Shown: piece after piece, positions 1-52,739 of the stretch
Numbering within the stretch: position 1 is the first letter of the stretch
How the letters are laid out: every line of letters starts with the position of its first letter
Assembly (NCBI GenBank): GCA_029862005.1
Contig: JAOTYD010000021.1
Coordinates: 1-52,739 of the forward strand
Reading direction: 5' to 3'
From: Gammaproteobacteria bacterium
GTDB lineage: Bacteria > Pseudomonadota > Gammaproteobacteria > GCA-001735895
Length of the DNA: 52,739 bases
The notes under the pieces: generated by a model
Told to the model about the DNA's origin: nothing
Seen by the model: only the letters and a program-made list of their open reading frames with translations
The model's database searches: none
Program-made: the position numbers and the translations under genes

Positions 1-420
1 CGACATCCCTGGCATCCCTGGCATTCCCATTCCTGGCATTCCCGGCATTCCCGACATCCCTGGCATCCCTGGCATTCCCATTCCTGGCATTCCCGGCATT
101 CCCGGCATTCCCGACATCCCTGGCATTCCCATTCCTGGCATTCCCGGCATTCCCGGCATCCCTGGCATCCCTGGCATTCCCATACCGGGCATCATGCCCA
201 TGCCTGTCATGGGATTCATCATCCCCGTCATCGGCGCCATCATCATGCCCGTCATTGGATTCATCATCATTCCCATCGGCGCCATCATCATCCCGGTCAT
301 CGGATTCATCATCCCGGTCATCGGTGCCATCATTCCCGTCATCGGGTTCATCATCCCGGTCATCGGTGCCGCCATTCCCGTCATCGGGTTCATCATCCCG
401 GTAGCTGCTCCACCGTAGGT
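1..420 (-). repeat. In-frame tandem repeats coding the Met-rich tail
   Basis: Bases 1-180 are a nested repeat: 9-bp units coding Gly-Met-Pro are arranged in longer units that restart with the same nine bases near 1, 52 and 112, so the longer period is 51-60 bp. Bases 190-410 hold a second repeat type of about 21-30 bp coding MTGMMNP/MTGMMAP. All spacings are multiples of three and the frame is kept, which indicates selection on the protein. There are no non-coding spacers, so this is not a CRISPR array. Confidence 0.9.
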
Positions 421-738
421 CTGGGGATTGCCCATATGCATCATCGGATTCATCGCCTGCAGCACGCCCCCGTAATCCTTTTGGTAGCGGGCTATATCCT
501 CGTCAGTATGACACTCGACGCAAGACGAAATCGCCGGTTGCCCCTGCAACTCGCCGCTCATCATGCTGTTCATAAGCTTGATCCAGACGTTTGGATCCAT
601 CGACTTTTGCAAAGCCTCTGACATCTCCGGATTTGCTGTCGCGGTGGTGGTTTCCTCCGGGGTATCCGCCGCCATCGATAGCGAAGCCGTCAGGCCGAAA
701 AATACGGCTAACAGTAATTTCAAAATGCTGGTATTCAT
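1..738 (-). CDS. Secreted haem c protein with methionine-rich repeat tail (partial, runs off the left edge)
   Basis: The reverse strand reads open from an ATG at 738 to base 1 without a stop, giving 246 residues of an incomplete protein. Residues 1-23 look like a Sec signal peptide. A single haem c motif, C73-V-E-C-H77, follows in a short soluble segment. From about residue 112 the protein becomes alternating MTGMMNP and MTGMMAP heptad-like repeats, and from about 183 a GMP triplet repeat with occasional GMS, up to the edge. About one residue in three of the tail is Met. It lies 70 bp behind the DUF302 gene on the same strand and is divergent from soxX, so a role in periplasmic sulfur or redox chemistry is plausible. 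Met-rich tails can bind copper, supply haem ligands or form disordered anchors; none of these is shown. I do not recognise a named family. Confidence 0.8.
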   Translation of the reverse strand, partial: MNTSILKLLLAVFFGLTASLSMAADTPEETTTATANPEMSEALQKSMDPNVWIKLMNSMMSGELQGQPAISSCVECHTDEDIARYQKDYGGVLQAMNPMMHMGNPQTYGGAATGMMNPMTGMAAPMTGMMNPMTGMMAPMTGMMNPMTGMMMAPMGMMMNPMTGMMMAPMTGMMNPMTGMGMMPGMGMPGMPGMPGMPGMPGMGMPGMSGMPGMPGMPGMGMPGMPGMSGMPGMPGMGMPGMPGMS

Positions 739-808
739 TAAATGTACTCCCAGGTACTGGTTAAATGCCAAAAACGGCAGGTTTAGTCTCGAATTTAAAT
801 TGAAATCG

Positions 809-1732
809 TTAAAAATCACCGGTGGCAGCACCTTCCATGATGTAGCGCATACCATCGCGAATCCTGACGGCCTCGGCACGCAGCTCCTGGTCGAGAACGC
901 TATTCGGATTCTGTGCCAGGTTGAGCCAGTTTACGTCCCAGTCCAGGGTCATCACCCAGAGCTTGCCGGCCGCATCCTCGAGCAGTGCAATGCGACAGGG
1001 AATAAAGACGATAAATTCAGGCGCATAGTCGAGAACCTTGCGGGCCACTATGGCGTCGCAAAAATTGAAAATTTCAACGCGCGGGGTCTCTTCGCCGGTA
1101 ATGGCGGTGATATCCTTCCACAGCGGGCTGTGCCCGACGAACTTGAAGTTGATTTCATTGGCGCGCAAGCGCATCGACTCCACCGCGTCGTCAAACGAAA
1201 CATCTTCGGCGACCGGCATCTTGTCCGCCATGATCGAAATCATGTCGCGCAAGGATAGTGGGCTCAGCATCATCATGCTCTGGTAAAGGTTGCGCTTGGC
1301 TTCATCCGAGATCGAGTCTGATACCGTGTTTGCAGGGACATCGCGCTTGCTCTGTGAGGGAATCCACATACGGGCCTGGTTGGGGCCACCAAACATACCC
1401 TCGAGCATCTGCGTATTGGCGGCGCGCAGCATGGCATCGAGGATATTAAACCGGGTGGCCTCATCAATGGGGGCATTCATGAAATGATTCGCCATCATCA
1501 TCATCCACTGCATGTTCATCCATTCGGAGGACATTCCCTGGGAATTGATGTTAGACGATATGGAGGGCGTGGTATTCGCCAGCCATGGGAACAGGTAGAA
1601 GGGATTTTGCAGCGGGCTAACAACCGGCGCATCGCAACCCGGCTCCCCCGCGGTACACTTTTCCTGGCTCGCCACAGGGTGCGGAACCATCGACAAAGCG
1701 ATTGCAGTGATTGCAATAAAACGAGCCAACAT
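809..1732 (-). CDS. Secreted DUF302-domain protein with Met-rich N-terminal segment
   Basis: This 307-residue protein has a signal peptide (residues 1-22, ending in a VAS-Q type site). A linker contains the cluster MNMQWMMMM near residue 75. The C-terminal part (about 190-275) resembles DUF302: hydrophobic strands, a cysteine in FNFCDA, the PCRIALLED motif, then GKLWVMTLD. DUF302 proteins have a small alpha/beta fold and often occur near sulfur-oxidation or redox genes; no reaction is established. The gene leads a minus-strand pair with the haem c/Met-repeat protein and is divergent from soxX across a 283-bp gap with operator-like repeats. Both members of the pair are Met-rich, which suggests they act together. 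Confidence 0.75.
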   Translation of the reverse strand: MLARFIAITAIALSMVPHPVASQEKCTAGEPGCDAPVVSPLQNPFYLFPWLANTTPSISSNINSQGMSSEWMNMQWMMMMANHFMNAPIDEATRFNILDAMLRAANTQMLEGMFGGPNQARMWIPSQSKRDVPANTVSDSISDEAKRNLYQSMMMLSPLSLRDMISIMADKMPVAEDVSFDDAVESMRLRANEINFKFVGHSPLWKDITAITGEETPRVEIFNFCDAIVARKVLDYAPEFIVFIPCRIALLEDAAGKLWVMTLDWDVNWLNLAQNPNSVLDQELRAEAVRIRDGMRYIMEGAATGDF

Positions 1733-1811
1733 GACGTATCCCCCCGGGTTTATTATGGTCAGTCATCAGTTGATAATGCCTTACCTTAACAACCATCGGC
1801 TTCAGAGCAAA

Positions 1812-1890
1812 TACCCACTAGGGCATACAATTCAGGTCGATAAACGCTTAATCTAACCCTCATAACTCTGAACTTACCCAAATTGGGGTA
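1812..1890. promoter_or_regulatory. Two 16-bp inverted-repeat sites between the DUF302 gene and soxX
   Basis: TACCCAAATTGGGGTA at 1875-1890 is a near-perfect inverted repeat with 7-2-7 geometry. A weaker relative, TACCCACTAGGGCATA, lies at 1812-1827. Their starts are 63 bp apart, about six helical turns. Similar 16-mers occur upstream of tusA, dsrA and the gene at 35338. The half-site resembles the NarL heptamer TACYYMT. Use as an operator is inferred. Confidence 0.45.
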
Positions 1891-1938
1891 TAGTATTGCA
1901 TCAACCAGTTAAGTTAATTTTCAACTATCGATTTGCAT

Positions 1939-1950
1939 CAGAAATTTCTG
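1939..1950. promoter_or_regulatory. Perfect palindrome upstream of soxX
   Basis: CAGAAATTTCTG is a perfect 12-bp palindrome ending 65 bp before the soxX start, inside an AT-rich stretch with a possible -10 (CATAAT at 1951-1956). It could be a regulator site over the sox promoter. No well-spaced -35 element is convincing. Confidence 0.3.
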
Positions 1951-2015
1951 CATAATATTAAATTGCAACCTGCCCAGCGCAGGAAGCGCATGAGCAATTA
2001 TCGAGGAGGAACAAC

Positions 2016-2378
2016 ATGACAATGAAGCAAGTTACCAGTGGAATAGCATCGATTACACTGTTTTGCTGCTTATCGATTCTGGGCAGTATTTCGGTCGCAA
2101 GCGCCGACGCTGTCGCAGACGGCAAAAAAGTAGCCTTTGACCGCAAGAAAGGCAACTGCCTGGGTTGCCACATGATGGCAGATGGCGCACTACCCGGGAA
2201 TATCGGCCCACCGTTGATCGCCATGAAGGCGCGCTTCCCCGACAAGGCCAAGCTGCGCGAGCAAATCTGGGACCCTACAATAGCCAATCCTAACACCATC
2301 ATGCCTCCTTTCGGGAAGCACAGAATCCTGACAGAAAAGGAAGTAGATCTCATTACCGAGTTTGTCTACACCCTTTAG
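2016..2378 (+). CDS. soxX: SoxX, monohaem cytochrome c of thiosulfate oxidation
   Basis: SoxX forms the SoxXA c-type cytochrome, which in the periplasm oxidatively joins thiosulfate to the SoxY carrier cysteine. The 120-residue protein has a signal peptide (to about ASA30-D), the haem motif C48-L-G-C-H52, and a downstream Met in TIMPPFG (M96) as likely axial ligand. The size fits short SoxX forms. A strong GAGGAGG lies 6-7 bases before the ATG. It heads a tight soxXYZA operon; soxB is 36 kb away and soxCD is absent. Confidence 0.95.
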   Translation: MTMKQVTSGIASITLFCCLSILGSISVASADAVADGKKVAFDRKKGNCLGCHMMADGALPGNIGPPLIAMKARFPDKAKLREQIWDPTIANPNTIMPPFGKHRILTEKEVDLITEFVYTL

Positions 2379-2413
2379 TCCTGCATGAAAATATCGCACG
2401 AGGAAAATTTAAG

Positions 2414-2884
2414 ATGAATCTTTTACGTCGCAAGTTTATTAAAACGGCCGCATTTGTCGGCGCCACGGTATCGGCCGTCGGCACAGGAATTTTAGTTCCC
2501 CAAAGAGCCCTGGGTGCTTACAGTAAGGCGGCCTTTGAAGCCAAGGACGTGGGTGGCGCACTAACGGCCTCTATGGGCACTGACCAGCATACCGCCTCCG
2601 GCGACATCAAGCTGAAGGCACCGGACATAGCCGAGAACGGCGCAGTGGTACCCATTACCGTGTCATCGACGATGGGTAATATTGATACTATTGCCATTGT
2701 TGCATCAGCTAACGTCTCACCACTGACTTCAACCTATACGCTGTCTTCCGCCTCTGAGCCCTTTGTTTCCACGCGGATAAAGATGGCCAAGACCTCCGAC
2801 GTTCTCGCCGTGGTCAAGGCAGATGGCAAACTCTATTCAACTACGAAGGAAGTCAAGGTCACCATCGGTGGCTGCGGCGGTTAA
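2414..2884 (+). CDS. soxY: SoxY, sulfur-carrier subunit of SoxYZ
   Basis: SoxY carries sulfur intermediates as an adduct on a C-terminal cysteine while the Sox enzymes act on it. The protein has 156 residues. The N-terminus is a Tat signal (RRKFIKTAAFVGA), matching export of folded SoxYZ. It ends in the hallmark GGCGG swinging arm with carrier C154. It sits 35 bp behind soxX and 31 bp before soxZ. Without SoxCD, the sulfane sulfur left on SoxY would pass into globules or cellular sulfur carriers. Confidence 0.96.
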   Translation: MNLLRRKFIKTAAFVGATVSAVGTGILVPQRALGAYSKAAFEAKDVGGALTASMGTDQHTASGDIKLKAPDIAENGAVVPITVSSTMGNIDTIAIVASANVSPLTSTYTLSSASEPFVSTRIKMAKTSDVLAVVKADGKLYSTTKEVKVTIGGCGG

Positions 2885-2915
2885 TATCAGACTTTAAAGA
2901 ATTGGAGAATTAAAC

Positions 2916-3227
2916 ATGGCTTCTATTAAGATTCGCGCAAAAGCAAAGGATGGTCTGACAACTGTCAAGACACTGATGAGTCATCCGATGGAAACCGGAT
3001 TGCGCAAAGACTCAAAAACTGGCGAAAAAATTCCAGCGCATCACATTACCGAGGTTACTGCAGAGCATAATGGCCAGACAGTAATGACGGCAAACTGGGG
3101 CGGTGCCATTTCGAAAAATCCATACCTGTCCTTTAAATTCAAGGGTGCGGCATCGGGTGACAAGATAAAGATCACCTGGGTCGATAACATGGGTAAGGGT
3201 GACAGCGCCGAAGCTGCAATCAAGTAA
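2916..3227 (+). CDS. soxZ: SoxZ, partner subunit of SoxYZ
   Basis: SoxZ is the small immunoglobulin-like partner that pairs with SoxY and is co-exported with it, so it has no signal peptide. The 103-residue product starts MASIKIRAKAKDG and has typical SoxZ features: the early HPMETG segment, the HHITEV strand and the late KITWVDNMG strand. It contains no cysteine. A GGAG-type ribosome site precedes the ATG. It lies between soxY and soxA. Confidence 0.95.
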   Translation: MASIKIRAKAKDGLTTVKTLMSHPMETGLRKDSKTGEKIPAHHITEVTAEHNGQTVMTANWGGAISKNPYLSFKFKGAASGDKIKITWVDNMGKGDSAEAAIK

Positions 3228-3262
3228 GCCGCGGCTTAAGAAAAACACGAGGAGGAACTGTC

Positions 3263-4096
3263 ATGAAAAAGATACTGACCACCCTGGGGATTGCCATCCT
3301 GATAGCGCTGCCTTTTAACACGATGGCAACGCCACAGCAGGACCTGGCGGAATTTCGGGATTATTACAAGAAACGCTTTCCCGGCACCCCGTTCGATGAT
3401 TACATCAACGGCGTATACTCGATTGATCCGGCATCACGCGAACAATGGGAAGAAATCGAGGAATTTCCACCCTACGAACTAAGCCTCAGCAGGGGCGAGG
3501 AACTATTCAACAAGCCGTTTGCCAACGGTAAAACCTATGCCAGTTGTTTTGAAAATGGCGGTATTGGCATTCGTCAGAACTATCCTTACTTCGATACCGA
3601 CCGTGGCGAAGTGATTACACTGGAACTGGCGATCAACGAATGTCGTGAAGCCAATGGCGAGAAAAAGTTGAAGTGGAAAAAAGGTCCGATCGCCGATATT
3701 TCCGCCTACATGGCCTATACCTCGCGCGGTAACATCATCGACATCAAGATCCCGGATGATCCGCGCGCAATCGCAGCCTATGAACGCGGCAAGAAACACT
3801 TCTACCAGAAACGCGGCCAGCTCAACATGGCCTGCGCCGATTGCCACAAGTTTTATGCCGGTAACAAGGTGCGCGCCGACCTGCTGAGCCCTGCCCTGGG
3901 GCAACTGAGCCATTTTCCAGTATATCGTTCCAAATGGGGCGGCATGGGTACCACGCACCGTCGTTACGGTGGCTGTAACAAGCAGGTGCGTGCCAAGGAC
4001 TACCCGGCGCAAAGCGCAGAGTACCGCGCGCTCGAATACTTCCACACCTACATGAGTAACGGCCTCGCGGTCAACGGACCCGGCGCCAGGAAGTAA
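3263..4096 (+). CDS. soxA: SoxA, catalytic cytochrome subunit of SoxXA (single-haem type)
   Basis: SoxA provides the active site of SoxXA. The 277-residue protein has a signal peptide (about 1-22). Only one haem c motif is present, C191-A-D-C-H195; at the place of the N-terminal haem of dihaem SoxA there are only isolated cysteines, C95 and C127, likely a disulfide. The active-site haem-ligand cysteine is C238 in the RYGGCNKQ motif. This is therefore a monohaem SoxA. A GAGGAGG ribosome site precedes the ATG. The operon ends just after the gene at a strong terminator. Confidence 0.95.
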   Translation: MKKILTTLGIAILIALPFNTMATPQQDLAEFRDYYKKRFPGTPFDDYINGVYSIDPASREQWEEIEEFPPYELSLSRGEELFNKPFANGKTYASCFENGGIGIRQNYPYFDTDRGEVITLELAINECREANGEKKLKWKKGPIADISAYMAYTSRGNIIDIKIPDDPRAIAAYERGKKHFYQKRGQLNMACADCHKFYAGNKVRADLLSPALGQLSHFPVYRSKWGGMGTTHRRYGGCNKQVRAKDYPAQSAEYRALEYFHTYMSNGLAVNGPGARK

Positions 4097-4118
4097 AACC
4101 AATCCAGTCTCAGTCTGG

Positions 4119-4148
4119 AATGCCGGGTCATCGACCCGGCATTTTTTT
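4119..4148 (+). terminator. Rho-independent terminator of soxXYZA
   Basis: An 11-bp perfect stem (AATGCCGGGTC at 4119-4129 with GACCCGGCATT at 4133-4143), a 3-base ATC loop and a run of T to 4148, located 23 bp after the soxA stop. Classic intrinsic terminator. Confidence 0.9.
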
Positions 4149-4163
4149 ATCCCCAAAGGGGTA
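4148..4163. promoter_or_regulatory. 16-bp inverted-repeat site before tusA
   Basis: TATCCCCAAAGGGGTA has the same 16-bp 7-2-7 layout as the site upstream of soxX. Its right half read in reverse is TACCCCT, an exact match to the NarL heptamer pattern. It directly follows the soxA terminator and is 185 bp upstream of tusA. Operator role is inferred. Confidence 0.4.
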
Positions 4164-4332
4164 GCCCACTATCAAACAGGGCAGTTTTATCGCTCTTCCA
4201 ATTAAACTATGGTTGACACTTACTTTTTAAGGCTGTTCTATCGCCTGGTTGATACAAATCAATGAGTGTTAGCAAGAAAGGTTTAAAAAACCAATCGACT
4301 TGAAGATTAACCAGCAGAGGAATCCATTCATT

Positions 4333-4563
4333 ATGTCCGAATATACCGAAAAATTTGACGCCACAGGCCTCAACTGCCCGCTCCCCATTCTGAGATCGAA
4401 AAAGGTTTTATCGTCGATGAATAGCGGCGACGTACTTTATGTCATCGCCACTGACTCGGGTTCAGTCAAGGATTTTGACGCCTTCTGCAAGCAAACCGGA
4501 CACGAACTGCTCGAAAGCTCGGAAGCCGAAGGCAAGTATCATTATTACATCAAGAAGGCCTGA
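4333..4563 (+). CDS. tusA: TusA-family sulfur carrier
   Basis: TusA proteins carry persulfide sulfur in the cytoplasm; in sulfur oxidisers they pass sulfur toward DsrEFH. I start at the ATG at 4333 (MSEYTEKFDATG), preceded by AGAGG, rather than an upstream TTG at 4300, because this gives the standard 76-residue length. The signature CPLP motif (C15) is the sulfur-binding cysteine, and a second cysteine lies in DAFCKQTGHE. A dsrE2-like gene follows after 40 bp, the known tusA-dsrE2 pairing. No rhodanese gene accompanies them here. Confidence 0.92.
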   Translation: MSEYTEKFDATGLNCPLPILRSKKVLSSMNSGDVLYVIATDSGSVKDFDAFCKQTGHELLESSEAEGKYHYYIKKA

Positions 4564-4603
4564 GGTCGGTGCTCAGTTGCCTACACTATTCCGGAGCTGA
4601 AGT

Positions 4604-5083
4604 ATGTCTGAGAAAAAACTGGCGCTGATCGCCACCAAGGGCACCCTGGATTGGGCCTACCCCCCCTTCATTCTGGCATCCACTGCCGCCGCCATCGGTT
4701 ACGAAGTGCAGATATTCTTCACTTTTTACGGATTGCAGTTGCTCAAGAAGGATATGAACCTCAAGGTCTCGCCGCTCGGCAATCCCGGAATGCCGATGCC
4801 GATGGGTATGGACAAATGGTTCCCGACGATCGGTACCGCGATCCCCGGCATGGAAGCCATGATGAGCAGCATGATGAAATCCAAGATGAAATCGAAAGGC
4901 GTCGCCAGCGTGGCCGAGCTGCGCGAGTTATGCCTCGAAGCTGACGTTAAACTGATCGCCTGTCAAATGACGGTCGATTTGTTCGACATGCAGCCGAGTG
5001 AGTTTATCGACGGCATCGACTACGCCGGTGCCACTACTTTTTTCGAATTTGCCGGGGAATCGGACGTCAACCTGTTCATCTAG
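4604..5083 (+). CDS. dsrE2: DsrE2-like sulfurtransferase (DsrE/F family)
   Basis: A 159-residue protein of the DsrE/DsrF superfamily, closest in pattern to DsrE2, which accompanies TusA. The N-terminus has the beta strand and hydrophobic helix of the fold (LALIATKGTLDW, then PPFILASTAAAIGYEV). A Met-rich loop spans about 63-95. The conserved cysteine is C120 in KLIACQMTVDLFDM; C110 is a second. The hydrophobic segment fits the membrane-associated behaviour described for some DsrE2. The likely role is sulfur transfer between imported sulfane sulfur and TusA. Confidence 0.85.
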   Translation: MSEKKLALIATKGTLDWAYPPFILASTAAAIGYEVQIFFTFYGLQLLKKDMNLKVSPLGNPGMPMPMGMDKWFPTIGTAIPGMEAMMSSMMKSKMKSKGVASVAELRELCLEADVKLIACQMTVDLFDMQPSEFIDGIDYAGATTFFEFAGESDVNLFI

Positions 5084-5129
5084 CAATTACTATTTTTATA
5101 AATCTAGCGAACATGAGGAGGCAGTAACG

Positions 5130-6482
5130 ATGAGAGTTCGACTTAAACTTTTTTGCTTTGCTTTACTGGCAGTCACATTTCCAGCATCGGTCTGGGCAAC
5201 TAATGGGTATTTTACCCACGGTGTCAGCACCGCTGAAAAGGGACTCGCTGGTGCGGGCGTTGCATTTTCCCAGGATACACTTGCTGCGGGCAACAATCCG
5301 GCCGGCATGGTCTGGCAGGGTGCGCGCTACGACATCGGCGGCGCCTGGTTCGCGCCGATGCGAAGCTATTCTGTTACCGGCGGCCCTACCCCCGGTTGTA
5401 GCCCACAGGGTTGTACCTTCAGTATTGGCGACGGCGATCAATCGATCGATAGCGAAAACGAAGGCTTTTTAATTCCCCAGCTCGGTTACAACTGGGTAAT
5501 CGATGACGATAGCACGGTCGGAATATCAGTCTTCGGCAATGGCGGCATGAACACCGAGTACAAAGGTGGAACCGCACTGGTATTCGATGGCGTGGCGACC
5601 TTTAATACCCTCGATGGAACCTTTGGCGCTGGCACCGCGGGCGTAGACTTGGCACAATTGTTCATCGCGACCACCTACGCGGCAAAACTATCGGACAAGA
5701 CTTCCTGGGGAATTAGCGGAATCATTGCCTACCAGCGTTTCGAGGCCAAGGGTCTGGCAAATTTTAGCCCTTTTTCCCAGGACCCGAGCAATTTGACCAA
5801 TAACGACCACGATACCTCAACCGGTATCGGAATACGGCTGGGATTCCAGACTGAAATCTCTCCGGGCGTGCGCTTTGGCGCCGCGTACCAGCCGGAAATC
5901 GATATGAGCGAATTTGATGACTACGCCGGCCTGTTCGCGAAAGACGGCGACTTCGATATTCCGTCGAATTTAACGCTTGGCGTGGCCATTGACATCGGTA
6001 ACCACGGTGTTTTGGTGGTCGACCTGCAACAAATCAACTACGAGGATGTACCCTCGGTATCCAATTCCATCTTCAACTTCGACACCTGTGCTCCCGGTAC
6101 AGGACCGGGCGGTAGCGGTGCAGGTGATGGCTGTCTCGGTGGCGATGACGGCGCCGGATTCGGTTGGGAAGACATCCAAATCGTCAAGCTCGGTTACCAG
6201 TGGCAGGAAGGAAAAATGACCTGGCGAGTGGGTGTAAGCGTCAGCGAGCAGCCGATTCCCGATGAAGAAGTTGTGTTTAATATCCTTGCACCTGGCGTTA
6301 TCGAGGAGACATTAACTTTCGGCTTTACCCGGCAACTGGACGCCAACAGCTCGCTAAATTTTGCCGCAATGTATGCGCCCAACGTATCGGTTGAAGGCAC
6401 CAGTAACTTCGATCCATCACAGGAAGTTGAGCTTGAGATGGACCAGTACGAACTAGTACTGAGTTACAACCGCAGGCTCTAG
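5130..6482 (+). CDS. FadL/OmpP1/TodX-type outer-membrane channel
   Basis: FadL-type beta-barrels let hydrophobic molecules through the outer membrane. The start at 5130 is chosen because GAGGAG precedes it and a clean signal peptide follows (cleavage after VWA, then TNGYFTHG). The mature N-terminus with GLAGAGVAF and AAGNNPAGM is the family signature. The rest alternates strands and ends LSYNRRL rather than the usual terminal aromatic. Two loops carry cysteine pairs (GCSPQGC, and a Gly-rich loop between two Cys near 360). It is 46 bp behind dsrE2; uptake of sulfur, polysulfide or lipid compounds is possible but unproven. Length 450 is normal. Confidence 0.85.
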   Translation: MRVRLKLFCFALLAVTFPASVWATNGYFTHGVSTAEKGLAGAGVAFSQDTLAAGNNPAGMVWQGARYDIGGAWFAPMRSYSVTGGPTPGCSPQGCTFSIGDGDQSIDSENEGFLIPQLGYNWVIDDDSTVGISVFGNGGMNTEYKGGTALVFDGVATFNTLDGTFGAGTAGVDLAQLFIATTYAAKLSDKTSWGISGIIAYQRFEAKGLANFSPFSQDPSNLTNNDHDTSTGIGIRLGFQTEISPGVRFGAAYQPEIDMSEFDDYAGLFAKDGDFDIPSNLTLGVAIDIGNHGVLVVDLQQINYEDVPSVSNSIFNFDTCAPGTGPGGSGAGDGCLGGDDGAGFGWEDIQIVKLGYQWQEGKMTWRVGVSVSEQPIPDEEVVFNILAPGVIEETLTFGFTRQLDANSSLNFAAMYAPNVSVEGTSNFDPSQEVELEMDQYELVLSYNRRL

Positions 6483-6513
6483 TCAGATCGCAGTTAAATA
6501 ATGCCTGCGACAA

Positions 6514-6545
6514 GACGATCAACTGCCAAGTGGCAGTTGATCGTC
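6514..6545 (+). terminator. Long hairpin after the FadL-type gene
   Basis: A 15-bp perfect stem (6514-6528 paired with 6531-6545) with only two unpaired bases between arms, 31 bp after the stop codon. There is no T tract, so it may be a weak or bidirectional terminator or an mRNA-stabilising hairpin. Confidence 0.5.
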
Positions 6546-6571
6546 ACTAAACCGCATTACTCGGTATCTCA

Positions 6572-7534
6572 ATGAAGTTAATCAATTTTTCGCGATCGAT
6601 AATCCGGCATTTTTGCCTGATACTATTCTTTTTCAGTTCTCTAGCAGGTGCTGAAGCTGACCTCAAGCCGTTTGTGCTAGCCGCGGTCTTTGAAGACAGA
6701 CAAATATCCGAGATCAGTACAGAAGTCAGTGCAAACCTACAAAGCGCGGGATTCGAAGTTATTGGGCAATATTCCCCATATGATGATGCGATCATCCTGG
6801 CTTTTTCCAGCGAGGAACTGCGTAGTCTTGCAACCAGGAGCGCACGTGGCGGTTATGGCGCTGTAATGCGGGCTTCGCTCACCCGTAACAATGGCAAAAT
6901 AGAATTCGCCTATACCAACCCGCTTTACTGGGCAAACGCCTATCGCATGCAGGCCGATGTCGAATCGATTGCAACACAATTGAAATCGGTGCTGGGACAT
7001 GAACAAACCTTTGGCAGCGGCGAACTGACACTGACGGCGAGTGATTTACGCAAGTATCACTACACCTTCATGATGGAGTATTTTGATGATCCAAGCGTGT
7101 TGAATTACTTCGATTCACACGAACAGGCGGTGACTACTGTTCGAGAAAATCTGGCAAAACAGGCAGGCGCCTCGACCCAGGTGTTCGAGCTGAAACTGGG
7201 TTCCGACACTAATGGCAAACAGATGACCCTGTTCGGTGTCGCGCTTAACGGCACAGATAAAGACGATTGCAGCAGTGACGCTTACATCATGACTCGTATC
7301 GATAAGGATACACCCCGTCACAGCGCTCACCTTCCCTACGAGATTCTGGTTTATGGAGACCATGCAGAAGCACTCTATGGCAGGTTCAGAATCGCAATTA
7401 GCTGGCCCCACTTACCAATGATGGCAAGCGATACTGGTGCTACCTTTTTCAGTATTATGTGCGCGCCTGGCGCAATTCAGGACTCTTTGACTAAAATAGC
7501 GGGCGGTGTTACAGAATATAAATCAGAGAAATGA
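6572..7534 (+). CDS. Secreted protein of unknown function
   Basis: The 320-residue product has an N-terminal signal (LILFFFSSLAGAEA, cleavage near residue 29). Beyond that I do not recognise it. The pattern of strands and helices around residues 35-130 (FEVIGQYSPYDDAIILAF, then FAYTNPLYWANAYR) loosely recalls DUF302-like folds, with the N-P-x-Y-A element typical of those proteins, but the match is weak. Only two cysteines are in the mature protein. It lies between the porin gene and yeeE/yedE on the same strand, with 32 bp to the latter, so a periplasmic part in sulfur uptake is a reasonable guess. Confidence 0.7.
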   Translation: MKLINFSRSIIRHFCLILFFFSSLAGAEADLKPFVLAAVFEDRQISEISTEVSANLQSAGFEVIGQYSPYDDAIILAFSSEELRSLATRSARGGYGAVMRASLTRNNGKIEFAYTNPLYWANAYRMQADVESIATQLKSVLGHEQTFGSGELTLTASDLRKYHYTFMMEYFDDPSVLNYFDSHEQAVTTVRENLAKQAGASTQVFELKLGSDTNGKQMTLFGVALNGTDKDDCSSDAYIMTRIDKDTPRHSAHLPYEILVYGDHAEALYGRFRIAISWPHLPMMASDTGATFFSIMCAPGAIQDSLTKIAGGVTEYKSEK

Positions 7535-7566
7535 CAGTTTATATCGAAGCAGAAAAATCAGATTAG

Positions 7567-8712
7567 ATGGAAATAGACCTTTATTCTCAAAGCCTGTTGT
7601 GGGCATTTGGATTGTCAGTGGTATTTGGCGCCATCGCCAACAAGGCGAACTTTTGCACCATGGGAGCGGTTTCTGACTGGATTAATATTGGCGACCACAA
7701 TCGCATGCGCTCGTGGCTGCTGGCAATCGCAATTGCGACCATCGGCGTCGGTATTCTCGAATACACCGGTAGCATCGACCTGTCGCTGACGACCAGTAAC
7801 GAGACCTCCAACCCACCCTATCGCAGTGCCAACTTCATCTGGCTGCGTCACCTGGTCGGTGGCCTGATGTTCGGCGTCGGCATGACTCTGGCGAGCGGTT
7901 GCGGCAACAAAACCCTGGTACGCCTGGGCGAAGGTAATATGAAGTCGGTAGTAGTTCTCACGATCATGGGGATTGCCGCCTGGTGGATGTTGTTTACCAA
8001 TTTCGGATACCTCGTATTCCTGCAGTGGATGCTGCCGGTAAGCATCGATTTTTCGAACCAGGGCATTCCGAGCCAGGATATTGCAGCCGTGCTCTCAGGT
8101 GTCACAGGGATTGACTTCAGTCCCACTCTGGGATTCGCGATTGCTTTGCTGGTCGCGATTCCCCTGTTGATCTGGATCCTGCGCGCACGTGATTTCCGTG
8201 CAGACCTGGAATTGTTCAGCGCTGGCTTTGTAATCGGCATGCTGATCGTTATCGGCTGGTACGTCACCAGCGGGCCGAGTGGAATCGCGCTGATGGAGGA
8301 ACTGGAATTCATGGATGAACGCCCCTTTTTCACGGGTGCCCAGTCACTGACCTTCATCGGACCGACCGGACATATTGCCCAGTACCTGAAAGAAGGTTTT
8401 TCCGCGATATTTTTAACCTTTGGCATCGCCACGGTAGTCGGAGTCGTGGTTGGTTCGTTTCTCTACACCTTAATATTTCGCAAAGTCCGTATCGAATGGT
8501 TCGTGTCCCGGAACGATTTCGTAATGCATGCAATTGGCGGTCTGCTGATGGGTATCGGTGGGGTGTTGGGAATGGGTTGCACCATCGGTCAGGGCATCAC
8601 CGGTGTCTCGGTCCTGGCGCTGGGATCGATACTGACCATCATTTCAATCATCGCCGGCAGTGCCGCTACGATGAAATACCAGTATTACCTTATGATGCGC
8701 GAAGATGACTAG
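7567..8712 (+). CDS. YeeE/YedE-family sulfur-compound transporter
   Basis: YeeE/YedE proteins are inner-membrane permeases; the studied member takes up thiosulfate. The 381-residue product has about nine hydrophobic helices in two repeated halves. The family cysteine motifs are present: NKANFCTMGAVSDW near the N-terminus, LASGCGNKTLVRLGEGN near residue 115, and GMGCTIGQGITG near residue 340. Such cysteines relay the sulfur species. It closes the tusA to yeeE block, so it probably brings sulfane sulfur or thiosulfate into the cytoplasm for TusA and Dsr. The substrate here is inferred. Confidence 0.88.
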   Translation: MEIDLYSQSLLWAFGLSVVFGAIANKANFCTMGAVSDWINIGDHNRMRSWLLAIAIATIGVGILEYTGSIDLSLTTSNETSNPPYRSANFIWLRHLVGGLMFGVGMTLASGCGNKTLVRLGEGNMKSVVVLTIMGIAAWWMLFTNFGYLVFLQWMLPVSIDFSNQGIPSQDIAAVLSGVTGIDFSPTLGFAIALLVAIPLLIWILRARDFRADLELFSAGFVIGMLIVIGWYVTSGPSGIALMEELEFMDERPFFTGAQSLTFIGPTGHIAQYLKEGFSAIFLTFGIATVVGVVVGSFLYTLIFRKVRIEWFVSRNDFVMHAIGGLLMGIGGVLGMGCTIGQGITGVSVLALGSILTIISIIAGSAATMKYQYYLMMREDD

Positions 8713-8846
8713 AAGGGATATACCGGACGATTCGTATTCTTGTTAGGCTACCAACCAGATTGATCCTAGGATTATTTCGAGCTTTGAGGCTGACAAAGAC
8801 TTCAAATCAATGAATTGAAATTGATACTTTAAACCAGGAGATTACG

Positions 8847-9044
8847 ATGAATCAGGCATATCGTGACGCGGTCACCAAGATGGAAGAAATGAAGGTCCAG
8901 GAGGAATATATTCTTGGCTGGCAGGGTGGTTTTCTGGGGCATCCGCAACGTGAAGAGCAGCGTCTCACAGACGCTTACGAAGCGGGCTACGAAGACGGCA
9001 GTGCCAAAACTACCGACAATTTTGCCAACTGGGTCGAATCCTAA
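8847..9044 (+). CDS. Small conserved-looking protein of unknown function (65 aa)
   Basis: A 65-residue acidic soluble protein (EEYILGWQGGFLGHPQREEQ, then AYEAGYEDG) with a CAGGAG ribosome site 7 bases before the ATG. It has no cysteine and no membrane segment. The good ribosome site and codon usage support a real gene. It is 134 bp after the yeeE-type gene and overlaps the 3' end of the convergent 186-residue gene by 4 bp. No family recognised. Confidence 0.65.
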   Translation: MNQAYRDAVTKMEEMKVQEEYILGWQGGFLGHPQREEQRLTDAYEAGYEDGSAKTTDNFANWVES

Positions 9045-9601
9045 GTCTCAAAAACAACGAGCCCGGACAGCGATCGTTTCAGCGCCGATTCAATTTCAGG
9101 GGCCTCCCTGCCAATTATATAGTCAGGGATCCAGCGCTTATCGCGCTCACCCATGGTCGCTTTGACGCGGTCCCCAAGGCAACAGCGCATCGCGAAACTG
9201 CCGCCCTCCAACTCGTCGAATCCATAACCCGCGTAGTCTGACGAGCGCCGATTCATCTTGTCGATAAAATCAGCCTGGTATTCGCCCTCGCCCTGCACGT
9301 CGATGCGACTATCTTCAAGCATGCGTGCTAAATCCTTGACCAGGCAATTTATAAACTCGATGCGCTGATCCTGGCTAGCCTTTGGATAGATCCAGCGATC
9401 ACAGAAATGCACCAGGTAACAGACCATTTCCTCCATGATATCGATGCGCTGATATTGCGTCGTGGTTTCGAAATTCTCGTTTTCCAGGTTCAGCACGACG
9501 TTAGCAGCGAGCTTAAAAATCGTCGCGCCAATCGCGTTCGCCATTTGTGCAGCCGACCTCGGCCTCTCGCCCTGGTTCCAGCTTTTCTTGACTCGTACCA
9601 T
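9041..9601 (-). CDS. Protein of unknown function (186 aa)
   Basis: A soluble 186-residue protein with no signal peptide. It contains an all-helical first half (AAQMANAIGATIFKLAANVVLNLE, followed by a YLVHFCDRWIYPKAS segment) and four cysteines, including a C-C pair in AMRCCLGDRV. It follows the alpha/beta hydrolase gene by 25 bp on the same strand and probably shares its transcript. I do not recognise the family. The helical, N-rich start could suit a protein-protein interaction role. Confidence 0.65.
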   Translation of the reverse strand: MVRVKKSWNQGERPRSAAQMANAIGATIFKLAANVVLNLENENFETTTQYQRIDIMEEMVCYLVHFCDRWIYPKASQDQRIEFINCLVKDLARMLEDSRIDVQGEGEYQADFIDKMNRRSSDYAGYGFDELEGGSFAMRCCLGDRVKATMGERDKRWIPDYIIGREAPEIESALKRSLSGLVVFET

Positions 9602-9626
9602 GTTAATTGGGTTTCCGGTACTAACC

Positions 9627-10418
9627 TCAATGGGCTGCCAGCCACTCGATCACATGGCGTAATAGTGCGTCTTCATGCCCCTGAAAAAAATGATTGGCAC
9701 CATCCACACGCACCTGCAAATACTGACGACCCGATTGTTTTTTTCCTGCCATGGCTCGCTGGTCAACAGAATTAAGCACCGGTTCAAGATCTTCGCTGCC
9801 GTACAAATCCAATACTGGAACCCGGACCTTTGCAAGTGCCTCGAGGATATCGAAGAAAGCGTTTTCGGCATCCATACCGATAATAACCAGTGAGACGACC
9901 TCATCGGGATCGTTTCGCGACAGGTAATAATTTGCCATCGACGCACCCATGCTGTGGGCGACGATAGTGACTTTTTTATAGCCGTTGTCATCCAGGTAAT
10001 CGAGAGCCGCTTCGAAACGTCCGGGCACCTCGGGAAACAGCAGTCCATATTCTCCTTCATCCGCATCGTTGGCCAGAATCGGCATTTGCACCGATAGCGT
10101 CGTAATCTCCTGTTCGAGCAAACCCGCCCGCAGGGGATAAATCACATCGGGCCAGTTAGGATGCACGCCGATACCATGCACCAGGATTACCGCGCGATCC
10201 AAGTTCTTATCACCCTCGGTTACAATGCCCAGGAACTCATGCCCGCTGTCGTCGAGCAACCAAATTTCATCCCCGTCCAGCAAACCGTCGATCACCTGTT
10301 CTGCCCAGCGGCTTTCCTTGGCAATATCGGAATTGGTTGCACCCACAGGTGTAAACCAGGTTGCCAGCAATAGCAGCAACAACAGGTACATGGATTTCAT
10401 AACTCTCGCCTGGATCAT
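9627..10418 (-). CDS. Exported alpha/beta hydrolase (DUF3530-like)
   Basis: The 263-residue product has a hydrophobic signal (MKSMYLLLLLLLATWF) and an alpha/beta hydrolase domain: oxyanion-region HGIGVHPNW near 81, nucleophile elbow A-H-S156-M-G-A, acid in DLYGSEDLEP, and catalytic histidine in DGANHFFQGHE near 243. It resembles DUF3530-type hydrolases; the substrate is unknown. GGAGG lies four bases before the first ATG (10418), so the start could also be the ATG at 10400, which gives a tighter signal peptide. First gene of a two-gene minus-strand unit. Confidence 0.8.
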   Translation of the reverse strand: MIQARVMKSMYLLLLLLLATWFTPVGATNSDIAKESRWAEQVIDGLLDGDEIWLLDDSGHEFLGIVTEGDKNLDRAVILVHGIGVHPNWPDVIYPLRAGLLEQEITTLSVQMPILANDADEGEYGLLFPEVPGRFEAALDYLDDNGYKKVTIVAHSMGASMANYYLSRNDPDEVVSLVIIGMDAENAFFDILEALAKVRVPVLDLYGSEDLEPVLNSVDQRAMAGKKQSGRQYLQVRVDGANHFFQGHEDALLRHVIEWLAAH

Positions 10419-10602
10419 CTTACCTCCATACTAAGATACTGATTAATATGCAATTATCACGCATTACCGCGTGCATGATACCGTTAATCGATGGTTTAAA
10501 CCCTATCCAATATGGGTATCCCGGCCACCCATTGACTGGGCTAACGGGGAAGATCACTAAGCCCCGGTTTCGGTTAAAATTGGCTGTGTTCATTCAGCGA
10601 GC

Positions 10603-11190
10603 ATGATCATGGTAAAGACAATTTTCGAAGTAAAACCGGGCAGCTTTATATTCGAAAAGGCCGAGGCTCTGCCATCAGACGTGTGTACCGAAATGATCAG
10701 TCGATTCGAAAAGTACAGCGCCGAACAATATCCGGGGCGCATAGGCCAGAACGTTGATCATGATGACTCAATCAAGCGCTCCACCGACCTGGTGTTAAGC
10801 GGTAAACCTCACTGGCAGGACCTCGATCGTGAACTGTTCAGATCACTCAATCATGCGCTCGCGGAATTCAAAAAGTCCTATGCCTTTTTCGAGGGGCCAT
10901 TCAAGGACATGGGCTACGCGATTCAGCGCACCTACCCAGGCGAGTTCTACCATTGGCACATCGACGGCGGCAGCCATGAATTTACAATGCGACAACTGGT
11001 TGCGATCTGGTATCTGAATACCCTCGATCAACAGGGCGGGGAGACCGAGTTTCGATACCAGGATGTCAAAATCAGCCCGGAGGCCGGCAAGCTGGTGTTA
11101 TTCCCGCCATTCTGGACCCATCTGCACCGCGGTAACAGGCTCGATTCGGGCAGCAAGTATATAGCGACCACCTGGGTCGTATTCGCCTGA
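10603..11190 (+). CDS. Fe(II)/2-oxoglutarate-dependent oxygenase
   Basis: The 195-residue protein has the jelly-roll oxygenase signature. Iron ligands are H119-x-D121 (HWHIDGG) and a distal histidine in WTHLHRG (H173 or H175); K185 or a nearby residue would bind 2-oxoglutarate. A GGETEF strand and the FPPFWTHLHRG strand are typical of the prolyl-hydroxylase-like 2OG-Fe(II) family. Substrate unknown: proteins, small molecules and RNA are all possible for this family. It is transcribed alone, downstream of a gap with an imperfect TATCC/GGGTA repeat (10504-10518). It is one of three 2OG oxygenases within 5 kb. Confidence 0.85.
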   Translation: MIMVKTIFEVKPGSFIFEKAEALPSDVCTEMISRFEKYSAEQYPGRIGQNVDHDDSIKRSTDLVLSGKPHWQDLDRELFRSLNHALAEFKKSYAFFEGPFKDMGYAIQRTYPGEFYHWHIDGGSHEFTMRQLVAIWYLNTLDQQGGETEFRYQDVKISPEAGKLVLFPPFWTHLHRGNRLDSGSKYIATTWVVFA

Positions 11191-11316
11191 GTCGATAAGG
11201 ATTTTTTCAGGTTCATTGATGACGAAATACTCAAAGGCACTGGGCTTGAACATTGACCAGGTTAACAAGTCTGAAGATAGCACCTGCTCCATGCTGGCGG
11301 AACCGGTAGAGGCGTA

Positions 11317-11574
11317 ATGTTGCTTGCGCTCGCGGCAATCATCGAGTACCCCGTATTACCCGGGTGGCAACTATCGACCACGGCCTGGTTATTCATAATA
11401 TTCACCTGAACCTCGATGGCGGCGATGACGATCAGGGCCGTGACCGGTGAACGTGGTTTAAGTTGCGAGGGTCCAATCGCCAACAAGCACGTCTACATTT
11501 TCTATGCGATGGCCACGGTTGCCATCTTTCCGGCCATCGCACTACTGATCTATGGCCTGTTAAAGGCCTTGTAA
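11317..11574 (+). pseudogene. Two-helix membrane frame interrupted by an in-frame TGA (possible broken gene)
   Basis: A frame opens at ATG 11317, with AGAGG four bases upstream, and would run 85 codons to TAA at 11572 but for a TGA at 11407-11409. Both halves read like membrane helices: TTAWLFIIFT just before the TGA and VYIFYAMATVAIFPAIALLIYG near the end. The second half can start alone at ATG 11416 (52 residues), without a good ribosome site. It may be a decayed two-helix protein, a real 52-residue protein, or chance. The rest of 11191-11643 shows nothing else. Confidence 0.3.
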
Positions 11575-11643
11575 TCGGGATGCCGGAGTAATCCATCGAA
11601 GCCCGGGTCGGCGGTTAAAGAAACACGGGCCAGGTCAACTCGC

Positions 11644-11967
11644 CTAGTGATCAAGAATTTCGTTGCCCTGTATTTCACCATCGGTATTGATACGAATTCT
11701 CCGGGTACCGGGCCTACGACTAAGAATATAGGCACACATCATCAATGCGAATTCCTGATCCTTCTTTTGCATTGCCGTTAACAGCTTGTCGGCCACTATT
11801 TGGCAACGTTGCTCCAGATCCGGATCGGGCACCCACCAGCGGCTCATTTGCCAACCGCAGTTCATGTCGCGATCCATTTTGTCGAATAACTCGACTGCCT
11901 CGAGGGCAAGCGTTTCTGGCACATCGAGGTCATAACTCTTATCATCGATCTCAACAGTGATATTCAT
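11644..11967 (-). CDS. Small protein of unknown function (107 aa)
   Basis: A 107-residue soluble protein beginning with two predicted strands (MNITVEIDDKSYDLDVPET) and then helices rich in charged residues (ELFDKMDRDMNCGWQMSRWW). It has three cysteines (C37, C54, C78) and a tryptophan pair. It is divergent from the PKHD-type hydroxylase gene, with only 18 bp between start codons, which suggests shared control. No family recognised. Confidence 0.65.
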   Translation of the reverse strand: MNITVEIDDKSYDLDVPETLALEAVELFDKMDRDMNCGWQMSRWWVPDPDLEQRCQIVADKLLTAMQKKDQEFALMMCAYILSRRPGTRRIRINTDGEIQGNEILDH

Positions 11968-11985
11968 ACGGCTTTCTCAATAACG

Positions 11986-12657
11986 ATGTTAGTAATAATT
12001 CCAGACCTGTTAAATTCTGCCCAACTAAATGCGGTTTGTTCCGTGCTGCGTCAGGGTGATTTCGTCGATGGCAAGCTAAGCGCCGGTAAAGACGCGCAGG
12101 CCATAAAAAACAACCAGGAGCTTGCGCCGGACGAGGACCGTTTTAATGCACTGAATAACGTCATCATGACCGAGCTGGTGCAAAACCCGATCTATCTGCA
12201 GACCGCCATGCCGGCACGAATAGCTGCCCCAATCTATGCACGCTATGAACCCGGCATGGCCTACGGCGGCCACATCGACGATCCGATCATGGGGCCACCA
12301 GGTTCAAGATATCGTTCCGATATATCGATCACCATTTTCCTGAACGGGCCCGACGAATACGAAGGCGGCGAGCTCTGTATTGAGTCGCCCAACGGCAACA
12401 GGAAAATCAAGCTTGCGGCCGGACATGCCATACTCTACCCATCTACCAGTTACCACTCGGTAAGCCAGGTAACCGCGGGAGAACGCCTGGTGGCGATAAC
12501 CTGGGTACAAAGCCATATTCGACGCGCCGATCAGCGTGAAATACTGATACAACTCGATCAGGCCCGTGAATCACTCTCTGAAAACTCCAGCAGTCACACC
12601 CATCACCAGGTTAATCTTTGCTATGCCAACCTGTTTCGCATGTGGGCGGAATCCTAG
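11986..12657 (+). CDS. PKHD-type Fe(II)/2OG hydroxylase (PiuC/YbiX-like)
   Basis: A 223-residue PiuC/YbiX-like hydroxylase. The N-terminus (IPDLLNSAQLNAV, then FVDGKLSAG) and the KNNQEL motif match that family. Iron ligands are H96-x-D98 (GGHIDD) and distal H157 (STSYHSVSQV); R167 (AGERLVAITW) would bind 2-oxoglutarate. Family members are often linked to iron or siderophore uptake, but no TonB receptor gene is next to this one. It is convergent with the rspA/cas6-like operon, 6 bp from the end of the 67-residue gene. The substrate is unknown. Confidence 0.88.
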   Translation: MLVIIPDLLNSAQLNAVCSVLRQGDFVDGKLSAGKDAQAIKNNQELAPDEDRFNALNNVIMTELVQNPIYLQTAMPARIAAPIYARYEPGMAYGGHIDDPIMGPPGSRYRSDISITIFLNGPDEYEGGELCIESPNGNRKIKLAAGHAILYPSTSYHSVSQVTAGERLVAITWVQSHIRRADQREILIQLDQARESLSENSSSHTHHQVNLCYANLFRMWAES

Positions 12658-12663
12658 ACGTCA

Positions 12664-12867
12664 TCAACGATGCGAGCCTTTCTCTGCATGCGCCATGTCG
12701 ACCAGTTTTGTCGCCAGCTCGTCATAGGTACGCTTTTGTTTCGCCAGCTCCGAATCACCTTCGGGGTCGTAGTAATCCTCGGCTGAAAACTTGCCGGCCT
12801 GTTCGATTTCGATAAACTGGCGCTGCAATTCCAGCATCTGCTTAATGACTTCCTGTTTTTCACTCAT
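12664..12867 (-). CDS. Small helical protein in the cas6-like/rspA-like operon (67 aa)
   Basis: A 67-residue highly charged protein predicted to be mostly helical (KQEVIKQMLELQRQFIEIEQAGK, split at G25 into a DYYDPEGDSELAKQK linker and a second helix). GAGG lies 8 bases before the ATG. It is the last gene of the tauD-like, cas6-like, rspA-like operon, 42 bp after rspA. It has no cysteine. Its length and two-helix form suit an adaptor or partner protein. No family recognised. Confidence 0.7.
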   Translation of the reverse strand: MSEKQEVIKQMLELQRQFIEIEQAGKFSAEDYYDPEGDSELAKQKRTYDELATKLVDMAHAEKGSHR

Positions 12868-12909
12868 TAGGTTTTCCTCGCTTAATCTATTATCCGGTGT
12901 GGCTGCTGC

Positions 12910-13251
12910 CTAGTAGCCGCCTTTCCTGCGACTTTCGGGCAGGCCGGCAATTCTACCACCCTGTTTACTTGGATCCCCCGGGAATAAATCATAAAGCGTC
13001 TTGGCATTGATTGATTTATCGCCCCAGGCACTGGCCATCGCTTTAACCAGATTCCGGGTGTTGGGCTGGTTACCCGCGTTATTGATATATTCGTCACGCA
13101 AATGATTGATCAGGTCCCAGTGCCGCTCAGCGAGTTCCAGTTTCTCCTGCTCGGCAAGAACCCTGGCGACAGATTCAGACCAGTCCTCGACATTTTCCAG
13201 AAATCCCGTCGCCGTGGTCGGAATCTCGTTACCATCTACATTAATGCTCAT
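12910..13251 (-). CDS. rspA: Cysteine-less DsrC paralogue (RspA-like)
   Basis: This 113-residue protein is a DsrC/TusE fold member: the N-terminal GNEIPTTATGFLENVEDWSE, the NHLRDEYIN helix and the C-terminal LYDLFPGDPSKQ and IAGLPES segments align with DsrC encoded at 18876. The C-terminal arm lacks both sulfur-carrying cysteines: the equivalent of CysB is Gly (GGRIAGLPE) and the penultimate CysA is missing, replaced by RRKGGY. It cannot carry a trisulfide like DsrC. DsrC homologues without both cysteines have been called RspA (regulatory sulfur-related) in the DsrC literature. GAGG precedes the ATG. It sits 35 bp after the cas6-like gene. A regulatory or competitor role is inferred. Confidence 0.85.
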   Translation of the reverse strand: MSINVDGNEIPTTATGFLENVEDWSESVARVLAEQEKLELAERHWDLINHLRDEYINNAGNQPNTRNLVKAMASAWGDKSINAKTLYDLFPGDPSKQGGRIAGLPESRRKGGY

Positions 13252-13286
13252 ACTTTCAACCTCAAAATACTCTCCTGGTTTGCAAA

Positions 13287-13973
13287 TTATTCCTGAACGT
13301 TGTTTACCGGGTCTATTCCCTTGTGTGGCACAAACAGGCCACAGCCTAGTATCTGGTCCTCGCCCAGCCCCCTCTGCTGCAGCATTACGGATTCTTCGGG
13401 TTCAAGGTCGGCAACCAGCAGCGCCCTGGTAAAAATTGTTTCATCGGCCGTGCGTATTTCGCCCGTCTTGCCGCAAATCATTTTGGATACCCTGATATTC
13501 ATCGCGTTTAGCAGCTCAGCGACCTGGGCCAGGAAGTCAGCTTCCGATTGGTCGCGGTCACAGCATACTGCGCGCGCATAAAGCGTGCTGATCGTCGATA
13601 GCTTGCGAATTGCACTTTCACCAACCGCCAGCTGCTGAGAACCGATGTGCAGCGTTTTATCAGTGATCCTGGCAACCTCGTCGCTGTCGTCTCGATGCAC
13701 CCGTATTGCGAGGCGAGCGCGACGTGACAATGGCAGCTCGGCACCAATTTGATCGGGTCGATTCCAGCCGTTCCCGGAACCTGCCATACGCACGCCGTGT
13801 ACCCCTATCTTGTTGTAAGTATCACTTTTTAAATGCAACTGCAGCGCTTCCGACAGCGCAAAGGCATGGTCTATATCGAGACTGGTGCCTCGCAGTTTGA
13901 ATACCAGGTCATACACATCGTCGGGTACCTGGAACTCGTTTTCGGATTCGTTATCATCGCGCCAGAACATCAT
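13287..13973 (-). CDS. Orphan Cas6/Cmx6-like RAMP protein
   Basis: The 228-residue protein resembles the Cas6/Cmx6 (subtype I-MYXAN) family of CRISPR RNA endonucleases. Visible features: N-terminal VPDDVYDLVFKLRG strand followed by LDIDHAFALSEAL (H36), IGVHGV (H59), a basic LSRRARLAIRV strand, a FTRALLVADLEPEESV segment, and a C-terminal Gly-rich loop RGLG at 201-204 running into GCGLFVPHKGI, typical of RAMP folds. H36 or H59 could be catalytic. There is no CRISPR array or other cas gene in the window. It sits between the tauD-like gene (15-bp gap) and rspA (35-bp gap), divergent from dsrA. An RNA-binding or RNA-cutting role in sulfur-gene control is possible but not shown. Confidence 0.75.
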   Translation of the reverse strand: MMFWRDDNESENEFQVPDDVYDLVFKLRGTSLDIDHAFALSEALQLHLKSDTYNKIGVHGVRMAGSGNGWNRPDQIGAELPLSRRARLAIRVHRDDSDEVARITDKTLHIGSQQLAVGESAIRKLSTISTLYARAVCCDRDQSEADFLAQVAELLNAMNIRVSKMICGKTGEIRTADETIFTRALLVADLEPEESVMLQQRGLGEDQILGCGLFVPHKGIDPVNNVQE

Positions 13974-13988
13974 AGTAATCCTGTATGC

Positions 13989-14933
13989 CTATGCTTTCAG
14001 GCCGGAGCCCTTGTCGATATCTATCGCGTCGTAGTAGCGTGCCCGATAAACCAGTCGTGGCGGCTGGTCAGCCCCATCATGAAAAGACTGGCGCCCGTGC
14101 AGGATATTATTGCAAACGATTCCCTGCTGCGCCTCGAGCCTGATTTCTGTCATCGCGTTACTATCCATCAGAATTTCACGCACCAGGTTTAGCGCGCTTA
14201 CGCTCAGCCGGTCGGTCTTCCAGACGATATTGTGTGGACGGGAGGTATAGCGCATATTCAGTACACAGGTACCGGGCTGCAGCGAAAACACCGGCCCGGT
14301 TTCTTCCGTACGAATAATCCGGTTACCCTGAACATTTGCCGGTACGCACATCACATCATCGCACATCAGCGCCTTGAGCAGATCAGGCGCCCGATCCCTG
14401 ATCAGGAGGTACATCATCTCGTGATCAAACAGGAAGTTACCGCCACCGCGCGCGGATTGATTTACACAATACAGTGCGAAGGCGTTGATTCGACGACCAT
14501 CAGGATTGTAGTAACCATCCGTATGCCAATTCATTCCGCGGTTGGAATAGGGGATATATTGTGAACGATGATCGGATTCACTAACCACCTGAAGCGACGT
14601 GACTTTATCCTCGTCCGCACCCAGGTTGATATCCAGATCCTGCAGTCCAAATTGCCGATTAAGTGTCAGGAACCCTGATTTTCCCAGCTCACCTGCCGAC
14701 TCAAAAATGACGAAATTAAAGGCCGTTACCTGTCGCCTAATTTGGTCCAGCATCGACTGCGGCAAAATTGAAGCATGATCCAGCGGATAGACCATAGTGG
14801 CATCCATTTCCTGTCGATAGCGTAACTTGCGCTCGCGCCAGGCCTGATACGCTCCTTCGTTTTCGAGCAGAAAAGGCGAATTGTCGTCGCAGTTGTTGAG
14901 TGCGGCAGTTATTTGGTCTAATGTTGCGTTCAA
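13989..14933 (-). CDS. TauD/TfdA-like Fe(II)/2OG dioxygenase
   Basis: A 314-residue TauD-type dioxygenase: H137-x-D139 in NWHTDGYYN, distal H279 in NNILHGRQSF, and a 2OG-binding arginine in PRLVYRARYY. TauD family members hydroxylate taurine and other compounds; this protein has a long N-terminal part (1-60) and no taurine-specific features I can point to. It is the first gene of a four-gene minus-strand operon (tauD-like, cas6-like, rspA-like, 67-aa) whose promoter faces that of dsrA across 388 bp. No sulfonate ABC transporter is nearby, so a role other than taurine use should be considered. Confidence 0.85.
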   Translation of the reverse strand: MNATLDQITAALNNCDDNSPFLLENEGAYQAWRERKLRYRQEMDATMVYPLDHASILPQSMLDQIRRQVTAFNFVIFESAGELGKSGFLTLNRQFGLQDLDINLGADEDKVTSLQVVSESDHRSQYIPYSNRGMNWHTDGYYNPDGRRINAFALYCVNQSARGGGNFLFDHEMMYLLIRDRAPDLLKALMCDDVMCVPANVQGNRIIRTEETGPVFSLQPGTCVLNMRYTSRPHNIVWKTDRLSVSALNLVREILMDSNAMTEIRLEAQQGIVCNNILHGRQSFHDGADQPPRLVYRARYYDAIDIDKGSGLKA

Positions 14934-15080
14934 TTCGGGTCCAGGCGGTTACATATAAATGGCTGAAACAGGCCTGATTCTATTACACGCGGGACCCGAT
15001 TGGAGCATCCCATCGGTAGGGGTTAAATTACTAGTTGGGCTGAACTTGTAAGTCCCTGATTTATATTAATATTGTTGGAC

Positions 15081-15099
15081 ATTCCCATGGCATGGGAAT
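15081..15099. promoter_or_regulatory. 19-bp perfect palindrome in the dsrA/tauD-like divergent promoter
   Basis: ATTCCCATGGCATGGGAAT has 9-bp arms around one central G. It is 223 bp upstream of dsrA and 148 bp upstream of the tauD-like gene, in the only long gap here (14934-15321), so it may be an operator for either or both directions. The half TTCCCAT is close to the TACCCAT half of the other sites but has different spacing. Confidence 0.5.
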
Positions 15100-15127
15100 A
15101 GTGCGAATCAGGCATGGAAAATTTACC

Positions 15128-15143
15128 TATCTCGTTGGGGATA
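15128..15143. promoter_or_regulatory. 16-bp imperfect inverted repeat upstream of dsrA
   Basis: TATCTCGTTGGGGATA keeps the 16-bp layout seen before tusA and soxX, with a good right half (TATCCCC in reverse). A second copy of GGGGATA lies at 15171-15177, next to a CCCC-AAGC-GGGG hairpin (15162-15174). The site is 178 bp upstream of dsrA. Operator role is inferred. Confidence 0.35.
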
Positions 15144-15321
15144 AGTTTCGAAATTACTGCACCCCAAGCGGGGGATAGCTCGATGCGGTTAATTCTACCA
15201 AACTAGTGCATACACCAGTATTCCACCGGGTAACTTAAGGGCATATTTCGGCATTGTTTCAGAATTTCCTGGGAACCAATGTCGGGAATCGTTAAAACTG
15301 ATAAACGGGAACATCACTATT

Positions 15322-16581
15322 ATGGCAAAAAAAGTACATGTCACCCCAATGCTCGACGAGCTCGAGAATGGCCCCTGGCCCAGTTTCGTTTCCGGAATCA
15401 AGCGCCTGCGAGATGAACACGATGACAAGCGTATCAGTGGTGTTGCCAACTCCCTGCTCGGGCAGCTGGAACATTCTTACGAAACCCGCAAAGGTTACTG
15501 GAAAGGCGGCACGGTCAGTGTTTATGGCTACGGTAGCGGCATCATTCCGCGTTTTTCCGAGGTCGCCCATGCTTTCGAGGAATCGAAGGAATTTCACACG
15601 CTGCGGGTTCAGCCCCCCGCCGGTAACTACTACACCACGGACATGCTACGCCAGCTTGGCGATAGCTGGGAAAAATACGGCTCGGGCCTGGTAACCTTCC
15701 ATGGTCAAACCGGCAACATCATGTTTATCGGCGCCTCGACCGAAAACACCCAGCATTTCTTCAACGAAATCAACGAGTACGGTTTTGACCTGGGTGGCGC
15801 GGGTCCCTGTGTTCGCACCGGCATGTCCTGCGTCGGCGCCGCTCGCTGTGAGCAGTCCTGTGCTGACGAAATGCGCATTCACCGCACCCTGTTAAATAAT
15901 TTCACCGATGACGTGCATCGTCCGGCGCTGCCCTATAAGTTCAAGTTCAAGGTTTCCGGTTGCGGCAATGACTGCATGAACTCGATCGAGCGTTCCGACT
16001 TTGCGATTATCGGTACCTGGCGCGATGATATGAAGGTCGACCAGGAAGCATTCAAGGACTATGTTGCCAAGAAGGGGCGACAGCACACGATCGATAATAT
16101 CATTACACGCTGCCCTACCAACGCCCTGTCGCTTAACGATGACGATACGCTCGAGGTTGATAACCGCAACTGCGTACGCTGCATGCACTGTCTCAACGTG
16201 GTGCCGAAAGCGCTGTCTCCCGGAGACGATAAAGGTGTCACGATTTTAATGGGCGGCAAGCGCACCCTCAAAATTGGCGACCTGATGGGCACCGTGATCG
16301 TGCCTTTCATGAAACTCGAAGATGAAGAAGACTTCGAAGCCTTGACTGAACTCGCCGAAGAGGTCATCGACTTCTGGGCCGAAAACGGTCTCGAGCACGA
16401 ACGCTGTGGCGAAATGGTAGAGCGCATCGGTCTGGTTAATTTCCTCGAAGGCATCGGCGTCGAAGTCGATCCGAACATGATCTCGGAAACCCGCACCAGT
16501 TCCTACGTGCGCATGGACGACTGGGATATCGAAGCCAAGAAATGGTTCGACCGCAAGGCCGAACAAAAACAAGCGTCGTAA
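15322..16581 (+). CDS. dsrA: Reverse-type dissimilatory sulfite reductase, alpha subunit
   Basis: DsrAB contains sirohaem and, in sulfur oxidisers, works in the oxidative direction, turning DsrC-bound sulfur into sulfite in the cytoplasm. DsrA here has 419 residues. The sirohaem/[4Fe-4S] cysteines are C170-x5-C176 and C214-x3-C218; the inserted ferredoxin domain has C264 and C284-x2-C287-x2-C290. It opens a 12.4-kb dsr operon. With dsrEFH and dsrL following, the gene is of the oxidative bacterial type. Confidence 0.97.
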   Translation: MAKKVHVTPMLDELENGPWPSFVSGIKRLRDEHDDKRISGVANSLLGQLEHSYETRKGYWKGGTVSVYGYGSGIIPRFSEVAHAFEESKEFHTLRVQPPAGNYYTTDMLRQLGDSWEKYGSGLVTFHGQTGNIMFIGASTENTQHFFNEINEYGFDLGGAGPCVRTGMSCVGAARCEQSCADEMRIHRTLLNNFTDDVHRPALPYKFKFKVSGCGNDCMNSIERSDFAIIGTWRDDMKVDQEAFKDYVAKKGRQHTIDNIITRCPTNALSLNDDDTLEVDNRNCVRCMHCLNVVPKALSPGDDKGVTILMGGKRTLKIGDLMGTVIVPFMKLEDEEDFEALTELAEEVIDFWAENGLEHERCGEMVERIGLVNFLEGIGVEVDPNMISETRTSSYVRMDDWDIEAKKWFDRKAEQKQAS

Positions 16582-16626
16582 ACAAGAATTTACAGAGGTT
16601 TTCACTATGTTTTTTGAGACTAACGC

Positions 16627-17709
16627 ATGAGCTCGCTAATGGAAGGACAACGGACCCCGATTGAATCCGGATGCCCCGATGGATTTCAGTACATGCATCC
16701 CACCATGCGAAAAAATTATGGTAACTGGGCGTACCATGAAGACCCCCGTCCCGGCGTGCTCAAACACACGGCACACGGAGGTGATGCGATCTACACCGTG
16801 CGCGCCGGCACCCAGCGCATTCTCGACGTCTTTACGCTGCGCAAGCTGTGTGAAATCGGCGACAAGTTTGCCGAGGGATACGTGCGTTTTACAATTCGCA
16901 GTAACATCGAGTACATGGTTACCGACGGCAGCAAGGTCGAGCCATTGATTGCGGCACTCGAAAAAGAAGGTTTCGTGGTGGGTGGCACCAAGAACTCGGT
17001 TGCGATGATTTCACATACCCAGGGATGGCTGCATTGCGATATTCCCGGCACTGACGCCTCCGGTGTGGTCAAGTCGATGATGGACGAACTGATCGAGGAA
17101 TTTAAAAACTGGAACATGCCAAACCGTGTTCATATCACGACCTCCTGTTGCCAGATCAATTGTGGTGGCCAGGGCGATATCGCGATCAACATCCAGCATA
17201 CCAAGCCGCCCAAAATCAATCATGACCTGGTTGCCAACATCTGTGAACGCCCGTCGGTCGTGGCTCGCTGCCCGGTGGCGGCAATCCGCCCCGCGCTCGT
17301 TAATGGCAAGCCGTCACTCGAAGTGGACGAAAAGAAATGTATTTGCTGCGGCGCCTGCTACCCGCCCTGCACACCGATGCAAATCAACGATCCCGAGCAC
17401 ACCAAGCTCGCGATCTGGGTGGGTGGCAATCACTCCAACGCCCGCAGCAAGCCAACCTTCCAGAAGCTGGTTGCTGCAGGGATACCGAACAATCCGCCAC
17501 GCTGGCCCGAGGCGACTGCTATCGTCAAGAAGATTCTGCAGACCTACAAGGACAATGCACGCGACTGGGAACGCCTCAACGACTGGATCGAACGCATTGG
17601 CTGGCCGCAATTTTTTGAATTAACCGAACTTCCGTTCACCAAGTTCCATGTCGATAACTGGCGCGGTGCGCGACATTCGCTTAACGCATCAACCCATATC
17701 CGATTCTAA
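16627..17709 (+). CDS. dsrB: Reverse-type dissimilatory sulfite reductase, beta subunit
   Basis: The 360-residue partner of DsrA. Key cysteines are C137 (GWLHCD), C174/C175 and C179 (SCCQINC), and the ferredoxin set C215, C238-x-C240-C241-x2-C244-x3-C248 (KKCICCGACYPPC). In known DsrAB, the beta subunit carries the catalytically active sirohaem, and the DsrC arm docks nearby. It is 45 bp behind dsrA and 12 bp before dsrE. Confidence 0.97.
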   Translation: MSSLMEGQRTPIESGCPDGFQYMHPTMRKNYGNWAYHEDPRPGVLKHTAHGGDAIYTVRAGTQRILDVFTLRKLCEIGDKFAEGYVRFTIRSNIEYMVTDGSKVEPLIAALEKEGFVVGGTKNSVAMISHTQGWLHCDIPGTDASGVVKSMMDELIEEFKNWNMPNRVHITTSCCQINCGGQGDIAINIQHTKPPKINHDLVANICERPSVVARCPVAAIRPALVNGKPSLEVDEKKCICCGACYPPCTPMQINDPEHTKLAIWVGGNHSNARSKPTFQKLVAAGIPNNPPRWPEATAIVKKILQTYKDNARDWERLNDWIERIGWPQFFELTELPFTKFHVDNWRGARHSLNASTHIRF

Positions 17710-17721
17710 AGAGGTCGTTGC

Positions 17722-18114
17722 GTGAAATTTGCAATCATGGTCAACGAAGGCCCGTACACACACCAGGCTTCTGATTCAGCTTACCACTTCACCGAGGCGG
17801 CGCTGCGAGCGGGACATGAAATCGTGCGTGTTTTCTTTTATCACGACGGTGTCTATAACGGCACCCGGTTGAGTGTACCGCCGCAGGATGATCGCAATGT
17901 CAGCGAACGCTGGAGCGCACTGGGACAACAACACGATCTCGAGTTAATCCTGTGCGTCGCGGCGGCCCAACGGCGCGGTTTGCTGGATGAAGATGAAGCC
18001 AAACGTGCGGGCAAGGACACCAGCAACATGGCGCCGGGTTTTCAGATCTCTGGACTGGGTCAATTGATCGATGCCGGCATCCAGGCAGATCGCACGATTG
18101 TGTTTGGCGATTAG
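17722..18114 (+). CDS. dsrE: DsrE, active subunit of the DsrEFH sulfurtransferase
   Basis: DsrEFH is a hetero-hexamer that receives sulfur from TusA and hands it to DsrC. This 130-residue subunit carries the active cysteine C78 (LELILCVAAAQRRG), at the same position as in Allochromatium vinosum DsrE. The start is a GTG at 17722 with GAGG upstream. It is followed 2 bp later by dsrF. Presence of dsrEFH indicates sulfur oxidation rather than sulfate reduction. Confidence 0.95.
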   Translation: MKFAIMVNEGPYTHQASDSAYHFTEAALRAGHEIVRVFFYHDGVYNGTRLSVPPQDDRNVSERWSALGQQHDLELILCVAAAQRRGLLDEDEAKRAGKDTSNMAPGFQISGLGQLIDAGIQADRTIVFGD

Positions 18115-18116
18115 TC

Positions 18117-18521
18117 ATGGCAACGAAGAAATTTCTATACGTTAACCGCAAGGCCCCGCACGGCTCAATCTATGCGCATGAATCACTTGAAGTGGTTTTG
18201 ATCGGAGCGGCATTCGAGCAGGACGTCAGCCTAGCTTTCATCGACGACGGGGTTTACCAGCTCATGCAAAACCAGGACACCGGCGAAATCGGCAGCAAGA
18301 ATTTTGCCCCGACCTTCCGGGCTCTTGGCGATTACGATGTCAGCCAAATTTACGTCGAGCGTGAATCATTGGAACTGCGTGGCCTCAGCATTGAAGACTT
18401 GCTGCCGTTGACCTATGAAGATGAAGACGACGACTGGGCAGAGAAGGATTCAATCCATGTCGTCAGCAGCGACGAGCTGGCCGGGATTATCGAACAACAG
18501 GATGTCATCCTGAGTTTTTAG
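18117..18521 (+). CDS. dsrF: DsrF, subunit of DsrEFH
   Basis: A 134-residue DsrE/F-fold subunit (KFLYVNRKAPHGSIYAHESLEV, then VSLAFIDDGVYQL). It has no cysteine, so it is structural rather than sulfur-carrying, in line with the family role. Its C-terminal part is strongly acidic (EDEDDDWAEKDS). It starts 2 bp behind dsrE and ends 10 bp before dsrH, consistent with translational coupling of the three subunits. Confidence 0.95.
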   Translation: MATKKFLYVNRKAPHGSIYAHESLEVVLIGAAFEQDVSLAFIDDGVYQLMQNQDTGEIGSKNFAPTFRALGDYDVSQIYVERESLELRGLSIEDLLPLTYEDEDDDWAEKDSIHVVSSDELAGIIEQQDVILSF

Positions 18522-18531
18522 TGGGAACGAA

Positions 18532-18840
18532 ATGTCTGTATTGCACATCGTGAATAAATCACCCTTTGATCGCAACGCGCTCGATACTTGCCTGCGCCTC
18601 GCGAAGGCGGATAGCGCGATTTTATTGATCGAAGATAGCATTTACGCGGTACGAAAAAATTCGGCATCAACGGAAAAGATGCAGCAGGCACTCGCCAGTC
18701 ACCAGATCTACGCATTGAAGCCTGATCTTCACGCGCGGGGAATAAGCCCCGAAAATATTATCGACGGAATTTCACTGGTCGACTACGACGGCTTCGTAAA
18801 ACTGACAACCGAATACGACAAGCTGCAGTCATGGCTGTGA
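18532..18840 (+). CDS. dsrH: DsrH, subunit of DsrEFH
   Basis: A 102-residue TusB/DsrH-family protein (MSVLHIVNKSPFDRNALDTC). C20 matches the conserved cysteine of DsrH proteins. The rest shows the small alpha/beta fold with a late DYDGFVKLTTEYDKLQSW segment. It completes dsrEFH and is 35 bp before dsrC. Confidence 0.94.
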   Translation: MSVLHIVNKSPFDRNALDTCLRLAKADSAILLIEDSIYAVRKNSASTEKMQQALASHQIYALKPDLHARGISPENIIDGISLVDYDGFVKLTTEYDKLQSWL

Positions 18841-18875
18841 CTGTGGAATTACATTAAACATGGCAGAGGTAGAAA

Positions 18876-19208
18876 ATGACTATTGAACTAGGCGGCAATT
18901 CCTACGAGACAGATGAAGAAGGATATCTCGTCAACCTGAGTGATTGGAGTGATGAACTCGCAAACGAAATGGCAAAAGCCGACGGCGCCGTGCTCGACGA
19001 TAATCACTGGGAAGTGATCAATTTCCTACGTGACTATTACGAGGAATACCAGATTGCACCGGCGGTTCGTGTCTTGACCAAGGCGGTGGGTAAAAAACTC
19101 GGCAAAGACAAGGGTACCAGCAAGTACCTGTATGAACTGTTTCCTTACGGGCCGGCCAAGCAGGCCTGTAAGTACGCGGGTCTGCCCAAACCTACCGGCT
19201 GCGTCTAA
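18876..19208 (+). CDS. dsrC: DsrC, sulfur-carrier substrate protein of DsrAB
   Basis: DsrC carries sulfur on a flexible C-terminal arm as substrate of DsrAB and then interacts with DsrMKJOP or DsrL. The 110-residue protein has both functional cysteines: CysB C98 (KQACKYAG) and penultimate CysA C109 (PTGCV). It is a full functional DsrC, in contrast to the cysteine-less copy at 12910. A strong hairpin follows at 19229, which should raise DsrC mRNA relative to the downstream membrane-complex genes. Confidence 0.97.
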   Translation: MTIELGGNSYETDEEGYLVNLSDWSDELANEMAKADGAVLDDNHWEVINFLRDYYEEYQIAPAVRVLTKAVGKKLGKDKGTSKYLYELFPYGPAKQACKYAGLPKPTGCV

Positions 19209-19228
19209 GCTGCGCAGGGCTTATCGTT

Positions 19229-19260
19229 GGCAAAGGGAGCCACTCCCTTTGCCTTTGATT
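19229..19260 (+). terminator. Intra-operon hairpin after dsrC (partial terminator or processing site)
   Basis: An 11-bp perfect stem (GGCAAAGGGAG at 19229-19239 with CTCCCTTTGCC at 19243-19253), a 3-base CCA loop and TTTGATTT after it. The T tract is interrupted by one G, so termination would be incomplete. It lies between dsrC and dsrM, where a step-down in expression fits the need for much DsrC and less DsrMK. It could also be an RNA processing site. Confidence 0.75.
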
Positions 19261-19279
19261 TAGCAAGCCGGGAGATGAC

Positions 19280-20032
19280 GTGTCCATGTCATTGCTGACG
19301 ATTGCATTTACGCTGTTATTTTATTTCGCAAGCGCGACGATCCTGATCGGACTAGCCTATCACATCAGGCTTTACGCCGTCACACCAGCCCCACTACGGA
19401 TTCCAACTACGCCGGCACCGACAACCGCTGCGGGCGTCTTCAGGCGCATGTTCTTTGAGGTAACACTTTTTAATAGCCTGTTCAAATCGAACAAGTGGAT
19501 CTGGTTGTTCGGCTGGGTATTTCACGCGGCCCTGTTATTCGTGCTGTTGCGTCACCTGCGTTACTTTACCGATCCGGTCTGGTCCTGGGTTGCGTTGATT
19601 CAACCCATTGGCAGCTACGCCGCCTTTGCCATGGTTGCCGGCCTCGCGGGCCTCTGGGCACGCCGCTTCCTGGTCGATCGGGTACGCTATATCTCGACAC
19701 TGTCCGACCATTTAATGCTCGCCCTGCTGGTCGCGATCGGAATCACCGGTCTCGGCATGAAATACGTGGCGCATACCGACATAGTTGCGGTAAAGGCATT
19801 CTTCCTTGGCCTGATGTACTTCGACTGGCAGCCGATGCCGAGCGATTTTCTGCTTAACCTGCACCTGTTGCTGGTCGCGCTGCTGATGATTATCTTCCCG
19901 TTCAGCAAGTTGCTGCATGCACCGGGAGTATTCTTCAGCCCGACCCGTAATCAAATCGATAACCCGCGTGAAAAACGGCATTTGCCGACACACGAATCGG
20001 CCGCCGTCAAACGGGTAGGTCAGGCCGGGTAG
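19280..20032 (+). CDS. dsrM: DsrM, haem b membrane subunit of DsrMKJOP
   Basis: DsrM is the NarI-like membrane cytochrome b of the DsrMKJOP complex that links DsrC redox chemistry to the quinone pool. The 250-residue protein has five or six hydrophobic helices, and histidines in FHAALLFVLLRHLRYF and LLNLHLLLVALL are likely haem ligands. The GTG at 19280 (GGGAG five bases upstream) is taken as start; the ATG at 19286 is possible. DsrK follows after 5 bp. Confidence 0.93.
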   Translation: MSMSLLTIAFTLLFYFASATILIGLAYHIRLYAVTPAPLRIPTTPAPTTAAGVFRRMFFEVTLFNSLFKSNKWIWLFGWVFHAALLFVLLRHLRYFTDPVWSWVALIQPIGSYAAFAMVAGLAGLWARRFLVDRVRYISTLSDHLMLALLVAIGITGLGMKYVAHTDIVAVKAFFLGLMYFDWQPMPSDFLLNLHLLLVALLMIIFPFSKLLHAPGVFFSPTRNQIDNPREKRHLPTHESAAVKRVGQAG

Positions 20033-20037
20033 TTATC

Positions 20038-21528
20038 GTGGCAGAATTCGAAACCCCGTCCCTTAAGCCCTACCCCGAGATCCCGCCGATTGAAATCGGC
20101 GCCATGGCGCACAGTAAACCCTACGTTGCCAAGGAAGATCTGCAACAGAAAATTGGTTTCCCCGGCGAGCTTGTCGACAACTGGGAACAGGTTGCAATCG
20201 ATAAAATGGGTGAGTTGGTCAATAACTCAAGGGCGTTGCGCGTGTTTCTCGACAGCTGTGTCAAATGCGGTGCCTGTACCGATAAATGTCACTACTACCT
20301 CGGAACCTCGGACCCCAATAACATGCCGGTCGCACGCCAGGACCTGTTTCGCTCAGTTTATCGACGCTATTACACACTGGCCGGTAAATACCTCCCGGGC
20401 CTGGTGGGAGCGCGTGATATGGACCAGGGCGTCATCGACGAATGGTATAGTTATTTTCACCAGTGCTCGCAATGTCGGCGCTGCTCGGTTTACTGCCCCT
20501 ACGGCATTGATACCGCCGAAATTTCGATGGCCGCACGCGAGATCATGGACACCATTGGTGTCGGCCAGAAATACTGCAATGAAATTATCGGCAAAGCACA
20601 AACCATCGGTAATAACCTCGGCCTGCCCGAGCCTGCGCTGGCCGATACGCTCGAAGGCCTGGAAGAAGACATCGAGGAAGAAACTGGCGTCACGGTGCGC
20701 ATGCCGCTTGACGAAAAAGGCGCCGATATTCTGCTGGTGACGCCGTCGGCTGATTTTTTTGCCGAACCCCACGTCGATGGCCTGATTGGCTATGCCAAGG
20801 TATTCCACCAGGCCGGATTGAGCTGGACGCTGTCCAGTTACGCCAGCGAGGCGGCCAATTTCGGCATGTTCATCGGCTCTTACGAAAACATGCAGGTACT
20901 GGCGCTGCGCATCCGTGAAGCCGCGCTGGAACTCGGTGTCAAGCGCATCATATTTGGTGAATGTGGTCACGCCTGGCGCGTTGCCTACAATTTTCTGAAC
21001 ACGCTCGCGGGCCCGTTCGATTTTCTCGACCCGAATTATCCGATGCCCCAGCATATCTGCGAAGTCACCTACGATTTACTGCAGCGCAAAGCGCTCAGGA
21101 TGGATCCCTCGGCGAACGACGACATGGTGCTGACCTTTCACGATTCCTGCAATATTGCGCGCGGCTCGCGCATGGGCAATTTCGAAGGTGGACAGTTTGT
21201 CATTCCGCGCGAGGTTATCAAGGCCAGCTGCAACCATTTCGTTGACATGCCAGCGGATACCGTCAAGGAGGCCACCTTCTGCTGCGGCGGTGGCGGCGGC
21301 CTGTTGACCGACGACTTGGTCGAACTGCGCGTCAAGGGCGCCCTCCCCCGCATGGAGGCGTTGCAGCAGGTCGTGGAACACCATGGTGTCACCCACCTGG
21401 CGGCGATTTGCGCGATCTGCAAGAGCCAGTTCAGCAAGATCCTACCCTACTATGGGTTCGAGATGGACCAGGTGGTCAGCATTCACCAGTTAGTCAGTAA
21501 CGCCATCCAGCTGGGTGGCGAACATTAG
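20038..21528 (+). CDS. dsrK: DsrK, iron-sulfur catalytic subunit of DsrMKJOP
   Basis: DsrK is the cytoplasmic HdrD-like subunit thought to act on the DsrC trisulfide or disulfide arm. The 496-residue protein has two [4Fe-4S] motifs, C74-x2-C77-x2-C80-x3-C84 and a second near 144 (CSQCRRCSVYC), then the CCG-type region (FGECGH near 313, FCCGGGGGLL near 417) that binds the special cubane cluster. The start is a GTG. It is translationally close to dsrM. Confidence 0.95.
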   Translation: MAEFETPSLKPYPEIPPIEIGAMAHSKPYVAKEDLQQKIGFPGELVDNWEQVAIDKMGELVNNSRALRVFLDSCVKCGACTDKCHYYLGTSDPNNMPVARQDLFRSVYRRYYTLAGKYLPGLVGARDMDQGVIDEWYSYFHQCSQCRRCSVYCPYGIDTAEISMAAREIMDTIGVGQKYCNEIIGKAQTIGNNLGLPEPALADTLEGLEEDIEEETGVTVRMPLDEKGADILLVTPSADFFAEPHVDGLIGYAKVFHQAGLSWTLSSYASEAANFGMFIGSYENMQVLALRIREAALELGVKRIIFGECGHAWRVAYNFLNTLAGPFDFLDPNYPMPQHICEVTYDLLQRKALRMDPSANDDMVLTFHDSCNIARGSRMGNFEGGQFVIPREVIKASCNHFVDMPADTVKEATFCCGGGGGLLTDDLVELRVKGALPRMEALQQVVEHHGVTHLAAICAICKSQFSKILPYYGFEMDQVVSIHQLVSNAIQLGGEH

Positions 21529-21555
21529 ATTCAGATAGTTACCAGGAGAATTAAA

Positions 21556-23508
21556 ATGGCAGCGTCAGAAGATGAAGTGAACAAAAAGCTCACCTTCAGG
21601 ATATACGAGGACGGCGTGCATCGCTGGCGCTCGCTAGGCGAGAATATCTTTAACGAGGACACTTCCTACAAGTGCCCGACCTACGTACACCGGACACCAC
21701 CCTGCCAGGGCAGCTGCCCCTCCGGAGAAGATGTCCGCGGCTGGCTCAATATCGTACGCGGGATCGAACTTCCGCCTGAAGGCGTCAGCATGTCCGAATA
21801 CGCGTTTCGCCGCTCGACCGATGCCAATCCGTTTCCTTCCATGATGGGACGCGTTTGCCCGGCACCCTGCGAACAGGGCTGCAATCGAAACAACGTCGAT
21901 GACTTCGTTGGTATCAATGCGGTCGAGCAGTATATTGGCGACACGGCCAAGAGCGAGGGTTACAATTTTGGCGAAATGCCCAGAGTCGGTAAACACCGGG
22001 TTGCCATTATCGGTGGCGGACCAGCCGGTCTGGCGGCGGCCTACCAGCTGCGGCGTAAGGGCATTGCCAGCACCATTATCGACGACCACGACGAGCTCGG
22101 CGGCATGTTTCGCTACGGCATACCCGGCTACCGAACCCCGCGCGAATTTCTTGATCATGAAATCAATCGCATCATGGAAATGGGTGATATCGACACCCGC
22201 ATGGGCACGCGCGTGGGTCGCGATGTCACGATCGAGGAAATCGAAAAGGAATTTGACGCAGTGCTTTGGGCGATTGGCTGCCAGTCGGGCCGGGGGCTGC
22301 CACTGAAACATGGTGATGCCCCCAACTGTATCTCCGGCGTGGCGTTCCTCGAGGCCTTCAACAAGGGCGCACTGCAGGTTACCGCTGATCGCGTGGTTTG
22401 CGTTGGCGGTGGCGATACCTCGATCGACGTGGTATCGGTGGCGCGCCGCCTGGGAAAAATCGATTCACTGCCAAAAGAGCAGTTGACCGAGTTCGTTGTG
22501 GGCGGATTTACCGCCCATGACTCGGCGTACGCAGCCTCCCGTCAGGGCGCCGACGTTACGCTGACCTCGCTGTTCGAAAAAGCTGAAATGACGGCAACCG
22601 AGCACGAGGTAGAGGATGCGTTGCGTGAAGGTGTTCGGATTCTCGACGGCGTCATGCCGGTCGAAATTATCGTCAACGACGAGGGGCGGGCAACCGCGCT
22701 GAAACTCGCCAAGTGCACCATTGAAAACGGCGCCCCAACCCCGGTCGAGGGCACCGAGTTTGAAGTCGAGTGTGATTTAATCGTTTCCGCGATCGGTCAG
22801 GGCGGCAATCTCAGCGGCATCGAGGAAATGGGTAACGAGAGAAACCTGATGGATGCGGACAAGTTTTTCCAGCACCCGCATAAACCGGGCCACTTTGTCG
22901 CCGGTGATATCATCCACCCGCACCTGTTAACGACCGCTATCGGACACGCGTCGATCGCGGCCGACAGCATCGAGCGCTACCTTGGTGGCGCCGAGTTCGA
23001 CAAGCGACCGAAAGTCGACGTGCACCATTTCAATTTACTCAACAAGCTCAAGGAAGTCGATCTCGCCCCAACCGAGTTTGAGCATGAAGGTACCTGGGGT
23101 ACTGCCGATGCAAAGTTCGCGGTGCACAATTACGAAGACCGCGGCGCCAACGAAATCATTTCGTCAGAGCGCCTGTATCTGTCGCATTTCAACTACGAGG
23201 CGCGCCACCTGCGCGAACAGCATGGTCCCGATTCCGAACACGTACTCGGCGACTTTGAAGAGCGCGTCAAATGCCTGAGCGAGGAAGAGGCGGTCGAAGA
23301 GGCAGGTCGCTGCATGAGCTGCGGTATGTGCTTCGAGTGCGATAATTGCGTGATTTACTGTCCACAGGACGCGGTTTACCGGGTCAAGAAAGACGAAAAG
23401 ACCATGGGACGCTATGTGGCGACTGATTATACCCGCTGTATCGGCTGTCATATTTGTGCCGACGTATGCCCTACCGGCTACATCGATATGGCGCTGGGCG
23501 ATCACTGA
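21556..23508 (+). CDS. dsrL: DsrL, NAD(P)H:acceptor oxidoreductase for DsrAB
   Basis: DsrL is the flavin/iron-sulfur partner of oxidative DsrAB that passes electrons to NAD(P)+. The 650-residue protein has an N-terminal cysteine region (CQGSCPSGEDV, CPAPCEQGCNRN), FAD motif GGGPAGLAAA near 154, NAD(P) motif GGGDTSID near 289, and a C-terminal pair of [4Fe-4S] motifs (CMSCGMCFECDNC with YCPQ, and CIGCHICADVCPTG). This is the glutamate-synthase small-subunit-like layout with the extra ferredoxin end. dsrL is strongly linked to sulfur oxidation. A CAGGAG site precedes the ATG. Confidence 0.95.
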   Translation: MAASEDEVNKKLTFRIYEDGVHRWRSLGENIFNEDTSYKCPTYVHRTPPCQGSCPSGEDVRGWLNIVRGIELPPEGVSMSEYAFRRSTDANPFPSMMGRVCPAPCEQGCNRNNVDDFVGINAVEQYIGDTAKSEGYNFGEMPRVGKHRVAIIGGGPAGLAAAYQLRRKGIASTIIDDHDELGGMFRYGIPGYRTPREFLDHEINRIMEMGDIDTRMGTRVGRDVTIEEIEKEFDAVLWAIGCQSGRGLPLKHGDAPNCISGVAFLEAFNKGALQVTADRVVCVGGGDTSIDVVSVARRLGKIDSLPKEQLTEFVVGGFTAHDSAYAASRQGADVTLTSLFEKAEMTATEHEVEDALREGVRILDGVMPVEIIVNDEGRATALKLAKCTIENGAPTPVEGTEFEVECDLIVSAIGQGGNLSGIEEMGNERNLMDADKFFQHPHKPGHFVAGDIIHPHLLTTAIGHASIAADSIERYLGGAEFDKRPKVDVHHFNLLNKLKEVDLAPTEFEHEGTWGTADAKFAVHNYEDRGANEIISSERLYLSHFNYEARHLREQHGPDSEHVLGDFEERVKCLSEEEAVEEAGRCMSCGMCFECDNCVIYCPQDAVYRVKKDEKTMGRYVATDYTRCIGCHICADVCPTGYIDMALGDH

Positions 23509-23518
23509 CGATACCACG

Positions 23519-24019
23519 GTGAAGATTCCCGCTTCAATGCTACGCTTCCTGATGCTGGCCTGCCTGCTCGGCACTCTGCCCCCGGTCAGCGTCAGTGCGG
23601 CGGATGAAAGCACATCGAGCTTCGGACATGTTGTGATCCCTGCCCCGAAAAAACCGGCCGATGCCAGCGAGTGCGTCGAACCGGTCGAGGTAATGCGCCG
23701 CGATCACATGGAGTTCCTGCTGCACCAGCGCGATGCCACGGTGCTCGAAGGTGAGCGTAAAACGAAGTACAGCCTGGTCGGTTGTATGGATTGCCATAAT
23801 CCGTCCGATGCCAGTAGCGAAGTTGTACGTTACGAAAATCCGCGGCACTTCTGTGCCGGTTGCCATGCCTATGCCAGCGTCAAGATCGACTGTTTCGAAT
23901 GTCATGCCGATCGCGGCCTGGCCCGCTCCGAGCAAAGCCGCCTGATGCTTGAAGAACAGTCGCAAAACCTGTCGGCACATACTTTCAGCCAAAAAATGGT
24001 ACCAGCCCGTGCCGACTGA
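23519..24019 (+). CDS. dsrJ: DsrJ, periplasmic trihaem cytochrome c of DsrMKJOP
   Basis: DsrJ has three haem c motifs, all present: GCMDCH, FCAGCH and DCFECH. The N-terminus is a signal peptide or anchor (MLRFLMLACLLGTLPPVSVSA). I choose the GTG at 23519 because it adds a short lysine-containing n-region and is 10 bp after the dsrL stop; the ATG at 23537 is the alternative. DsrJ carries electrons on the periplasmic side; its donor and acceptor are not settled. It overlaps dsrO by 11 bp. Confidence 0.9.
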   Translation: MKIPASMLRFLMLACLLGTLPPVSVSAADESTSSFGHVVIPAPKKPADASECVEPVEVMRRDHMEFLLHQRDATVLEGERKTKYSLVGCMDCHNPSDASSEVVRYENPRHFCAGCHAYASVKIDCFECHADRGLARSEQSRLMLEEQSQNLSAHTFSQKMVPARAD

Positions 24020-24761
24020 ACCGGAACCTGTCAAAATACGGCCAGCACGTCGGCAGTTTTTGAAGGGCGCCGCGGCGCTCGCGACCACGATGATCGCGCC
24101 CGGCGTTATGCTGTATCAAACGAGCCAGGCCAGCAGCTCGAGTAAACAACCCCGTTGGGGACTGTTGATCGATACCAATATGCTCAACGAGTCCGATATC
24201 GATGCTTGCGTCAGCGCGTGCCAGCGCGAACACGGCTGGAGCAGCGCCCCGGGTTCGAAAACCGATGCACAATGGATACGCAAGGTAAAACTCACCGACC
24301 CGGAGTCGGGGCATGCGCGTTTTCTACCGATGATGTGCCAGCACTGCGAGGACCCGCCCTGCGTCGATGTCTGTCCCACCGGGGCCTCATTCAAGCGCCA
24401 GGATGGCATCGTACTGGTCAACAAGCATACCTGCATCGGCTGCCGCTATTGCATGATGGCATGCCCTTACAAGGCGCGTTCATTTATTCATGAAACCCTT
24501 CAAGACCAACTCGCCGTGGCACCACGGGGTAAAGGTACCGTCGAATCCTGCACTCTATGCGTACACCGTATTGATCGCGATGGCGCCAACGCGGAACCCG
24601 CCTGCGCCGAAGCCATCAACCAGGGAGATCGCAAGGCGATCTGGTTTGGTGACCTGCACGATCCGCAAAGCGAAATTTCACAGCGATTGCAGGCGCTCGG
24701 AGCGATCAAGTTGCGTGCCGACATGGGGCTTAATCCTGGCGTTCGCTACCAGGGGTTATGA
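24009..24761 (+). CDS. dsrO: DsrO, periplasmic iron-sulfur subunit of DsrMKJOP
   Basis: The GTG at 24009 is taken as start since it puts the Tat motif (ARRQFLKGAAALA) near the N-terminus of a 250-residue protein; a TTG at 23949 would place 20 unlikely residues in front. The mature part has four cysteine groups for [4Fe-4S] clusters: CVSACQREHG, CQHCEDPPCVDVCP, CIGCRYCMMACP and CTLCVHRID with a late CAEA. It works with the membrane protein DsrP to exchange electrons with quinone. It overlaps dsrJ by 11 bp and dsrP by 4 bp. Confidence 0.92.
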   Translation: MPTEPEPVKIRPARRQFLKGAAALATTMIAPGVMLYQTSQASSSSKQPRWGLLIDTNMLNESDIDACVSACQREHGWSSAPGSKTDAQWIRKVKLTDPESGHARFLPMMCQHCEDPPCVDVCPTGASFKRQDGIVLVNKHTCIGCRYCMMACPYKARSFIHETLQDQLAVAPRGKGTVESCTLCVHRIDRDGANAEPACAEAINQGDRKAIWFGDLHDPQSEISQRLQALGAIKLRADMGLNPGVRYQGL

Positions 24762-25957
24762 AGATGCAGTCATCGTTGCGTTATTCAGAGATCAAAACCA
24801 GCAGCCCGGGTTACTGGTCAATCCTGGTTGGGCTGACCGTTATCGCGATGATCGGATTCGCGGCGGCACATCACATGGACACCGAAGGCCATCACATTAC
24901 CGGTATGACCAACCAGGTTGTCTGGGGCCTGCCACATGTATTTGCAATCTTTCTAATCGTCGCGGCCTCGGGGGCGCTGAACCTGGCATCGATTGCTTCG
25001 GTTTTCGGCAAACAGGACTACAAGCCGCTGGCGCGTTTCTCGGCAGTCCTGTCAATTGCGTTACTGGTTGGCGGGCTGGCGATCCTGCTGCTTGATCTCG
25101 GGCGTCCGGACCGACTGATTGTCGCGATGACCTACTACAATTTCAAATCGATATTCGCCTGGAACATAATTCTGTATACCGGCTTCATCGTGATCGTACT
25201 GGCCTATCTGTGGTTGATGATGGAACGACGCATGCATCGCTGGAGCAAGCCGGCGGGTTTGCTGGCCTTCGCCTGGCGCCTGATCCTGACCACCGGAACC
25301 GGCTCGATTTTCGGATTCCTGGTAGCACGCGAAGCCTATGATTCTGCCCTGCTGGCACCCATGTTCATCGTTATGTCTTTTGCATTCGGCCTGGCCGTTT
25401 CTATCCTGTTGCTAATGCTCAGCTTCAGGCTTGATCAGCGAGAACTCGCTGACACACACCTGCAACGCCTGCGCAAACTGCTGGGATTATTTACCGCGGC
25501 AGTGCTTTACTTCGTTATCGTTTTTCACCTGACCAAGCTTTACGGTACCCAGAATCACGATTTCGAAAGCTTCATCCTGGTCGAAGGTGGAATTTACACG
25601 CTGCTGTTCTGGCTTATGCAGATCGGCCTCGGCAACCTGCTGCCGCTGGCACTGGTTTACGCCCCCGGCCTGCAACATTCGAGGCCCGCCCTGGTGGCCG
25701 CGAGTTTGCTGGTAATTCTCGGGGCCTTTGCGCAGCTCTATATCATCATCGTCGGGGGCCAGGCCTTTCCACTGAATATTTTTCCGGGCTATATCGTCGA
25801 AAGCAGTTTCTTCGATGGTGTGGTTAACGAATATGCTCCCAGCCTGTGGGAGTTACTACTCGGTATCGGTGGGGTCACCAGTGCGATACTGATCGCGCTG
25901 CTGGGTATTCGCGTACTGCCGATCATGCCCGAAAGCCTGCCCGCGGAGGTAACCTAG
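24758..25957 (+). CDS. dsrP: DsrP, NrfD-type quinone-interacting membrane subunit
   Basis: A 399-residue integral membrane protein of the NrfD/PsrC type with about ten helices. It has no cofactor motif, as expected. It overlaps dsrO through ATGA and leads into dsrN after 3 bp. Charged loop motifs such as LLDLGRPDR after the third helix are family features. It ends the DsrMKJOP complex genes. Confidence 0.93.
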   Translation: MKMQSSLRYSEIKTSSPGYWSILVGLTVIAMIGFAAAHHMDTEGHHITGMTNQVVWGLPHVFAIFLIVAASGALNLASIASVFGKQDYKPLARFSAVLSIALLVGGLAILLLDLGRPDRLIVAMTYYNFKSIFAWNIILYTGFIVIVLAYLWLMMERRMHRWSKPAGLLAFAWRLILTTGTGSIFGFLVAREAYDSALLAPMFIVMSFAFGLAVSILLLMLSFRLDQRELADTHLQRLRKLLGLFTAAVLYFVIVFHLTKLYGTQNHDFESFILVEGGIYTLLFWLMQIGLGNLLPLALVYAPGLQHSRPALVAASLLVILGAFAQLYIIIVGGQAFPLNIFPGYIVESSFFDGVVNEYAPSLWELLLGIGGVTSAILIALLGIRVLPIMPESLPAEVT

Positions 25958-25960
25958 GCA

Positions 25961-27367
25961 ATGCCCTCGTTATTCGTTTCCGCGGCACACAAGTCTTCGG
26001 GCAAAACCACGCTCAGCATCGGGCTATGCGCGGCCCTGGTCGAACGTGGTCTCGAAGTGCAGCCGTTTAAAAAAGGTCCGGACTATATCGATCCTATCTG
26101 GCTTGGAATAGCGGCACGAAAACCCTGTTATAACCTCGATTTTTTCATTGCTGGAAGACAGGAAACTATCGACGACTACTGCCATCGTGGTCGGGCGGCT
26201 GATATCTGCCTGATCGAAGGTAACAAGGGCCTGCATGATGGGCTCGATCTGGACGGCAGCAATAGCAATGCCGCGCTGGCAAAGGCGCTGCATAGCCCGG
26301 TCATCATGATTGTCGATGCCCGCGGTACCATGCGCGGCATCGCACCCCTGTTAATCGGATACCAAGTATTCGACAAACAGGTCAACATCGCCGGTGTCAT
26401 CGCCAACATGACCGGTGGCAAGCGACACGAATCCAAGCTGCGCGCGGCGGTTGAAGAATATACCGATATTCCGTTCCTGGGTGCGCTTGAAAAAGATGCA
26501 TCCATCGGTTTGAACGAGCGCCATCTCGGCTTGATCCCGGGTTACGAGGATCCTGAATCGAAACAGAAAATCGCCAGCATTGCACGCGCGGTCAGCGATA
26601 ATGTCGACCTCGATAAACTGATCGACATTGCCCAACAGGCAAAGCCAGTGAAATCCGCATCATCGCCATTGCTGCAAAAATCCGAATTCGCCGGGTTACG
26701 CATCGGCATCGCGCAGGACCGTGCCTTTGGTTTTTATTACCCCGGTGATCTCGAAGCATTCCGCCAGGCCGGCGTCCAGCTGGTTTCGATTGACACCATT
26801 CGCGATAAATTCTTGCCCCCTGTCGATGGACTATTTATCGGCGGCGGCTTTCCCGAGCGTCACGCTGTCGCGCTTAGCGCTAATGGGACGATGCGCGAAT
26901 CGATAAAAAACGCAATCGAAACCGGCCTCCCCGCTTATGCCGAGTGCGGTGGCCTGATGTACCTGTCTAACAGCCTGACCTGGAACCAGGCCAGATATGA
27001 CATGGTCGGTGTCATTGATGCAGAATCAGTCATGCATGAAAAGCCCCAGGGTCGCGGCTATGTCAAGCTGCACGAGATCCAGAACCAGCATCCCTGGGCA
27101 TTGCAAGGCCTGGTGGGTAAAAATCTGCACGCGCATGAATTTCACTACTCATCGCTGCAGGGCCTGCCCAGCGGAAACAACTTTGCCTACGAAGTACTCC
27201 GCGGCAAGGGGATTCAGGAGCACCGTGACGGATTAATCTACAAGAATTTACTAGCCTCTTATACGCACCTGCGCAATACCGCGGCCAATCCCTGGGTTAA
27301 GTACTTTTTGCATTTTGTGCAATCCAGGAAAACATCGTCGGCAAGCGGGGTCGCCAACGTGCGTTAA
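25961..27367 (+). CDS. dsrN: DsrN, sirohaem amidase (CbiA/cobyrinate diamide synthase-like)
   Basis: DsrN is thought to amidate sirohaem to the sirohaem amide found in DsrAB. The 468-residue protein has the CbiA layout: a P-loop-like AAHKSSGKTTLSIG at the start (about residues 4-17) for ATP use, and a C-terminal glutamine amidotransferase domain with the nucleophile cysteine in YAECGGLMYLS (near 328) and the late catalytic His region (HAHEFHYSS near 390). The position after dsrP matches other sulfur oxidisers and separates it from vitamin B12 synthesis genes. Confidence 0.92.
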   Translation: MPSLFVSAAHKSSGKTTLSIGLCAALVERGLEVQPFKKGPDYIDPIWLGIAARKPCYNLDFFIAGRQETIDDYCHRGRAADICLIEGNKGLHDGLDLDGSNSNAALAKALHSPVIMIVDARGTMRGIAPLLIGYQVFDKQVNIAGVIANMTGGKRHESKLRAAVEEYTDIPFLGALEKDASIGLNERHLGLIPGYEDPESKQKIASIARAVSDNVDLDKLIDIAQQAKPVKSASSPLLQKSEFAGLRIGIAQDRAFGFYYPGDLEAFRQAGVQLVSIDTIRDKFLPPVDGLFIGGGFPERHAVALSANGTMRESIKNAIETGLPAYAECGGLMYLSNSLTWNQARYDMVGVIDAESVMHEKPQGRGYVKLHEIQNQHPWALQGLVGKNLHAHEFHYSSLQGLPSGNNFAYEVLRGKGIQEHRDGLIYKNLLASYTHLRNTAANPWVKYFLHFVQSRKTSSASGVANVR

Positions 27368-27375
27368 ATACCGCG

Positions 27376-27690
27376 ATGATTAGCCTCTCAACAACTGCGC
27401 TTGAACAGATCAAGTTATCCGCCAACCAGGGCGATAACGATTCCTTGCCGTTGCGTATCGCTATCAAGGAACAGGATGATGGCAGTTTTCACTATGCCAT
27501 GGGCTTCGATGAGCAGCGGCTACCGGGCGACAACTTTCTGAACTTTGACGGCGTCAACCTGGTGGTATCCGAGGGCAGCAAAGACCTGGCCGAGGGCATG
27601 ACGATCGATTTTGTCGAGTTGGAGCCCGGCAATTCCCAGTTCATCTTTCTCAATCCCAACGACCCCACCTATGTCCCCCCGAAAAAATAA
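27376..27690 (+). CDS. dsrR: DsrR, cysteine-less A-type carrier homologue
   Basis: A 104-residue protein with the IscA/SufA fold pattern (ISLSTTALEQIK, then LPLRIAIKEQDDGSFHYAMGFDEQ) but with none of the three iron-binding cysteines; the sequence has no cysteine at all. This is characteristic of DsrR, reported in A. vinosum to affect dsr expression after transcription. It begins 8 bp after dsrN and ends the core dsr operon. An imperfect stem follows at about 27703-27722. Confidence 0.88.
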   Translation: MISLSTTALEQIKLSANQGDNDSLPLRIAIKEQDDGSFHYAMGFDEQRLPGDNFLNFDGVNLVVSEGSKDLAEGMTIDFVELEPGNSQFIFLNPNDPTYVPPKK

Positions 27691-27753
27691 CAATTACCGC
27701 CCGCTGGTTTGATCTAGCGGCTAAAACGGTATACTGACGGGCACCAGGGAGCA

Positions 27754-29412
27754 ATGAAACCACACACTTTAACCGAATTACTCCTTATGCCTGAAAACGA
27801 TCCTCTATTTCTGCGCAAGACAAACCTGTTCAACGCCTGGTTTGTTCGACTGGATAAGGAAAAACGAAATCTCCTTAAAAGTGGCCGCTTTCGCCTGCTG
27901 TTCCTGTCCTTTGCTATTCTGATCCTGCTGCTGCTTAACCTGCTCGGCGTGGTAAAACCCGAAAGCCAGATCGCGATCAGCCTGACAGACTATGTCGTCT
28001 GGCTGCATACCTTTGAGATTGTTTTGCTGATCCTTTTGTTCTGGGAAATCTGGCGCGAATTACTGAAACCACTGTTGCGGCTGTGCGACTGGGCGGACCT
28101 GATGCGCGGCGTCAATCTCGATGCGCAGGTTGAGCTCGAACCCGGCAGTGATTTCTCCGAGTTGGCCCGTGATATCAACATGCTCGGTAACATGATCAAG
28201 AACCTGTCGCGAGACACCGAAGTCCAGTTGGAGAAACATACCGATCACATCTCGCGAGAATCGAGATCGCTGGCGATTCTTTACGACGTGGCATCCACGA
28301 TAAACCTGTCGCGTGACGTTACCGAACTGTTCGCAAAATCGCTTGAATCGCTGTGCAACAATTTAAACGCCAGCGCCGGAATAATTCGTCAGTTCAAGGG
28401 CAAAAACAAAAAGGATATTGTCGCTTCGATCGGGGATATCAATCATACCTTCCTCGCCAGCGCCGATCATTTTCTTTCGATTGAAGACCCGTCTAACAAT
28501 ATCAAGCTTGATCGCATTTTCCGCGTCGATCACCTTAACCGTGAAACCGTTTTTGGCCCGGGCAGTGAACCGCGGCAGGAGATGTTACTGGTGCTCTCGG
28601 TTGTTTTGCAGTATCGGGAAGGCATCCTCGGTGCAATCCATTTATTTTTTCCCGACGATAATTCGGTCGATCTTGAAGACTACACCGAGCTGTTGCTCAG
28701 TATTGGCCAGCACCTGGGCAGTGCCGTGGAAAAGTTTCGCCTGCTCGAGGAAGAAAGCGAATTGCTGGTTATACAGGAACGGACGCGCCTTTCACATGAA
28801 CTTCATGATTCACTGGCTCAAACCATCGCCAGTTTACGCATCCAGATAAGAGTCATCGACGAAACCTTTCACACCAATGACGAAAAAAGTATCTGGCACC
28901 AGATGGAGCGGATCGAGTACACCATCGACCAGGCGAATAACCAGTTACGCGAACTCATCGCCCATTTCCGGGTACCGATGAACGAACAGGGATTGATCGC
29001 CTCAATCGAGGAAACCGTTCGACGCACCCAGGAAGAATTGGGCATTCCAGTCTATTTCCAGAACGAGTGGCCGGAGCAGGAGTTCTCCGCCGAGGTCGAG
29101 CTCAATGTGCTGCGCATTGTTCAGGAATGCCTGGTCAATATTCGCAAGCATAGCCAGGCGGAAGTCGTGCGAGTATTACTCAGTTACCGTGACGGTAACA
29201 ATATCGTGTTAATCGAGGACGACGGTATCGGATTCGAAGAATCGTCAATCATATCCGCGGGTGGCCGGCACCTGGGCCTGAATATACTGCGCGACCGGGC
29301 GAAAGAAATTAACGCCAGCCTCGATATTGAAAGTGAGCCCGGTGACGGCACCCGTATCCATCTGCAATTCAGGGCCAAGCCGGTCGACGAACTGCTCGAA
29401 TCGACCGGTTAA
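27754..29412 (+). CDS. NarX-like membrane histidine kinase
   Basis: A 552-residue sensor kinase. Two membrane helices lie at about 46-66 and 82-100 with a very short periplasmic loop, so a periplasmic ligand-binding domain like that of NarX is missing. A HAMP-like linker (about 100-155), a GAF-like domain (about 175-335), then HisKA_3 dimerisation with phosphoacceptor H351 in RLSHELHDSLAQ and an ATPase domain (NIRKHSQAE, IEDDGIGF, GGRHLGLNILRDRA) follow. One base separates its stop from the next gene, so the three-gene unit is coupled. The sensed signal is probably cytoplasmic (GAF or partner), by inference. Confidence 0.9.
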   Translation: MKPHTLTELLLMPENDPLFLRKTNLFNAWFVRLDKEKRNLLKSGRFRLLFLSFAILILLLLNLLGVVKPESQIAISLTDYVVWLHTFEIVLLILLFWEIWRELLKPLLRLCDWADLMRGVNLDAQVELEPGSDFSELARDINMLGNMIKNLSRDTEVQLEKHTDHISRESRSLAILYDVASTINLSRDVTELFAKSLESLCNNLNASAGIIRQFKGKNKKDIVASIGDINHTFLASADHFLSIEDPSNNIKLDRIFRVDHLNRETVFGPGSEPRQEMLLVLSVVLQYREGILGAIHLFFPDDNSVDLEDYTELLLSIGQHLGSAVEKFRLLEEESELLVIQERTRLSHELHDSLAQTIASLRIQIRVIDETFHTNDEKSIWHQMERIEYTIDQANNQLRELIAHFRVPMNEQGLIASIEETVRRTQEELGIPVYFQNEWPEQEFSAEVELNVLRIVQECLVNIRKHSQAEVVRVLLSYRDGNNIVLIEDDGIGFEESSIISAGGRHLGLNILRDRAKEINASLDIESEPGDGTRIHLQFRAKPVDELLESTG

Positions 29413-29413
29413 A

Positions 29414-30871
29414 ATGATGGCGAAACGAATCTCACTCTCGCGAGCGGCTCGACTTGTCGGGGTGAAACGTGGCGTGCTGCAACAAAAAATAAGGGCGGGA
29501 GAGTTGCAAACCTTTGAAGGTGATATTGTGCTATCGGACCTGCTGCATGCCTATCCGAATGCTCAGGTCGAGGATTCCAGCATGCTCGAGCGGGTTGAAC
29601 AAATCATCGAGCAAGCCACCTTCATCAATCCCGACAGCATCGCGCGCAAGCCAGATAATGTCGCACTGACGGCGCGTATCATGTCCCTGAGCGAAGACCT
29701 GTCGCGACAAAAACGACTGCTGGGTCGATACCAGCGTTTTACCGACGAGCTACGCAGCGAAATCGGGAGGCTTGCAACACAGCCTGACGGCATGCAGCAA
29801 CTGGATACGTGGGTCGAAGAAGCGACGGCCAGAATTTCGACTGACGATGATACAATAGACCAACCATTCGCTAATGAAACGTTCTTACGAGTTATGTCAG
29901 CACAGGCAACAGTCATACCCAGCGGTCACGAATTTTTCGTCGAAGGCGCTGAATCGATTCTCGAAGCAGGCCTGCGTGGAGGACTGGCGCTCAACTATGG
30001 CTGCAGTAATGGAAACTGCGGCCTGTGCAAAATCAGGGTGGTGTCCGGGGAAACCCGCAAAATAAAATATCATGACTATGTTTTGACCGAGGCTGAAAAA
30101 GGCATCGGTTATATCCTGGGTTGCTGTAATACTGCGATTTCCGATGTCGTGCTCGAGGCCGACGAGGCACAAAGCACCAATGATATCCCTACCCAGAACA
30201 TCCCAATCCGGATAAAGAGAATCGATCACCCAAACCCGGAAGTTTTAATCGTCAGCACGCGCACACCGCGCACCAGCCGTTTACGATTTCTTGCCGGCCA
30301 GCGTGCAACGCTATCCATCGATAACGTCGGCTCGGGATTTTACCCGATCGCGAGCTGTCCCTGCGATGATATGAATTTACAGTTCCATATCGGGCTCGAC
30401 CAGCAGGATCCGGTCGCCAGCTACCTGGACGCTTCGGCAAAGGCAAATGACCTGTTAACGCTGGAAGGGCCGGTTGGCTCATTCGTGCTCAATGAAAACT
30501 CCCCGAATTCACTGATATTCATTGCCGAGGGCATCGGATTCGCGTCTATTAAAGGCCTGATCGAACACGCGATGGCGCTCGATGTCGCTGAAAAGATCTT
30601 CCTGTTCTGGATTGCAGGCAGCGATGATAGCCATTATCTCAACAATCTTTGTCGGGCCTGGAACGATGCCCTGGATAACTTTGAATATGTTCCGTTAAAC
30701 GTTGACGCTGGGGAACATCCCGGCGACAGCATCCTCGAGCAGCTCAACGGGGACGATCCCTCGGAATTCGATTACTATCTCTGCAGCGGCGCCGATATCA
30801 GGGCCGGAGTGGAGGAATTTATTGAAACGCGCTCGATTCCGAGGCAACAGGTTTTGCTCGAAACAATATAG
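29414..30871 (+). CDS. HTH-like / [2Fe-2S] ferredoxin / flavin reductase fusion
   Basis: The start at 29414, 1 bp after the kinase stop, gives 485 residues. Residues 1-52 (ISLSRAARLVGVKRGVLQQKI, then DIVLSDLLHAYP) resemble a small helix-turn-helix or Fis-like domain. Helical and coiled-coil sequence follows to about 150. A plant-type [2Fe-2S] ferredoxin domain has C197-x4-C202-x2-C205 and C237 (C238 adjacent). The rest (260-485) resembles ferredoxin-NADP reductase modules. The fusion sits between a NarX-like kinase and a NarL-like regulator and may report cell redox state to them. A pure electron-transfer enzyme is the alternative; the HTH call is tentative. Confidence 0.75.
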   Translation: MMAKRISLSRAARLVGVKRGVLQQKIRAGELQTFEGDIVLSDLLHAYPNAQVEDSSMLERVEQIIEQATFINPDSIARKPDNVALTARIMSLSEDLSRQKRLLGRYQRFTDELRSEIGRLATQPDGMQQLDTWVEEATARISTDDDTIDQPFANETFLRVMSAQATVIPSGHEFFVEGAESILEAGLRGGLALNYGCSNGNCGLCKIRVVSGETRKIKYHDYVLTEAEKGIGYILGCCNTAISDVVLEADEAQSTNDIPTQNIPIRIKRIDHPNPEVLIVSTRTPRTSRLRFLAGQRATLSIDNVGSGFYPIASCPCDDMNLQFHIGLDQQDPVASYLDASAKANDLLTLEGPVGSFVLNENSPNSLIFIAEGIGFASIKGLIEHAMALDVAEKIFLFWIAGSDDSHYLNNLCRAWNDALDNFEYVPLNVDAGEHPGDSILEQLNGDDPSEFDYYLCSGADIRAGVEEFIETRSIPRQQVLLETI

Positions 30872-30888
30872 ACTGAAGGATTTTCATC

Positions 30889-31551
30889 ATGAGTTTAAAA
30901 GTGCTATTAATCGACGACCACATGCTGTTCCGCGAAGGCTTGATCAGCCTGCTGCAGCGGCGCAATATTGAAGTCCTGGCAGCGGTGGGTGACGGCAACG
31001 AAGGCATCAAGCTGGCGCAGGAATTGAAGCCTGACATTATCCTGCTTGATAAACGCATGCCGATCGTCGACGGCATCAGCGTTCTAAAGCATTTGAAAAA
31101 ACTCGGCCTGACCATGCCGATCGTGATGTTAACGACAAGCTCGAACGAGCAGGACCTGCTCGACGCCCTCAAGGCTGGTGCAAGCGGCTACCTGCTGAAG
31201 GATATGGAACCCGATGGCCTGGTATCCGCATTACGCGATATTCACGCCGGCAAAACCGTTGTGGCGCCACCGCTTACCTCTGTACTGGTACGCTTCGTCA
31301 AGGGCGATATGACAGTATCGCAATCCAAGGGGCCGTTCAGCGAGCTGACCCCGCGCGAAAGTGAAATCCTCGAACTGATGGCCGAAGGCCAGGGCAACAA
31401 GCTGATCGCACGCAATCTCGGTATATCTGATGGAACCGTAAAACTGCATGTTAAGGCCGTACTGAGAAAGTTGAATGTGCATTCACGCGTCGAGGCCGCT
31501 GTTATGTACATCGAGCACATTCACCGCGTCGCCGACCCGATAGAGGAATAA
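30889..31551 (+). CDS. NarL/FixJ-type response regulator
   Basis: A 220-residue regulator: receiver domain (1-120) with acidic pair D9-D10 and phosphorylation site D54 (IILLDKRMP), and a LuxR-type HTH (about 150-212; LTPRESEILELMAEGQGNKLIA, then GTVKLHVKAVLRKL). It follows the fusion gene by 17 bp and is the natural partner of the kinase two genes upstream. NarL-type proteins bind TACYYMT heptamers; 16-bp repeats of that kind occur upstream of sox, tusA and dsrA, making this a candidate regulator of the region. Confidence 0.93.
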   Translation: MSLKVLLIDDHMLFREGLISLLQRRNIEVLAAVGDGNEGIKLAQELKPDIILLDKRMPIVDGISVLKHLKKLGLTMPIVMLTTSSNEQDLLDALKAGASGYLLKDMEPDGLVSALRDIHAGKTVVAPPLTSVLVRFVKGDMTVSQSKGPFSELTPRESEILELMAEGQGNKLIARNLGISDGTVKLHVKAVLRKLNVHSRVEAAVMYIEHIHRVADPIEE

Positions 31552-31667
31552 GTCGGTTATAAACATAGACTGTTTATGAACCTGCTTTGGTGGCAATTTG
31601 ACACAGGATATAATCATCATATTCAGGGACAGTTAAACTGTTTCAAGTAATAAGCGGAGAAACTATT

Positions 31668-32015
31668 ATGATGCCGATTACCGTCGAATTTATTGCGAAA
31701 GATGGCGACACATCCTTCAAGGAGGATAGCGTCACATTTGGTAATCCGGAGGAACTTTTTGATTATATAAGGCCAGGTGGTGGCTGTGAGCACATGCCTT
31801 CCGACCTGGGCGAAATTCAGATGGTTTTCCTGCCCCCGGAACATCCAAATATCACCAATCCAATCGCGGATAAACGCGTCACGCTACAACTGGGAATCGT
31901 GTTGATCACGGGTCCCCTGTCAACTATCGTGCAAACCGCACAGGAAGTAATCGACAAGGTAGGACGGGGCGAGGTTTCAGAAGCTTTCATGGCCGTAATC
32001 GGCGCCAATTACTGA
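31668..32015 (+). CDS. Protein of unknown function (115 aa)
   Basis: A 115-residue soluble protein: an N-terminal strand pair (ITVEFIAKDGDTSF), a Gly-rich turn GGGCEHMP containing its only cysteine, and a C-terminal helical part (TIVQTAQEVIDKVGRGEVS). No signal peptide. GGAG precedes the ATG. It lies 116 bp downstream of the response regulator on the same strand with its own gap. No family recognised. Confidence 0.65.
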   Translation: MMPITVEFIAKDGDTSFKEDSVTFGNPEELFDYIRPGGGCEHMPSDLGEIQMVFLPPEHPNITNPIADKRVTLQLGIVLITGPLSTIVQTAQEVIDKVGRGEVSEAFMAVIGANY

Positions 32016-32147
32016 CTCGCGCAATCGCCGACCTTAATTCCCGGATGTATGACCGGGATTTAGCAGGTAATATTACCCGCAACCGGGCCGGTTACGCATT
32101 CAATTGTCACAGCGTGGGCCCCCAATAACCGACAGCGAGACAGATCA

Positions 32148-33875
32148 TTGAATAAAGGCTTCATCCCCGCAGTAATGGCAATCGTCTTTGCCGCGTTTCT
32201 GATACTACCAGTGGCCATGGCGCAAACGGAATCGCCAGAGCCGACCCAGGCTACGTCCCAGAATGCCGAGACTCAACATGCCCAGGCGCTACGCAAACTG
32301 CTCGCAATAAGAGTGGCACTCGAGGAAAAACGCGAGCAGGTTCGAATCCTGCTGGATCAACTGCAGGACGCCGACGAGTCCGAGCGGGAAAAGATCAACG
32401 CACGGATCGCAACACTGAGAGAAACCATCGACGAACTGACGAAATCCTTCGAAAACATAGCCGTAAGCGGCGCAAATCTGCGCAACCTGACCGACACCTC
32501 CGACGGCAAACTGGACTGGCGAGACGAGCTGCTCCAGATCGCCCAGCCGCTGCTCAATAGTCTGAAAGAGGCAACCGAGAAACCTCGTCGAATCGAAGAA
32601 CTGCGCAGCACAATCAGCCTGTACGAACAGCAACTCGAAATGGCGCGGAAAGCGACCGGTTCAATTGAAGTTTACAACCAGTACGAGATGCCGCCGGCAG
32701 TCGCTGACGGGCTGGCAAATGTCGCTGCCTCCTGGCGCGAACGCAGCGAAGATATCGAACGTTCACTCGAAATCTCGCGTGTCGAGTTGCGCAATCTCGA
32801 GCAGGAGAAAATCGATTTACTGGCGACAATAAGTGATGTCGTAAACGATTTTTTACTTGGGCGTGGCCTTACTTTACTCATCGCTATCGTCACCGGTTTC
32901 GTCATATGGTTTTTGATGCGCGCGCTGCGCCGACTGGTAAAGTCCTGGCGCCACCCGGCGCAGCATCCAGATCACGTCGCGAAAATCCGCCTGTTACTCT
33001 ACGGCTACCACCTGCTGACGATGTTACTCGTGTCGCTGGCCGTACTATCGGTGTTCTACATACGCGGCGATCTGCTACTACTGACTTTATCAATCATCGC
33101 TCTGGTCATGCTCACGCTCGGTGCCTGGCGCTACCTGCCACGCTACGTCCAGGAAGCCCGGTTGTTGCTCAACATTGCCGCCGCGCGCGAGGGAGAGAGG
33201 GTCATTTATAATGGACTGCCGTTTCGCATTGTCTCGCTTAACCTGTATTCCGAGTTGCGCAATCCTGATCTGGAGGGCGCGATCCGCCTGCCGTTATCGG
33301 CGCTTACCGAACTGACCTCACGACCCCGCACCGATGAAGACTGGTTTCCCTGTCAGACCGGGGACTACGTGCTGCTGCCGGACGGCGCCTTTGGCCAGGT
33401 TCTCCAGCAGACGGTGGAACTGGTTCGCCTCAAAGTAGTTGGCAGCATCGTGCAATTTAGCGCCGCTGATTTTTTACAGCTTAATGTCCGCAATCTCTCG
33501 CGCGAGGGTTTCGGCGTCATCGTGGTATTCGGGATCGACTATCAGCACCAGGAGATTTCGCTCGACCGGGTGCCGAAACGCTTCAAGGACGGGCTCTCAG
33601 CTGCGTTCAGGGATGCCGGTTACGAGGATGAGCTGAAAGACCTCGTGGTGGAATTTAAAGAGGCGGGCACCAATTCGCTGGATTATCTGATCTACGCGAC
33701 AATGGAAGGCCGCGTCGCCGCCTCGTATTTCGCAATTGCGCGGCTGATACAACAAACCTGCGTGGATATTTGTAATCACGAGGGCTGGATCATTCCGTTC
33801 ACCCAGTTGACGATTCACCAGGCCGACGCGTCGACACAGGACGATATGACTGCGAGCTTGCCGCAGCCGGTTTGA
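32148..33875 (+). CDS. MscS-like mechanosensitive channel
   Basis: A 575-residue protein with a signal peptide (1-25), a long periplasmic coiled-coil region (about 40-230), two or three membrane helices (about 240-330) and a soluble beta domain like the MscS middle domain (ETGD-like CQTGDYVLLPDGAFGQV; then IVQFSAADFLQLNVRN). The start is a TTG at 32148, with no clear better option. MscS-family channels release solutes on hypo-osmotic shock. The conserved glycine/alanine pore helix of MscS is not obvious, so it is a divergent member. Confidence 0.75.
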   Translation: MNKGFIPAVMAIVFAAFLILPVAMAQTESPEPTQATSQNAETQHAQALRKLLAIRVALEEKREQVRILLDQLQDADESEREKINARIATLRETIDELTKSFENIAVSGANLRNLTDTSDGKLDWRDELLQIAQPLLNSLKEATEKPRRIEELRSTISLYEQQLEMARKATGSIEVYNQYEMPPAVADGLANVAASWRERSEDIERSLEISRVELRNLEQEKIDLLATISDVVNDFLLGRGLTLLIAIVTGFVIWFLMRALRRLVKSWRHPAQHPDHVAKIRLLLYGYHLLTMLLVSLAVLSVFYIRGDLLLLTLSIIALVMLTLGAWRYLPRYVQEARLLLNIAAAREGERVIYNGLPFRIVSLNLYSELRNPDLEGAIRLPLSALTELTSRPRTDEDWFPCQTGDYVLLPDGAFGQVLQQTVELVRLKVVGSIVQFSAADFLQLNVRNLSREGFGVIVVFGIDYQHQEISLDRVPKRFKDGLSAAFRDAGYEDELKDLVVEFKEAGTNSLDYLIYATMEGRVAASYFAIARLIQQTCVDICNHEGWIIPFTQLTIHQADASTQDDMTASLPQPV

Positions 33876-33917
33876 TGTATTCCGCGGGTTAAATGCAGGC
33901 GCTTACCGCCCGGTTTT

Positions 33918-34241
33918 CTAAACAATCAAGATAACCAGAATGATTATCAGTAACAGGTTGGTTGTGCTCACCCCTGCCCCGGCGGGGAGTTCCGAGATTT
34001 GTCCCCGCAGGTCGGAAATTTGCTGGTCGGTCATCAGGTTAACCCGCTCAATTGCATCGGCAGGATCAACACCTAACTTGATGAGTTGCTGTTCAACATG
34101 ATCGCGTTTGGCAACGTATTCGACTAGCCGTGCACGTTCCGGTTCAGCATTAAACTGAGGTGTTGCCACCATCGCTGCATACGCGCCTGGTGCGGATAGC
34201 CACAACACCGCTACCAGTATTATTTTTCCTGTGTATTTCAT
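33918..34241 (-). CDS. PA2779-family small membrane protein
   Basis: A 107-residue protein with a signal peptide (1-22), a helical middle containing LGVDPADAIERVNLMTDQQ, and a C-terminal membrane helix (TNLLLIIILVILIV). This matches the PA2779 family, usually found beside a PA2778-type cysteine peptidase; no such partner lies within the window. Minus strand, convergent with the MscS-like gene. Function unknown. Confidence 0.75.
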   Translation of the reverse strand: MKYTGKIILVAVLWLSAPGAYAAMVATPQFNAEPERARLVEYVAKRDHVEQQLIKLGVDPADAIERVNLMTDQQISDLRGQISELPAGAGVSTTNLLLIIILVILIV

Positions 34242-34498
34242 TGTCGTCTGCTCCCGAGATTTCTATTCAGTTTCCGTTTGAAAAACACCCTTTTCAGAAA
34301 CAAGCATAGTTCATCTTGCGAAGCCTGCATCCTGAAAACTAGAGATGCTGGTACGGGACTTATAGATCACCGCGCATCGGCAGACGACCAAAGTTGATTC
34401 TTGATAACAGATTTACTCGTTGAGCATTTCAGATCCAAATCACATTTTGAGACGTAAGCATGTGGTAATTGTAAATTTCTAAAAACTGGCATTTATCT

Positions 34499-35074
34499 AT
34501 GAAAACAACAACCTTCTTAACAGGCATTACACTGGTCCTGATTTATGCAAGCGCGGTTAACTCAGGCAACATAGAAGCACAGGACGAGCAAATGCAGATT
34601 GACCAGTTTAAGGTCGAGGCTTTAAATGGCAATGAGAAACTGCAACTGAAACTGGCCTCGATATATATGCATGGAAAGGGGGGCGTTACCGCAGACATCG
34701 AGCAAGCTATTTATTGGTATACGGTTGCGGCCGGGCAGAACGTCGGATACGCGCAACAAATACTTGCTCATATCTATCTTCAGGGAATCGGGGTGGAACA
34801 AAGCCATGAGAAGGCATTGTATTGGCTAACCAGGGCCGCAAATCTCGGGTTTGTCGAAGCGCAACTTGAATTGAGCTCGCTGTACGAAATCGGTATCGTG
34901 GTACCGCAGGATCTTGTCAGTGCGCATAAATGGTTGGGTATAGCCGAATTGCTCGCAGAGCTGGACGTCGAGACCCGACTGGCCGGACTCGAAGATAAAA
35001 TGTCCTGGGTTCAACTAGCAAGGTCAAAATATCTTTCACGCAAATGTATTTTGCAGGAATACAAGGATTGTTAA
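34499..35074 (+). CDS. Secreted Sel1-repeat protein
   Basis: A 191-residue protein with a signal peptide (1-22) and two to three Sel1 repeats: LKLASIYMHGKGGVTADIEQ, AQQILAHIYLQGIGVEQSHE, and a third beginning AQLELSSLYEIGIVV. Sel1 solenoids bind protein partners. It has one cysteine pair near the end. Isolated gene with a 257-bp upstream gap and 263 bp downstream, so it is transcribed on its own. Confidence 0.8.
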   Translation: MKTTTFLTGITLVLIYASAVNSGNIEAQDEQMQIDQFKVEALNGNEKLQLKLASIYMHGKGGVTADIEQAIYWYTVAAGQNVGYAQQILAHIYLQGIGVEQSHEKALYWLTRAANLGFVEAQLELSSLYEIGIVVPQDLVSAHKWLGIAELLAELDVETRLAGLEDKMSWVQLARSKYLSRKCILQEYKDC

Positions 35075-35309
35075 CTGGTTGTCGACGTATCCCCTGCCCC
35101 ACAGGCTCTGCTACTTAAGTAGAACTTCATGGCTCGAAGAGTCGTTAGCGAGTGCTCGATCTCCCCTCAGCCAATAGTGAATCCAGAACCGGACACCACA
35201 TCCATTATCCTTTCCAGCGGCAGGTAGAGGTATTTTGTCGCTGACTTGGTTACCATGTGACAAGATTTGCAGTGTAAATCGGTTGAATTACGGGAGATTT
35301 GACAGGCCG

Positions 35310-35325
35310 CACCCGAATTCGGGTA
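35310..35325. promoter_or_regulatory. 16-bp inverted repeat before the gene at 35338
   Basis: CACCCGAATTCGGGTA contains the perfect 14-bp palindrome ACCCGAATTCGGGT and the same 7-2-7 layout as the repeats near sox and tusA (right half TACCCGA in reverse). It ends only 12 bp before the ATG, a position suited to repression. Confidence 0.4.
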
Positions 35326-35337
35326 TAACCAAAAATC

Positions 35338-35757
35338 ATGGCATCGATGGAATATTTTCAACTGACCGAAAACAGTGATTTGCCCAATATCGAGCAATTC
35401 GCACCGTTCAAGGTGGTGCTCGCAATCGAGAATCCGACCAGTCGCGATCGGCAACTGGAGATTTCCAACTGGCTGGTTCGGGCGGGTGGCAAATACGTAA
35501 TGATATGCGGCGAGGATTGTGAAAGCTGGGAGCAAATCATCCGACAGGTAAACCTGGACCAGGTCGACCTAGACCACATGCAGCCCGGGGAATTCGTGAT
35601 GATCACGGTCCACAAGCACGAGAGACTGCGCAACGTGTTCTGGCATGCAAAGAAACATGCGCATCACACCCACGTGAAATTTGATCACATCCTGACGATT
35701 CATATCGGTAACCAGAATCGATCTGTGGAATATCAATCCATGTTCGGCAAAGCCTAG
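35338..35757 (+). CDS. Protein of unknown function (139 aa)
   Basis: A 139-residue soluble protein: FKVVLAIENPTSRDRQLEISNWLVRAG, a C-G-E-D-C pair near 60, WEQIIRQVNLD and a His-rich stretch (WHAKKHAHHTHVKFDHI near 105) that could bind metal. No signal peptide. The alternative start is the ATG at 35347. No family recognised with confidence; an alpha/beta single-domain form seems likely. It stands alone, with 294 bp of apparently empty sequence after it (35758-36051). Confidence 0.65.
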   Translation: MASMEYFQLTENSDLPNIEQFAPFKVVLAIENPTSRDRQLEISNWLVRAGGKYVMICGEDCESWEQIIRQVNLDQVDLDHMQPGEFVMITVHKHERLRNVFWHAKKHAHHTHVKFDHILTIHIGNQNRSVEYQSMFGKA

Positions 35758-36051
35758 GACCGGTCAGACAGTCACCCGGAGATCAGGCCTAAGTTTTACC
35801 GATACCAGGAATCGAAATGGGTACATTTCAGCCGTGTCGATCCTTTAATTTTCCGTATTGTATACCGGTGATTTCATCGTAAAGCCGCGGGATTAATTCG
35901 CCGGGCGGTGCTGTAGTTGGAGGTTGATCTCAATCAAGAATTCGGTTTTTAAAGGGTTTAGCCTTATTATATTGGATTGATTGCTTCGGGGGCACATCCA
36001 GATTATGGATAGCACTGCAATTGAAAAGCTCACTAGGGTGAGTAAATAACC

Positions 36052-38577
36052 ATGCCGGCTTCAGAGATCGTCTTTATATTGGTGGTTCTGCTGGGTATAG
36101 CCATGGTGGTTACCGGTACCTGCCGTAACCTGCCGGTTCCGTTCACGGTAATCCTCGTCCTGATTGGCATGCTGTTAGGCGACCTGTCCCACCGGCTGCA
36201 TTTCATGGAACCCCTGCAGGGATTTACTCTTAGCCCTGAAATCATGTTATTCGTATTTCTTCCAGCACTGATATTCGAATCCGGGTTTGCGCTGGACGCA
36301 CGCCAGATGATTAAGGATTTGCCGCCGATATTGATTCTCGCGATACCCGCGATGCTCATGTCCACGTTTGTGGTTGGACTCGGAGTCTGGTGGGCACTCG
36401 ATGTCAAGCTGATCGTGGCCCTGGTGTTCGGCGCATTAATCTCCGCTACCGACCCGGTCGCGGTGGTTGCGCTTTTTAAGGAACTGGGCGCCCCGAACCG
36501 CCTGAATGTCCTGGTCGAGGGCGAATCCCTGCTTAACGACGCTACCGCCATCGTGGCTTTTACGATTTTGCTCGGCATAGCCGTAGAGGGCGGCGGTATC
36601 GGCTGGTCCGATGCCGACAACGTGTTCCTGGAATTCCTCAGGGTGTTTATCGGGGGCGCCTTGTTCGGCGCCTTGCTGGGATTCGTGGTCTGTGAATTGT
36701 TATATCGAATGCATAGCGGAATCAGCGTTATTCTGACGTCTTCGATCATCATCGCCTACGCGAGCTTCGTCATTGCCGAGCACAGTTTCCACGTATCTGG
36801 TGTCATGGCCGTAGTTGGATCCGCAATTGCCCTGAGGCGATTCGGGGTCACGCGGTTTCGCCAGGATACAACCCATTCCATCCACGAGGTCTGGGAAGTC
36901 ATCGCCCTGTCCTGTAATTCGCTGCTGTTTTTACTGGTGGGATTATCGATCAGCATCGGCACGCTTTTTAACCAGCTCGGGCCAATAGCGATCGCGATCG
37001 CCCTGGTGCTAAGTGCACGAGCACTCTCTATCTACAGCCTGGTTCCGCTCGCTGTCAAAAGGTTTAAGCTACCGCACATCAGCATGGGCGAACGCCACAT
37101 CATGTGGTGGGGCGGCCTTAAGGGTGGCCTCGCGATCGCGGTTGTACTCTCGATCCCGAGTGACCTGCCCGAGCGTCAGTTTCTGTTCGAAGTCACGCTC
37201 GGAGTCGTCCTGTTTACCCTGTTGATCAGCGCGCCCACGATACGCCCGCTGATGCATTTTCTTGGATTAAGCGAGTTTTCCAGGGGAGAAGAACTGGAGT
37301 ATCGAAACTCGCTTCAAGGTGCCGAAGAGACTTCCCAGAAATATTTGTCGAACCTGTCCGCGAGCAAAATTATTCCGCGGGGTACGGTGGCTCCTCTGCA
37401 GGAGCAGATTCACCAAACATTTTCCACCGGGATCGACGATGACGAAATAAAAGCGCACGAGAACGATGAGTATTTCGCCGAATTCAGGGCTTATCGAGTA
37501 GAGAGAGAATCTTTGAAATCGCTCTACGAGACCGGCGTTATCAGCCAGTATATATACCTCGATATGAACAACAGGTTGCATGCAGTGCAGGAATCGCTGC
37601 GCCTGGGTGAAGCCGGGATTGGCGAGGTAGACCAGTCGGAGGAACTCACTTTGTTTCAAAGACTCGAGATATTCGTGCTGGGTAAAATTCGTGAAAAGAC
37701 CTGGCTTGCCGGTTGGCTTTCAAAATACCAGGAACAAAGAACGGTGCATCGAGTGCAACGCAACCTGGCGCATATCCTGTCAAGTGACGCCGTGATAGCA
37801 ATGCTTAACCGGCAGGATGATTTGCTTGTAGACGCCAGAAACAATGTAATATCTGCCTACGAGGACCGCAAAAAATACTACCGTAAACAACTCAAGCAAA
37901 TCAGAAAATACTATCCAAAATACTATTTGCAATTTCTCGGACGACTGACGACACGGTCAATGATCAACAGTGGCTGGAACCGGGTAAAGGCAGAGTTCGC
38001 CCATGGTGATCTCTCTGCCAAGGGCTTCAACCTGATACAGGACAGGGTAGTATCTGTGTTGGCGGAGGTCGACAAGTCGCCGCTCATTTTCTCGAAAACG
38101 GTTAGCACCATATCCGAATACCTCGAAGATATTGATCTGTTCCATGACTTAACCGACCGGGATTACCTGTTTCTCGAGGAAAACGCTTCAATTGTCACCT
38201 TCCTGGCTGGCGATACCATCATGGGCCGCTTTGAAGCGGGTATAGATTTCTACGTGCTGGTCGACGGCAAGGCGACCGTCTGGATCAAGGATGCATTCAG
38301 TCGCGAGCAGTTCATGGCTGAGTTCCTGAAGGGAGACTTTATGGGCGAGTCCGGCTTGCTGGCAAAGCAAAAAAACCGCAAACATCACCGCAGTGCCACG
38401 ATCAAGGCAGAGACACCCTGCACATTAATCAGGATCTCGCCCGACACGATGTCGCGGATCCTGTGGAAGTATCCAAAAATTCTGGAGGAGATACGCGAGA
38501 TCAACGAGGCCCGTTTAAGCGTACGGCCGAAGAGCACCGATGAGCTACGTGTCTACAAACCCCATAAAAAGCATTAA
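36052..38577 (+). CDS. CPA1-type Na+/H+ antiporter with C-terminal cyclic-nucleotide-type domain
   Basis: An 841-residue protein. Residues 1-400 form about 12 helices of the NhaP/CPA1 type, with the ion-binding signature ATDPVAVVALF and GESLLNDATAIV near residues 137-175. A long cytoplasmic helical part (400-690) follows. Residues about 700-820 form a cNMP-binding-like beta domain (ENASIVTFLAGDTIMGRF, GKATVWI, GDFMGESGLL). Such antiporters set cytoplasmic pH or sodium; acid made by sulfur oxidation is a plausible reason for it here. The nucleotide pocket is not clear enough to name the ligand. Confidence 0.88.
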   Translation: MPASEIVFILVVLLGIAMVVTGTCRNLPVPFTVILVLIGMLLGDLSHRLHFMEPLQGFTLSPEIMLFVFLPALIFESGFALDARQMIKDLPPILILAIPAMLMSTFVVGLGVWWALDVKLIVALVFGALISATDPVAVVALFKELGAPNRLNVLVEGESLLNDATAIVAFTILLGIAVEGGGIGWSDADNVFLEFLRVFIGGALFGALLGFVVCELLYRMHSGISVILTSSIIIAYASFVIAEHSFHVSGVMAVVGSAIALRRFGVTRFRQDTTHSIHEVWEVIALSCNSLLFLLVGLSISIGTLFNQLGPIAIAIALVLSARALSIYSLVPLAVKRFKLPHISMGERHIMWWGGLKGGLAIAVVLSIPSDLPERQFLFEVTLGVVLFTLLISAPTIRPLMHFLGLSEFSRGEELEYRNSLQGAEETSQKYLSNLSASKIIPRGTVAPLQEQIHQTFSTGIDDDEIKAHENDEYFAEFRAYRVERESLKSLYETGVISQYIYLDMNNRLHAVQESLRLGEAGIGEVDQSEELTLFQRLEIFVLGKIREKTWLAGWLSKYQEQRTVHRVQRNLAHILSSDAVIAMLNRQDDLLVDARNNVISAYEDRKKYYRKQLKQIRKYYPKYYLQFLGRLTTRSMINSGWNRVKAEFAHGDLSAKGFNLIQDRVVSVLAEVDKSPLIFSKTVSTISEYLEDIDLFHDLTDRDYLFLEENASIVTFLAGDTIMGRFEAGIDFYVLVDGKATVWIKDAFSREQFMAEFLKGDFMGESGLLAKQKNRKHHRSATIKAETPCTLIRISPDTMSRILWKYPKILEEIREINEARLSVRPKSTDELRVYKPHKKH

Positions 38578-38627
38578 CCAGGAAAAAGCTCTGGTGACTG
38601 GCGCAAAAACGGATCGCGGTCTTATTA

Positions 38628-40391
38628 TCAGGCGATTCCCGGGTTTCCGGCCACGTTTTTAATTTTCGGGGAATTCAACTTTTTGATGCGCGCTGTGTCC
38701 TCGCGACGCAAGTAGTCTGCAACCACGTCCCAGATCGGCGCACCAGGCGACTGCGAACCCACCGTTGCCCAACCGGCGACCTTGTAATTTTTTCCGGCTT
38801 CGATGGTCGTACCATTATCGAGCTGCATATCCGCGATTCTTGCACCCGCATCGGCTCCCGGATCGATGCTGTAATCGAGACCACCCAGGCGCACCATGTC
38901 ACCGCCTTGTTGGTAGTAAGGATCCTTGTTGAACAGGTTATCGGCAACGTCCTCGAGGATCAGCTTTATGTTCTCCCCTGTCATTTCACGAACATAAGTC
39001 TCGGGATAGGTGATGCAGGTTTGATCCATAACATGCTCCATTGTAATCGCCTGCCCCGGCAACACCGTGGTGCCCCAGCGAAATCCGGGTGAAAGCGAGA
39101 TCTGCGCATCACCCTCCACGCGCAGCGCGTCGCAGATGACCTGGTCGAAGGTACCGTTAAAATTACCGCGTCGGAACAGCACATCCTCGGCGACTGCCAG
39201 TTCTTCCTGTAACTGGGCCAGGTAGGGCTTGCGCATCTTTTCAATGTAAGCCGACATTTCGGAATCTGCCTCGAGCAGGTTCGAGAATACGGGTAGCAGG
39301 CGATATCGATAATCACGCAACTTCTTGTCCTTGTAATCCATATCCATGACACCCAGAAACTTGCCGTTGGAGCCCGCGTTGGTGACCAGGGTTTTTCCGC
39401 CCGGATTCGAGACCGGAATCGCACCCGGGACACCGTCGTGGGTATGACCACCGAATATGGCATCGATACCGCTGACCCGCGAAGCCATCTTGAGGTCGAC
39501 GTCCATGCCGTTGTGCGAAAGCACAATCAATCCGTCGGGGCTTTCCTCGTCGCGCGCCTGCTCGACGATTTCCTGCATATCGCCCTCGTTGATGCCAAAT
39601 GTCCAATCCGGAATAAATCGTTGCGGATTCGCGATCGGCGTGTACGGAAAAGACTGTCCGACCACGGCAATGCGTAAATCCCCCATCTCGCGAATCGTGT
39701 AGGGCTTGAATACATGCCCGGTGTCTTCGTTGAAGTCACCCAGGTCAGCAAGTTCGTAATCAAACAGGGCATCTTCTTTTACCTTGCAATTCTGGCTCAC
39801 GAATTCTCCGTTAAAAATCTCGGCATTGTCGAGAACTTCGGCGGCCAGGTAAGTAAACTCCCAGTGTCCCGTCATGACATCGACGCCGAGCAAATTACAG
39901 GCCTCGACCATGTCCCGGCCGCGGGTCCAGTAAGCGGTACCCGAGCCCTGCCAGGTATCACCGCCATCGAGCAGTAACGAGCGCCCCTGTGCATATTCCG
40001 CACGCAACTTTTTGACCAGGGTTGCGAGGTGGGCAAAACCACCCACTTTGCCAAAGGTGCGCGCGGCTTCTGCAAAGTTCAGGTAGGTATAGGCGTGTTC
40101 CTCGATACCACCATGTGAAATGCCAAACTGTTTCAACAGGTTATTGCCGACCAGGTGTGGCGCCTTACCCAATGCATCACCGATACCCAGGTTGACACTG
40201 GGTTCACGAAAATAAATCGGATTGAGCTGCGCATGGCAGTCGGTAATGTGCAAAATACGGGCGTTACCGAAAGCCGGCATGTCATAAAGCCTGGAACCTT
40301 CGCTGGTGGCTGATAATCCTGCAGTGGGAAACATGCCTGCCGCGCCCGCAAGGCCCAACAGTCTGATAAATTCTCTTCGGTTCAAGTTCAT
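38628..40391 (-). CDS. soxB: SoxB, thiol sulfate esterase of the Sox system
   Basis: SoxB hydrolyses the sulfate group from SoxY-bound thiosulfonate in the periplasm. The 587-residue product has a Tat signal (LNRREFIRLLGLAGAAG) and a 5'-nucleotidase-like fold with a di-manganese centre: D51-C-H53 (HITDCHAQ), LLDGGDTWQGS, GHWEF and GGHTHDG. It lies 36 kb from soxXYZA, directly behind cbbZ (9-bp gap, with GGGGG before the ATG), so it is probably the last gene of the cbb operon. Convergent with the antiporter gene. Confidence 0.95.
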   Translation of the reverse strand: MNLNRREFIRLLGLAGAAGMFPTAGLSATSEGSRLYDMPAFGNARILHITDCHAQLNPIYFREPSVNLGIGDALGKAPHLVGNNLLKQFGISHGGIEEHAYTYLNFAEAARTFGKVGGFAHLATLVKKLRAEYAQGRSLLLDGGDTWQGSGTAYWTRGRDMVEACNLLGVDVMTGHWEFTYLAAEVLDNAEIFNGEFVSQNCKVKEDALFDYELADLGDFNEDTGHVFKPYTIREMGDLRIAVVGQSFPYTPIANPQRFIPDWTFGINEGDMQEIVEQARDEESPDGLIVLSHNGMDVDLKMASRVSGIDAIFGGHTHDGVPGAIPVSNPGGKTLVTNAGSNGKFLGVMDMDYKDKKLRDYRYRLLPVFSNLLEADSEMSAYIEKMRKPYLAQLQEELAVAEDVLFRRGNFNGTFDQVICDALRVEGDAQISLSPGFRWGTTVLPGQAITMEHVMDQTCITYPETYVREMTGENIKLILEDVADNLFNKDPYYQQGGDMVRLGGLDYSIDPGADAGARIADMQLDNGTTIEAGKNYKVAGWATVGSQSPGAPIWDVVADYLRREDTARIKKLNSPKIKNVAGNPGIA

Positions 40392-40400
40392 AAGGCCCCC

Positions 40401-41126
40401 TTAGGCAAACATTTCAGATAGCTCGACCAGGTTTCCAACCACCAGGTCCGGGTTGGATTCCGCGATGTCATGGCCGTGATTATATCCATAAGGAACGCAA
40501 ACGATGCCAAAGCCCGCTGACCTTGCCGCCAATACATCGTTGCTCGAGTCGCCCACCATCAGGCAGGCACCATAGTCGAGATCAAAATAATCCGCCGCGT
40601 AATGCAGCGGCATGGGATCAGGTTTTTTCCTGGGCGTGGTGTCGCCGGCAACAACCAGCTCAAAATATACGTTCAAACCCAATGCCTCGATTAAGTTCGA
40701 GGTGAAAGGTTCAGGCTTGTTGGTTACACAGGCCAGGTGCAAATCAAGCTTGCTCAGGCGCTCCAACGACTCGAAAACACCGGGATAAACTTCACTGTGA
40801 TCGCTGGCATGTTTCGCGTAGAGCTTGTTGAAAATTTCCAGCCCGGCCTTGAACAGCGCCTCGTCCGGTTCCGCCTGCATGTCGTTGGTCAGAACGCGCT
40901 TGACGAAGCGTTCGACGCCATTACCCACCCAGTTGCGCGCCGTCTCGGGATCCTGCTTCGGCAAGTCAAGACTGAGCAGCATTTCGTTGGCGCACCAGGC
41001 GAGGTCACCCACGCTGTCAACCAGGGTACCATCAAGGTCGAACAGAACGAGCCTGACCTGGTCGAAGGCAATTTTCGCGTTCGTTCCGGTGGTATCAGTC
41101 TGGCCGCTGGCTGCAGGCATATCCAT
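40401..41126 (-). CDS. cbbZ: Phosphoglycolate phosphatase
   Basis: A 241-residue HAD hydrolase: motif I DLDGTLVDS (Asp nucleophile), CVTNKPEPFT motif II, TPRKKPDPMP motif III lysine region, and MVGDSSNDVLAA motif IV. It removes phosphate from 2-phosphoglycolate made by the oxygenase side reaction of RuBisCO. Position inside the cbb region, before soxB, supports the CbbZ (Gph) role. The extra N-terminal 20 residues before the HAD core may mean the real start is further in. Confidence 0.88.
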   Translation of the reverse strand: MDMPAASGQTDTTGTNAKIAFDQVRLVLFDLDGTLVDSVGDLAWCANEMLLSLDLPKQDPETARNWVGNGVERFVKRVLTNDMQAEPDEALFKAGLEIFNKLYAKHASDHSEVYPGVFESLERLSKLDLHLACVTNKPEPFTSNLIEALGLNVYFELVVAGDTTPRKKPDPMPLHYAADYFDLDYGACLMVGDSSNDVLAARSAGFGIVCVPYGYNHGHDIAESNPDLVVGNLVELSEMFA

Positions 41127-41235
41127 CGTTAATTTGTTGTTTTTGCGAGCAAAAAAGTCTGTTGACCGACCAAACTATCAAAATCAGGCGAGCAATGTAA
41201 TAACCCGATAGCGATAGGAGCTATTACTATTTCAA

Positions 41236-43611
41236 CTAGGTCGTCAACGCCGAAAAAACGCGTGGCAGGCGCTCCGGCAAGCGTTCGATATTATCGACGA
41301 TCGAGTAATTGTTGGGGCCGAATATACGCGCCACGTAGTCGTCGGCGTTGGGATCCAGGGTCAGGCAATAGGTATGGATTCCGCTTGCGGCAAGCTCCTC
41401 GACGGCGTGCTTGGTATCCTGGCGCAGGTATTGCGGATCGCGTTCGTCGATGTCGGCGGGTTCACCGTCGGTAACCAGTAACACCAGGCGTTTGCGGCTG
41501 CTTTGCTGCCCTAGATGATAACCTGCGTGTCGCAGGGCCGCGCCCATGCGTGTCGACAGACCACCGCTCATGCCGGCCAGCCTGGCCTTGCTGTCATCGC
41601 TGTAGGGTTCATCGAAATCCTTGAAACGGTAATACTGCACATCGTGACGTCCATCGGAGGCAAAACCATGCACCGCGTAGTTATCGCCGATCGAGTCAAC
41701 CGCCCAGGACAATAACCCGGTGGCCTCGCGCGTCAGGTCGAGGATACTGGGCTGCTCCAGGTAGCCCTCGTCCTGCTCGGTCAGGTCGCCGATACGGTCA
41801 TTGGTCGAGGCCGACAGATCCATCAATACGATCATCGACAGGTCGCGCAGATGCCGCGTGATGCGGATATTAACCCTGGGATCCGGCATTATACCGCGCC
41901 GGATGTCAATCATCGCGCGCACCGCGGCGTCGATATCGAGTTCGTCGCCATCCTCGAAGCCACGCTTGCGCACGATGCCCTGTGGCTGCAGCGCGTCGAT
42001 CAGGTGTTTGATGCGGCTGGCGATCGGTTTATGTTTCTCCAGGATCCGGTCCATGATTTCGGGGTCATCCTTTTTCTGGCGGCGCTCGATGACGGTGGTC
42101 CATTCGGGGCGCGCCAGCTGCACCTGGTAATCCCACTCATCGTAATGGAACGGCTCCGACATCGGTTCCACCCCTTCCGACTCGTTGTAGCTGATGCCAT
42201 GGTCCTCGTAGGGAAACAGCTCGGTCGGCAGCACCCAAACTTCCTGCGGGTTGCCGTCCTCGAGCTCGGAGTCGATCTCGTTAACCATCTCCATGACGCT
42301 GACATATTTGCGCTGCGTCGACTGCCGCCACGGCAGACGCTCGAACTCCCCGAAATCTGAACTGCTTTCATCGAACGCCCAGAAATATCGATTATCGTCA
42401 CGGTACGGCACCGGCGAATACTGTAACAGGCGCAGCACCGGCAGCTTTTCAGTCTCGCGGACGCGGTCGAAACACTCGAGACCAAACTCGCGCAGCAGCG
42501 GCCGATCCACTGCGTTAGCCTCCAGCAGCTTGCGGTAACGGCCGACAATATCGTTTATCCAGCTTTCAGCATCGTTGTAATCCGGGTCCAGCAGCGCGCG
42601 ATTCAGGCGCAGCATGATACCGACGACCGGATGCAGATCGGGCGGAGCAATGTCCAGGGCATGCTCGAAAAATCCTAGCCACAGTCGCCGCAGGCCCGGA
42701 AACTCCTGGTAAGCGAGATACTCGACCCGCGCATCCTCGAAGACTTCGATCATCGACCGCTGCGCCGGGCTCATATCGTCACCGTTAATCGTTTTACTGG
42801 TGTAGACGATGTGCGCGGCCGCGTGTGCCGCCGCGGCACGGTAAACGTCGATACCATCGATACCGTCGTATCGATCGAATGCATCGGGTAGATGCACCAG
42901 GTAGTTTTCGATATAAGGCCGGCTGCCCTGTCGGGTTTCGAAGTCGTCCGCGGTCGGGCGCATGAAAAACGCCCGTGCCCACAGCGCACGCAGGTAAAAA
43001 TTCAGCTTGCGATGGTTATCGACGAACAGCGTACCCCGGCGTTCGCGTTGCAGCACCGACTTCGAGGTTTCGGTAGCGACAGCAAAATAAGCGGCCTGCC
43101 CTTCGAAATCACGCTGATAGGCCTGCGCTCCCCAGGTTGCCCAGCGGCGCAGACCACCCAGCGTCAATTTGGACAGCAGTTCGCCCAGGGCTTCCATCAT
43201 CGGGCGCAGTCCGCGCGGTGCCTTGCCAGCGAGCTGATGCAGCAATTTGAAATAGCCGCGCAGCAGGTCGGCATCGCCGAGCCGGGTTGCCGCTAGCGGT
43301 AAATTGGCGAGAATCAGCGTGATCACTGCACCCGAGGTCAGCGACGACAATTTCATGATGGCCTCGATCGTGTCGGGCACGATATCCTCGCCGACCTCCT
43401 TCGCCACCACCGGCATTTCCTGCACGTAGGTCAACACCAGGTCCTGGCCCTTGCCCAGCGTACACATTGCCTTAATGCCGACCAGGTAATTCTCCACGCC
43501 CTGCGGTGACATGATGCGCTGCGCCTCGAGCCAGGATGCCTCGACCGCTTCGAGGTTACCGAGATCCCCGGGATCGATGCACTGCAGATATTCGGCGAGT
43601 TCGGGATGCAT
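41236..43611 (-). CDS. cbbO: CbbO, von Willebrand A subunit of the RuBisCO activase
   Basis: CbbO works with the AAA+ protein CbbQ to remove inhibitory sugar phosphates from RuBisCO. The 791-residue protein has a long helical N-terminal part and a C-terminal vWA domain with MIDAS motif D-L-S-A-S (VLMDLSASTNDRIGD), and TDGEPADI later. Length and order (after cbbQ) match form IAq RuBisCO operons. A palindromic element separates it from cbbQ. Confidence 0.92.
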   Translation of the reverse strand: MHPELAEYLQCIDPGDLGNLEAVEASWLEAQRIMSPQGVENYLVGIKAMCTLGKGQDLVLTYVQEMPVVAKEVGEDIVPDTIEAIMKLSSLTSGAVITLILANLPLAATRLGDADLLRGYFKLLHQLAGKAPRGLRPMMEALGELLSKLTLGGLRRWATWGAQAYQRDFEGQAAYFAVATETSKSVLQRERRGTLFVDNHRKLNFYLRALWARAFFMRPTADDFETRQGSRPYIENYLVHLPDAFDRYDGIDGIDVYRAAAAHAAAHIVYTSKTINGDDMSPAQRSMIEVFEDARVEYLAYQEFPGLRRLWLGFFEHALDIAPPDLHPVVGIMLRLNRALLDPDYNDAESWINDIVGRYRKLLEANAVDRPLLREFGLECFDRVRETEKLPVLRLLQYSPVPYRDDNRYFWAFDESSSDFGEFERLPWRQSTQRKYVSVMEMVNEIDSELEDGNPQEVWVLPTELFPYEDHGISYNESEGVEPMSEPFHYDEWDYQVQLARPEWTTVIERRQKKDDPEIMDRILEKHKPIASRIKHLIDALQPQGIVRKRGFEDGDELDIDAAVRAMIDIRRGIMPDPRVNIRITRHLRDLSMIVLMDLSASTNDRIGDLTEQDEGYLEQPSILDLTREATGLLSWAVDSIGDNYAVHGFASDGRHDVQYYRFKDFDEPYSDDSKARLAGMSGGLSTRMGAALRHAGYHLGQQSSRKRLVLLVTDGEPADIDERDPQYLRQDTKHAVEELAASGIHTYCLTLDPNADDYVARIFGPNNYSIVDNIERLPERLPRVFSALTT

Positions 43612-43628
43612 TTTAGTTTAACGCTTGC

Positions 43629-43716
43629 TGTCATCCTGTGGCTTGACCGCGGGATCCAGTGAAACGGGGAACCACCGGGTCTCTCTGGATACCGCGGTCG
43701 GGGCTGCGGTGTGACA
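43629..43716. repeat. Palindromic intergenic element between cbbQ and cbbO
   Basis: GACCGCGGGATCCAG (43645-43659) pairs with CTGGATACCGCGGTC (43685-43699) with one mismatch, and outer arms TGTCA.../...TGACA extend the fold. This looks like a dispersed REP-type element. Only one copy is in the window. As RNA in the cbb transcript it would form a strong hairpin before cbbO. Confidence 0.6.
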
Positions 43717-43756
43717 TGGGATTGATACCCTGGTAGTCATTCTGGTTGAGTACTGC

Positions 43757-44590
43757 CTAGAAGTAGGTATCGACCGCGGCGTAGAGCGTATCGCGCATAT
43801 CGGGATCGTCAGTGAGTGGTGTCACCAGCGCCATACGGCAGGCGGCCCCGGCATCGACGCCCTGCGCCATCAGTTGCGCCGCGTAGATCAGCAACCGCGT
43901 CGACATTCCCTCGTCGAGCCCATGCCCCTTGAGATTACGCGAACTGGTACCGACCTGCACCAGCTTTTTTGCCGTTTCCTCATCGATACCACCCTCATGG
44001 GCGACGATTTCGGTCTCGGTTTCAGCCTCGGGATAATCGAAGTCGAGTCCGCCGAAACGCTGCTTGGTCGACTGTTTCAAATCCTTCATCAGCGACTGGT
44101 AACCGGGATTGTACGAGATCACCAGTTGAAAATCCTCGTGCGCTTTCACCATCTCGCCCTTTTTCTCCAGCGGTAACTCACGCCGGTGATCGGTCAGCGG
44201 GTGTATCACCACGGTGGTATCCTGGCGTGCCTCGACGATCTCATCGAGGTAACAGATAGCGCCGATACGTGCCGCTACCGTCAACGGCCCATCCTGCCAA
44301 CGCGTGCCGTTGATATCGAGCAGATGCCGTCCGACCAGGTCGGAAGCGGTCATGTCCTCGGTACAGGCAACGCTGATCAGCGGTTTCTGCAGCTTCCAGG
44401 CCATGTATTCGACAAAACGCGACTTGCCGCAGCCGGTCGGGCCTTTCAGCATTACCGGCATGCGCACGTGGTAGGCTGCCGTGTAGTTTTCGACCTCGTC
44501 CCCGACCGCCCGGTAATAGGGTTCTTGCTTTACCAGGTACTGCTTGCGGTCGGTTTCGACTATCTGCATCTGACTTGCCGCTTCCGCCAT
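43757..44590 (-). CDS. cbbQ: CbbQ, AAA+ ATPase of the RuBisCO activase
   Basis: A 277-residue MoxR-type AAA+ ATPase: Walker A G50-PTGCGKS57 and Walker [11 protein letters not shown]. CbbQ forms hexamers with one CbbO to reactivate RuBisCO. It starts 9 bp after cbbS, the standard L-S-Q-O order. This order and the lack of carboxysome genes suggest a non-carboxysomal form IA enzyme. Confidence 0.94.
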
Positions 44591-44599
44591 GGCGCCAAC

Positions 44600-44956
44600 C
44601 TATACCGGGTTGCCGCGGTAAATGACCATCGACGCACCGGTCGACTGGGCGAAGTTGTCGAATCCCAGCAGGCGCACGTGGTTGTTGGGATGTGCATTAT
44701 GGCAGGCGACGCACTCGCTGATGATCGAATCGACATCGTCCTCGCCGAACATCGGCAATTTCCACATGTACCAGTAATTATCGGCCGCGTTTTCCGGCTC
44801 GGTATGCTCGATACCGGGATTCCAGCCCTGCGCGACAATATACTGGACCTGTCGGCGGATTTGCTCCGCGTTCATTTCCGGCAGGTACGAAAAGGTTTCG
44901 AATTTCCGGCTCGCGGGATCAGCGAGGCTCGATTTATAGTCTTGAATATCACTCAT
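44600..44956 (-). CDS. cbbS: RuBisCO small subunit, form I
   Basis: A 118-residue form I small subunit: [30 protein letters not shown] near the start and [18 protein letters not shown], then [18 protein letters not shown] and a final strand with SMVIYRG. It lies 12 bp behind cbbL. Eight copies complete the L8S8 enzyme. Confidence 0.96.
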
Positions 44957-44968
44957 GTTTTTATCCTC

Positions 44969-46393
44969 TTATCGATGTGCCACGTCGAGCTTGTCGACGG
45001 TATCGAATTCAAATTTGATTTCCTTCCAGGTTTCCATCGCCGCCTTGAGCTCGGGGCTGGACTTGGCCGCATTGGTCAGGATGTCCTTGCCTTCCTTTTC
45101 AACTTCACGACCTTCGTTGCGCGCCTGTACACAGGCTTCGAGCGAAACGCGGTTGGCAGCCGCACCGGCAGCGTTGCCCCACGGGTGGCCGAGCGTACCG
45201 CCACCGAACTGCAGCACCGAATCGTCGCCGAAAATGTTCACCAGTGCCGGCATGTGCCAGACGTGAATGCCACCCGAGGCGACCGGTAGTACGCCCGGCA
45301 TCGAGCCCCAGTCCTGGTCAAAAAAGATTCCGCGATCGCGGTCTTCCTTGATAAAGGAATCACGCATGATGTCGATCCATCCGAGCGTCGCCTCGCGGTC
45401 GCCCTCGAGCTTGCCGACGACGGTGCCGGAATGCAGGTGATCACCGCCCGACAGTCGCAGCGCCTTGGCCAGTACGCGGAAATGGATGCCGTGGATTGGG
45501 TTGCGGTCAAGCACCGCGTGCATAGCGCGGTGAATGTGCAGCAGCATGCCGTTGTCACGGCACCATTGGGCGATACCGGTATTGGCGCAGAAACCGCCGG
45601 TCAGGTAGTCGTGCATGATGATCGGCGCACCCAGCTCCTTGGCGTACTCGGCGCGCTTGTACATTTCTTCCGGTGTCGACGCGGTGACGTTGAGATAATG
45701 TCCCTTGCGCTCACCGGTTTCCTGTTCGGCCTTGTGGATCGCTTCCATGCAGAAGTCAAAACGGTGGTTCCAGCGCATGAACGGCTGCGAATTGACGTTC
45801 TCGTCGTCCTTGGTGAAGTCGAGACCGCCGCGCAGGCATTCGTAAACCGCGCGACCATAGTTTTTCGCCGACAGGCCGAGCTTGGGCTTGATCGTGCAGC
45901 CCAGCAACGGGCGGCCGTACTTGTTCATCTTGTCGCGCTCGACCTGGATGCCGTTGGGTGGCCCGTTACAGGTCTTGACGTAGGCGATCGGGAAACGCAC
46001 GTCTTCGAGACGCAGGCCGCGTACCGCCTTGAAACCGAACACGTTGCCGACCAGTGAAGTGAAGACGTTAACTACCGAACCTTCTTCGAACAGGTCGATC
46101 GGGTATGCGATGAATGCATAAAAGCAACTGTCGTCGCCGGGTACGTCCTCGATCGAATAGGCGCGACCCTTGTAGTAATCGAGATCGGTCAACAGGTCGG
46201 TCCAGACCGTGGTCCAGGTGCCGGTGGACGATTCCGCGGCAACCGCCGCTGCGGCTTCCTCACGCGGTACGCCGGGCTGCGGAGTGATCTTGAAACAGGC
46301 AAGAATATCGGTGTCCGCCGGCGTGTACTCCGGCATCCAGTAGGTTTCGCGGTACTCTTTAACGCCCGCGTCGTAGGTTTTTCTGGAACTCAT
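44969..46393 (-). CDS. cbbL: RuBisCO large subunit, form I
   Basis: The start at 46393 ([19 protein letters not shown]), with GGAGA just upstream, gives 474 residues, the normal length; the frame continues further upstream without a start of equal quality. Catalytic features: [13 protein letters not shown] (active lysine), [14 protein letters not shown] with the carbamylated lysine and metal ligands, HIHRAMHA, and loop 6 VVGKLEGDR. It fixes CO2 onto ribulose bisphosphate. The cbbQO genes beside it suggest the non-carboxysomal form IA group. Confidence 0.96.
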
Positions 46394-46415
46394 TGTTTGC
46401 TCTCCAAATAGTGAA

Positions 46416-47495
46416 TCAGGCAGCCGTTTTACCGGCAACTTTCGGATCGAGTTCGCTGCTGACATAGCGTTTAGCCATGTTGGCGACACTGATCGGTGTA
46501 ATCTTCGATGCGTTACCCGCGGTTTCGAACTGTTCGAAACGATCGCGGCACAAGTCTTCCATTGCCTTCAATGCCGGCGTCAGGAACTTGCGCGGGTCGA
46601 ACTGGCTCTTGTCGTTCTCGGCAACGCGGCGGAACTCGCCGGTCATCGCAAGGCGACAGTCGGTATCGATATTAACCTTACGTACGCCGTGCTTGATACC
46701 GCGCACGATTTCCTCGACTGGCACGCCGTAGGTTTGCGGCATTTCACCACCGAACTGGTTGAAGATGTTCTGCAATTCCTGCGGAACCGATGAGGAGCCG
46801 TGCATGACCAGGTGCACCTCGGGCAGTTTCTGGTTGATCTCCTTGACCACGTTCATCGCCAGGATTTCGCCATCCGGCTTGCGGCTGAACTTGTAAGCGC
46901 CATGCGAGGTACCCATCGCGATCGCGAGCGCATCCACTTTTGTACGGGTGACGAAATCGACCGCCTGGTCGGGATCGGTCAGCAATTGATCCATGCTCAG
47001 GCTGCCCTCGAAGCCGTGGCCATCCTCTTTCTCACCTTCACCGGTTTCGAGCGAACCGAGACAACCGAGCTCACCCTCGACCGAGACACCGATGTCGTGC
47101 GCGATGCGGGTGACTTCGGCGGTAATATCGACGTTGTAATCGTAACTCGCCGGGGTCTTGGCATCGGCTTCGAGTGAACCGTCCATCATCACCGAGGTGA
47201 AACTGGCCTGCATCGCCGACACACAGGTGGCGCGGTTGTTACCGTGATCCTGGTGCAGGCAGATCGGAATCTGCGGGTACATTTCCTCGGCAGCCTCGAC
47301 CATCTTGCGGATCATGATGTCACCGGCATAACCGCGCGCACCGCGGCTGGCCTGCAGGATCACCGGTGCGTCCACCGCGCTCGCGGCATTCATAATCGCG
47401 AGTACCTGTTCCATGTTATTGATATTGAAAGCGGGCACGCCGTATCCCCTCTCGGCGGCGTGATCGAGTAGCTGTCTGAGCGTAATTCTTGCCAT
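46416..47495 (-). CDS. cbbA: Class II fructose-bisphosphate aldolase
   Basis: A 359-residue class II (zinc) aldolase: CLHQDHGNN with zinc ligand histidine, [32 protein letters not shown] and NIDTD. In the Calvin cycle it also joins erythrose 4-phosphate with DHAP to form sedoheptulose bisphosphate. It is 30 bp behind tkt and 22 bp before cbbL. Confidence 0.95.
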
Positions 47496-47525
47496 CTGAA
47501 ACCTCTGTCTGACTAAATTCGTTAA

Positions 47526-49535
47526 CTAAATCTGCAACAAACGCCGCACTTCGTCGCGCACCGCCTGTGCGGTAATGCCGAAATGCGCATATAAATCCTC
47601 AGCCTTCGCCGACGCACCGAAACCGGGCATGCCAATCATCGAGCTGCGCTTGCCAAGCCAGCGGTCCCAGCCCATCGGAGAAGCGGCCTCGATCGCGACC
47701 CGGCATTCGCCGCCGAGTACGATTTTCTGGTATTCCGGGGATTGCTTTTCGAACAACTCCCAGCACGGCATCGATGCTACCGCAACCTCGACGCCGAAAC
47801 GGGCCAGCATATCCGCGGCTTCGAGCGCAATCTGGACTTCCGAGCCGGTGGCGAGCAAGGTAGCTTTGCGTTTGCCGGGCGGTTCACGCAGCAGGTAGGC
47901 ACCACGCGCGACCAGGTTTTCACGGTGATGATGTGTGCGCAGTGTCGGCACACCCTGGCGCGTCAGGCAAATCACCGACGGTGATTCAGTCTCGTTAAGG
48001 GCACAGGCCCAGGATTCAGCAACTTCGACCGCATCCGCCGGACGGAATACCATCAGGTTCGGCATCGCCCGCAAGGAAGCAATCTGCTCGACCGGCTGGT
48101 GTGTCGGGCCATCCTCACCGAGACCGATCGAATCGTGCGTCATCACGTGCACGACACGCTGTTTCATCAACGCTCCGAGGCGGATCGCCGGGCGGCTGTA
48201 ATCGGCAAACGCCAGAAAAGTACCGGACAATGGAATGTAACCACCGTGCAGCGCGATACCGTTCATCGCGGCCGCCATGCCGTGTTCGCGCACGCCGTAA
48301 TGGATATAGTTGCCGCCGAAATTGTCACGAGTCAGTGATTGTGCATTGCCGGGTTTGGTGCCATTGGAGCCACTCAGGTCGGCTGAACCTGAAACTAATC
48401 CCGGCACAACATCCAGTAACGACTCGAGTACCTGCTGCGAGGACTGCCGGGTAGCAAGTTTTGGCTTTTCTTCGCTGAAACGCTCTTTTAGCGAATAGAT
48501 ACAGGCCTGAAAATCCGTCCCCAGGGAACCGTCCTGCATTGCTACAAAACGATCGCGTCTCTCCGCCGGCAAGGCATCCATGCGTGCTTGCCATTGCCTG
48601 CGGCTGTCAGCGCCGCGGCGGCCACAGTCGCGCCAGCTGATCAGCAATTCCTCGGGTATTTCAAATGCCGCGCTGTCCCATTTCAGATTCTCCCGTACCA
48701 GCCTGATATCATCTTCGCCCAGCGGCGCACCGTGGATGGCGGCGCTGCCCTGTTTATTGGGTGCGCCGTAACCGATCACGGTTTTGCAGGCGATCAACGA
48801 AGGTTTATTCGTCTGCCTTGCTTTTGCAATCGCTTCGGCGATCGCGTCCGGTTTGTGACCATCGACGTAACAGACATCCCAGCCCGCCGCTTCGAAACGA
48901 GCCAACTGGTTGGATGACGTCGTCAGGCTGGTAGTGCCGTCGATTGAAATGCCGTTATCGTCGAACAAAACAATCATCTTGGATAGCCTGAGATGCCCCG
49001 CAAAATCGATTGCCTCATGGCTAATGCCTTCCATCAGGCAACCGTCTCCGGCCAGCACGTAGGTGTAGTGATCGACTATCTCGTCGCCAAATTCGGCGGC
49101 GAGTTTCTTCTCGGCCAGCGCCATACCAACCGCGGTAGCAATACCCTGGCCCAGTGGCCCGGTCGTCATTTCGATACCCCTGGCGTAGCCATACTCGGGA
49201 TGACCCGCGGTTTTTGATCCAAGCTGGCGGAAATTCTTGATTTCATCGAGGGTCAGGTCTTCATAACCGCACAGGTACAGCAGGCTGTACAACAGCATCG
49301 AACCATGGCCTGCCGACAGAATGAATCGGTCGCGGTCCGGCCAGTCCGGCGTTGCGGCATCGAATTTCAGAAAATCGGCAAACAAGACGCTGGCGACATC
49401 GGCCATGCCCATCGGCATGCCTGGGTGGCCCGAGTTAGCCTTTTGCACCGCGTCCATCGAAAGTGCACGGATCGCGTTAGCCATGAGTCGGCGGCTTTCG
49501 CTTTTACTCTGATCTTTTTGAACCTTTGTATCCAT
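47526..49535 (-). CDS. cbbT: Transketolase
   Basis: A 669-residue thiamine-diphosphate enzyme: AIRALSMDAVQKANSGHPGMPMG at the start, thiamine motif GDGCLMEGISHEA with FDDNGISIDG, and HDSIGLGEDGPTHQPVEQ in the pyrimidine domain. It moves two-carbon units to regenerate ribulose bisphosphate. It follows prk by 12 bp. Dedicated cbb copy is likely; another tkt may exist elsewhere. Confidence 0.95.
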   Translation of the reverse strand: MDTKVQKDQSKSESRRLMANAIRALSMDAVQKANSGHPGMPMGMADVASVLFADFLKFDAATPDWPDRDRFILSAGHGSMLLYSLLYLCGYEDLTLDEIKNFRQLGSKTAGHPEYGYARGIEMTTGPLGQGIATAVGMALAEKKLAAEFGDEIVDHYTYVLAGDGCLMEGISHEAIDFAGHLRLSKMIVLFDDNGISIDGTTSLTTSSNQLARFEAAGWDVCYVDGHKPDAIAEAIAKARQTNKPSLIACKTVIGYGAPNKQGSAAIHGAPLGEDDIRLVRENLKWDSAAFEIPEELLISWRDCGRRGADSRRQWQARMDALPAERRDRFVAMQDGSLGTDFQACIYSLKERFSEEKPKLATRQSSQQVLESLLDVVPGLVSGSADLSGSNGTKPGNAQSLTRDNFGGNYIHYGVREHGMAAAMNGIALHGGYIPLSGTFLAFADYSRPAIRLGALMKQRVVHVMTHDSIGLGEDGPTHQPVEQIASLRAMPNLMVFRPADAVEVAESWACALNETESPSVICLTRQGVPTLRTHHHRENLVARGAYLLREPPGKRKATLLATGSEVQIALEAADMLARFGVEVAVASMPCWELFEKQSPEYQKIVLGGECRVAIEAASPMGWDRWLGKRSSMIGMPGFGASAKAEDLYAHFGITAQAVRDEVRRLLQI

Positions 49536-49547
49536 CTATTCTCTCCG

Positions 49548-50423
49548 TTAAGCCGCGCGACGTTTACGTTCAACCAACTGCAGTACCAGCGGCGTGAAAA
49601 TGAGCTGCATGGCAAGATCGATCTTGCCGCCGGGAATGACGATGACGTTGGGTCGTGACATGAAACTGTTGTGGATCATCGTCAACAGGTAAGGAAAGTC
49701 GATGCCGCGTGGATTGGCGAAGCGGATCACAACCATCGACTCGTCCGCGGTCGGAATCCAGCGTGCGATAAACGGGTTCGAGGTATCGACGACCGGCACA
49801 CGCTGAAAATTGATATCGGTGTTGGTGAACTGCGGGCAGATGTACTCGATGTAATCCGGCATACGGCGCAGGATGGTGTCGGTAATTGCCTCAGCCGAGT
49901 AACCGCGCGAGGCCTTGTCGCGGTGAATTTTCTGGATCCATTCGAGGTTAGTGACCGGCACCACGCCGACTTTCAGGTCAGCATACTGGGCGACATCGGC
50001 CTGGGCAGTTTTAACCGCCCCGTGCAGGCCCTCGTAAAACAACAGGTCGGTATCTTCGGGGAAAGATTCCCACTCGGTGAATTCTCCCGGTGCCACACCA
50101 TAAATTTCACTTTCCTGGTCATCGTGCACGTAGTGGCGCGTTTTACCGGTGCCAGTTTCGCTGTATTGGCGAAACTCTTCTTCGAGCTCCGACAGCAGGT
50201 TGGCTTCCGGACCGAAGTGACTGAAATTCTTGTTACCGCCTTCCTCGGCATGCGCCATGGCAGCCTTCATCTCCTGGCGATTGTGACGATGAAAGGCGTC
50301 ACCCTCGATGAAACAGGCGCTGATATTTTCACGAAAGAAAATATGCTCGAAGGTTTCCTTGACGGTCGAGGTACCGGCGCCGGAAGAGCCGGTGATCGAA
50401 AGGATGGGATGTTTTCTGGACAT
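49548..50423 (-). CDS. cbbP: Phosphoribulokinase
   Basis: A 291-residue bacterial-type phosphoribulokinase: P-loop GSSGAGTSTV near residue 12, EGDAFHRHNRQEM and HFGPEANL. It makes ribulose 1,5-bisphosphate, the CO2 acceptor, and is the defining enzyme of the Calvin cycle with RuBisCO. The length and octamer-type sequence fit proteobacteria. It follows fbp by 9 bp. Confidence 0.96.
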   Translation of the reverse strand: MSRKHPILSITGSSGAGTSTVKETFEHIFFRENISACFIEGDAFHRHNRQEMKAAMAHAEEGGNKNFSHFGPEANLLSELEEEFRQYSETGTGKTRHYVHDDQESEIYGVAPGEFTEWESFPEDTDLLFYEGLHGAVKTAQADVAQYADLKVGVVPVTNLEWIQKIHRDKASRGYSAEAITDTILRRMPDYIEYICPQFTNTDINFQRVPVVDTSNPFIARWIPTADESMVVIRFANPRGIDFPYLLTMIHNSFMSRPNVIVIPGGKIDLAMQLIFTPLVLQLVERKRRAA

Positions 50424-50432
50424 GGGCAGAAC

Positions 50433-51464
50433 CTAGTTTCTAAACAAACTGCGGTTTTCGAACAGTGGGAAGCGAGTGCTCTCGACCGCGTCGCCGGTGA
50501 TGTAGTCGATGACTTCCTGGACCCGGTCCCTGGAACCGAAAATAAGCGGCACACGCTTGTGCAGTGAAACCAGTTTCATTTCCAGTATCCGCTCGATACC
50601 GTCGCTGGCCAGGCCACCGGCCTGTTCGATGATAAAGGCGAGTGGCAGCGCTTCGTACAGCAAGCGCAAGCGGCCGCTCTCGTAACCGGGGCGCGAATCC
50701 CCGGGATACAGGAAAACGCCGCCGCGAATCAGGATGCGGTAAGCTTCTGCGACCAGCGAAGCGTTCCAGCGCATGTTGAAATCTTCGCCCAGGGGGCCGC
50801 TCTCGCCGGCGATACAGTCGTCGATGAAATAGCGCACGCTGTCGTCCCAAAAACGATAGTTCGAAGTGTTGATGGCGAATTCATGCTGCCCGGCCGGGAT
50901 AATCAATGCCTCGTCGACCAGGTAAAACTTATCGCTCTCGGGATCGAGCATAAAACTATGAGTGCCGTCACCGCAGGCCAGGATTAGCCGGGTTTGGGGG
51001 CCATAAAACAAAAAGCCTGACGCTTTTTGAATATCGCCCAGCGGTTTGTCGAAGAGGCTTGTGGTATCGGCAGCCAGCACTGAAAAAACGGTGCCGATAG
51101 AGGTATTGGTATCGATATTCGAGGAACCGTCGAGCGGATCGATCGCCACCGCGAGGGTTGCATCGGCGTCAATCTCGATCAATTCGTCGTTTTCCTCGGA
51201 TGCGATAAACCCGATAGGTAATTTACCCAGCGCCTCGACAAAAAGTCCATGGGACAGAATATCAAGCGGCTTCTGATTATCACCGCCCGCGTTCTTGCTG
51301 AAGCTACCTGAAGACTGTGCTGAAAGACCCTGCCGGGCAATCGTTTTCGCGAGTTTTGCACCGGTGCTCGCGATCACCAGTATTATCGAGGCAAGGTCCT
51401 CGTGCATGCCAGCCTGCTTTGCCATTGACGCCAGGTATTGTTCCAGCCTGATTTCAGATGTCAT
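50433..51464 (-). CDS. cbbF: Class I fructose-1,6-bisphosphatase
   Basis: A 343-residue class I FBPase: metal site AIDPLDGSSNIDTN, NYRFWDD and LLYEALPLAFIIEQAGG with SLHKRVPLIFGS near the C-terminus. It dephosphorylates fructose bisphosphate and may also act on sedoheptulose bisphosphate; no separate SBPase gene is in the cluster. It is the first gene of the operon, divergent from cbbR across 86 bp. Confidence 0.95.
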   Translation of the reverse strand: MTSEIRLEQYLASMAKQAGMHEDLASIILVIASTGAKLAKTIARQGLSAQSSGSFSKNAGGDNQKPLDILSHGLFVEALGKLPIGFIASEENDELIEIDADATLAVAIDPLDGSSNIDTNTSIGTVFSVLAADTTSLFDKPLGDIQKASGFLFYGPQTRLILACGDGTHSFMLDPESDKFYLVDEALIIPAGQHEFAINTSNYRFWDDSVRYFIDDCIAGESGPLGEDFNMRWNASLVAEAYRILIRGGVFLYPGDSRPGYESGRLRLLYEALPLAFIIEQAGGLASDGIERILEMKLVSLHKRVPLIFGSRDRVQEVIDYITGDAVESTRFPLFENRSLFRN

Positions 51465-51525
51465 GTTGCCCCGCCTGGTATCTTGTTTAGTATGCGACGG
51501 GATTTTGGGGGGGCTTGATTATTAA

Positions 51526-51546
51526 GTAAAGTTTAATAAACTTTAC
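51526..51546. promoter_or_regulatory. 21-bp palindrome between cbbF and cbbR, likely CbbR operator
   Basis: Arms GTAAAGTTTA and TAAACTTTAC are perfectly complementary around one central A. Two phased TNA-N7-TNA patterns, the CbbR half-site form, are included (TAA 51527 and 51537; TTA 51533 and 51543). It ends 4 bp before the ATG at 51551, so it would block cbbR and lie upstream of cbbF. Confidence 0.75.
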
Positions 51547-51550
51547 AATT

Positions 51551-52483
51551 ATGAAAGAAAAACTTTATCCATGGCTGCGCCAGATGACGCTGAAGCAGAT
51601 GCGCGGTTTTACAGCAGTGGTTGAAGCTGGCAGTGTCTCTGGCGCTGCTAAAAGCCTGCATCTCACGCCACCAGCGGTATCGCTGCAGTTGCGCGATCTC
51701 GACACGGCAATTGGACTTCCTTTGCTGGAACGCAGTGATCACGGACTGATCCCGACTCTTGCGGGTCGGGAACTATTGGCTCTGGCGCAGGAAATCCAGC
51801 AATCGATGGATCGCTTCGGTGAAACCGTCACTGAATTGAAGGGCGTGGATCATGGTGTCGTCTCGGTCGGCGTAGTCAGTACGGCGCGCTACTTTGCCCC
51901 GACGATGCTGGCAGAGTTCATGAAAATCTACCCGAATATTAAAATACAGCTACTGGTCGGGAACCGCGAAACGACCATGGAAAAACTGGAAAGCATGGAG
52001 CTCGATTTTGCCATCACCGGTTTGCCGCCCGAGCACTTTACGGTGAAGAAAGAATTTATCGCGAAGCACCCTCAAATCATCATCGCGACACCCGATCACC
52101 CACTGGCCGGTAATAAGCGAATTTCATTGTCAGAATTGAAAGACGAAACCTTTCTTTTACGAGAATCCGGGTCGGGCACCCGCTCGGTAACCGACAAGCT
52201 GTTTGCCCGCTGTAAAGGCCTGCCAAAATCCGGGCTGGAATTCGGCAGTAACGAAACCATCAAGCAGGCCGTCATGGCGGGCATGGGAATCGCGGTGATA
52301 TCGTCACACACGGTAGATGCCGAGCTCAAAGAAAAACGCCTGGTTTCACTCGACGTCAAGGGCTTGCCAATCAACCGTAAATGGTTCGTGGTCAAACATG
52401 GCAATAAACGCTTCCTGCCCTCGGCCCAGGCACTGTGGAACTTTGTGGCCCGCAACGGCAAGCATTACCTGCCCCAGACCTGA
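51551..52483 (+). CDS. cbbR: CbbR, LysR-type regulator of the cbb operon
   Basis: A 310-residue LysR protein: N-terminal winged HTH (LKQMRGFTAVVEAGSVSGAAKSLHLTPPAVSLQLRDLD) and a substrate domain from about residue 95 (SVGVVSTARYFAPTM). CbbR activates cbb genes in response to metabolites such as ribulose bisphosphate or NADPH. It is divergent from cbbF, the standard arrangement. The ATG at 51551 abuts the palindrome and lacks a ribosome site; the ATG at 51584 (MTLKQMRGF) matches typical CbbR starts and may be the real one. Confidence 0.92.
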   Translation: MKEKLYPWLRQMTLKQMRGFTAVVEAGSVSGAAKSLHLTPPAVSLQLRDLDTAIGLPLLERSDHGLIPTLAGRELLALAQEIQQSMDRFGETVTELKGVDHGVVSVGVVSTARYFAPTMLAEFMKIYPNIKIQLLVGNRETTMEKLESMELDFAITGLPPEHFTVKKEFIAKHPQIIIATPDHPLAGNKRISLSELKDETFLLRESGSGTRSVTDKLFARCKGLPKSGLEFGSNETIKQAVMAGMGIAVISSHTVDAELKEKRLVSLDVKGLPINRKWFVVKHGNKRFLPSAQALWNFVARNGKHYLPQT

Positions 52484-52633
52484 GACCAATCGATTAAACC
52501 CAGGCGATATGCTGTGACTGAAAATACAGCGTCGTTGATTGTTATTACTGGGCTAGGTTCAGTCGCCAATCAGTAAAAACAGACGCTGGGAAATATTCGA
52601 CGAGCGGCAGAAACCGACCCAAAAGAGACGCTC

Positions 52634-52693
52634 GTTAACGTCCCGGTTCAGCGGCGGCGCGTGAGCGCCGTCCGTTGCAACCGGTTGTTAGGC
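52634..52693 (+). mobile_element. attC-like integron recombination site (59-base element)
   Basis: GTTAAC at 52634-52639 and GTTAGGC at 52687-52693 bound a 60-bp imperfect inverted repeat: TTAAC pairs with GTTAG, CCGGTT (52643-52648) with AACCGG (52679-52684), and GGCGGCGC (52652-52659... approximate) with GCGCCGTC around a GTGA loop. The right-hand GTTRRRY core, GTCCGTTGCAAC box and size are typical of attC. No integrase or cassette gene is in view; sequence from 52484 to the site and beyond to 52739 shows no gene. Confidence 0.65.
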
Positions 52694-52739
52694 CACACGC
52701 GCATCTTAGTCAATTGGCGATGCGATTCCTGCATACCTT

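What the first reader, a model, noticed from the sequence alone, without database searches (positions are those of the whole stretch)
12664..14933. Operon linking an orphan Cas6/Cmx6-like protein, a cysteine-less DsrC (RspA-like), a TauD-like dioxygenase and a 67-aa helical protein, divergent from dsrA
Seen: four closely spaced genes on the minus strand (gaps 15, 35 and 42 bp) sharing a 388-bp divergent promoter with dsrA; no CRISPR array or other cas gene. Known: Cas6 proteins bind and cut RNA hairpins; DsrC homologues lacking both cysteines (RspA) have been proposed as regulatory. Inference: a domesticated RNA-processing protein plus a sulfur-dead DsrC mimic could form a control module that reads DsrC/DsrAB state and acts on dsr or other mRNA, perhaps with hydroxylation by the dioxygenase. 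I recall Cas6/Cmx6 annotations near dsr genes in other sulfur oxidisers, but no function for them.
Basis: partly seen in the sequence, partly recalled or inferred. Interest (0 to 1): 0.88.

Follow-up and report, generated by a model that had tools for sequence, protein, structure and literature searches.

The report
CRISPR-type RNase wired into sulfur oxidation
A relative of the CRISPR enzyme Cas6, with its RNA-cutting residues kept but no CRISPR around it, sits in a conserved gene cluster beside the sulfur-oxidation genes of almost every related bacterium examined that has them, together with a mimic of the sulfur carrier DsrC, which points to an unknown layer of control in microbial sulfur oxidation.

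Summary
It is not a stray CRISPR gene. In 369 genomes of the class, Cas6-like and dsrA occur together in 111, Cas6-like alone in 7, dsrA alone in 8, neither in 243; 12 of the 15 discordant genomes end at or near a contig edge. The window's genome has no Cas1, nor do 44 of 80 carriers tested. The operon (tauD, a new ~60-aa ORF, sometimes a TPR-like protein, cas6, rspA, 67-aa) persists in all five 1.0-1.1 Mb genomes met. The Cas6-like protein keeps the presumed catalytic His (126 of 126 sequences; lost in one of four more distant relatives) and the glycine loop; its model matches CAST Cas6 (Z 23.8). RspA carries an RKGGY tail where DsrC has PTGCV, and viral contigs carry RspA too. A palindrome TATCCCN4GGGATA marks the dsr promoter. 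Most likely: a domesticated Cas6 acting on RNA, with a DsrC mimic, tunes sulfur oxidation. No RNA target was established; the mechanism is inferred.

The parts
13287..13973 (-). Cas6/Cmx6-like protein, 228 aa, orphan; His36, Arg91, Arg134 and glycine loop 202-212 kept (one less in the numbering)
12910..13251 (-). RspA-like (cysteine-free DsrC homologue ending RKGGY), 113 aa
13989..14933 (-). TauD-like 2-oxoglutarate/Fe(II) dioxygenase, 314 aa, TTG start; WHTDGYYN, LHxR and yRaRy motifs kept
12664..12867 (-). 67-aa protein of no known family, conserved in the module
14934..15321 (.). 388-bp divergent region between the TauD-like gene and dsrA
15128..15143 (.). palindrome TATCTCGTTGGGGATA, one mismatch from TATCCCN4GGGATA, putative operator
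15160..15178 (.). second conserved promoter element CACCCCAAGCGGGGGATAG
15322..16581 (+). dsrA, divergent neighbour
11986..12657 (+). PKHD-type Fe2+ dioxygenase (YbiX-like), frequent convergent neighbour of the module; membership of the module uncertain
18876..19208 (+). dsrC with both tail cysteines, the counterpart that RspA resembles
19229..19253 (+). hairpin (11-bp stem, 3-nt loop) between dsrC and dsrM, weak candidate for a Cas6-like substrate

Best explanation
Shown: a conserved accessory operon of reverse-Dsr sulfur oxidation, without CRISPR neighbours, built round a Cas6-family protein that forms its own clade and keeps the presumed catalytic histidine and the glycine-rich loop, paired with a DsrC look-alike whose cysteine tail is replaced by RKGGY. 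Inferred: the Cas6-like protein still binds and in most lineages cuts a specific RNA, and RspA, by docking where DsrC docks (DsrAB, DsrEFH or DsrMK), couples that RNA step to sulfur flux, so that the module tunes the output of the dsr system after transcription. The TauD-like and 67-aa proteins are accessory. The RNA target and the contact partner are unknown.
For: Co-occurrence with dsrA 111/7/8/243 of 369 genomes. dsrA divergent within 3.6 kb in 53 of 58 loci, rspA next to cas6 in 57 of 66. Same cas6-rspA pair beside dsrA in four more distant class genomes. Operon whole in five of five 1.0-1.1 Mb genomes (with the ~60-aa ORF). His in 126 of 126, glycine loop kept. Cas6 fold, Z 23.8. RKGGY in 103 of 106 module RspA against PTGC[VI] in 49 of 50 at the dsrC position. 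RspA in 3 viral contigs, in one beside tusA and dsrC.
Against: No RNA target found; spacers of the operon show no shared structure. G750 has lost the histidine, and CAST Cas6 8fcj has N there. rspA is missing beside cas6 in 9 of 66 loci and the 67-aa gene in 26 of 66. In G149 and G363 cas6 lies away from dsrA. The 48 dsrA genomes outside the class lack the gene, so the Dsr pathway can run without it. The other reads on RspA docking rest on homology alone.
Confidence: 0.45

Rival explanations
1. The Cas6 fold has been reused as a protein-binding or assembly factor for the Dsr machinery and no longer acts on RNA.
For: G750 lost the histidine; positions kept only in the orphans (Trp3, SxNGWxRP, PH[KR]GI, numbering) suggest a new contact surface; no RNA target found.
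Against: The histidine, Arg90, Arg133 and the glycine loop are kept nearly without change over 126 sequences and are shared with 5 CRISPR Cmx6.
Confidence: 0.25
2. Cas6-like and RspA act on tRNA: RspA takes the place of TusE in a complex that tests or trims thiolated tRNA, tying translation to sulfur supply.
For: DsrC belongs to the TusE family; that TusE serves tRNA thiolation is stated in PMC3397948 (passages); a universal RNA target would fit retention in 1.0-1.1 Mb genomes.
Against: No direct evidence; RspA lacks the cysteine through which TusE works.
Confidence: 0.15
3. The Cas6-like protein cuts the hairpin between dsrC and dsrM and so sets the ratio of the two parts of the dsr transcript.
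For: Strong hairpin after dsrC in 41 of 57 gamma regions, 36 of 57 at or below 5% of shuffles, a U-run after it in 5 of 57; 1 of 5 in genomes of another class without the gene.
Against: Absent in L148 and L181, reduced genomes that keep the gene; 2 of 4 distant carriers lack it; stem sequence is free; a general mRNA stabiliser would look the same.
Confidence: 0.1
4. A CRISPR Cas6 that has merely strayed or was left behind by a lost CRISPR system.
For: Passes the TIGR02807 cut-off and would be named so.
Against: Cas1 absent in G000, in 29 of 34 carriers of the order and in 44 of 80 carriers tested; no array in 80 loci; separate from 5 CRISPR Cmx6 in the tree; fixed dsr synteny.
Confidence: 0.02

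Closest known systems
Cas6/Cmx6 of type I-MYXAN CRISPR systems, and Cas6 of the type I-B CAST (PDB 8fcj)
   Same: Family models PF09559 and TIGR02807, fold (Z 23.8, rmsd 2.2 over 197 residues), presumed catalytic His (shared with 5 Cmx6), Arg residues and glycine loop.
   Different: No cas neighbours or array; scores 101-119 bits on TIGR02807 for three members against 206-255 for four cyanobacterial Cmx6; own clade; orphan-only conserved segments; dsr linkage.
DsrC/TusE family, in particular the cysteine-free type named RspA (name recalled)
   Same: PF04358 and TIGR03342 matches; tail segment KQ..(K/R)(I/V)AGLP kept.
   Different: Tail RKGGY in place of PTGC[VI]; 86 of 106 have no cysteine at all, 19 one, 1 two. 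One of four distant relatives keeps the first tail cysteine.
TauD/TfdA dioxygenases
   Same: PF02668; His-x-Asp, distal His and Arg motifs kept.
   Different: Far from named equivalogs (best 36 bits against a 400-bit cut-off); substrate unknown.
Phage dsrC auxiliary genes (PMC8190135, PMC4164917, passages)
   Same: Viral DsrC-family genes, some without the cysteines.
   Different: The viral RspA found here carries the host RKGGY tail, once beside an intact dsrC and tusA.

Membership tests
CRISPR-associated Cas6/Cmx6 | Cas6 family and fold | tested here: met
   PF09559 180 bits, TIGR02807 104.9 bits; model Z 23.8 to 8fcj_B
CRISPR-associated Cas6/Cmx6 | presumed catalytic His and glycine-rich loop | tested here: met
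   126 of 126 and 5 of 5 Cmx6 for His; lost in G750. That the His is catalytic is recalled
CRISPR-associated Cas6/Cmx6 | lies with cas genes or a CRISPR array | tested here: not met
   no array in 80 loci; no Cas1 in G000
CRISPR-associated Cas6/Cmx6 | cuts CRISPR repeat RNA | not testable with these tools
   needs enzyme assay
CRISPR-associated Cas6/Cmx6 | groups with CRISPR Cmx6 in a tree | tested here: not met
   46 dsr-linked against 5 CRISPR sequences, branch 100/98, bootstrap not fully settled, few CRISPR rows
DsrC (sulfur carrier) | two tail cysteines | tested here: not met
   none in the window protein; tail RKGGY in 103 of 106
RspA (cysteine-free DsrC homologue; name recalled) | DsrC fold family without the tail cysteines | tested here: met
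RspA (cysteine-free DsrC homologue; name recalled) | regulatory role | not testable with these tools
   proposed in the literature as recalled; no assay here
TauD/TfdA dioxygenase | iron and 2-oxoglutarate motifs | tested here: met
   motifs conserved over 91 sequences

The most novel reading that the evidence does not exclude
A CRISPR RNA-processing enzyme was domesticated, early in the class, into a fixed RNA-based control module of reverse-Dsr sulfur oxidation, in which a cysteine-free DsrC mimic reports the state of the sulfur carrier to the RNase; viruses borrow the mimic to steer host sulfur metabolism.
Probability: 0.35. Interest if true: 0.95.

Novelty: new variant of a known kind. Interest (0 to 1): 0.87.

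Why it matters
Reverse-Dsr sulfur oxidation drives much of the sulfur cycle in sediments, oxygen-poor waters and animal symbioses, and its regulation is poorly known (recalled). That nearly every class genome with dsrA also carries the same unstudied operon, down to 1.0-1.1 Mb genomes, marks it as a likely missing part of the pathway. It would be a CRISPR-type protein fixed in core metabolism instead of defence, and it means that a 'type I-MYXAN Cas6' annotation in a sulfur oxidiser need not indicate CRISPR. The palindrome and the virus-borne RspA give direct handles for experiments.

Tried and rejected
Stray CRISPR gene: rejected. Chance neighbourhood: rejected.

RNA target: cas6-rspA spacers show mainly ribosome-site-like words; the ~220-nt tauD-cas6 spacer turned out to code for a ~60-aa protein; the motif before the 67-aa gene I read as a promoter with operator, not as a Cas6 hairpin. 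A dsrB-dsrE word enrichment I took by eye for the end of dsrB. In the dsrA leader the conserved blocks are palindromes in the promoter; no covariation test was run there, nor on the dsrC hairpin (one search is an alignment only). Rfam gave two matches below their gathering scores. The dsrC-dsrM hairpin is kept as a rival only; one search returned zeros because of a faulty filter of mine and is not used. The 241-aa protein has no PDB match at E 0.001, the best are TPR domains at 0.016. Cas6-like in viral contigs: none confirmed. RspA of L235 against the phage collection gave 2 records, matched only up to residue 105, one annotated as TusE.

Limits of the counts. The Fisher p (7e-75) ignores shared ancestry. 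The 369 and 398 genomes are even draws, unnamed. The 80 carriers for Cas1 I picked from 118, leaning to the more complete; several Cas1 matches there are weak, and in G278 Cas1 lies about 22 kb from the Cas6-like gene. Loci L001-L030 and L117-L146 partly repeat genomes of L037-L116, so counts over 166 loci are redundant; the counts use the 80 loci and drop those with too little sequence (58 and 66 of 80 used). In one search only the best 80 of 270 relatives were returned. In one search five of 13 other-class genomes fetched gave a usable dsrC; the other eight were dropped for lack of one in the stretch. AF2 confidence is low at residues 1-10, 66-71 and 221-228, which include part of the orphan-only SxNGWxRP segment.
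Full report
What is in the window. The Cas6-like protein matches PF09559 (180 bits) and narrowly passes the TIGR02807 Cmx6 cut-off (104.9 against 98.85 bits); four cyanobacterial CRISPR Cmx6 proteins score 206-255 bits on the same model. The DsrC-like protein has no cysteine and ends RKGGY. The TauD-like protein keeps its iron and 2-oxoglutarate motifs. The 67-aa protein reaches no family cut-off.

Distribution. Within the order (41 genomes) the Cas6 family is found in 34, dsrA in 33, both in 30, neither in 4. In a draw of 369 genomes of the class, the orphan-Cas6 profile (E 1e-10) and dsrA (E 1e-30) coincide in 111, Cas6-like alone in 7, dsrA alone in 8, neither in 243. All 15 discordant genomes were looked at. 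Of the 7 Cas6-only, 6 have the contig edge where dsrA is expected, one of them still holding a dsrA fragment (G356), and G337 shows no dsrA in the 2.5 kb available. Of the 8 dsrA-only, 6 have a contig edge at or near dsrA, one of them with tauD and the ~60-aa gene up to the edge (G163); G250 has about 7.8 kb and G393 about 1.8 kb beside dsrA without the module. In a draw of 398 genomes of the phylum, 53 have dsrA; the 5 in the window's class all have the Cas6-like gene and the 48 outside it do not; 16 of the 48 were also tested with PF09559 at E 0.01, none matched. In the four class members other than the window's genome the gene lies directly divergent from dsrA, followed by rspA, a gene like window 9041-9601, and tauD, with other genes between in two of them. 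Of five other-class dsrA genomes looked at for neighbours, two carry tauD and the ~60-aa gene at dsrA without cas6.

The module. In the 80 loci kept from the single genome-contig scan (270 relatives confirmed), dsrA lies divergent within 3.6 kb in 53 of 58 loci with enough sequence, tauD in 46 of 58, the ~60-aa ORF in 42 of 58, a 241-aa helical protein in 22 of 58, rspA in 57 of 66 and the 67-aa gene in 40 of 66. The five loci without dsrA are L057, L078, L084, L087 and L104. The ~60-aa ORF is missing in most of the window's own clade, where tauD and cas6 nearly touch. Named hosts include Allochromatium palmeri, Thiohalocapsa, Thiohalobacter, Ca. Thiosymbion and the Olavius algarvensis Gamma 3 endosymbiont. 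In all five carriers of 1.0-1.1 Mb (G079, G182, G294, G325, G389) tauD, the ~60-aa ORF, cas6, rspA and the 67-aa gene stand beside dsrA; such genomes usually shed what they do not need (inference). Against strict linkage, in G149 (1.4 Mb) and G363 (1.5 Mb) cas6 lies about 42 kb and about 518 kb from dsrA.

Not CRISPR. G000 has no Cas1. Of 34 carriers in the order 29 lack Cas1; of 80 carriers tested in the class 44 lack it, among them 8 of the 12 single-contig genomes. No array-like repeats in 80 loci. In a maximum-likelihood tree 46 dsr-linked proteins stand apart from 5 CRISPR Cmx6 (100/98); the bootstrap had not fully settled, the CRISPR sample is small, two of the four distant members have long branches and the four do not form one group.

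The Cas6-like protein. Histidine 36 of the full protein (35 in the numbering) is present in 126 of 126 distinct class sequences and in 5 of 5 CRISPR Cmx6; Arg90, Arg133 and the glycine loop are shared. Kept only in the orphans are Trp3, the SxNGWxRP segment and PH[KR]GI. Of the four distant relatives, G750 has lost the histidine. The CAST Cas6 8fcj itself has N at that place in the alignment, so absence of the histidine does not exclude RNA binding. The AF2 model (mean pLDDT 86.7) fits 8fcj_B with Z 23.8, rmsd 2.2 over 197 residues, and the next different Cas6 with 16.6. That the histidine is catalytic is recalled from Cas6 work, not tested.

RspA. 103 of 106 distinct module proteins end RKGGY and 86 have no cysteine, while 49 of 50 proteins at the dsrC position end PTGC[VI]. 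The four distant class members end GKGGY, one of them with a cysteine at the first tail position. RspA-like genes occur in 3 viral contigs: a 219,676-base contig carries tusA, a dsrC with both cysteines and an rspA ending RKGGY in a row among phage-like genes, and a 13,892-base contig carries one ending RKGGY among small phage-like ORFs; the third I could not place. Gene names of viral neighbours are my reading of the ORFs. Kieft et al. 2021 (PMC8190135, passages) report 5 phage DsrC proteins with neither cysteine motif and read cysteine-poor ones mostly as TusE; Roux et al. 2014 (PMC4164917, passages) note a phage DsrC lacking the second cysteine. An RspA reading of such genes is mine and was not tested on their sequences.

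Promoter. The divergent region carries a palindrome TATCCCN4GGGATA: 65 of 83 distinct regions have it with at most one mismatch, against a mean of 0.4 of 83 in shuffles. The exact palindrome occurs at 10 sites in 8 of 20 genomes, 7 of them at dsrA by comparison; about 3.6 sites are expected in 60 Mb from base count alone (my arithmetic). The window copy is 15128-15143, with a second element at 15160-15178. A related element precedes the 67-aa gene in many loci. The four distant class members and five other-class genomes show no copy with under three mismatches at dsrA, nor does the reduced genome L181. The binding protein is unknown. PMC5944118 (passage) says that DsrC of A. vinosum can bind DNA upstream of the dsr cluster.

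RNA target. None was established. Spacers in the operon show no shared structure by eye or word count, Rfam gives nothing above its cut-offs. A strong hairpin follows dsrC in 41 of 57 gamma regions, with a U-run in 5 of 57, in 2 of 4 distant class members and in 1 of 5 other-class genomes. It is missing in L148 and L181, reduced genomes that keep the gene, and its sequence is free, so it is not a universal substrate.

How it most likely works. Step 1, a dsr-linked, non-CRISPR module: shown. Step 2, RNA binding and probably cleavage by the Cas6-like protein: inferred from residues and fold. Step 3, RspA docks at DsrC sites: inferred from homology and the fixed tail. Step 4, the two together adjust dsr output or another RNA: inferred from co-inheritance and adjacency only. 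My confidence is about 0.97 in step 1, 0.65 in step 2 and 0.45 in the whole.

Print record. Ten searches of the held open-access library found no paper that describes this module or a dsr-linked Cas6; several listings were capped, and only titles and abstract starts were seen there. In the four papers opened for 'cas6' the mentions were of CRISPR systems or gene lists (passages). PMC3397948 and PMC4853749 were also seen in passages. Most subscription papers and all preprints were not searchable, so earlier notice cannot be excluded.

Noticed in passing
window 4148-4163: TATCCCCAAAGGGGTA, one mismatch from the dsr palindrome, between a SoxA-like gene (3263-4096) and a DsrE2-like gene (4604-5083), so the same regulator may also govern other sulfur genes.
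   Followed up: partly
L235:3341-4342: A 219,676-base viral contig carries tusA, dsrC (both tail cysteines) and an RspA ending RKGGY in tandem.
   Followed up: partly
L233:3977-4318: An RspA-like gene ending RKGGY on a 13,892-base viral contig among small phage-like ORFs.
   Followed up: partly
between tauD and cas6 in 109 of 166 loci (e.g. L003, L082, L240): A conserved ~60-aa ORF (MLxLSE...DTPxxWEDRLEAxF) with no clear family; absent in the window's own clade, and found beside tauD and dsrA in two other-class genomes without cas6.
   Followed up: partly
L081:9259-9984 and relatives: A 241-aa helical, TPR-like protein directly before cas6 in 22 of 58 loci, with no family at any cut-off.
   Followed up: partly
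window 19229-19253 and L037-L116: A hairpin follows the dsrC stop in 41 of 57 gamma regions, its sequence free; possibly an mRNA stabiliser.
   Followed up: partly
L084 and L130: The module sits beside dsrE with no dsrA or dsrB recognised between them.
   Followed up: no
upstream of the 67-aa gene in many loci (e.g. L023, L072): A promoter-like TATAGT or TATATT with a palindrome just before it, differing between clades (CCCATNNGGGATAT or TATCACTATAGTGATA).
   Followed up: partly
window 1-411: Short tandem repeats at the start of the contig; whether they are coding was not checked.
   Followed up: no
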